From: a virus
Strand: one strand, 5' to 3'
Length of the DNA: 30,534 bases
IMG/VR virus record: IMGVR_UViG_3300037189_013371
Location: 1 to 30,534 of that record
A program made the position numbers and the translations under genes. The notes below the pieces were generated by a model. It did not search any database. It had not been told where the DNA came from and was given only the letters and a program-made list of their open reading frames with translations. Shown here in pieces: positions 1-30,534 of this stretch. Every line of letters starts with the position of its first letter. Positions within the stretch are counted from its first letter, which is position 1.

Positions 1-270
1 GGCAGCAATAGTAAGAACGATCTGTGATGCTGGTTTGAATTGATTTCCAATTGAATATCCCGATTGCTTATCTCCAACTTGGCATACCTTAATGTTTAAT
101 CCACAGGTTGCGAGTTCATCCACTTCTTTCTTGAGAGTGGATGGCATAAACTTATAAGTTTCGGTGTTTTTATAACCATCACGAAATTTTATTATGTCCC
201 CCGGCAAAAAACCGCCAATTTCCGATCTTTGCACAACACTCTCATACACAGCATCAAATTTTTTACCCAT
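1..270 (-). CDS. Conserved-looking phage protein, C-terminus cut by window edge
   Basis: The start codon is at 270 and the frame stays open for 90 codons to base 1, so the C-terminus lies outside the window. The N-terminus reads MGKKFDAVYESVVQRSEIGG, followed by a stretch (GDIIKF) of the kind seen in small soluble proteins of uncultured T4-like phages. I recognise no enzyme motif, signal peptide or membrane segment. A TAAATA box ends 5 nt upstream of the ATG, as for other late genes here, and the TAA stop of the homing endonuclease lies inside that box. A structural or virion-associated role is possible but is inferred only from the late-type box. Confidence 0.75.
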   Translation of the reverse strand, partial: MGKKFDAVYESVVQRSEIGGFLPGDIIKFRDGYKNTETYKFMPSTLKKEVDELATCGLNIKVCQVGDKQSGYSIGNQFKPASQIVLTIAA

Positions 271-275
271 AATGG

Positions 276-281
276 TATTTA
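276..281 (-). promoter_or_regulatory. TAAATA box before the 1-270 gene
   Basis: The minus strand reads GCTAAATACCATTATG, with five bases between box and ATG at 270. The upstream endonuclease's TAA stop is the first half of the box, so the two functions share bases. Confidence 0.6.
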
Positions 282-1130
282 GCTACAAATAGATGATTTA
301 TTCATATCTTCTATTTTTTTAAGTCTGTTGATTTTATTAGATAGTATCATTTTTTCCCTCGCTTCTATTGATATCCCTCTTTTTTTGGCAGATTGTCTCA
401 TTTTTTCTCTGGTTTCTTCAGAAAGATTTTCCCCAATTTTTGAGATTCTCATTTTCTCTCTAGTTTCTTCAGAAAGATTTTCCCTACTTTTTGCAATCCT
501 TATTTTCTCTCTGGTTTCCTCAGAACGTTTTTTACCTAAATTAGCTTTTCTTATTTTTTCCTTCGATTCTATTGTATGCTTCACTCCAGTTTTCACAATT
601 CTCAATTTCTCCTTTGTTTCTTCTGTATATGTTTTACCTAAATTAATCTGTCTTAATTTTTCTTTAGTTTCATCTGATACTTTTTTACCTAAATTGGCTT
701 GACGAATTTTTTCTTTGTGTTCTTCTGAAAAAGTTCTACCCAACAAGGATTTCTTGATTTTTTCTTTGTGATCGTCACTTAATTTTTTACCGCTGGTATC
801 CGTCGAATAAACACATAAATTATACCCACTATCATTATTAGTAGAATTAAACAATTTAATATATTCTGATTCTTTAGCTAAAAGAATATCATTATCTTCA
901 ACCCTGTTGAAATTTTCAAAAATTTCCAATATTTCAACCGAAAAATTTTCCCAACCGTGTTTCACTATTGCGTTTTGTAAACGATATTTATTTTTATTAG
1001 AGTTGGCACAATTTTTATGGCTATTAAGTCTTTTGCTTAAATTTACAGTCTTCCCTATATAAACCTTTCCGTTGTTATTACAAATTAATTTATAAATACC
1101 AGCCATTTTAGGATACTCTGTCTCTTTCAT
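279..1130 (-). CDS. GIY-YIG homing endonuclease with nine NUMOD3-like repeats
   Basis: This 283-residue protein is a predicted site-specific DNA endonuclease that would spread its own gene. Residues 11-13 (GIY) and 24-26 (YIG) give the family its name; R34 and E87 are the likely catalytic Arg and Glu. From about residue 114 to 266 there are nine tandem 17-residue units of the pattern G-x-x-x-S-E-E-T-x-E-K-[IL]-R, matching NUMOD3 DNA-binding motifs of homing nucleases. The tail is Lys-rich. Met1 and Met9 are both usable starts; Met1 is chosen because a TAAATA box ends 5 nt before it. It is free-standing, with no sign of an intron, and sits between two late genes. The function call is firm; the target site is unknown. 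Confidence 0.93.
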   Translation of the reverse strand: MKETEYPKMAGIYKLICNNNGKVYIGKTVNLSKRLNSHKNCANSNKNKYRLQNAIVKHGWENFSVEILEIFENFNRVEDNDILLAKESEYIKLFNSTNNDSGYNLCVYSTDTSGKKLSDDHKEKIKKSLLGRTFSEEHKEKIRQANLGKKVSDETKEKLRQINLGKTYTEETKEKLRIVKTGVKHTIESKEKIRKANLGKKRSEETREKIRIAKSRENLSEETREKMRISKIGENLSEETREKMRQSAKKRGISIEAREKMILSNKINRLKKIEDMNKSSICS

Positions 1131-1135
1131 GTATA

Positions 1136-1141
1136 TATTTA
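1136..1141 (-). promoter_or_regulatory. TAAATA late-promoter-like box before the homing endonuclease
   Basis: On the minus strand the sequence reads CTAAATATATACATG, with five bases between the hexamer and the ATG at 1130. It matches the core of the T4 late -10 element TATAAATA. Confidence 0.6.
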
Positions 1142-1227
1142 GTCATTGAATCGATTTCACCTACCTACCAACTAACTTTCTATCTATTCACACCTTATCA
1201 TAAAACAACAAATTTAGTCATTTACTC

Positions 1228-1233
1228 TAAATA
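1228..1233 (+). promoter_or_regulatory. TAAATA box before the 1239 gene
   Basis: The sequence CTAAATATTAACATG places the box five bases before the ATG at 1239. Together with the box at 1136-1141 it makes the 108-bp space between the divergent genes a two-way promoter region. Confidence 0.62.
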
Positions 1234-1238
1234 TTAAC

Positions 1239-2876
1239 ATGAACTTCGATGATTTGTATAATTTAGTGGTTGAAGCAAAAGGAACCAAGCCGGGGGAAAG
1301 AGTATTCAACGCCCAACAAGCGGCTGGACCATCTGGTTTTTCGTCTTCTCCAATAGGCAAATCAAATTACAATCCGGTCAATAGAGACAGGGAAGGAAGA
1401 CGAAAAACAATAGACCAGTATAAAGGAGAAAATTTAACGGATGTTATGAGTCTTTCAAGTTTTGCATCTTACGATCCCAATTCTCATATAACACCAGCCC
1501 ATAATCCTAAAGATAAAGGTATGACAGATCAAGTCAATGTTATTAAGCTTTTAGGTAAATCTTTTCAACTTCTCAAGAATGATGATGTGTTCGCAGACCA
1601 AATGAAAGGTATTATGAAAGGATTTGAGAAAAATCGTCGTCAAATCTCCGCATATCAGGAAAGTATCATCAAATCCAAACCAAAGCATGTCGATAATCTT
1701 TGGGGGAGGATCAATCGTCTCATCACCATTGTAAATGATCCCAAAAAACAAAAAGATTCCGATATTGGGGATTTTAGGGATGAATTGACAAAATTCAAAG
1801 GATTGCGGGATGAAGCACAATCTGAATTAGATGATGTTTACGAATCCATTGAAAATGTTTCTCAAGAAAACGAGGAAATTAACGATAGCTATCTGGAACA
1901 GATGCTTGCAGTGATTCGTGATACTGCCAAAAGACTTTATAAAAAGCAAGCCGAAGAAATCCTGACAACTCCTGAAGAATCTCCGAAAAGAACGATACCT
2001 CTTCATGAATTGGATATTAATATGATTGAGAAAGAAGTTGCCAAGGATGCTCAGACACAACTTCAACTTTTGGAAATGTTATTTTCGGATAATTCTGATA
2101 TGAATCCTTTGGTTTTGTTCCTTGATATGCAGAAGCAGAATTATGATGAATATAAAAATAACTTCTTTGAAGCTAAAAGAGGGGATAATTACAGTATTTC
2201 CATCGAACAACTTTACAGAAGCTTGCCCCTGTTTAAAATGATTTCTTATTTTTATAATGTGATCATGAAAAGTCCTGCCATTTCCCTTAACATGAAACAA
2301 GCCAAACGTGCAAAGACTCTTGGGGGAGGAGATGACATGATTCAACGTTTGGAAGGCGTTAAAAATGAGAAAGAATGGGAAGAAATTCGTCCTGATCTAC
2401 TCACATATCTTAAAAAACAAAAAATCGACAAAGATCGTAAGAAAATGCTCACTGATCTAGCCAAGGGAAGATTCCAAGCCATCCGTGGTAGAGCCAATGC
2501 TGCAATCAAGCTTGTCACAGCCCTCAAAGCGGCAGCTATCACCGAATCCTTCGATGAATTGGCAAATGCTTATGCAGCATCCTTTGATGTGGATATCAAT
2601 GATTTCATGATTGATCTTCAAGAAGTTGCTGTGTTTTTGGAAAAATCGAAGAAATGTGACGGTCCGACCAAAAAAGCATCCAGTGATCGTAAGGGTAAAA
2701 AGTGGACTAAATGTGCCAGACAACCAGACGGTTCATATAAAAGAATTCATTGGGGTGAAGCTGGTGTAAGAGTTGGAAAGGATAATCCAAAACGCCGCAA
2801 ATCATTTAGAAAACGCCATAATTGCAAAGACGCAAAACCCGGATCAGCCAATGCTCTTTCATGCGCCGACTGGTAA
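1239..2876 (+). CDS. Large phage protein with basic Cys-containing C-terminal module
   Basis: This 545-residue protein of unknown function heads the plus-strand structural block. The N-terminus MNFDDLYNLVVEA is a short amphipathic helix ending in E-A, like the capsid-targeting peptides of T4 internal proteins. The middle is charged and probably helical. The last 75 residues are very basic and carry four cysteines (K-C-D-G, T-K-C-A, H-N-C-K, L-S-C-A-D-W) around KRIHWGEAGVRVGKD and an RRKSFRKRHNC stretch. The pattern resembles small C-terminal modules (the DUF5754/DUF5872 kind) that I associate with large DNA viruses and phages; that recall is uncertain. The start is set by a TAAATA box 5 nt upstream. 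A virion role is inferred from position next to gp25. Confidence 0.88.
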   Translation: MNFDDLYNLVVEAKGTKPGERVFNAQQAAGPSGFSSSPIGKSNYNPVNRDREGRRKTIDQYKGENLTDVMSLSSFASYDPNSHITPAHNPKDKGMTDQVNVIKLLGKSFQLLKNDDVFADQMKGIMKGFEKNRRQISAYQESIIKSKPKHVDNLWGRINRLITIVNDPKKQKDSDIGDFRDELTKFKGLRDEAQSELDDVYESIENVSQENEEINDSYLEQMLAVIRDTAKRLYKKQAEEILTTPEESPKRTIPLHELDINMIEKEVAKDAQTQLQLLEMLFSDNSDMNPLVLFLDMQKQNYDEYKNNFFEAKRGDNYSISIEQLYRSLPLFKMISYFYNVIMKSPAISLNMKQAKRAKTLGGGDDMIQRLEGVKNEKEWEEIRPDLLTYLKKQKIDKDRKKMLTDLAKGRFQAIRGRANAAIKLVTALKAAAITESFDELANAYAASFDVDINDFMIDLQEVAVFLEKSKKCDGPTKKASSDRKGKKWTKCARQPDGSYKRIHWGEAGVRVGKDNPKRRKSFRKRHNCKDAKPGSANALSCADW

Positions 2877-2880
2877 TCAT

Positions 2881-3366
2881 ATGAACATCAAAATCAAATC
2901 ACTTCAAGCATCCAAGATTGATGAGGCATCGTTGAAAAACGATTACCTGTATAAAGATGTGTCATTTGATCTGGAACCTTCGTATTCTTTTAATAACCAA
3001 CTCAATCGTAAGGAGCAATTGAAGGATATTCAGGCTATCTTCGATGTGGAAGCCATCAAGACAAGCATTTCCAATGCATTTCTGACATCTCCCGGTCAAA
3101 AGATACTCAATCCGACCTTTGGTATTGATCTGAGACGCTATCTGTTTGAACCAGTGGATGAATTCACAGCGGAAGATATTCAGGATGATATTGAAAGAAA
3201 ATTACCTCGTTCGGAACCACGCATTGTTGTGAAAAACGTGAGTGTAGTGGGTAACGAGGATGAACAGGAATATGATGTGTCCCTGCAAATTGATGTTCCA
3301 TCTCTGGGTGTCAAGGGGCTTTCCCTGAAATCAAAGTTGAATTCCACGGGTTATTCAATTCTTTGA
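2881..3366 (+). CDS. 25: Baseplate wedge protein, gp25-like
   Basis: This 161-residue protein belongs to the gp25/GPW family, the sheath-initiating part of contractile-tail baseplates, which binds the gp6 (J-like) wedge and starts sheath polymerisation. The C-terminal 110 residues carry the family pattern: a segment ending in ISNAFLTSPGQKILNPTFG, then IDLRRYLFEP, then an EDIQDDIERKLPRSEPRI helix-strand and paired strands (YDVSLQID). About 45 extra N-terminal residues precede the core; T4 gp25 is 132 residues. The frame is open further upstream into the previous gene, but the ATG at 2881, four bases after that gene's stop, is the sensible start. It is followed directly by gp6, as expected for the wedge. 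Confidence 0.93.
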   Translation: MNIKIKSLQASKIDEASLKNDYLYKDVSFDLEPSYSFNNQLNRKEQLKDIQAIFDVEAIKTSISNAFLTSPGQKILNPTFGIDLRRYLFEPVDEFTAEDIQDDIERKLPRSEPRIVVKNVSVVGNEDEQEYDVSLQIDVPSLGVKGLSLKSKLNSTGYSIL

Positions 3367-3368
3367 TC

Positions 3369-3374
3369 TAAATA
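3369..3374 (+). promoter_or_regulatory. TAAATA box before gene 6
   Basis: The sequence TCTAAATAATAACAATG lies just after the gp25 TGA stop and leaves six bases between the box and the ATG at 3381. Confidence 0.55.
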
Positions 3375-3380
3375 ATAACA

Positions 3381-5189
3381 ATGAGCGATTCTCTGGAATA
3401 CAACCTACCTAAAAACGCATACATAAACTTTGATGCGTTATCCCTAAAAGATTTCATCATCCAACGGTTGAATGAGAATCCCAAATTCACGGATCAGAAT
3501 TACGAGGGGAGCAATTTGGCTTCTTTCATCGATATTATCGCATACAGCTATCATACCCTGCTTTTCTATTTGAATCAGACGGGATCGGAAGCTCTTTTCT
3601 CCCAGACATCGCTCTATGAGAACATGAACAAGATCGTGAACCTTGTGGGATACAATCCTACGGGTAAGCAAACGTCCCTCGTTCCCGTCACTTGCACCGC
3701 CAGTTCCTCCCTAGCGGCTGGGAACTACACTCTCCGCAAGTATTCCTATTTCCTTGTCAACAACATCCAATACACTGTCCTGAACGATTTCTCCTTTGAG
3801 AAGACCACAAGCGGATCGGAGAAAATCGAATCCATTGAAAACAATCTCATTCTCTATCAGGGAACCGTTCAGGAATATCCGATTTATACGGCGGAAGGCA
3901 AGGAATTTGAAACCTTCCCCGTTGTTGTTGATAATCTGGTGGATGAGAACGATAATCGTTTCATTGCCCATGGCACTCTTAGTGTTTATGTGAAAGAAGC
4001 GGGAGATGCAACTTGGTATGAATACGAAGAAATTGATAATCTGTTTCTCACTCCCGATTCCGATAGATACTATTCGGTTCGTCTCAATGAGAACGGACAC
4101 TATGAAATCAAATTTGGTAATGATGTGTTTGGTAAGAAACTTGTCGAGGGGGATCAGGTTGCCGTTTATTATCTCCTAAGCGATAATGACAAAGGGATTA
4201 TCAGCAAGAACGTCATCAATGGTAATAAATTGTTCAATTTCAACACATCCCAATTCACGGCAATTTATAATGATGTTATTTTAGTTGATCCATCGTCCAT
4301 CATTGACCTGACAAACAATGCCACCTTGAATTTTTCCAATACTGCCAATTCCACGGCAATTTCCGATGGAGAGACAGTGGATCAGATTCGTCAGAATGTT
4401 CCCAAGTATCTCAGTTCGCAGCTTAGGCTTGTGACAGAGATTGATTATGACACATATCTCACCAAAAACCTTTCCAACGTGCTGCAATCAGTGGAAGTGG
4501 TGAACAACAAGAGGTTCATTGATGAATATATTGATTATTTCTATAGTATCTGCGTTGATCCCAACAAATCCAATAGGGTTATATTGAATCAGGTTAATTT
4601 CGCGGATTCCTGCGACTTCAACAACGTGAATATCTTCGTGGTTCCCAAGTTCGTGGTTCAAACAGATGCAGAGTATCCCTCATTCCTTTCAAACAGCCTG
4701 AAAAACCTTATCATCGACTCCACGTTTGATAAGAAGATGCTTAGTCATGAAGTTGTCCCCCGTGATCCAATCTATGTGGCATTTGATATTGGTTATTCGG
4801 CTCAGGCGGCGGATAAAAATGTGTATTCCACCTCCAAATTGGAAATCGTTCGCACAGCCAATTCCAAGATCAACAAGGAGAACCTGAAAAAAAGAATTAT
4901 CAACATTATTCTGGATTTCTTCAACCCTCTCAACAATTCTCTGGGTCAAAGGCTTGATCTATCAGACCTGACATCCATAATTCTTGGGTTGGAAGGTGTT
5001 GACAAGATTAGAACCCGCAATGGGAATGAGATATTCAATGGAATCTCCTTCATAAGCTGGAATCCGGTCTATGAGGGGGTGGATGAAGAGTTCGTAAACC
5101 AGACAACCACACTCCCATTTTTCAAGTTCCCTTATTTTTACAGACCACAAACAATCGGAGATAGAATCCTAATCACAGACAGCGAATGA
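3381..5189 (+). CDS. 6: Baseplate wedge protein, gp6/J-like
   Basis: This 602-residue protein matches T4 gp6 (about 660 residues), the dimeric wedge protein that forms the continuous inner ring of the baseplate. The N-terminal 110 residues show the typical start: an NFDALSLKDFIIQRLNENPK helix, then an SNLASFIDIIAYSYHTLLFY helix, then ENMNKIVNLVGYNPTGKQTS. The centre has a J-like beta domain (YYSVRLNENGHYEIKFGNDV), followed by GETVDQIRQNVPKYLSSQLR and TEIDYDTYL, which are J-domain hallmarks. The C-terminus has SLGQRLDLSDLTSIILGLEG, the ring-contact region of this family. Its TGA stop overlaps the next start as ATGA, so the two genes are probably translationally coupled. Confidence 0.93.
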   Translation: MSDSLEYNLPKNAYINFDALSLKDFIIQRLNENPKFTDQNYEGSNLASFIDIIAYSYHTLLFYLNQTGSEALFSQTSLYENMNKIVNLVGYNPTGKQTSLVPVTCTASSSLAAGNYTLRKYSYFLVNNIQYTVLNDFSFEKTTSGSEKIESIENNLILYQGTVQEYPIYTAEGKEFETFPVVVDNLVDENDNRFIAHGTLSVYVKEAGDATWYEYEEIDNLFLTPDSDRYYSVRLNENGHYEIKFGNDVFGKKLVEGDQVAVYYLLSDNDKGIISKNVINGNKLFNFNTSQFTAIYNDVILVDPSSIIDLTNNATLNFSNTANSTAISDGETVDQIRQNVPKYLSSQLRLVTEIDYDTYLTKNLSNVLQSVEVVNNKRFIDEYIDYFYSICVDPNKSNRVILNQVNFADSCDFNNVNIFVVPKFVVQTDAEYPSFLSNSLKNLIIDSTFDKKMLSHEVVPRDPIYVAFDIGYSAQAADKNVYSTSKLEIVRTANSKINKENLKKRIINIILDFFNPLNNSLGQRLDLSDLTSIILGLEGVDKIRTRNGNEIFNGISFISWNPVYEGVDEEFVNQTTTLPFFKFPYFYRPQTIGDRILITDSE

Positions 5190-7270
5190 GCAGCTTTAGC
5201 GACATTGAATTTAGTGTTCTGGATTGGAAGAACGAAAATGTGTTGAGTTCCTATGCTCTGGAACAGACACCGCTTCGGTTCGTTCCCGATCTGGAGGATT
5301 TCAGCTACGTTCGGGTCTTGTGGGACTTTGGGGATGGAACCATTTCCAGTTCTTTAACAGCAGAGAAGTATTGGGAAAATCCCGGCAAATATGTCGTCAA
5401 TTTCACACTATATGATTGCTATTCCAATGCGGTGATTTCCACGGAATACAAGATCATCCACATTATCGATTATCTCAAGCACACGTTCACCGTAGATTTC
5501 GACAGTCCCCCTTACTATGACAATATATCATGGAAATTGGGACAGATTAGTGATCCTATCACAATCAGAGCATATTATCCCCCCACCATTCCGATCACAA
5601 GCCTGTTCTACCGCATAAGTGGAAGCAACAGCGATTACTATTTTGATGAATCTACAAAATTCCGGCATTTGGATAAAACCTATGCTTTCCACGAGAAGAT
5701 TTACAACAATTACCTCTCAAGCTACCAGTATCAAGAGATTGACCGCATTACAACTGATAATACTTCGGTATATGCCAAGATATCGGGAACCAATCTGATC
5801 AATGCCACTGAATCTGATAATAATTCGTTTTTTGTTGGTGTATCAGGAACCAAGGATATTCATTTCAAGGATGATTCCATCAATCGCATCAACATTGACC
5901 TGTTTTTTGATAGAAGTGTGGAATATCTCAACAATCGAAATAACACCAAGATTTCCCTATCAGCCCTTATCGTGGATAACGATGAAGTGGCGGATTTATC
6001 CATCACCAGCAATGGATTGGATGGAGAGTTCTATGAAATTGATTCGTTCAAAATCGATGGTAAAAAATTCTCCCATGTGGACATACCATTTGTTATAAAA
6101 ATCAAGGATTCGGAGAATTTCAGCGTCAAGAACTTTCCCCTGCTTTCCGCTTCCAATGTCAATGTTCTGGTATTATCGGGGGGAGACGTGGTAAATTCTT
6201 CTTATTATGAATTGGAAGATGTGGGAGCTTATTATGGTTCGGCTAGGGGTAAGATAAAATTAAAAACGAACGATGTTTTACACTATGTTCAGTTGAGTGC
6301 TAATTTAACCACAACCAATAACCAAGGAAGTTCATATTCCTTAGTGGGTATCACAGATTATTTTGATGTATATCCAAGAAATTACATATTTATTGAAAAG
6401 AAAAACGAGGATTTTGATGCTCAAGAGACATTTAAGAGTCTGCGATTTCAAGAATTTCTTCTTGATAAAACTGTATTGTTTGATGATTTCATGGGATCGG
6501 TGTTTGGAACCCTCAGTTCTTCCTACGATACACTTGGTAAGAAAATATACGAAAAAATTACTAATTTTGTGGAAAACACTCAAGATGTGGACAGATGTGA
6601 GATTTTTCCCTTGATTTCACAGATGAGAATGACGGGCGTTGACAACGATGTGTTTGAATCCAACTTGTTCACTTATCCAGAGAAAATAAAACGAATTCTA
6701 GACTTGGGATCAATTAGTAAAAATAAATTGATTGGATATAACAACAAATTCAAGGAGAATTTTGATATCAAGGGATTTTCTTCCAAGGAAATCTTTGGAA
6801 CCAATCTGGGTAACGAGATAAACACTGATACATACATCATATCAGCGGGAATTCCCATTGTAGCTCTGGAGAAATTCTCAAATCGTTATGTATTATTGAA
6901 TACTGAACAACCCACAGAAGAAACCGGATTGAGTGCTTACATGTTATCTGGTTATAACGCAAATTGGGGTTGGCCGTTGGTTCTTCCTGATATCTACCAA
7001 TATTCCGATTTGGAGAAGTATTACCTGTTCTTTGAATACCAATCGGGATATGAAAATACTCTTGTTGATAATACCATCGTGTATAATTATACCCTTTATG
7101 ATAACCTCTCATCCAAACACGTATTGAGAGGTGAAAATGGGGAACCCATACTCACCGAAACATCCCAACCAATCTTTGAAGAATTCGATTTCGATTACAA
7201 TTCAGAAATGATGAACATTTCTTTTCGTGATACCCTATATCAGTCTTTATCATTGTATCATCTGGGTTAA
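5186..7270 (+). CDS. PKD-domain tail/baseplate structural protein
   Basis: This 694-residue protein occupies the position of T4 gene 7 but I see no convincing gp7 similarity. Residues 41-90 form a PKD-like domain, with WDFGDGT at 46-52 and YWENPGKYVVNFTLYD at 62-77, the W-x-F-G-D-G and G-x-Y-x-V-x-L strands of that immunoglobulin-like fold. Residues 95-400 look all-beta and Ser/Tyr/Asn-rich. The last 250 residues are more helical (DDFMGSVFGTLSSSYDTLGK), then strand-rich again. There is no signal peptide, as expected for a protein assembled in the cytoplasm. It overlaps gene 6 by four bases. It is probably a baseplate periphery or fibre-attachment protein, inferred from position and fold. Confidence 0.87.
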   Translation: MSSFSDIEFSVLDWKNENVLSSYALEQTPLRFVPDLEDFSYVRVLWDFGDGTISSSLTAEKYWENPGKYVVNFTLYDCYSNAVISTEYKIIHIIDYLKHTFTVDFDSPPYYDNISWKLGQISDPITIRAYYPPTIPITSLFYRISGSNSDYYFDESTKFRHLDKTYAFHEKIYNNYLSSYQYQEIDRITTDNTSVYAKISGTNLINATESDNNSFFVGVSGTKDIHFKDDSINRINIDLFFDRSVEYLNNRNNTKISLSALIVDNDEVADLSITSNGLDGEFYEIDSFKIDGKKFSHVDIPFVIKIKDSENFSVKNFPLLSASNVNVLVLSGGDVVNSSYYELEDVGAYYGSARGKIKLKTNDVLHYVQLSANLTTTNNQGSSYSLVGITDYFDVYPRNYIFIEKKNEDFDAQETFKSLRFQEFLLDKTVLFDDFMGSVFGTLSSSYDTLGKKIYEKITNFVENTQDVDRCEIFPLISQMRMTGVDNDVFESNLFTYPEKIKRILDLGSISKNKLIGYNNKFKENFDIKGFSSKEIFGTNLGNEINTDTYIISAGIPIVALEKFSNRYVLLNTEQPTEETGLSAYMLSGYNANWGWPLVLPDIYQYSDLEKYYLFFEYQSGYENTLVDNTIVYNYTLYDNLSSKHVLRGENGEPILTETSQPIFEEFDFDYNSEMMNISFRDTLYQSLSLYHLG

Positions 7271-7273
7271 ATA
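7268..7273 (+). promoter_or_regulatory. TAAATA box before the 7280 gene
   Basis: The sequence GTTAAATAATGCTAATG contains the previous gene's TAA stop inside the box. The ATG at 7280 stands six bases after the box; the ATG at 7274 touches it. This favours 7280 as the real start. Confidence 0.5.
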
Positions 7274-7279
7274 ATGCTA

Positions 7280-9844
7280 ATGACTCTAGCATCATTAGGA
7301 TATCCGAACATTCCCAAGTCCATCACCAATCCAAATGTGGTGGTTCGTGATGCTCTGGATGCGAATACGCCACTCTCGTTCCTCCAATTCATTAAAACGA
7401 TGGATGTATCGTTCAATCCGTCTAAAAATCAGGATTATTATACAGCATACCTAAAGGCATGGAATTTTGCGAAGAATACCAAGACGGTAGATGATAATTC
7501 CGTGATCATTGAGCGTTATCGGGAGTTCATTCAGGATGTCAATCTGGAATATACTACTTTGGAAGAACAGAAGTTCCTATCCAAGTTGGATTTCAACGAT
7601 CCCCTTGATCTTGACATCGCCATTCCTTTCTATTCCCGAAAATTGATTGAAATATCGGAATATTATAATAAAAAACGAGAAGAAGCCAAATTCCAGATCA
7701 CTAAAAAGAGAATTTCTGGCACAAATTTCGGATTAACCAAGGATATTAAAGATATCACCATCAATTATTTGGAAAATCTTGATAATAGTAAGATCAATTA
7801 TGATTTTACTGATTTGAAAACCAATCTGGAGGTTGAAATTGAGGAACTATATGAGACATATCCTGAATACTTCAACCAAACTCCCAACGATCAGATATAT
7901 GATAACAAGGATTTGGATTATGGGTTGGATATTTTTCTAAAAACCAATGCGGAACTCATTCCTGAAGTGTTTGCAGGAGTATCGTCTTCCCTGATAGAAT
8001 TGAAAGAGGGTAATTCCCTATTGGATAATAAGAGAAAATTAACGGAAAAATACATATCTTCCAATTATTATTATCTATCAACTGGTTCCACAGTGTATGA
8101 TTTCGTTTCCGGTAAGATGTTGGATGCCAACAATCCAGCAGCTTCTTTTTTCAACACAAAATATCCCACGACCGCATCCACGCAGAGGAAAGAATTCAAA
8201 ACACCCATGGAAATGGGATTCTTCCGTCCCCACAAGCTCTCCATTATTTTGATTGATGGGGAAAGACCTGCATATTCCTTCAATTTTGACAATCTGGAAC
8301 CCAATACGATTTATTATTTTCCTGATCCTGATATTAGGGGTAATAATGATGGTGTTCTAACATTTGTCAATAATGATTTATTTCTGAAACGCGATGATTC
8401 ATCGGGAAATGCCAAGAATCAACCGATCAGCGATAAAAGCGATTCCCAATATTACGGTTATATATCCCAAACGGAAAATACCCCCTCAAAATATCTGGAT
8501 AAGATATTTGAATCAGGTTACATTCAGGATGCAAAGGAAGACATCTACAACAATCTCTATGGATTGTTTAAAAATGATGGAAGCTTTAAGCAAACTATTG
8601 AGGTAATCCCCGAAACGGAAAAACAATATTATATTCTAGATGGACATACCTTCTATGATTTCAAATATGGAGAAGGATACGCCTTCAACTATTCCACATT
8701 TGATGATTCCACCTTCCCATACACCACAAGATCGGGATTATCTTCATACACTGGAAGATTCACCACCGATTTCTCCAGACATTACATCCTTTTCGGAGGA
8801 AAATTCACGGATAATTTCGTATATCCTCCCGATTTTTACCCAAATTGTCAAATTCTGGAAGGTTATAGTGTTTTCCGTGATGGTGTTCCCGTAACTGATA
8901 CCATATCATCTGATTTAAGTGGGTATCCTCTCAGTGGGACGTATTATTACTCTCGTCTAATTGAAGGAGGTGTCCATGACTCATCCCCTCTCCGAAGAGC
9001 ATTGGTTGATCCCTCATATCCAACTTTAACTGCGAATGCAACCCAAGAAATCGTTCCTGATGAAGTGAATACCTTCATGATCGATGGTGGAAAAGCAACG
9101 TTCTCTTTGTGTGATACACCTTTTCAATTTCCATCCATCTATTACGATCCCACGGTATTGCAATCCAGTGTTTATAATCTTTCATCTTCCCCAACTGAGA
9201 ATTACTTTACAAGGTTATCATCCACTGGCACCTTATACGTTAGAAACGCATATACCAAAGAAGTAAAACCATTTCAAACGACTTTCAATTACCTATCCAC
9301 AACTCTGTTGAGTTCGGTTTACAACGAATTATCAGGTATTCATTCGTTTGAAATTGTGGGAGACACCATGTTCATCCAAACCAACAACAACCTCATCGCT
9401 CAAAAAATCCTATTTGAGAATGGAGACTTTGTAAATCCCAAGGAATCAACATATGTTACGACATTCAATGCAAATCCTTACCAGAAAATATCCAAACGAT
9501 TCAAGAAACGGGATAAGGTATATTATGCTCTGATTGACACCGATACTTACCCGATATCAAGCAACAATTTCAAAATATATCCAACTATATATGAAATTGA
9601 TACTACAAAAAATACCAGAAAAATCTATTCCGTGGGTGGATTAACCAATTTCTACTCGATATCTGGTGGTTTGAATACATATATCAAAGCGGAAGAACCC
9701 ATATTCACATATAATAATCGTTCTGATCAATATAACATTTCATTCCTTATGAAAACGGCAGATAGTCAATTCATCATTCAGGAATTTGACTTCAAGCTGA
9801 ATCCTTTATCCATGATGAATCATAAGCAAATCAAACAACGATGA
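7280..9844 (+). CDS. Large unknown tail/baseplate structural protein
   Basis: This protein of about 854 residues has no family I recognise. The N-terminal 280 residues are mostly helical and charged (YNKKREEAKFQITKKRISG). The rest is a long run of beta-rich, Tyr/Ser/Asp/Pro-rich sequence, with YYFPDPDIRGNNDG and many Y-x-Y and S-S-Y strands, typical of baseplate or fibre proteins. There are no catalytic motifs, membrane segments or cysteine clusters. Two ATGs are available, 7274 and 7280; 7280 fits the fixed box-to-start distance seen elsewhere. Its TGA overlaps the next ATG by four bases. A virion role is inferred from the neighbours gp6 and the collar protein. Confidence 0.85.
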   Translation: MTLASLGYPNIPKSITNPNVVVRDALDANTPLSFLQFIKTMDVSFNPSKNQDYYTAYLKAWNFAKNTKTVDDNSVIIERYREFIQDVNLEYTTLEEQKFLSKLDFNDPLDLDIAIPFYSRKLIEISEYYNKKREEAKFQITKKRISGTNFGLTKDIKDITINYLENLDNSKINYDFTDLKTNLEVEIEELYETYPEYFNQTPNDQIYDNKDLDYGLDIFLKTNAELIPEVFAGVSSSLIELKEGNSLLDNKRKLTEKYISSNYYYLSTGSTVYDFVSGKMLDANNPAASFFNTKYPTTASTQRKEFKTPMEMGFFRPHKLSIILIDGERPAYSFNFDNLEPNTIYYFPDPDIRGNNDGVLTFVNNDLFLKRDDSSGNAKNQPISDKSDSQYYGYISQTENTPSKYLDKIFESGYIQDAKEDIYNNLYGLFKNDGSFKQTIEVIPETEKQYYILDGHTFYDFKYGEGYAFNYSTFDDSTFPYTTRSGLSSYTGRFTTDFSRHYILFGGKFTDNFVYPPDFYPNCQILEGYSVFRDGVPVTDTISSDLSGYPLSGTYYYSRLIEGGVHDSSPLRRALVDPSYPTLTANATQEIVPDEVNTFMIDGGKATFSLCDTPFQFPSIYYDPTVLQSSVYNLSSSPTENYFTRLSSTGTLYVRNAYTKEVKPFQTTFNYLSTTLLSSVYNELSGIHSFEIVGDTMFIQTNNNLIAQKILFENGDFVNPKESTYVTTFNANPYQKISKRFKKRDKVYYALIDTDTYPISSNNFKIYPTIYEIDTTKNTRKIYSVGGLTNFYSISGGLNTYIKAEEPIFTYNNRSDQYNISFLMKTADSQFIIQEFDFKLNPLSMMNHKQIKQR

Positions 9845-10326
9845 ATACCAAATTCCTATCACTGTCTTCCCTGAATACCAACCAGACCACCACATCTCCC
9901 ACAATCGGGTTAGTTGATAATACATTATTGACAATATCGCTGTCTGGAGCAACGGAAAGGATTTTTCCAACACATCTCATCATTCAATGGGGAGATGGGG
10001 TCGAGGATTTCTTTGAAAATGACATATTACAAAACCAAAATATTGCTTCCAATATCTTTTCGTCTCTGCTGATAGATAGATACACCCATGAATATTTTCC
10101 ATCGACTGTTTCAACGAGCCAAACGCTGACGGCGACATTTTCCTTATATTATACCAATTCAAATATATCCACGTTTACACTACCCTTATCAATCACAAAT
10201 TATGATTATGCCACTTCAGTTGGCGATGTTCGACTTGTAAATACTGATTATTTGCAGAATGGTAATAAAATACATCAATTAGTCACGGATGAGGGAGGCT
10301 ATCTAGTGGAACTACTCGTTAAATAA
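9841..10326 (+). CDS. Small PKD-like beta-sandwich structural protein
   Basis: This 161-residue protein starts inside the previous stop (ATGA). It reads like a single immunoglobulin-like or PKD-like domain: IIQWGDG ends at residue 53 and YTHEYFPS begins at 81, the spacing of the W-G-D-G and Y-x-H-x-Y signatures in PKD domains, with alternating polar and hydrophobic strands after it. The C-terminal 30 residues (GDVRLVNTDYLQNGNKIHQL) may be a separate contact segment. No Cys, signal peptide or membrane helix is visible. With the PKD domain of the 5186 gene this makes two such folds in one transcription block. The exact role is unknown; a decoration or connector protein is likely. Confidence 0.82.
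   Translation: MNTKFLSLSSLNTNQTTTSPTIGLVDNTLLTISLSGATERIFPTHLIIQWGDGVEDFFENDILQNQNIASNIFSSLLIDRYTHEYFPSTVSTSQTLTATFSLYYTNSNISTFTLPLSITNYDYATSVGDVRLVNTDYLQNGNKIHQLVTDEGGYLVELLVK
10320..10325 (+). promoter_or_regulatory. TAAATA box before the GTG start at 10331
   Basis: The sequence GTTAAATAATCTTGTG leaves five bases between box and GTG. The box contains most of the previous TAA stop. The constant distance supports the unusual GTG as the real start. Confidence 0.5.
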
Positions 10327-10330
10327 TCTT

Positions 10331-11497
10331 GTGGCTATTTTGTTTGATAAATTATCCTCCTGTGAATCCGTTGCTCTTTCCTCAAATTTGGAGGATGTGA
10401 GGTTTCAAAATTTTTCAAGATATTATCAAGGGGATTACACCTTGACGTTTTACAACGCCCTTTCTGGTATCGTGGATGTAAAAAATAAGAATTATACCAA
10501 TTTTTTGATGACCCGAAACACGAAAATATCAAATATTCTGGAAAAGGAAGATCAAACATTAAAATCAGAATCCTTATTAACCAATTTGAATTTTGGGGGC
10601 AATTTTCTAACATTTCAAAAAGCTGATGCCAGACGATTGGGGTTATTAGGCATTTACAATGAGAGTGAATACTATGGCAATTATAATTTCACTGCCGATG
10701 GGGATGCTTTACCGACAAATTTCGTGATTACGTTAAAAGCTAACAATGTTTGTGATATTTATCAATATTATGATTACAAAAAGTATTATTTGACTAAAAA
10801 TGCTGATGATGAATTGAATTTTTATACTCAAAATCTGGGATTGACTGCATTTGATTTCAAATACATATACTCCCGTCCAAATAAAGCGATATTTCTATTT
10901 CAAACCTTATCAGGGGTTACTCATTTTGTCCGAAAAACCGGAAATCTACTCACACTATCACCATCCACATCTGCAAATAAAGCGAGTGTGTATGCAAATC
11001 CAATTTACCTAAGCAAAGACATATATTCTGATTTCAATATCAACCCCAATACTTCTTATGTTGAATATGGAGACGATAATACCATATCGGAAAACGGAAT
11101 ATTAAAAGACTTGGAAAACAATTATCTATTGCATAGGGAAAATGATTCAACGGATATTATCATTCTAAAAAATCAACTATCTCAAGATAACACATTCACA
11201 TCGGGAAATACCCTATTGTCATCTCAAGATTTGAAATTTTTTGTGAATGGTATGCGGAATTATACATCCATTTTTAATGATATTGATACTGAAAAAGACG
11301 AAACTTTGGCTCTGAATTATGTGTTTTATAACAAATCATATGAAATTCTTCCCGGATTGAATCGCTTTACCGCACAGATAACATGTCACCATTCAATAGG
11401 ATCAATATCAACGATACAAAATTCGTACAATCGGGAGCATTTGGATATCCTACTCCCGAATATGCAGATAAAGTGTATCGCTCCGATATTTCAGTGA
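10331..11497 (+). CDS. Structural protein, N-terminal half of a frameshift-split gene
   Basis: This 388-codon frame starts at a GTG fixed by a TAAATA box. It is a Tyr/Asn/Ser-rich, beta-strand-rich protein with no recognised domain. Up to about codon 347 (EILPGLNRFTA) it reads as normal protein. The last 38 or so residues (CHHSIGSIST onward) are composed unlike the rest and look like out-of-frame reading of the next gene, which overlaps it by 115 nt. The simplest reading is that the natural protein continues in the -1 frame near 11372-11383 and is about 740 residues long. No classic slippery heptamer is visible, so a mutation or a base missing from the assembly is as likely as programmed frameshifting. 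Confidence 0.75.
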   Translation: MAILFDKLSSCESVALSSNLEDVRFQNFSRYYQGDYTLTFYNALSGIVDVKNKNYTNFLMTRNTKISNILEKEDQTLKSESLLTNLNFGGNFLTFQKADARRLGLLGIYNESEYYGNYNFTADGDALPTNFVITLKANNVCDIYQYYDYKKYYLTKNADDELNFYTQNLGLTAFDFKYIYSRPNKAIFLFQTLSGVTHFVRKTGNLLTLSPSTSANKASVYANPIYLSKDIYSDFNINPNTSYVEYGDDNTISENGILKDLENNYLLHRENDSTDIIILKNQLSQDNTFTSGNTLLSSQDLKFFVNGMRNYTSIFNDIDTEKDETLALNYVFYNKSYEILPGLNRFTAQITCHHSIGSISTIQNSYNREHLDILLPNMQIKCIAPIFQ

Positions 11498-12555
11498 GTT
11501 ATGACGATGGACAGACATATCTATGCACTTGGTTATCCGGTTCTCCCCTTGGTAGCGATAAAGTGTGGGTGGATCGTTATTATTATCCCGATTTGATTGA
11601 AAAATCCTCTGCACTGGCAGGAGATAATACTTTTAATTTAACATATGATGATGTCGTGGAGAAACTGGTGGCTGGAAATAGTTCAATACAGGACAGTCTC
11701 TCATCTTTCACCGTGTTTGATAAGAAAAGTGATATGTTATTTGTGCCGAATGGCAAATATACATACGAAAGAATTCAAGTGGAAGTAAACACCGATGATC
11801 TAGTGGTAATAACTCCGTGTCAATCCCTGACGACAACAGGAAACAATATCAATTATTTCAAACAATTGAATGACGCTGGTAAATTCACAGTAAAATTTTA
11901 TTTTGAAGGCGATGGGCAAAATTGGACATTTAAAAGTAAAAGAAATAACACCGATGGAGGGCTTTCAATTGATAAACAAGGAAGTGATCTAATTTTTACC
12001 ATGAATCTTTACAATCCCGGATTTGTTGAAATCATCACTTTTAGCGAAACAGTGAAATATAAACCATTTCAACGCAATTTCATTTGTTTTTCCATTGATG
12101 CCATTACTGGACAATTATACTTCTTCCTAAACAATCAAATTGTGGGTTATTATACATTTGATAGAAATCAATTTTTTGGCAAACGATTGGTATTTGGGGA
12201 TTTTGTCTTGAATGGTGTGGATATTTTCTCACAAAACATATTATCAAAAATTGGGATAACCGCAGAATATACATCGGAAAATATCGCTTTCATTACCCCA
12301 ATGCTTGATGGAGAATCTGTTATTGATCCCATTTCAATCACACTACCTTGTGGTATGAGAAACAGCACTGATACCGTGGAATATCTTCAAAGTGTGTGTA
12401 ACAACCAAGCTTATAAATCCAATTTCGTCAACATATTCATCAAAAATGTTGAATTGGAAGACACTGATATGGATGGACTTCGCAATAGGATAACATCGGA
12501 GATTGTTGATCGCTCTCCGCTAACAACCGAAATAAATAATCTAATACTTTCATGA
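11383..12555 (+). CDS. Structural protein, C-terminal half of the split gene
   Basis: This 390-codon frame begins MSPFNRININDTKFVQSGAF, then PTPEYADKVYRSD, which reads like the middle of a tail protein rather than a beginning. In the -1 frame relative to the 10331 gene it extends the motif FTA-TDN-MSPF smoothly. Residues 165-280 form a beta-rich stretch resembling a concanavalin/LamG-type carbohydrate-binding jelly roll (FICFSIDAITGQLYFFLNN). Independent translation from the ATG at 11383 is possible, since AGATAACATG lies there, but no TAAATA box or Shine-Dalgarno site is present. Its stop overlaps the next start (ATGA). Whether it is one protein or half of one is open. Confidence 0.78.
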   Translation: MSPFNRININDTKFVQSGAFGYPTPEYADKVYRSDISVSYDDGQTYLCTWLSGSPLGSDKVWVDRYYYPDLIEKSSALAGDNTFNLTYDDVVEKLVAGNSSIQDSLSSFTVFDKKSDMLFVPNGKYTYERIQVEVNTDDLVVITPCQSLTTTGNNINYFKQLNDAGKFTVKFYFEGDGQNWTFKSKRNNTDGGLSIDKQGSDLIFTMNLYNPGFVEIITFSETVKYKPFQRNFICFSIDAITGQLYFFLNNQIVGYYTFDRNQFFGKRLVFGDFVLNGVDIFSQNILSKIGITAEYTSENIAFITPMLDGESVIDPISITLPCGMRNSTDTVEYLQSVCNNQAYKSNFVNIFIKNVELEDTDMDGLRNRITSEIVDRSPLTTEINNLILS

Positions 12556-14330
12556 TATCATTTTTTAAATTCTCGTCAGGTGAAGCATTTACACTAAACG
12601 GTGTGAACTACTTTGGATTCTTTAATGTTGAAGATGGCGTTGCTTACACCGAACGCAAAAAAAGCACAACATCAGAACAACTTGTTCCGAAAAACACGTT
12701 CATTTCGGATTTTTATCTGAATAAGATGGAATTTGATAATCAATTTGATTCCATCACAGAAGCATCAAATATGACCGCCAATGTTTTCGATGTTCTCAAT
12801 AAAGTTGAGATGGAGAGATTACTATCCATTATCGATCAAAATAATCTGATCGTTTTCAAATCTTTGGTAATTAATAATCCTCAAATTATCAATTTTACAG
12901 AAAACGAGTCTCATTATTACGGGTTGTCATCCACCATTGTTGACATGAGAAACGATGATCTCATGCTTGGAAAGAAAAACATCTCCCATATTGACCCGTT
13001 TCGCTATGAAATTGAATGGGCATTTCTTGAAAAAATTAAATATGGAGCATTGTTCGTAAAATCTGATCAAACATTCAAATATCTATGTTCAACTGGTTTT
13101 GAACTTTACACGCTTAAAGGATCATTTACAGATGAAGGGTATATTGAATATTCTGTTCAGGAATTGGAAATATCCGAAGAGGTATATGGAATTGATTACG
13201 ATGAATTTGAAGACAAGATTACCATCATTGTAAATGGTGATTTGAAGGTTTATGATGCCATAAACTATATTGAATGTGATACTCTGGTATTAGTGGATAA
13301 TATTAAATTGGGAGATGTTGATTCCGAAATTCTCACTTGGGGAACACAGAAGGAATTTAAAAATTTAATCGGTAAATGGAGTCGAAATTTTTATAACCTC
13401 ACAGAATATTCCACGGAATTCATACGGTTTGGTAACAATTACCGAACATCCATTGAAGGTAATAACTTAACTCTTCGAAATAAATATTCGACCGATAAAA
13501 TTGTTGACTATGATTTAGAATCTATTGGTATCGATCAACTATTGGATGTTAATATTAGGGTTATTGATGATTGTGTCCTCATCCTACATAAAAAATCTGA
13601 AAAATTCCATATAACATTCTTTGATCCTCTTGATATGGAGAACACTTTATTTGATCGAGAAATTTTCGAGTTCAATGATAGTGATAATTATAGAATTTCG
13701 TTTTCAACCTATGATTCAAACGTGTTTTATTTGAATAGTACTGCCCAATCTCATACCCGTATGATCTCTAATCCCACGTATCCAGTGGGGCAAATGAGAG
13801 AAAACAATTTGAAATATGTGAAGAAAGAAACATTTAAGAATTATTTACAAAAATTCGGTAATGGGGTGTTGAAATGGAACACGGAAACAACGGATTCCAA
13901 TTTTTTCACAAATTACATGTTTGATAGTATTACCAAATCAGATAAGAATTATATGTTTCTTCTAAATTCTGGCAGAATCTATCCAATTCGCCAGAATATA
14001 TTAAATTCGTATCTATCATCCGTTCCCTTAGATTTAATAAAAACATATGACGGTATTCGTTGTTCGGACACATCTTTTGGACTGTTTTTAAATAAAACAA
14101 TCTCATATATTTTGAAAGATATATTAACATTATACACCAAAGCCACCAATTCCTATTCAATCGGCAAAAATGATGTGTTTTTGAATAAAATTCGAGAAAT
14201 CACATATGACACCAATAATCTGTATATGAATGGCAATGAAACTGTCAACGTTTTGATGTTACAGCGGATTTTAACGCTGTTGACAGACTTGCAAAAACAA
14301 TTAGTTGCTAATTTAACATCGCAACAATAA
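12552..14330 (+). CDS. Unknown tail structural protein
   Basis: This 592-residue protein overlaps the preceding stop by four bases. The N-terminal 150 residues contain FTLNGVNYFGFFNVEDGVAY and a helical ASNMTANVFDVLNKVEMERL stretch. The centre repeats short hydrophobic strands (IDYDEFEDKITIIVNGDLKV) suggestive of a beta-propeller or repeated beta-hairpin fold. The C-terminus NNLYMNGNETVNVLMLQRIL is helical and ends TDLQKQLVANLTSQQ, probably an oligomerisation or docking helix. I recognise no catalytic motif. It closes the block before the collar and fibre genes and may link the baseplate to the fibres; this is inference from order only. Confidence 0.83.
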   Translation: MISFFKFSSGEAFTLNGVNYFGFFNVEDGVAYTERKKSTTSEQLVPKNTFISDFYLNKMEFDNQFDSITEASNMTANVFDVLNKVEMERLLSIIDQNNLIVFKSLVINNPQIINFTENESHYYGLSSTIVDMRNDDLMLGKKNISHIDPFRYEIEWAFLEKIKYGALFVKSDQTFKYLCSTGFELYTLKGSFTDEGYIEYSVQELEISEEVYGIDYDEFEDKITIIVNGDLKVYDAINYIECDTLVLVDNIKLGDVDSEILTWGTQKEFKNLIGKWSRNFYNLTEYSTEFIRFGNNYRTSIEGNNLTLRNKYSTDKIVDYDLESIGIDQLLDVNIRVIDDCVLILHKKSEKFHITFFDPLDMENTLFDREIFEFNDSDNYRISFSTYDSNVFYLNSTAQSHTRMISNPTYPVGQMRENNLKYVKKETFKNYLQKFGNGVLKWNTETTDSNFFTNYMFDSITKSDKNYMFLLNSGRIYPIRQNILNSYLSSVPLDLIKTYDGIRCSDTSFGLFLNKTISYILKDILTLYTKATNSYSIGKNDVFLNKIREITYDTNNLYMNGNETVNVLMLQRILTLLTDLQKQLVANLTSQQ

Positions 14331-14333
14331 ATA
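14328..14333 (+). promoter_or_regulatory. TAAATA box before the tail-collar gene
   Basis: The sequence AATAAATAACAATATG includes the TAA stop of the previous gene and leaves five bases to the ATG at 14339. It would drive the whole fibre and glycosyltransferase block, since no further exact box is seen up to 19215. Confidence 0.55.
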
Positions 14334-14338
14334 ACAAT

Positions 14339-14947
14339 ATGGCTCTACCTGATTTAACCAATTTATTCGTCGCTGATAGTTACAAAGGTGTTCTACACAC
14401 TGCAAATGTTCCACTATCTGGAGCAAACCTACCCCCTGTTTATGACGGATTGGGTAACAAATCTTCTTTAAAGTTGGGTTCTGATGGAAACGGCGCGAGT
14501 ATTAGTGGGTGTTTATCAGCGGATTGTATCAACATAGCTGGATTTACTCTCATTGATTATCTTTATCCAGTTGGTGCAGTTTATCTTGATACTTTGGATG
14601 TTAATCCCCAAACTCGATTTGTGGGAACTACTTGGGGTAAGATTTCGGAAGGTAAATTCCTCGCTGGAGTTGGTACGGGTGCTGATAAAAACCTCACGAA
14701 TCAAATTTTACTGGCTGGAGATGATTCCTCCATTGGAGAATACACGCACAGATTAACTGTTACTGAAATGCCATCACATACTCACGATCTTACAAGTTTT
14801 GCATATGTTGGAGATAGGGATAATGATGAAAATAAAGGTTATTGGGATCAAGGTGGCACTTTAACAACACAATCGACTGGTGGTGATCAACCACATAACA
14901 ACATCCCCCCATACTTCGGTGTTTATATCTGGAAACGTTTAACATAA
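14339..14947 (+). CDS. Tail-collar/short-tail-fibre tip protein, gp12-like
   Basis: This 202-residue protein has the C-terminal tip architecture of T4 gp12/gp10 tail-collar proteins. LYPVGAVYLD (75-84) and FVGTTWGKISEGKFLAGVG (94-112) match the collar domain start. EMPSHTHDL (143-151) gives the H-x-H metal ligands, and PHNNIPPYFGVYIWKR (185-200) is the usual closing motif of receptor-binding tips. The first 70 residues are a short attachment region with no collagen-like repeats, so the protein is much shorter than T4 gp12 (527 residues). It probably forms a trimeric adhesin tip at the baseplate. The domain assignment is firm; its receptor is unknown. Confidence 0.92.
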   Translation: MALPDLTNLFVADSYKGVLHTANVPLSGANLPPVYDGLGNKSSLKLGSDGNGASISGCLSADCINIAGFTLIDYLYPVGAVYLDTLDVNPQTRFVGTTWGKISEGKFLAGVGTGADKNLTNQILLAGDDSSIGEYTHRLTVTEMPSHTHDLTSFAYVGDRDNDENKGYWDQGGTLTTQSTGGDQPHNNIPPYFGVYIWKRLT

Positions 14948-14948
14948 T

Positions 14949-16019
14949 ATGGCTGATATTTACATTTCAAAAATCAAGGTTCGCAGAGGGACAAACGCAG
15001 AGATTAATTCAACACGTTTTGACCAAGGAGAACTTGTCCATGCAACGGATTCCAAACGCCTGTTTATTGGTAACGGTGTATTGAGTGGAGGTAATCCAGT
15101 TTCCAGTAAAGTTCACCCACCATTGACCAATTATTCAAGCCTTAGCACCACTTTGGCGGAAGTTGGTGATCTGGTATCGGTTAATTCCATTTGGTATCAA
15201 CTGACAGCATCCCCTTATAGCTCTGCTAGTAATTGGGGTGATATGAGAACCAAATTCTCTTCTGAATTTGTATATACAAATTCCACAGTGAATATGGCAG
15301 TTAGTGGATTATCGGCATCCAAAATCAATCCAAATACTGTTACAAATGGTGTTAATATAATTGATGGAAAAATTCAATTAAATTATAGAACCAATTTCTT
15401 TGAACTGTCATCAAATCAGCTTTCCATTAAGACTGGAGGGATCACCACACGGGAAATTCTTTCTTCATCCTTTGCAAATGGATTGAGTGGTGGTAATGGA
15501 AAACCGATTTCATTAACAGTATCTCCGAACGATTTCACATTTCGATCTGGTATTTTATCGGCTAATTACACACGAATTTCTGCGTATGGATTGAATACCC
15601 AATCACATCTTCCAGTATCAGCTTATAACGCCTTGAGTGCTTTGAATGCTAAACTTGGAGATACCTCATCTTTTGATAAAGTAATTTATCAATTACAAAC
15701 ATCGCCAAATATTTTAGGAAATTGGGAGGCTATTTCCAAGGATGGTATCGCAGATTCGATTTATGACACTTTAACTGGTAATTCGACCCGAAATTCCAGT
15801 AATTCCCTGTCATCCATATTTAACGGTAGTCCATCTCAAACTACGGATGGTATTGTTCCGGGTATAAAGCTCACCAGCTTCACTGCATTATCAAGTAATG
15901 GTCTTTCTTCTGTTACGATAACTCTCTCATCCGCTGGATTCATCACCTTTGCAGGAAATTATACCTCCGAAACAGGAAAATCTATAAACAGATTTGCAGT
16001 TCCAATCTTCACTTACTAA
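14949..16019 (+). CDS. Tail fibre protein with Mtd-N-like domain
   Basis: This 356-residue protein begins two bases after the collar gene. Residues 5-60 have the beta-prism signature of the major tropism determinant N-terminal domain: KIKVRRGTNAEI, then FDQGELVHATDSKRLFIGNG. Residues 60-100 (VGDLVSVNSIWYQL) are shared with the next gene. The remainder is Ser/Asn/Leu-rich beta sequence (LSSNQLSIKTGGITTREIL) typical of fibre shafts, and the end (GFITFAGNYTSETGKSINRF) is probably a trimeric knob. It has no cysteine cluster and no chaperone-type autoproteolysis motif that I can see. It likely acts in host recognition together with the collar protein. Confidence 0.88.
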   Translation: MADIYISKIKVRRGTNAEINSTRFDQGELVHATDSKRLFIGNGVLSGGNPVSSKVHPPLTNYSSLSTTLAEVGDLVSVNSIWYQLTASPYSSASNWGDMRTKFSSEFVYTNSTVNMAVSGLSASKINPNTVTNGVNIIDGKIQLNYRTNFFELSSNQLSIKTGGITTREILSSSFANGLSGGNGKPISLTVSPNDFTFRSGILSANYTRISAYGLNTQSHLPVSAYNALSALNAKLGDTSSFDKVIYQLQTSPNILGNWEAISKDGIADSIYDTLTGNSTRNSSNSLSSIFNGSPSQTTDGIVPGIKLTSFTALSSNGLSSVTITLSSAGFITFAGNYTSETGKSINRFAVPIFTY

Positions 16020-16020
16020 T

Positions 16021-16488
16021 ATGGCAATATCAATTACAAACGACACTCTTTTAAAGTTGCTTGCTCGTCAAGGAACGAATGCTGAACGTTTAAACGTCCT
16101 TTTAAACTCTGGAGAGTTCGCGTTCACTACTGATACTGAACGTCTTTTTATCGGTAATGGTGCCAACAATGGAGGAGTGTTGACAGGTAATGTGTTTAAG
16201 GGATCAAATCCAGATGTTACCACATTTTCTCCCGCAGAAATAGGAGATTTGGCATATAATAGTGATGCTCTCGTATTGTATAGACTCAAACAAAATGATG
16301 GCTCTCTGTTATCCGATTGGGAGAAAATTGGAGGTTCTGGAGTAACCAGTGACACCAATCAAGCTCTGGGAGGTGTTCAGATTGATAATCTGGTTCGTGT
16401 AACTTCCGTTGCATGGTCAACTCTATCCGCTTCCAACGATCCCAATACTTTTTACATTGTTTCCAATGTGAATTATATGATTGCATAA
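16021..16488 (+). CDS. Short Mtd-N-like fibre protein, paralogue of the preceding gene
   Basis: This 155-residue protein starts one base after the previous stop. Its first 100 residues align with the preceding fibre: RQGTNAE for RRGTNAE, TTDTERLFIGNG for ATDSKRLFIGNG, and AEIGDLAYNSDALVLYRL for AEVGDLVSVNSIWYQL. The end has AWSTLSASNDPNTFYIVS, a very common strand pattern at the end of phage tail adaptor domains. After the TAA the -1 frame continues in a Thr-rich stretch ending in a CEEYCKKLGY signature shared with the two downstream proteins. The protein may therefore be a truncated form of a longer mucin-tailed fibre. Confidence 0.85.
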   Translation: MAISITNDTLLKLLARQGTNAERLNVLLNSGEFAFTTDTERLFIGNGANNGGVLTGNVFKGSNPDVTTFSPAEIGDLAYNSDALVLYRLKQNDGSLLSDWEKIGGSGVTSDTNQALGGVQIDNLVRVTSVAWSTLSASNDPNTFYIVSNVNYMIA

Positions 16489-16607
16489 ACCATATAACAA
16501 GCACTACTATAACACCAATAATCTCAATGGATACCACCACGTTTTTTCCAAAAACTGAAACGATATTTTCTAATTGTGAAGAGTATTGTAAAAAATTAGG
16601 ATATTAA
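16489..16607 (+). pseudogene. Stranded Thr-rich tail with CEEYCKKLGY signature
   Basis: This stretch between two genes is open in the frame -1 to the preceding gene. It reads INHITSTTITPIIS, then MDTTTFFPKTETIFS, then NCEEYCKKLGY and a stop, four bases before the next ATG. The last 11 residues match the end of the following protein at 9 positions. It lacks the CC-x-PPP segment found in the two full-length relatives. It could be the tail of the 16021 gene cut off by a one-base loss, the product of -1 frameshifting, or a separate 26-residue peptide from the ATG at 16528. Nothing in the sequence decides between these. Confidence 0.6.
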
Positions 16608-16611
16608 TATT

Positions 16612-17532
16612 ATGAGTGATTGTTGCACCGTTTACAACCCCGAAACCGGACTTGACGAGATAAACTGTATTGAACACGGGAACACCACACCAAAGTGGCG
16701 GACTGTATCACTTCTAAACGGTGGAATATATGGATGGACAGAATTGTTTGGCAACGAGGATGATGACAAATGGGCTATGCCGACTAGCGGTGAAACTACC
16801 TACACTGAACCAGCAGGTGTTATGTTCAACACATCACGCATAACAAGAGCTACATTGCGATTTCACATTCCTACAATTCTTACACAAGGAGGCGATTATT
16901 CTCCATACGCAGTTGATTTTTACTTTAATCTTTGGATCAATCCGTCAAACGCTCCATTCTCTAACGAGATCACGCCAGTCGGTGGTCATCTTTTAGCCAG
17001 TGGTGTTAATATTGGCAACTCCCCCCAGACCGTCGATTACGTTGTCGATCTTGAGGCACTGGGACTCGAATGCCGCCAGTGCGATAACTGGAATGTGCTT
17101 TGGAATTCAAGCAGTTATATTGACAACTACATAACTGCCACGGATGGTTCGTTTACCATGGAGATCGTTGACGTGACTTTCTGCCCATCCACTACCAGCA
17201 CATCTACAACATTATCTGGAACAACTACCTCTTCACCCACCACTACCTCTTCACCCACCACTCCTTCGCCGACATCTACTACCAGTAATTGTTGTGCGCC
17301 TCCTCCAAATCCACCAGTAATCATTCCTCCCACAATCCCCCCCTTTACAACGCGATCCATACCACCCCTGACTATTAACGTCACTTTACCACCAACTATC
17401 AATCCTTTTACAGATAAAATAGTAACTACCACTCAAACGACGACCACACTTACTACATCAACCACGCTGTCTCCAACTACTACTGTAACACCTCTTGAAT
17501 GTGAAGAATTTTGTAAAAAGTTAGGATATTAA
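16612..17532 (+). CDS. Mucin-like tail protein with C-terminal Cys signature (1)
   Basis: This 306-residue protein has three parts. Residues 1-190 form a folded beta-rich domain with scattered Cys (SDCCTVYN, LECRQCDNW) that could be a carbohydrate-binding or fibre domain; I do not recognise the family. Residues 191-226 are almost pure Thr/Ser/Pro. From 227 come NCCAPPPNPPVIIPP, a Pro-rich stretch, a second Thr run (VTTTQTTTTLTTSTT) and the closing LECEEFCKKLGY. The C-terminal half is shared with the next gene while the N-terminal domains differ, so the tail is an exchangeable module. It starts four bases after the stranded tail. The Thr/Ser runs resemble mucin O-glycosylation sites; a glycosyltransferase gene lies two genes downstream. 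Confidence 0.88.
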   Translation: MSDCCTVYNPETGLDEINCIEHGNTTPKWRTVSLLNGGIYGWTELFGNEDDDKWAMPTSGETTYTEPAGVMFNTSRITRATLRFHIPTILTQGGDYSPYAVDFYFNLWINPSNAPFSNEITPVGGHLLASGVNIGNSPQTVDYVVDLEALGLECRQCDNWNVLWNSSSYIDNYITATDGSFTMEIVDVTFCPSTTSTSTTLSGTTTSSPTTTSSPTTPSPTSTTSNCCAPPPNPPVIIPPTIPPFTTRSIPPLTINVTLPPTINPFTDKIVTTTQTTTTLTTSTTLSPTTTVTPLECEEFCKKLGY

Positions 17533-17533
17533 A

Positions 17534-18364
17534 ATGGCTGCAAGTTATTCAGTATTGGCATCTCTGGGTTGGTCGGATACGTCTGATTATGATCTTTATG
17601 CAAGGAAAAATACTGGTTCTGCTATTTATTATAGTAATCTAACGAGTGATGGGTTGACCTTGAATTGGGATGCATATCCCTATTGTGTGGAAGGTGATGG
17701 ACCCCCACCAGAAATAATTTCAAGTGATGTTAATTATACTGTTGAAAATACTTTTTATTTTTGGTATAATAGATTTTCTACATGTGGTGATGGTGGTAGT
17801 GTCACTACCTCAGTCACTATCACCAACACGGGAGATGTTAATATTTGGGTTAATGATACCTTGGTAACTCCGGGTAATAATTTTGTTGGTGGTATTGAAC
17901 TTGTAAGTTCTGGGGGTGATCAAAGTGGATACATGGGGGGAACAGAATATGATGTAACATTTTCTACACCCACCACCAGCACATCTACATCTACATCTAC
18001 ATCTACATCTACATCTACCAGCACATCTACATCTACCAGCACTACCACGACATTATCTGGGACAACTACCTCTCCACCTACCACTCCTCCACCCACCACC
18101 AGCACACCCACAACGACAGAATGTTGTTTTCCTCCTCCAAACAGCCCAAATACCAACATACCACCATTTCCATCATTCACCACGGTAACATTACCACCCC
18201 TTGTAATCAATCCAAGACTCCCAACCACATTAAATCCTCTAACCATAGGTATAACGACTTCAGCAACCACTACGACAACGACTACGACATTGATCCCTGT
18301 GATATCTACCACTCAACAAATAAAAATTGAATGTGTGAGCTATTGTAAAAAGCTCGGTTTTTAA
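17534..18364 (+). CDS. Mucin-like tail protein with C-terminal Cys signature (2)
   Basis: This 276-residue protein starts one base after the previous stop. Residues 1-143 are a beta-rich domain (LGWSDTSDYDLYARKNTG, IYYSNLTSDGLTLNWDA, GPPPEIIS) that resembles the DUF2135/YfaP pattern of Asp-rich beta sandwiches, without certainty. A run of alternating Ser-Thr follows, then TTTTLSGTTTSPPTTPPPTT, ECCFPPPNSP, FTTVTLPPLVINPRLPTTLN, a Thr octet, and the end IECVSYCKKLGF. The Ser-Thr run is encoded by a hexanucleotide microsatellite, so its length can change in frame. It has the same C-terminal module as the preceding protein but an unrelated head. It is likely a fibre or decoration protein exposed on the virion. 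Confidence 0.88.
   Translation: MAASYSVLASLGWSDTSDYDLYARKNTGSAIYYSNLTSDGLTLNWDAYPYCVEGDGPPPEIISSDVNYTVENTFYFWYNRFSTCGDGGSVTTSVTITNTGDVNIWVNDTLVTPGNNFVGGIELVSSGGDQSGYMGGTEYDVTFSTPTTSTSTSTSTSTSTSTSTSTSTSTTTTLSGTTTSPPTTPPPTTSTPTTTECCFPPPNSPNTNIPPFPSFTTVTLPPLVINPRLPTTLNPLTIGITTSATTTTTTTTLIPVISTTQQIKIECVSYCKKLGF
17979..18046 (+). repeat. In-frame ACATCT hexamer microsatellite
   Basis: Six tandem copies of ACATCT run from 17981 to 18016, followed by ACCAGC, two more ACATCT, another ACCAGC and ACTACC. Each unit encodes Thr-Ser. Because the unit is six bases, slippage lengthens or shortens the mucin-like stalk without breaking the frame. Confidence 0.9.
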
Positions 18365-18375
18365 TAATTACTGTT

Positions 18376-19215
18376 ATGCGAAAACTAACGATTGGTATTC
18401 CTACCTATAATGATTATGATGGATTGTATTTCAGTATCCAAGCCATTAGAATGTATCACCCCGAAGTCATAAATGACATTGAATTTGTCATTATTGATAA
18501 TAATCCCGATTCAGATCATGGTAAATCCAATCGTAATCTAACGAATTGGATCAAGGAACCCTATCAGTATCTACCATTCACCAAATACAACGCATCCACC
18601 GTTAAAAACAAGGTATTTTCTCTATCTGATACACCATATACCCTCTGCATGGACAGTCATGTGATGATTGTCCCCGGTGCTTTGAAAAAACTGATCCATT
18701 TATATGATTGTGGAGGAGATGCTGGTAATCTTTTACAGGGACCATTGGTTTATGATGACTTTCATCATTATTCCACTCATTTCGATAACACTTGGAGTTC
18801 TCATATGTGGGGGACATGGCAAACGGATGAGAGAGGCAAGGAAACGAATGCTCCCCCCTTTGAAATACCCGCCCAAGGCATGGGATTGTTCTCTTGTAGA
18901 ACAGACTCATGGTTGGGCTTCAACAAAGCTTTCAGGGGCTTTGGGGGGGAGGAGAAGTATATCCATGAGAAATACCGCCAACACGGTAAGAAGACGCTCT
19001 GCTTGCCCTTCCTGCGCTGGTTACACCGCTTTGAGCGTCCTGCTGGTATCCCATACAAGAATGATCTCAAGGATCGCTTCCGTAATTACATGATTGGGCA
19101 TCACGAATTGGGACAAGATACCAAAGTTCTCAAGGAACAATTCAAAGGTGTGATATCTGTTGAAGATATGAATAAGATTGAGGTGGAAGCCAAAATGTTA
19201 TCAAATATTCCCTAA
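18376..19215 (+). CDS. Glycosyltransferase, GT-A fold, GalNAc-transferase-like motifs
   Basis: This 279-residue protein is a cytosolic family-2-type glycosyltransferase. The N-terminus LTIGIPTYNDYDGLYFSI and EFVIIDNNPDS are the nucleotide-binding strands. The metal site is D93-S94-H95 (CMDSHVMIVPG), the DxH form found in polypeptide GalNAc-transferases rather than the usual DxD. Residues 165-219 (PAQGMGLFS, then FRGFGGEEKYIHEKYRQHG, then LHRFER) line up with the GLF, WGGEN-E and H-V-F-R elements of the Gal/GalNAc-transferase motif, with H217 as a likely third metal ligand. There is no membrane helix or lectin domain. It follows the two mucin-like genes directly, so they are the obvious candidate acceptors. 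Donor sugar and acceptor are inferred, not shown. Confidence 0.9.
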   Translation: MRKLTIGIPTYNDYDGLYFSIQAIRMYHPEVINDIEFVIIDNNPDSDHGKSNRNLTNWIKEPYQYLPFTKYNASTVKNKVFSLSDTPYTLCMDSHVMIVPGALKKLIHLYDCGGDAGNLLQGPLVYDDFHHYSTHFDNTWSSHMWGTWQTDERGKETNAPPFEIPAQGMGLFSCRTDSWLGFNKAFRGFGGEEKYIHEKYRQHGKKTLCLPFLRWLHRFERPAGIPYKNDLKDRFRNYMIGHHELGQDTKVLKEQFKGVISVEDMNKIEVEAKMLSNIP

Positions 19216-19428
19216 TTGATGTTCAATTCTAGAATCCCAAAGCATTGCTTCAAATCGTTCCTCAATATATTTTTCAATTGCCAGTGGCTTGATCATATCA
19301 ATTGCATTTACTTCAAGCTCTTCAGCCCTCTGTTGAATGAAATGAAATGCTTCCACCAAGCAAGCCCATCTTGCAAATTCGGTTAATGTCATGCAAACCG
19401 CGCCTTTTTTAGTATCAATGTTTATCAT
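19201..19428 (-). CDS. Small unknown phage protein
   Basis: This 75-residue protein reads MINIDTKKGAVCMTLTEFAR, then a helical stretch with Trp, Phe and Glu (VEAFHFIQQRAEELEV), then EKYIEERFEAMLWDSRIEHQ. It is predicted to be all helical and soluble; I recognise no family. Its 3' end overlaps the end of the glycosyltransferase gene by 15 nt in convergent orientation, and its start lies within the last codons of the upstream membrane protein gene (14-nt overlap). It is the last gene of the minus-strand set that meets the late structural block. Confidence 0.75.
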   Translation of the reverse strand: MINIDTKKGAVCMTLTEFARWACLVEAFHFIQQRAEELEVNAIDMIKPLAIEKYIEERFEAMLWDSRIEHQLGNI

Positions 19429-19954
19429 TTATGTTTTTCTTAATCAATTTGTCAATGTTTAGGTCTTCGATAGGCTCTGTGATCAGAACACTATCAAGTT
19501 TCAGGGTAATTGCGTATTTGTTCTTACAAGCATCACAATCCACTTCGTATTCCACCTCCGGTTTGAATATCCCCTCAAACATGTTTTGACCACAGTTACA
19601 GGGGAATCTAACAGAAGCTTCTTCCAACATACTCTCGTAGTTTTTAATCACATCCTCCTGTTCAACCATTACCCCATCCGCTTCCTGAAGCATCTTTTCA
19701 AGCTGAACCACTCGTTCGTCGGTCTGCTTCTTCTCAAGTTGACCCTCCAATTCAACAACCCGATCATCTTTTTGCTTGCGATTGTTCAACCAAAACATTC
19801 CCACCCCCGATCCAATCATGGATAACACGAAATATCGTAGGAAATCCATCTCATTTGTGGTCAACCCAAAAGCCAACCCAAGGGAAATAGCAATTCCTCC
19901 CAATATTTGTAATCCCATTCTTTTTATTTTTTCGTTCATAATTTTTAAGTCCAT
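19415..19954 (-). CDS. Membrane-anchored coiled-coil protein with zinc ribbon
   Basis: This 179-residue protein has two membrane segments near the N-terminus (about residues 13-32 and 38-56), joined by a short polar loop. A coiled coil follows at about 63-115 with an internal repeat (DDRVVELEGQLEKK and DERVVQLEKMLQ). The C-terminal domain carries two cysteine pairs, C119-x-C121 and C140-x2-C143, which could bind zinc. The layout puts the coiled coil and zinc ribbon on one side of the host membrane. Starts at Met1 and Met6 (19939) are both possible. I know of no named family. A role at the cell envelope during infection is inferred from the membrane segments only. Confidence 0.82.
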   Translation of the reverse strand: MDLKIMNEKIKRMGLQILGGIAISLGLAFGLTTNEMDFLRYFVLSMIGSGVGMFWLNNRKQKDDRVVELEGQLEKKQTDERVVQLEKMLQEADGVMVEQEDVIKNYESMLEEASVRFPCNCGQNMFEGIFKPEVEYEVDCDACKNKYAITLKLDSVLITEPIEDLNIDKLIKKNINDKH

Positions 19955-20325
19955 AAATATCCCCGCTGTTCAATGATGATCCGCATCACTTCCGAATCCT
20001 TATCATAAAGTTCCTTTTCCACTTGCTCATACTCTCTCCAGTCCTCAATTATTTCAAGCTTTTTCACGATTTCAAGACGATCTATTTTGATCCAATCATA
20101 ACAGTGCTTAATTAAAGCATCTCTAGCCTTGATATTATCCACATATATCTGATCCACATGACCATTGGCGATTTCCTTATCCCAATCCGCTCCCCAATGT
20201 TCCAAATCTTTCTCTTTCTCCACATAATGAATCAGGGATTCAAAAAGACAGATTTCCAGCAGTGCATCCTTGTCCATCCAAGTTCCTTTGAGCTTGTTTG
20301 TTAGCCATCTTTGTTGATTTTTCAT
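19945..20325 (-). CDS. Conserved-type helical phage protein ending in LWT
   Basis: This 126-residue protein starts MKNQQRWLTNKLKGTWMDKD and ends EVMRIIIEQRGYLWT. The acidic, helical middle (ALLEICLFESLIHYVEKEKD) and the R-x-Y-L-W-T ending fit a small family I associate with T4-like phages, function unknown. The frame is open further upstream, but the ATG at 20325 lies one base after the upstream gene's stop (TAATATG), the usual arrangement here. No metal or nucleotide motif is visible. Confidence 0.8.
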   Translation of the reverse strand: MKNQQRWLTNKLKGTWMDKDALLEICLFESLIHYVEKEKDLEHWGADWDKEIANGHVDQIYVDNIKARDALIKHCYDWIKIDRLEIVKKLEIIEDWREYEQVEKELYDKDSEVMRIIIEQRGYLWT

Positions 20326-20326
20326 A

Positions 20327-20491
20327 TTAATTTTCCGATTTATAGTGTGCGTATAACCCAACCACACCCAAGAGTATCCATGTAATTGGGAGATAATCAA
20401 GATTTTTCGGATTAATGATCAGTAATAAGGGGGATGTGATTACACCCATCACACATCCAAACATCAGTTGATCCCAGAGTTGCTTATTCAT
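20327..20491 (-). CDS. Small two-helix membrane protein
   Basis: This 54-residue protein begins MNKQLWDQLMFGCVMGVITS. It has two hydrophobic segments, one around residues 9-27 and one around 36-48 (ITWILLGVVGLYA), separated by a short NPKNLDY loop. The ATG at 20491 overlaps the upstream TGA as ATGA, which decides the start over a Met six codons earlier. It is probably an inner-membrane protein. Its size would fit a holin-like or other membrane-active protein, but no lysis gene is nearby and I do not assign that function. Confidence 0.72.
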   Translation of the reverse strand: MNKQLWDQLMFGCVMGVITSPLLLIINPKNLDYLPITWILLGVVGLYAHYKSEN

Positions 20492-20634
20492 TTTTTTACT
20501 ACGTGCCACTTATCACTATCTATACCACAAAGTTTGGCAAATTCGAGAACCAATTTGGCAATAAATCGAAACGGGTAGGATTTGGTGGATTGAAGACGTT
20601 GTTTGGTCTTTTTATGTTGAATTTCGTAGTTCAT
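20488..20634 (-). CDS. Very small basic unknown protein
   Basis: This 48-residue protein reads MNYEIQHKKTKQRLQSTKSY, then FRFIAKLVLEFAKLCGIDSD and KWHVVKK. It is strongly basic and probably a single helix-rich domain. The ATG at 20634 lies just after the upstream stop; a longer frame exists but would overlap that gene. Its own stop overlaps the next start as ATGA, which supports it being a real translated gene. No function is recognised. Confidence 0.68.
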   Translation of the reverse strand: MNYEIQHKKTKQRLQSTKSYPFRFIAKLVLEFAKLCGIDSDKWHVVKK

Positions 20635-20635
20635 T

Positions 20636-20818
20636 TTAGTTAAAATTATCTTTATCTCTGAAAATATTGTCAATCTCCCTCAAACAATTCTCCACACCCT
20701 CACTTGATAGTGAAATATTTCGAGCAATATATAGTCTATTACAGATATCCTGTAATTCACCAGCTTGATCAATAAAATCCATTACCATGTCCAAATCAAA
20801 TGTATTTTCGTCTTCCAT
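20636..20818 (-). CDS. Small acidic helical unknown protein
   Basis: This 60-residue acidic protein (MEDENTFDLDMVMDFIDQAG, then NRLYIARNISLSSEGVENCL) is probably two helices. It lies 15 bases after the gene at 20834 and one base before the next start. Nothing in it indicates a function, though small acidic proteins of this kind in phages are often inhibitors or assembly partners; that is only a general remark. Confidence 0.68.
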   Translation of the reverse strand: MEDENTFDLDMVMDFIDQAGELQDICNRLYIARNISLSSEGVENCLREIDNIFRDKDNFN

Positions 20819-20833
20819 GTTTAGGATTGTAGT

Positions 20834-21190
20834 CTAGTTTTTAAAACCAATCGTGAACTTCTCAAGCGTCTTATCCCCATTCTGCATAAGATACATGATA
20901 ATCTTCTCCAGATTGCCCTTGAGCTTGATAAGTTCTCCGTTTTTCTGGAATTCTTCCATTTTCAGGAGATTTTCCAGATTTCGGGATGCTGCAAACGCAT
21001 TATCCACAATATTTGCCATTTGTTGGGGGAGTTCTCCAAATTCAAATGGCAAAGTATGGGGAGCCTTAGCTTCTTTCTCATCTGTTTTGTATTTTCGCAT
21101 CTGTTCCGAAGGATTTAGCGAACTTTCAAAGTCGAAATCAATGGCACCGGACGCGATTGCAGTGGAATAGGGAGAATTGGATGCGCTCAT
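20834..21190 (-). CDS. Unknown late-box gene, helical protein
   Basis: This 118-residue protein has a disordered N-terminal 45 residues (MSASNSPYSTAIASGAIDFD, then charged KYKTDEKEAKAPH) and a helical C-terminal half (PQQMANIVDNAFAASRNLEN, then KMEEFQKNGELIKLKGNLEK). It starts 34 bases from the divergent gene at 21225. A TAAATA box stands six bases before the ATG, so it is probably expressed late and may be virion-related or an assembly factor. I recognise no family. Confidence 0.8.
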   Translation of the reverse strand: MSASNSPYSTAIASGAIDFDFESSLNPSEQMRKYKTDEKEAKAPHTLPFEFGELPQQMANIVDNAFAASRNLENLLKMEEFQKNGELIKLKGNLEKIIMYLMQNGDKTLEKFTIGFKN

Positions 21191-21196
21191 ATAGAT

Positions 21197-21202
21197 TATT
21201 TA
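21197..21202 (-). promoter_or_regulatory. TAAATA box before the 20834-21190 gene
   Basis: The minus strand reads GTTAAATAATCTATATG, with six bases between box and ATG at 21190. It is back to back with the plus-strand box at 21214. Confidence 0.6.
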
Positions 21203-21213
21203 ACACTTATCGC

Positions 21214-21219
21214 TAAATA
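21214..21219 (+). promoter_or_regulatory. TAAATA box before the 21225 gene
   Basis: The sequence GCTAAATAATAGTATG has five bases between box and ATG. Only eleven bases separate it from the opposite-strand box. Confidence 0.62.
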
Positions 21220-21224
21220 ATAGT

Positions 21225-21641
21225 ATGACTACCAAGTTTCACAACAAATTCCTCCGTATTCTCCAAGAAGCTCCCCAAATGGACATTGATCCTGATTTGG
21301 AGAGAGGTGCTGCTGAGATGTCCTTAGATGACGATGTTGCCATGGATGATTACGATGTGGACATGGAAGTTGATCCATCCGCTGTGGACGAGATTGGGGA
21401 TGCCATGGCTCGTCAAAATGAGCAAATGGTTGGTGTTGTTGATAAATGGAATTCAAATATTGATAAGTTCCTTGGTTATCTCAATGGTGATCAGCCAAAC
21501 AGTATTCAGAGTGTTCTGGCTACCGCCAATCCTGAGTCGATGTTGGGTAATTTGAAGAACCAACAAGTGAAAATTGGTCGCATTGCTTCCGATCTTGCTG
21601 CTCTTCAACAGTCGTTTATGACTGCTAAGAAGTCTCAGTGA
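21225..21641 (+). CDS. Late acidic protein with capsid-targeting-like N-terminus
   Basis: This 138-residue protein is an isolated plus-strand gene within a minus-strand region. The N-terminus MTTKFHNKFLRILQEAPQMD is an amphipathic helix ending in L-Q-E-A, which fits the L/I-x-E cleavage rule of T4 prohead protease and the style of T4 internal-protein targeting peptides. A very acidic stretch follows (DDDVAMDDYDVDMEVDPS), then a helical C-terminus (GRIASDLAALQQSFMTAKKS). Acidic, helical, late and short would suit a scaffold or packaged internal protein. This is inference; no homologue is recognised. The start is set by the box five bases upstream. Confidence 0.83.
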   Translation: MTTKFHNKFLRILQEAPQMDIDPDLERGAAEMSLDDDVAMDDYDVDMEVDPSAVDEIGDAMARQNEQMVGVVDKWNSNIDKFLGYLNGDQPNSIQSVLATANPESMLGNLKNQQVKIGRIASDLAALQQSFMTAKKSQ

Positions 21642-21794
21642 TTATTTGGTAGATTTTTCTCTTTTGAGAATATCTCTAGCTACTTCAATAGGATTTTTCC
21701 CAAACCTACCATCCCATTCACAATCCCAATCTTTACACAAGAGAGCATTAATACACGCTATTAATTCTTTTCTCGTTGCTTTTTTAATTTTCAT
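21642..21794 (-). CDS. Tiny Cys-containing unknown protein
   Basis: This 50-residue gene reads MKIKKATRKELIACINALLC, then KDWDCEWDGRFGKNPIEVAR and DILKREKSTK. The ATG at 21794 follows the primase stop by one base (TAATATG), and the stop at 21642 directly abuts the convergent gene's TGA. Its snug fit between two genes and biased composition argue that it is real. It has three Cys and several Trp, but no recognised motif. Confidence 0.68.
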   Translation of the reverse strand: MKIKKATRKELIACINALLCKDWDCEWDGRFGKNPIEVARDILKREKSTK

Positions 21795-21795
21795 A

Positions 21796-22815
21796 TTATT
21801 TAATTAATTTCATTTTCACGGTAGCTGCCAAACCCTTGCAGCTATTTTTCACGATTAAATCCGTGGGATATTCATCATATTCGTAAGCCATACAGACAGC
21901 ATTAATGTCTTTGAACTTTTTTCCATCATATTCTGGCCAGATGAAGACCTTTTCTCCCCCTTCTATGAGCTTTAGGGTCTTCTCCCGCGCTGTTTTATCG
22001 ATCCACTGGCTATCTAATACCCAAATTCTCTCAAAGAACTTCAAAGCATCCATCTGTTCCTGTTGATACGATGTGAAAAGCTGATCACCTTTGGTAATAC
22101 CCCCAATACCAAGCCCATTTTTCACAAAACAGGCATCCAGTGGTCCTTCTATGATAAAGACCTTATCCAGATCGGATGATATGCGTTCAATGCCAAACAC
22201 ACTCTTATCTCCCCCATCTTTTGATAGGTAAGAAGGGGACTCATCATCCATCAATCGTCGGCTCTGGTAATAAATGATCTTACCGTTATCATCCTTGAAT
22301 GGAATTACCAACCGATTATCATGAATCTTATCCTTTAAAGAAATATAGAAGGCATCGGGACGGTTTACAGCGGTATCCAGCCGCCTTTCCTTGATGTAAG
22401 CCAGAGCTTTTTGGACGATCTTGTTATTCTTGTAGTAATCTGTCTGATTTTTATCAAATAGATTGATGCTATCTATCGGTAGGGATGCTGATTTGGGCTT
22501 TTCCTGCTTCTCTTCCATGTCCATGACATTGATCATCCCATAATTACCTTTCTCAATCTCATCCACCATCTGATTGAATGATAATCCCGATACTTCTTTG
22601 ATCCACTTGTAAGGTTTGGATGACCATCCGCAATTATGACAAAAGATGTTGTCGTTTTCAGGAATGTAGAAGCATCTTTTCTTCGATCCCCAGCTTTTAC
22701 CTTCCCTGCATATGGGGCAGCAGCACTGATAAACATTATTGGATGTTTGGTGTGATACTTTGTATCCAAATTCGTAGAACTTGGACACTACATAATCCAT
22801 GGGAAACTCAACCAT
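21796..22815 (-). CDS. 61: DNA primase, gp61-like
   Basis: This 339-residue protein (T4 gp61: 342) makes RNA primers for lagging-strand synthesis, in T4 together with the gp41 helicase. A CHC2-type zinc site is visible at C33-P-I-C36 and C59-H-N-C62. The Toprim core begins with VFIIEGPLDACFV (Glu near 223), followed by RIWVLDSQWIDKTAREK and KDINAV, the acidic metal-binding elements. KIIYYQSRRLMDDESPSYLS is the substrate-contact region typical of phage primases. The frame is open 34 codons further upstream, but MVEFPMDYVVSKFYE at 22815 is the natural start because it overlaps the previous gene's stop by only eight bases. The helicase gene is not in this window. Confidence 0.93.
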   Translation of the reverse strand: MVEFPMDYVVSKFYEFGYKVSHQTSNNVYQCCCPICREGKSWGSKKRCFYIPENDNIFCHNCGWSSKPYKWIKEVSGLSFNQMVDEIEKGNYGMINVMDMEEKQEKPKSASLPIDSINLFDKNQTDYYKNNKIVQKALAYIKERRLDTAVNRPDAFYISLKDKIHDNRLVIPFKDDNGKIIYYQSRRLMDDESPSYLSKDGGDKSVFGIERISSDLDKVFIIEGPLDACFVKNGLGIGGITKGDQLFTSYQQEQMDALKFFERIWVLDSQWIDKTAREKTLKLIEGGEKVFIWPEYDGKKFKDINAVCMAYEYDEYPTDLIVKNSCKGLAATVKMKLIK

Positions 22816-23077
22816 CCTCTTTTGCAAGGATTTTGTATTGGGCTTCGATAACGCGGAAAATATTTTTTGGGAGATGTTCAACGAATTCAATAATCTCATG
22901 TTCTTTACCAAAGTCAAATTTTTCTATCGGGACTCTTTGGATTTTTATATCTGGAACGGAGAGAAACACGTAATCATCCCCATCTTTTTTTATGAAATTG
23001 AATAACTGCCCAACAAAATCGCCCGTTTGAACGGCATAGACATCACCTTTTTTAATTTTCGGTTTTTTAAAGAACAT
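22808..23077 (-). CDS. Small unknown protein with beta-barrel-like start
   Basis: This 89-residue protein reads MFFKKPKIKKGDVYAVQTGD, then FVGQLFNFIKKDGDDYVFLS, a KOW/SH3-like run of short strands, then a helical end (EHEIIEFVEHLPKNIFRVIE). The ATG at 23077 shares its A with the upstream TAA (TAATG), which decides the start. It runs into the primase gene with an eight-base overlap, so the two are probably co-translated. The strand pattern could be a small nucleic-acid-binding barrel, but this is weak. Confidence 0.78.
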   Translation of the reverse strand: MFFKKPKIKKGDVYAVQTGDFVGQLFNFIKKDGDDYVFLSVPDIKIQRVPIEKFDFGKEHEIIEFVEHLPKNIFRVIEAQYKILAKEDG

Positions 23078-23325
23078 TATTCTGAGTGTGTTGTATCCTG
23101 CGCTGCCCACATCCATTCTACAAGGGAATCATTCAATTTTTCAACTAAAAATGCCCCGTGAGAATCTTCATGTGCCAATGCCATGTCATATTTTTCATAA
23201 ACCTTGAAAATATCTTTCAAGAATTGATCAACTCTTGGCGATTCCACATATTTGGAATCCATAAAACCGTTACCAATGCGTTTTCTCACAATTTTTTTCT
23301 TTGTGATTTTTTTAATATCAGCCAT
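23077..23325 (-). CDS. Conserved-type phage protein with HEDSHGAF motif
   Basis: This 82-residue protein begins with a basic tail (MADIKKITKKKIVRKRIGNG) and ends with a compact domain: DQFLKDIFKVYEKYDMALAH, EDSHGAF and VEKLNDSLVEWMWAA. The H-E-D-S-H-G-A-F core is one I associate with small proteins of T4-like phages. The two His and acidic residues might bind a metal, but no enzyme family is known to me. It shares one base with the next gene. Confidence 0.8.
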   Translation of the reverse strand: MADIKKITKKKIVRKRIGNGFMDSKYVESPRVDQFLKDIFKVYEKYDMALAHEDSHGAFLVEKLNDSLVEWMWAAQDTTHSE

Positions 23326-23346
23326 ATGTGGGTGTTAATCTAATTT

Positions 23347-23661
23347 TTAAAACTCATCTGCAAGATTCATCCTACCAGCCATGAACTCTCCAAATTTCTG
23401 AATGAATAGGTTCTGCATGGCGTTATCTTCCATTTTATTACCATGGAATGAAATTTCAATTACATTTCCATCCAAATCATAACCAAAGAGTTTACCACAA
23501 GTCATGAATTCTTGTAATGTGGCTTTCAGGGCGGCATTGGATTGATTCTTACTACCCTTACGCTCTTTTTTAAGCTTTTGTTTCAGGGATTCCCGAAGAA
23601 TTTCCAAAACCTGCTCATCGACGAAGATTTCCTCCGGTTCTTCATCACTCTTCTTGGTCAT
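23347..23661 (-). CDS. Unknown phage protein, late-box gene
   Basis: This 104-residue protein starts MTKKSDEEPEEIFVDEQVLE, has a basic helix (ESLKQKLKKERKGSKNQSNA), and ends with FGYDLDGNVIEISFHGNKME and a hydrophobic helix. The start at 23661 is chosen because a TAAATA box stands exactly five bases upstream; a longer frame 18 codons earlier lacks one. The gene overlaps the end of the upstream gene by 17 bases, so the box lies in coding sequence. The conserved look of G-Y-D-L-D-G-N suggests a real family, but no function. Confidence 0.82.
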   Translation of the reverse strand: MTKKSDEEPEEIFVDEQVLEILRESLKQKLKKERKGSKNQSNAALKATLQEFMTCGKLFGYDLDGNVIEISFHGNKMEDNAMQNLFIQKFGEFMAGRMNLADEF

Positions 23662-23989
23662 GTGAATATTTAATGTAATTTGAGTTAGAATACATTTGCT
23701 CCACTCCCTTTTCAATAAGGGTGGTAATTACAATTTCCATACTCTGAGTCTTGAGGTTGAAGTTCTTAATGAAACGATTACCCCCGTCATTAAACTCAAA
23801 CATCACATCCCCCACACATTCCCTGTTTTGATAGCAAGTAATGATCACCGATGTATTGCTGGGATCGACCATTATCGACCATTTGCGGGGATCGTGTTGG
23901 GCATACTTGTCAAATAGCTTGATAGTAGCAAATCCTGAATCCCGAAGTCTCTTAATGAAATACCCCTGTGTACTAACGTTGTTCTTCAT
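23645..23989 (-). CDS. Unknown phage protein
   Basis: This 114-residue protein reads MKNNVSTQGYFIKRLRDSGF, then DKYAQHDPRKWSIMVDPSNT, VIITCYQNRE and FEFNDGGNRFIKNFNLKTQS, a mixed alpha-beta fold. It looks like a compact, well-conserved domain, but I do not recognise an activity. A near-match to the promoter box (TAAGTA, five bases before the ATG, at 23995-24000) suggests it heads its own transcript. Confidence 0.82.
   Translation of the reverse strand: MKNNVSTQGYFIKRLRDSGFATIKLFDKYAQHDPRKWSIMVDPSNTSVIITCYQNRECVGDVMFEFNDGGNRFIKNFNLKTQSMEIVITTLIEKGVEQMYSNSNYIKYSHDQEE
23667..23672 (-). promoter_or_regulatory. TAAATA box before the 23347-23661 gene
   Basis: The minus strand reads ATTAAATATTCACATG, with five bases between box and ATG. 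It lies within the last codons of the upstream gene. Confidence 0.5.
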
Positions 23990-23994
23990 GTTAA

Positions 23995-24000
23995 TACTTA
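23995..24000 (-). promoter_or_regulatory. Variant late box TAAGTA
   Basis: The minus strand reads TTAAGTATTAACATG. The spacing of five bases is exact while one base of the hexamer differs (A to G). Confidence 0.35.
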
Positions 24001-24017
24001 ATGAAGATTTGGGGATA

Positions 24018-24419
24018 TCAAGCTAAAAAATCTTTCATAATGTCAAGGATAATTCGCCTTCCTTCCTCATTTGCAGAATGGACATAAACCTTAATATTAT
24101 CATTTGAGGATAATTTATCTTTCAGATATTTGGCACAGTGAATACCACACTTGGTTTGGAAGTTCTCCCACTCATAATAACCCGGATTCTTGAGAAATTT
24201 AATATAATATTTCATATGTTCCATGCAAAGGTCGTTGTCAAAACTCGCCGCGTTTGGAATACCACGTTCTTCAATCGTTTCCACAAATTCGTCATAATTC
24301 CTCACGATTACCCAATCATTTTCAGGAATTTTAGAATATTCCGTAAGATATACCAATTCTTTTTGAAGAAAAGCATCCTTGGGGAAACGAATATCATCAA
24401 GGAATATGTTATATTTCAT
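24018..24419 (-). CDS. cREC-type receiver-domain protein
   Basis: This 133-residue protein matches the cyclic-phosphate-processing receiver (cREC) fold. FLDDIRFP at 6-13 gives the paired acidic residues, VIVRNYDEFVETI the second strand and helix, FDNDL at 60-64 the central Asp position (most members have F-D-H-D-L), and VYVHSANEEGRRII the final strand with His-Ser and Gly. The family is thought to act in RNA or nucleotide-phosphate repair, based on its partners in bacteria; its reaction is not established. It overlaps the upstream gene by 11 bases. The domain call is good, the role in the phage unknown. Confidence 0.88.
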   Translation of the reverse strand: MKYNIFLDDIRFPKDAFLQKELVYLTEYSKIPENDWVIVRNYDEFVETIEERGIPNAASFDNDLCMEHMKYYIKFLKNPGYYEWENFQTKCGIHCAKYLKDKLSSNDNIKVYVHSANEEGRRIILDIMKDFLA

Positions 24420-24885
24420 CGAGTTGTTTCTTGATTTCTTTCAACAAAATCATTTGACCACGCTTACCATTTATGGTTTGTGGTGATTTGATAGACTCAA
24501 ACGCAAATTCTCGCCCCTTAATCTTGGATAAAAATGCTCCCGATGTTTTTCCATATTTTCCACTACCAACTAGATGTTTAGTATTGTAATCAGGAAACGA
24601 TTCCTCCCTTTTAGAAGTTCCCCATAAATATGCATTATTACCACCAACTGGAATAATCATAACCGAATCCTGATCAAAGACTTCCCCCAGCTTGTAAAGA
24701 TCATCGGCCAATTTGCCACCATCATCACCTTCCACTCTATCATTTACTACTAAAAATGATCTTTCTTGGACATGTCTTTCTTCGGGATCATATGGATCAA
24801 GTCTTTGACCCTTTCTTAATTGCTCAGGAGATAATTTGCCAATATCGGTGAATTTTTCCCAAAAAAATTGATAAAACGATTTCAT
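24409..24885 (-). CDS. Unknown late-box protein with CTS-like N-terminus
   Basis: This 158-residue protein starts MKSFYQFFWEKFTDIGKLSP, close in pattern to the capsid-targeting peptide of T4 internal proteins (MKTYQEFIAEA). After a linker it has a compact domain: RSFLVVNDRVEGDDGGKLAD, SVMIIPVGGNNAYLWGTSKR and HLVGSGKYGKTSGAFLSKIK. A TAAATA box stands five bases before the ATG. It may be packaged in the head or be a nuclease or binding protein; no catalytic set is clear. Its 3' end overlaps the cREC gene. Confidence 0.82.
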   Translation of the reverse strand: MKSFYQFFWEKFTDIGKLSPEQLRKGQRLDPYDPEERHVQERSFLVVNDRVEGDDGGKLADDLYKLGEVFDQDSVMIIPVGGNNAYLWGTSKREESFPDYNTKHLVGSGKYGKTSGAFLSKIKGREFAFESIKSPQTINGKRGQMILLKEIKKQLDEI

Positions 24886-24889
24886 TCAA

Positions 24890-25147
24890 TTATTTAACTG
24901 ATATATCGGCAATTACTGTTGAATGATTCAAACGATTATTAAAATCCGACCATTTAATGGGTGTATCCATCGTCACTCCATCGTCCCATGCCCAGCCATT
25001 GGGATTCACGATACGAATAACCTCTGGCGTTTCCTTGAGCCATTCATGAGCGGTTTTCTTGGCAAATGCCTTATCCCACCCCTCATTATAAGCTTTGTTC
25101 TGGATACCCGTCTTTATTGCTTTTCCAGTGATGGGATTATACGCCAT
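24890..25147 (-). CDS. Small unknown phage protein
   Basis: This 85-residue protein reads MAYNPITGKAIKTGIQNKAY, NEGWDKAFAKKTAHEWLKET, then VIRIVNPNGWAWDDGVTMDT and a short strand end. The Trp-rich centre suggests a small globular domain. It starts inside the end of the upstream gene (11-base overlap) and ends five bases before the next start. No family is recognised. Confidence 0.75.
   Translation of the reverse strand: MAYNPITGKAIKTGIQNKAYNEGWDKAFAKKTAHEWLKETPEVIRIVNPNGWAWDDGVTMDTPIKWSDFNNRLNHSTVIADISVK
24891..24896 (-). promoter_or_regulatory. TAAATA box before the 24409-24885 gene
   Basis: The minus strand reads GTTAAATAATTGAATG, five bases from box to ATG, with the previous gene's TAA stop inside it. 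Confidence 0.55.
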
Positions 25148-25376
25148 AGATACCCCTTTCTACCATTTTACTATATTCGGAAGAGTCACAAGGATAGCTA
25201 TTGAAACAATGATCCCATAGCCAAGGTTCTTGTTCTTCCGATGGCTCAATTTCAGCAATCAGTTTGTCATATAGATCATTCTGCTGCTGTTGAAGCTGTT
25301 CGATAACCTCTCTCGTTTCTTCAATCTTGCTCCGGTGCTTTTCCATACCATCTGTCGTGTTTTGTTCTGTATTCAT
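25137..25376 (-). CDS. Small helical unknown protein
   Basis: This 79-residue protein has a Glu/Gln-rich coiled-coil-like helix (KIEETREVIEQLQQQQNDLY) and an acidic, aromatic tail (EPSEEQEPWLWDHCFNSYPC). The ATG at 25376 would overlap the upstream gene by 56 bases; the ATG at 25346 reduces this to 26, and the choice is uncertain. It is probably co-transcribed with both neighbours. No function is recognised. Confidence 0.68.
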   Translation of the reverse strand: MNTEQNTTDGMEKHRSKIEETREVIEQLQQQQNDLYDKLIAEIEPSEEQEPWLWDHCFNSYPCDSSEYSKMVERGIYGV

Positions 25377-26007
25377 CAATTTTTTCTTTAATTTCTCTCA
25401 AATCTGTGTAATAATCCTCGATTTCAAGAATTTTGTGATCCCTTTGAACTATTTCGTCAATCATATCAATCAATTTTTGTTCAGGAGTTGATCGTTCCAG
25501 ACGATTCTTCCTAAGCTTGTCATCTATTTCCTTTCGGGTTTGTTTAATTTCTTCCAAATAATTTTTTAACTCCTCATCCGTTCTTTTGTAAGGAATGTCG
25601 TGCTTTACCAAAGTAATATCACTCAATTCACCATTAAAGAATTTAACATCCCATTCAATCCATCCACAGATAAATCTATGAGCATCAGGAGTGCCATACT
25701 GCATACCCTTATCTTCAGGATGACGATAAGATTCGTAAATACAAACAGTTCCGGTGAAGTCATAAGGTTCCCACCACTCTTTTTCAACCACAAATTCCAT
25801 ACCAAAGAATGGAATGTTGGGATTTTCCACATGATGTCCTTCTTCTCTGAAGAGTTCCAGCTTCTTTTCAGAATTAACTCTGAAATTCAGCATCATATTC
25901 TCATCCAAATCCTTGGTTTGGAACATCAAAGTCTTCCGATTAATCTCTAAAGGAAGATCGGGTAAAGTGATGCTCTCATCTATTGTAAGGTTGTTAAACA
26001 TTCCCAT
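25321..26007 (-). CDS. MGMF-type conserved-looking phage protein
   Basis: This 228-residue protein begins MGMFNNLTIDESITLPDLPL, a start I associate with a family of small phage proteins that opens MGMFD and has a beta-rich core. The core here includes TLMFQTKDLDENMMLNFRVN, WEPYDFTGTVCIYESYRHPE and ICGWIEWDVKFFNGELSDIT. The C-terminal 90 residues are a charged helical extension (ELKNYLEEIKQTRKEIDDKL), probably coiled coil. The function of the family is not known to me. A TAAATT variant box is six bases upstream. Confidence 0.83.
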   Translation of the reverse strand: MGMFNNLTIDESITLPDLPLEINRKTLMFQTKDLDENMMLNFRVNSEKKLELFREEGHHVENPNIPFFGMEFVVEKEWWEPYDFTGTVCIYESYRHPEDKGMQYGTPDAHRFICGWIEWDVKFFNGELSDITLVKHDIPYKRTDEELKNYLEEIKQTRKEIDDKLRKNRLERSTPEQKLIDMIDEIVQRDHKILEIEDYYTDLREIKEKIDEYRTKHDRWYGKAPEQD

Positions 26008-26013
26008 ATTTGT

Positions 26014-26019
26014 AATTTA
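26014..26019 (-). promoter_or_regulatory. Variant late box TAAATT
   Basis: The minus strand reads GTTAAATTACAAATATG, six bases from box to ATG at 26007, with one mismatch to TAAATA. Confidence 0.3.
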
Positions 26020-26049
26020 ACACGTTTTATTAATTTGTCAACACAACAC

Positions 26050-26115
26050 AGCGCATCACATAACGCCCACCATCCGTGTGATTATTTTGTAAGCTATAGA
26101 TGGCGTATGTGTGCT
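26050..26115. other. Imperfect inverted repeat in non-coding gap
   Basis: CACATAACGCCCACCAT near 26055-26071 pairs imperfectly with ATGGCGTATGTG near 26099-26110. A second option is ATCACA with TGTGAT about 16 bases apart. The gap at 26008-26178 holds no gene. The element is too weak and lacks a U-run in the right place for a confident terminator; it may be a small structured RNA or operator. Confidence 0.25.
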
Positions 26116-26132
26116 AATGGGTTCGGCAGAAA

Positions 26133-26161
26133 TTGATTATCATACAAATCAAAACGATAAA
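26133..26161 (+). promoter_or_regulatory. Possible sigma70-type promoter
   Basis: TTGATT at 26133-26138 and GATAAA at 26156-26161 are separated by 17 bases, each matching four of six consensus positions. It precedes the lone plus-strand gene at 26179, which lacks a TAAATA box, so that gene may be expressed early by host polymerase. Confidence 0.35.
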
Positions 26162-26178
26162 AAAAGCGTAAGAATAAT

Positions 26179-26397
26179 ATGAGCGAAGAAGAACCGGAAG
26201 ATGACAAAACCTATAATAAATACAAAGATGGTTTGGACAACCTCAAGACACCGAGCAAATCTTCAAAAGAATTGCTTAAAGATAATTACACAAAAGAATT
26301 GGCTAATTTACAGATGTCTAACAATTCATTAACTCCTAGCGGCGAGAAGAGACGCGATTTCCTCATCCAAGAGATTCTGAAGCTCGATGTTCCCTGA
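26179..26397 (+). CDS. Small acidic unknown protein, isolated on plus strand
   Basis: This 72-residue protein (MSEEEPEDDKTYNKYKDGLD, then a Lys/Ser/Leu-rich helical part and GEKRRDFLIQEILKLDVP) is a lone plus-strand gene. Its last 69 bases overlap the end of the convergent gene at 26329. The long acidic start and helical end look like protein rather than noise, and a possible sigma70-type promoter lies upstream. Small acidic early proteins are common host-takeover factors in phages, but there is no direct evidence for that here. Confidence 0.55.
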   Translation: MSEEEPEDDKTYNKYKDGLDNLKTPSKSSKELLKDNYTKELANLQMSNNSLTPSGEKRRDFLIQEILKLDVP

Positions 26398-26637
26398 TTT
26401 CACAGCTTCGTTATGACGTTTTATCACACCCACGCCATATTCAATCTCATCCATAATTTGATCCGGTGTTTTACCAATCCAATAGGGATGATCAACACTT
26501 TCAACACACACCCCACCATCAAATAAAGAAGCCGAACAAGCCGTCACATCCAAGCCCTCTCCGGCTTCCAGACGAGGTTCGGCTTGTTCTTGAGGGCTGG
26601 ATGGACTAGGACGTTGTGTATTATTTTCGTTTTTCAT
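26329..26637 (-). CDS. Unknown small protein
   Basis: This 102-residue protein has a disordered Pro/Ser/Glu-rich start (MKNENNTQRPSPSSPQEQAE), a middle with Cys (VTACSASLFDGGVCVESVDH) and a helical C-terminus (KTPDQIMDEIEYGVGVIKRH). The base composition of the 5' half (GCC- and GGC-rich) differs from its neighbours, which could mean recent transfer. It overlaps the convergent plus-strand gene by 69 bases. Function unknown. Confidence 0.62.
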   Translation of the reverse strand: MKNENNTQRPSPSSPQEQAEPRLEAGEGLDVTACSASLFDGGVCVESVDHPYWIGKTPDQIMDEIEYGVGVIKRHNEAVKSGNIELQNLLDEEIASLLAARS

Positions 26638-26653
26638 ATATTTTTATTGTATT

Positions 26654-27361
26654 CTAGTTTTTAAGAGAGCTTAGAATGTATTCCATCTCAAAATCTCCGC
26701 TCTTCGTAATGATGCAGCCGACTCCCAGCTTGGAATTGATCTTGAAAATGTTTCCATTCTTGGACACCTTTGACAGCAGCTTCAGATTATCAATTTTCAA
26801 AATGAAAGATTCCAATTCAAAATCCACTTCATCTCCCACAATACTCAGAGTATCGCTATTGGGAACCGTCTCATCCCCCAGCTTCCACACCAACGAATCA
26901 TTCTCCGTAAAGAGATAGAGCTTGTTGGTATTGGTGATGGATGATTTCTGAAGAACGTTGGAAAGGAACTCAAAGTCCAAATCAAATTGAAGATTGTATT
27001 CAAAGTTACGAATCTTTTCCAAAGACAGCTTAGGCTTAGTAATCACACCATCTTCATGAAGATGATACTTGAACTTCAGGGACTTGTCCTTGTATTCCAG
27101 ATGATTGTTGTTCAGCTTGAGCTTGATATCATCGGAAGAAATCATATCCAAAGCTTTGGAAAGTTTCTTCAAGGATGGTAGATTGAGATTCTGATCCTCA
27201 TACTCCCCCAATAGGTAAGCATGGGCATACATGGAATTATCCTCGCTGGAGGCAATCCCATGAATACCATCTTCCCTCAGTTCCAGAACACAAGTGTCAT
27301 GGATCGCGCCGAGGCTTTGAAGTAAGAACTGGAACTCTTTCTTTTTCAGGCTTAATTGCAT
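26654..27361 (-). CDS. 45: Sliding clamp, gp45-like
   Basis: This 235-residue protein (T4 gp45: 228) is the trimeric DNA-polymerase processivity clamp. It shows the repeated strand-helix layout of the fold: MQLSLKKKEFQFLLQSLGAI, LREDGIHGIASSEDNSMYAH, then LPSLKKLSKALDMISSDDIK and HLEYKDKSLKFKYH in the first domain. The second domain has LDFEFLSNVLQKSSITNTNK, LESFILKIDNLKLLSKVS and a closing CIITKSGDFEMEYIL. In T4 the clamp also activates late transcription with gp33 and gp55, relevant to the TAAATA boxes here. Its start lies within the end of the upstream gene (65-base overlap), which is unusual, but no later Met keeps the first strand. Confidence 0.9.
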   Translation of the reverse strand: MQLSLKKKEFQFLLQSLGAIHDTCVLELREDGIHGIASSEDNSMYAHAYLLGEYEDQNLNLPSLKKLSKALDMISSDDIKLKLNNNHLEYKDKSLKFKYHLHEDGVITKPKLSLEKIRNFEYNLQFDLDFEFLSNVLQKSSITNTNKLYLFTENDSLVWKLGDETVPNSDTLSIVGDEVDFELESFILKIDNLKLLSKVSKNGNIFKINSKLGVGCIITKSGDFEMEYILSSLKN

Positions 27362-27764
27362 ACTTCTGTTCTATCAGATTATTTTGCTTTGTCAACTTTA
27401 GGGAAATATCTTTCAATAAATTGATAATGATATCCGCCTTGGATGGTTCCAGATTCAATTCCAATTGCCCATCATCCACCATTTGGAGCATGGGAGCATA
27501 TTGAGGAACTTGTGGAAAAGGTTGAGGTGGATAATAATTGGGAATCGGTTCAATGGATGCCATACCAACTTGTGGATATACTGGTTGTTGTGGTTGAACA
27601 CGCTCCCGCTTCTGTTGCTCTTGATATTCTGCGATACCTCTCTTGAGAGTGTTGGTATTGGTAGCCAACTGTGCAGGATTATTAATCATCAACGAATCGA
27701 TGGCAGCACTTTCACCAAGCAAAGCAGCCATTGTTTTATATTCTTCTGGTATGTTCGGATTCAT
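27297..27764 (-). CDS. Pro/Gln-rich unknown protein overlapping the clamp
   Basis: This 155-residue protein has a helical N-terminus (MNPNIPEEYKTMAALLGESA), a charged helix (TLKRGIAEYQEQQKRERVQP), a Pro/Tyr/Gln-rich linker (YYPPQPFPQVPQYAPMLQMV), a helix (KADIIINLLKDISLKLTKQN) and a basic tail. The flexible linker and short helices suggest an adaptor that binds a partner, possibly at the replication fork, given the neighbours gp45 and gp32. The last 22 codons overlap the clamp start in another frame. It starts just after the gp32 terminator. Confidence 0.78.
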   Translation of the reverse strand: MNPNIPEEYKTMAALLGESAAIDSLMINNPAQLATNTNTLKRGIAEYQEQQKRERVQPQQPVYPQVGMASIEPIPNYYPPQPFPQVPQYAPMLQMVDDGQLELNLEPSKADIIINLLKDISLKLTKQNNLIEQKYAIKPEKERVPVLTSKPRRDP

Positions 27765-27770
27765 ATATTT

Positions 27771-27811
27771 AAAAAGGATTCCCTCCCCACCGACTTGATG
27801 GGGAGGGAATC
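27771..27811 (-). terminator. Rho-independent terminator after gene 32
   Basis: GATTCCCTCCCC and its perfect partner GGGGAGGGAATC form a 12-bp GC-rich stem around an 11-base loop (27789-27799), followed on the minus strand by CCTTTTT. It sits between the gp32 stop at 27815 and the next start at 27764, as expected for a highly expressed gene. Confidence 0.88.
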
Positions 27812-27814
27812 GGG

Positions 27815-28723
27815 TTAATCGTCAAGTCCTGCAAGAAGTTCGTCAATATCGTCGTCTTCCTGTTTCTCAACTTTCTTGGATTTGGACGCTGGTTTCTTTT
27901 CCTCGTGTTTCATAGGAATTTCATCCTCGTCCTCATCTTCAACAACTTCTTTCTTGGCTTGTTTCAGAGTCTTGCGCTCTTCCTTTTCTTCGCCAACGAA
28001 GAAGTGTTCATTGAGAACTTCCTGAAGCTCATCATAAGTCTTCACGGAATACACAGCTTCCAGATCATGGATTTCCGAACAAATCTTTTCAATCTCTTCT
28101 TCATCCAGAACAGTCTTGGATTTGGTTGTGATGAAAGAAGATTCAAACGTGGTGTATTCCCCTTTCTTTTCAGCCACGATCTTGAAGTCATGTCCCTTGG
28201 ACGGATCGAAGATATCCCAACCAAGTTCATCGGAACGCTCCCCTTCGGTTGCATCGTCAATGATTTTCTTGAGTTGTGGTCCCATACGGAGAATCTTGAC
28301 CGTGCCATTGTTCTCAGGCTTGGCAGGATCGTTGATCACATAGACATTAACAAGCCATTGCTCCTTTTGAGAGATTTCAGCCTTGTAATCTTTGTTTTCA
28401 GCCTTGGGATTCTCTTCCTTCCAAGTCTTCCAAAGCTTCCAACGAAGCTCTGCAATCGGATCACGATCCCCCGTGGTTTGCAGACCAATGAAGCTCGTAT
28501 ATTTCCCATTGGCACGGCTTTTCCAACCATGCACCCAATGATGGAAGAATGTCTTCTCTGGGTCTTCCACATTCGGGATAAGCCTAAGCGTGTAGGTATG
28601 TCCTTCAGGGAAACTCATGATATTGGAGAATTGACCCCCCGATGAATCACTACTCTTATTTAATGCCGCTTTGATCGAATCGAACATAGCTGCGCCGAAT
28701 TTGCTTTTTTGTTTAGTTGCCAT
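27815..28723 (-). CDS. 32: ssDNA-binding protein, gp32-like
   Basis: This 302-residue protein (T4 gp32: 301) coats single-stranded DNA and organises replication and recombination. The N-terminus (MATKQKSKFGAAMFDSIKAA) would give cooperative self-contact. The OB-fold core includes YTLRLIPNVEDPEKTFFHHW and FKIVAEKKGEYTTFESSF, and the acidic tail ends DDDIDELLAGLDD, as in gp32, for contacting partner proteins. The zinc-ribbon cysteines of T4 gp32 (C77, C87, C90) are absent: the corresponding stretch reads YTSFIGLQTTGDRDPIAELR and the whole protein has one Cys. A strong terminator follows the gene. Confidence 0.92.
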   Translation of the reverse strand: MATKQKSKFGAAMFDSIKAALNKSSDSSGGQFSNIMSFPEGHTYTLRLIPNVEDPEKTFFHHWVHGWKSRANGKYTSFIGLQTTGDRDPIAELRWKLWKTWKEENPKAENKDYKAEISQKEQWLVNVYVINDPAKPENNGTVKILRMGPQLKKIIDDATEGERSDELGWDIFDPSKGHDFKIVAEKKGEYTTFESSFITTKSKTVLDEEEIEKICSEIHDLEAVYSVKTYDELQEVLNEHFFVGEEKEERKTLKQAKKEVVEDEDEDEIPMKHEEKKPASKSKKVEKQEDDDIDELLAGLDD

Positions 28724-28724
28724 T

Positions 28725-29354
28725 TTAGTTTATTTGTTCTTTTATTTTGGTTGTTGCTTTTTGAGAGAATTCCTTCATTTTTTTTGACAGATGAAATTTG
28801 TTTTTTGTCTTTTGAAACGTGATCCAAAAATCTGAGAATATGAAATCCAGAATCCGATTTTCCACCTCGATTTTTGAGACACCTAAAGAATGCAAACAAT
28901 ACATATTAATGTGATGGTTCTTTAGATGGTCAATCATGCAAGGAAGGTTATGTTCTATATATAAGGGATATTGTTCCAAAGTCAAGCCCTTTTCTTTACA
29001 AAAGTTCTTAATAAATTTGAGGCTATCGACCAATCTCTTGAGAGAACTTTCGGAATCGGGATCATCCATCTCAATCTTCTTCATATATTGGGAATATGCC
29101 TTCTTTGCCTTGGAAGTCAAGAAGAATTCCAGATCAAAATAATCATCATCCTCGAAAATCCTATAAGGAGCAGAGAAATAATCATCAATTCTAATATTCT
29201 GATAGCTATTGAAGAATCTTTCTAGAGAAGCGAGATAATCCAATTTGGTTTGATCCATATCGGAGAAATCCTTTCTAATCCGAAATGGCTTATCACGCAT
29301 CTTACGAGAAATCGCCAGATGGGAGTTGTATATTCTTTTTTGGAAGTCAGTCAT
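28725..29354 (-). CDS. Unknown replication-linked protein, possible gp59 analogue
   Basis: This 209-residue protein lies directly upstream of gene 32, where T4 has gene 59 (217 residues, helicase loader), and its size is similar. The sequence is helical and rich in Lys, Phe and Tyr: KPFRIRKDFSDMDQTKLDYL, RFFNSYQNIRIDDYFSAPYR, FEDDDYFDLEFFLTSKAKKA and LKRLVDSLKFIKNFCKEKGL. I cannot align it to gp59 by eye, so the suggestion rests on position and length. Its start overlaps the upstream stop (ATGA) and its stop is one base from the gp32 start, so all three genes are probably coupled. Confidence 0.8.
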   Translation of the reverse strand: MTDFQKRIYNSHLAISRKMRDKPFRIRKDFSDMDQTKLDYLASLERFFNSYQNIRIDDYFSAPYRIFEDDDYFDLEFFLTSKAKKAYSQYMKKIEMDDPDSESSLKRLVDSLKFIKNFCKEKGLTLEQYPLYIEHNLPCMIDHLKNHHINMYCLHSLGVSKIEVENRILDFIFSDFWITFQKTKNKFHLSKKMKEFSQKATTKIKEQIN

Positions 29355-30007
29355 ATATACTTCAATTTAGCATTTCCAAAATTATCTATTTCGATGTAAG
29401 AACACTCCTCATCACAAAAAGAACCACTGTTGATATAGGTCATATCATTTTCAACATAAATTTCAGGATAGTGCGTGTGTCCAGCCAATACGTAATCAAA
29501 CCCCGAATGTTTTTTCAACATTTTTGTTCGGACGATTTCTTTAGCTTCAATCCAAGATTTGCTCCACCCTTTAATTTTTCTGGAAAGACTCTTTCGTTTA
29601 TCTAATTTCTGAATGTGATAATATAAGCCAGTGAAAAACCATGTTACAAGTGGTCGATGATTGATCCAAAAATCGTGTTTATCCCCATGTTCCACATAGA
29701 ATGTCTTACCCCCCACTTCAAAGGAATAATAATCAACAAAATACATACCAGTAATAGCACTTAAAAATTCAACATCAGGATCGTGATTACCTTTGACCAA
29801 AATTACTTTATGTGTTTTTGTTAATTTCCTGATTTTGGATAGTATTTTCCAATCTTCTTTTTGATAACGTCTAAAATTATCACTGTCAAAAAGATCGCCA
29901 TTTATAATTAAATTTTGAAAATTCTTTTTGAGAACTTCCAACACTTTTTTCTGTTGTGAAACGGGTGTTCCCAAGTGAATATCACTGATAACTATGGTGT
30001 TTATCAT
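29351..30007 (-). CDS. Calcineurin-like metallophosphoesterase
   Basis: This 218-residue protein has the full metal-binding set of the calcineurin-like phosphoesterase fold: D9-x-H11 (SDIHLG), GDLFD at 37-41, GNHD at 73-76, an E-H-G-D-K-H at 106-111, and AGHTHYPE at 175-182. The spacing fits the single-domain LpxH/YfcE-like group. The substrate could be a nucleotide, a phospho-protein or a nucleic-acid end; nothing in the sequence decides. The frame extends 13 codons upstream, but MINTIVISDIHLG at 30007 overlaps the previous TGA as ATGA and is the natural start. Confidence 0.92.
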   Translation of the reverse strand: MINTIVISDIHLGTPVSQQKKVLEVLKKNFQNLIINGDLFDSDNFRRYQKEDWKILSKIRKLTKTHKVILVKGNHDPDVEFLSAITGMYFVDYYSFEVGGKTFYVEHGDKHDFWINHRPLVTWFFTGLYYHIQKLDKRKSLSRKIKGWSKSWIEAKEIVRTKMLKKHSGFDYVLAGHTHYPEIYVENDMTYINSGSFCDEECSYIEIDNFGNAKLKYI

Positions 30008-30291
30008 TTCTGCTTCTGCTTCTTCTTCTGTTCGCCGTTTACCCATTTTGTGACAAATTTGCTGCGCGATATAGTAGGATCATATTCTAGAAACACCTTA
30101 ACAAGTTCCTGATCAGAGTCAAGGGACAAGATCGTTTTCAGGATCGTTTTCAGTTTCTCTTCTTGGAGAGTAGTCACAAAAACGTTCTGAATAGATAATT
30201 TCTTACCTTTGATGTTATTTACGAAAGTGCAATAACAAATGAATAGGTGATCACTCTCGCTTTCTATAATTGCAGATGAAGGATCGTTCAT
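30004..30291 (-). CDS. Small unknown protein with basic tail
   Basis: This 95-residue protein begins MNDPSSAIIESESDHLFICY, continues CTFVNNIKGKKLSIQNVFVT and a helical middle (EEKLKTILKTILSLDSDQEL), and ends in a very basic tail (GEQKKKQKQK). It overlaps both neighbours by four bases (ATGA at each end), so it is part of a tight operon. No family is recognised; the basic tail might contact nucleic acid. Confidence 0.75.
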   Translation of the reverse strand: MNDPSSAIIESESDHLFICYCTFVNNIKGKKLSIQNVFVTTLQEEKLKTILKTILSLDSDQELVKVFLEYDPTISRSKFVTKWVNGEQKKKQKQK

Positions 30292-30534
30292 AGTTCCGTA
30301 AGTGTTTCGCTAAATTTCAAAAATTCTTTGGTGATTTTGCCTCCTGATGCCCATTCGCCACCACCACCATCACACAGATTAGCAGCCATTTTAGCAATGT
30401 CAACCTCCGATCCCTTGTATTTTCTAAATGAAACAAATTGTGTATCGGGATTCATGACAATTACAGCGTCTCCTTGGTAATTTTCCATGATGGAATGGGA
30501 CAATTCATTGACTGAGAATTTGGAAATGGCAGAA
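30288..30534 (-). CDS. Partial protein, possible DHHA1 end of a DHH phosphoesterase
   Basis: The frame is open to the right edge of the window, so the N-terminus is missing. The visible 82 or so residues include AVIVMNPDTQFVSFRKYKG, DIAKMAANLCDGGGGEWASG and GKITKEFL. The strand S-F-R followed by a helix and then G-G-G-x-x-x-A-S-G is the signature of the DHHA1 substrate-binding domain in DHH-family phosphoesterases (NrnA or RecJ type). In most members the motif is G-G-G-H; here the His is replaced by Gly-Glu. The DHH catalytic part would lie beyond base 30534, so the call is provisional. Confidence 0.65.
   Translation of the reverse strand, partial: SAISKFSVNELSHSIMENYQGDAVIVMNPDTQFVSFRKYKGSEVDIAKMAANLCDGGGGEWASGGKITKEFLKFSETLTEL

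Follow-up and report, generated by a model that had tools for sequence, protein, structure and literature searches.

A GT27-like glycosyltransferase genetically linked to tagged, mucin-like proteins in a T4-like phage: a candidate O-glycosylation system of the virion

Does a phage that encodes a glycosyltransferase directly beside mucin-like proteins use the one to glycosylate the other? The locus that raises this question lies in an IMG/VR virus fragment, and the whole stretch analyzed here (30,534 nucleotides, the window) contains recognizable baseplate wedge, SSB, clamp, and primase families. Judged from its sequence, the window phage is a T4-like myovirus; the named phages that resemble it do so distantly, with Pelagibacter phage HTVC008M and Synechococcus phages at about 24-25% identity. 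An initial annotation had described two consecutive genes for Thr/Ser/Pro-rich tail proteins followed by a gene for a polypeptide GalNAc-transferase-like enzyme, and had proposed that the enzyme decorates the tracts. The three ORFs are open and collinear at 16612-17532, 17534-18364, and 18376-19215, as placed there, with the reported 11 bases between the second Thr-rich ORF and the glycosyltransferase ORF. Every string quoted from them (TTTTLSGTTTSPPTTPPPTT, MDSH, PAQGMGLFS, GFGGEEKYIHEKYRQHG, and LHRFER) was found. As detailed below, this reading is partly supported, by the predicted fold and motifs, the gene linkage, and a bacterial context, while the enzyme is best described as GT27-like.

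The Thr-rich gene pair sits in the tail fiber region, downstream of a gene for a Gp10_C baseplate or short-tail-fiber-like protein (14339-14947, + strand; PF21939, 1.6e-19) and two genes for Mtd_N-domain proteins, one at 14949-16019 (+ strand; PF18454, 7.9e-8) and a second, tail-fiber-like one at 16021-16488 (+ strand; PF18454, 2.3e-7). It is this gene position, after Gp10_C and Mtd_N, that suggests the name "tail proteins" for the Thr-rich products. The enzyme gene adjoins these Thr-rich genes, which gives the glycosyltransferase a genetic link to putative virion proteins. Elsewhere in the window, several large tail-region ORFs (5186-14330) have no convincing family match, and an ORF on the minus strand (279-1130) reads as a GIY-YIG-like segment followed by homing-endonuclease-type repeats.

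Mucin-like protein 1 (306 aa; 16612-17532, + strand) has no Pfam or PHROGs match. It consists of an N-terminal domain of about 190 residues, an S/T/P tract (residues 192-225; 17185-17286, + strand) with an 18-base tandem unit inside it, a Pro-rich segment, a second Thr-rich stretch, and the C-terminal tag CEEFCKKLGY (17500-17529, + strand). Mucin-like protein 2 (276 aa; 17534-18364, + strand), defined by ORF call, S/T/P criterion, and tag, has an unrelated N-terminal domain of about 140 residues, S/T/P tracts, and the tag CVSYCKKLGF (18332-18361, + strand), which follows the same pattern. One of its tracts covers residues 144-195 (17963-18118, + strand) and is partly an ACATCT microsatellite, while a run of eight Thr residues (245-252; 18266-18289, + strand) is written in mixed Thr codons. 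Since all four ACN codons are in use in the tracts, the Thr content appears to be kept mostly at the protein level despite the partial microsatellite. Applying the S/T/P criterion over 30 residues to the non-overlapping ORFs of the window identified 2 of 39 as rich, exactly the two originally pointed out, a richness beyond chance. Inspection of the phage Thr-rich partners gave no sign of a signal peptide. Neither the N-terminal domains of proteins 1 and 2 nor the enzyme have a tblastn match in 50,697 records of cultured phages, and there is therefore no annotated isolate for comparison.

The shared C-terminal tag was missed by the initial annotation, and the window contains three copies of it. 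The third closes the short ORF MDTTTFFPKTETIFSNCEEYCKKLGY (16528-16605, + strand; three-frame translation), which ends in NCEEYCKKLGY and has almost no Thr tract. In three-frame translations of the window, L005, L011, L013, L004, and L016, the stretch from the Mtd_N ORF to the enzyme gene is filled in the relatives by a complete Thr-rich gene that ends in the same way. Because a full gene occupies that place in relatives, the short ORF is probably a shrunken or truncated tagged gene, and the window appears to carry a shrunken member besides two intact ones. A programmed frameshift that would fuse the Mtd_N ORF with the tagged tract was also considered and rejected, as in the relatives the downstream ORF is separate and has a start of its own.

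The tag pattern is common to 55 distinct proteins, 28 with an N-terminal domain and 27 without. All 55 contain the same cassette, made up of a Pro/Thr segment, an NPL-like box, a Thr run, and the two-Cys tag, the last being the best-conserved part of the partner proteins. The 28 N-terminal domains form 17 clusters without detectable mutual similarity, and the tagged proteins may thus represent heads that can be exchanged on a shared stalk and anchor. When the tag alone was used to search contigs, 11 stretches came back, of which 10 were newly fetched and one was an already known enzyme locus (L038). The enzyme was found in 7 of the 10 new stretches and is absent from the covered stretches of L154, L158, and L159. 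The C-terminal tag predicts membership of phage proteins in the proposed system.

The enzyme itself (279 aa; 18376-19215, + strand) belongs to the Pfam family Glycos_transf_2 (PF00535, 8e-9), and relatives gathered from virus contigs and bacterial genomes gave an alignment of 94 sequences, 19 of which also have a weak Glyco_transf_7C match. Both the DxH motif (D93-S-H95; 18652-18660, + strand) and the C-terminal His ligand of GT27 are present at the sequence level, the latter as H217 (19024-19026, + strand), which aligns with the third metal ligand of GT27 (VGH). The counterpart of GT27 WGGEN is F189-G-G-E-E193 (18940-18954, + strand), in which GGE is kept, F189 replaces W, and E193 replaces N. 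D93, H95, E192, E193, H217, R218, and F219 are invariant in the alignment. An AlphaFold2 model based on all 94 sequences (pLDDT 95.6, pTM 0.92) replaced a poor earlier model from 13 near-identical ones (pLDDT 47). In a Foldseek search of the PDB, all 50 matches listed are GT27 polypeptide GalNAc-transferases (best E 6e-14), and VIA-align ranks 1-29 are likewise all GT27 (Z 20.3-24.8 over 245-261 residues), followed by the chondroitin polymerase K4CP and RmlT at Z 19.6. The closest viral structure in BFVD is an uncultured Caudovirales protein with 28% identity. Among GT-A folds, the predicted structure is thus nearest to GT27 by both methods. The model, its fold matches, and the DxH, GLF, GGE, and His elements back the proposed GalNAc-transferase-like character. 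Of the outcomes that the initial annotation had named as refuting, a missing DxH-His site and a clear assignment to an enzyme acting on another substrate such as DNA or lipid, neither was seen.

Kinship to GT27 is supported by fold and motifs and not by sequence similarity. A profile of the C-terminal half matches only GalNAc-T7 (E 0.25), GalNAc-T10 (E 0.41), and one unrelated chain; it pairs GLFACR with GLFAI, FGGEE with WGGEN, and RWLH with RVGH, at E-values that alone are not significant. No significant sequence-profile similarity to GT27 was detected (GalNAc-T7, E 0.12-0.25; GalNAc-T10, E 0.41), and Pfam finds no ricin-type lectin domain, all 279 residues aligning to the GT27 catalytic domain. 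Because the similarity is not significant, the W of WGGEN is F, and the lectin domain is missing, the modeled enzyme is to be called GT27-like, not GT27. GT60 enzymes, which add GlcNAc to protein, also have DxH and GEE. The GT60 family PF11397 matches 1 of the 94 members weakly (E 0.27), and GT60, which may still be related, is absent among the PDB matches listed.

In almost all close relatives, an S/T/P-rich, tagged gene lies 11-14 bases upstream of the enzyme gene. A tree made by a quick method places the window in a 31-row phage clade (SH-aLRT support 99), and within that in a 22-row clade (94). In every testable non-redundant row of the smaller clade an S/T-rich gene directly adjoins the enzyme gene, in counts that are not independent events, the members being related. 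L041 starts too near its contig end and was left out of this count; in L062 the S/T-rich neighbor is convergent, and in L017 it has no tag. For background, 33 of 488 ORFs in the same loci are S/T/P-rich, enzyme neighbors included. The co-occurrence of enzyme homologs with Thr-rich proteins, which the initial annotation proposed as a check, therefore holds in all testable rows of the 22-row clade, but only 20 of all 38 testable phage representatives have a rich gene directly upstream, and in an unselected set of 54 Thr8-ORF virus contigs the enzyme is missing from every stretch covered. Thr tracts are thus a frequent feature of phages that lack the enzyme, and a tract alone does not point to it. 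L070, L071, L073, L077, L094, and L096, which lie outside the clade, also have Thr-rich genes near the enzyme, and the L086 and L089 phages carry a long TSTS tract at another place in the genome. L065, L072, L074, and L078-L093 have no Thr-rich neighbor, and the enzyme is found among replication or other genes. Physical linkage to Thr-rich proteins extends across the whole phage clade and, separately, to many bacterial homologs.

The enzyme neighbor in L017 (78-1094), the one without the C-terminal tag, has more than 30 serines in a row in place of threonines. Sulfotransferase-like genes near the enzyme in two phages (L068:917-1603 and L096:3193-3804), as in some bacterial loci, hint at possible sulfated glycans. 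In L070 (4949-6004) and L073 (4917-5999), genes that read as radical-SAM-like, with CxxxCxxC, either overlap the enzyme gene or stand immediately before it.

Chromosomal homologs were found at 56 loci, with 34-54% identity to the enzyme and usually as part of a longer protein. An HprK_rel_A-like domain is present at 27 of the 56, mostly fused to the enzyme, although in NCBIfam and Pfam checks its scores of 76-98 bits fall well short of the curated cut-off of 200. Other partners are a PqqD-like protein (30/56), NTP_transf_5 (15/56), and a sulfotransferase (5/56). These fusions near PqqD and NTP_transf_5 resemble the HPr-rel-A system (TIGR04352, HprK-related kinase A; TIGR04353, PqqD family chaperone), whose partners lie near about half of the bacterial homologs. 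The phages, in contrast, have the transferase domain only, with no PqqD, NTP_transf_5, or HprK in the loci of the phage representatives. One bacterial homolog (L104:4329-6737) is C-terminally fused to a GT25-like domain (PF01755), which could possibly add a second sugar.

At 19 of the 56 bacterial loci there are 27 small pre-proteins with one leader, RR..LK...W.KP...PAHA, which looks like a Tat signal carrying an AxA cleavage site. Many members of this family have T/S/P-rich tails, such as TTTTTTTTTTTTTVAPP, and examples with Thr-rich tails occur at L102:3232-4253, L114:4657-4944, and L128:1467-2919, and also in L121 (Desulfofustis glycolicus DSM 9705), L104, and others. The family is linked to PqqD and HprK-like genes and is often multi-copy, with up to 10 members in one Desulforhopalus genome. 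In the order around Desulforhopalus, it is found in 9 of 10 genomes with the glycosyltransferase versus 29 of 233 without (Fisher 2e-7, or 7e-6 minus the two genomes that seeded the profile). In the order around Hyphomicrobium it is found in 2 of 297, both with the enzyme; one is a seed genome, and the co-occurrence there rests on one new genome. The tails are S/T/P-rich more often in genomes with the enzyme (10/24) than in genomes without it (3/28), a modest difference (p 0.02), and the family is broader in distribution than the enzyme. In the open-licence literature we found no paper describing this family, linking HPr-rel-A/PqqD with Thr-rich proteins, or linking GT27 with phages. Thr-rich partners therefore recur near the enzyme in a second, cellular setting, with proteins unrelated to those of the phages, and this recurrence argues most strongly for a Thr-rich protein, rather than DNA or lipid, as the acceptor.

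We consider it likely that the enzyme attaches O-linked sugars to the tracts of the tagged proteins, and that the resulting sugar-coated stalks are docked to the virion by the cassette. The product of 18376-19215 would be a cytosolic, metal-dependent GT-A glycosyltransferase acting like a polypeptide GalNAc-transferase, moving a sugar (HexNAc or hexose) from a nucleotide donor to Thr/Ser within the tracts of these proteins, which are encoded upstream, most likely in the cytosol before virion assembly. Stiffened by glycosylation, the tracts would serve as stalks presenting the varied N-terminal domains on the virion, and in relatives without such a domain they would form a plain sugar coat. The shared cassette with its two-Cys tag would dock all partners at one virion site, mark them for the enzyme, or both. 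The analysis itself establishes the genes and motifs, the predicted fold, the linkage throughout the clade, the modular cassette, and the parallel in bacteria; we infer the peptide O-glycosylation, the sugar, the virion location, the role of the tag, and the biological benefit alike, and a role of the stalks in adhesion or shielding is speculative.

The enzyme could instead modify a host surface glycan or lipid (O-antigen, capsule, or teichoic acid), for example to block superinfection, leaving the Thr-rich proteins as unmodified, disordered tail linkers. PF00535 is a broad family, there is a weak PHROGs match to GtrB-like O-antigen conversion (E 0.024), the best PDB sequence matches of the N-terminal half are TarP and K4CP, and bacterial glycan glycosyltransferases come next after GT27 in the fold ranking (Z 18-19.6). 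However, that ranking favors peptide glycosyltransferases, inspection of the enzyme shows no membrane segment or anchor, no flippase or GtrA partner was recognized in the window, and the gene lies beside Thr-rich proteins in both phages and chromosomes, which makes a host glycan an unlikely target. Glycosylation of hypermodified phage DNA appears highly improbable. Other virus-encoded glycosyltransferases are described as acting on DNA in the part of PMC12619734 that cites Pyle et al. 2024, and both the T4-like background and the position of the gene between replication genes in the distant relatives L065, L072, L074, and L086 would suit such a function. It leaves unexplained, however, the clade-wide coupling to tail-region Thr-rich genes and the bacterial Tat/Thr-rich context; no DNA-modifying glycosyltransferase is among the PDB fold matches listed, and no hypermodification gene was recognized within the window.

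It is also conceivable, if very unlikely, that the enzyme acts on the same proteins at another site, by S-glycosylation of the tag cysteines or by adding sugars to the N-terminal domains rather than to the Thr tracts. GT2 enzymes of glycocin pathways S-glycosylate Cys, the two-Cys tag is the most conserved partner region, and the bacterial relatives lie near PqqD, which is typical of peptide-modification pathways. Yet several bacterial Thr-rich tails, such as those of L102, L114, and L128, have no Cys at all, the L017 neighbor is rich while untagged, and the fold match is to Thr/Ser O-transferases.

O-glycosylation of the tracts, the reading we favor, has parallels in known systems. With GT27 (GALNT; GalNAc-T2, T10, and Toxoplasma GalNAc-T3) the phage enzyme shares the whole-protein predicted GT-A fold, the DxH, GLF, GGE, and C-terminal His elements, and a link, here genetic, to Thr/Ser/Pro-rich proteins; it differs in the sequence features given above and in its setting outside any secretory pathway. 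According to PMC12619734, mycobacteriophages are likewise held to sugar-coat virion proteins with phage-encoded glycosyltransferases, with glycans at the C-termini of capsid and tail tube subunits (Freeman et al. 2023, as cited there) and glycan shielding of the virion reported. The acceptors in that account are major capsid and tail tube subunits, whereas the candidates here are tagged, mucin-like accessory proteins paired with a GT27-like enzyme. Serine-rich repeat adhesins of the GspB type are glycosylated intracellularly before export (PMC5578698), and dedicated cytosolic glycosylation of a low-complexity Ser/Thr stalk bearing a binding domain is what we propose here. They differ in their partner genes and in accessory Sec export, in place of which we assume virion assembly.

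Phage virion glycosylation is already known from mycobacteriophages, and the pairing of a GT27-like enzyme with mucin-like acceptors would be a new form of it. Mucin-type O-glycosylation is generally regarded as a property of eukaryotes. A tentative possibility, which we would not yet put at even chances, is a hitherto unrecognized prokaryotic mucin-type pathway in which an HprK-fused, PqqD-assisted enzyme glycosylates, and sometimes with sulfotransferases sulfates, the Thr-rich tails of Tat-exported proteins, while tailed phages use the transferase alone with a tag of their own to make interchangeable mucin-stalked adhesins. If true, GT27-like enzymes with mucin-like acceptors in phages and bacteria would provide a compact model peptide O-glycosyltransferase that lacks a lectin domain, along with possible tools for bacterial glycoengineering. 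Phages of this family probably sugar-coat their own particles, and the system would offer a testable account of how phages come to make sugar-coated adhesins.
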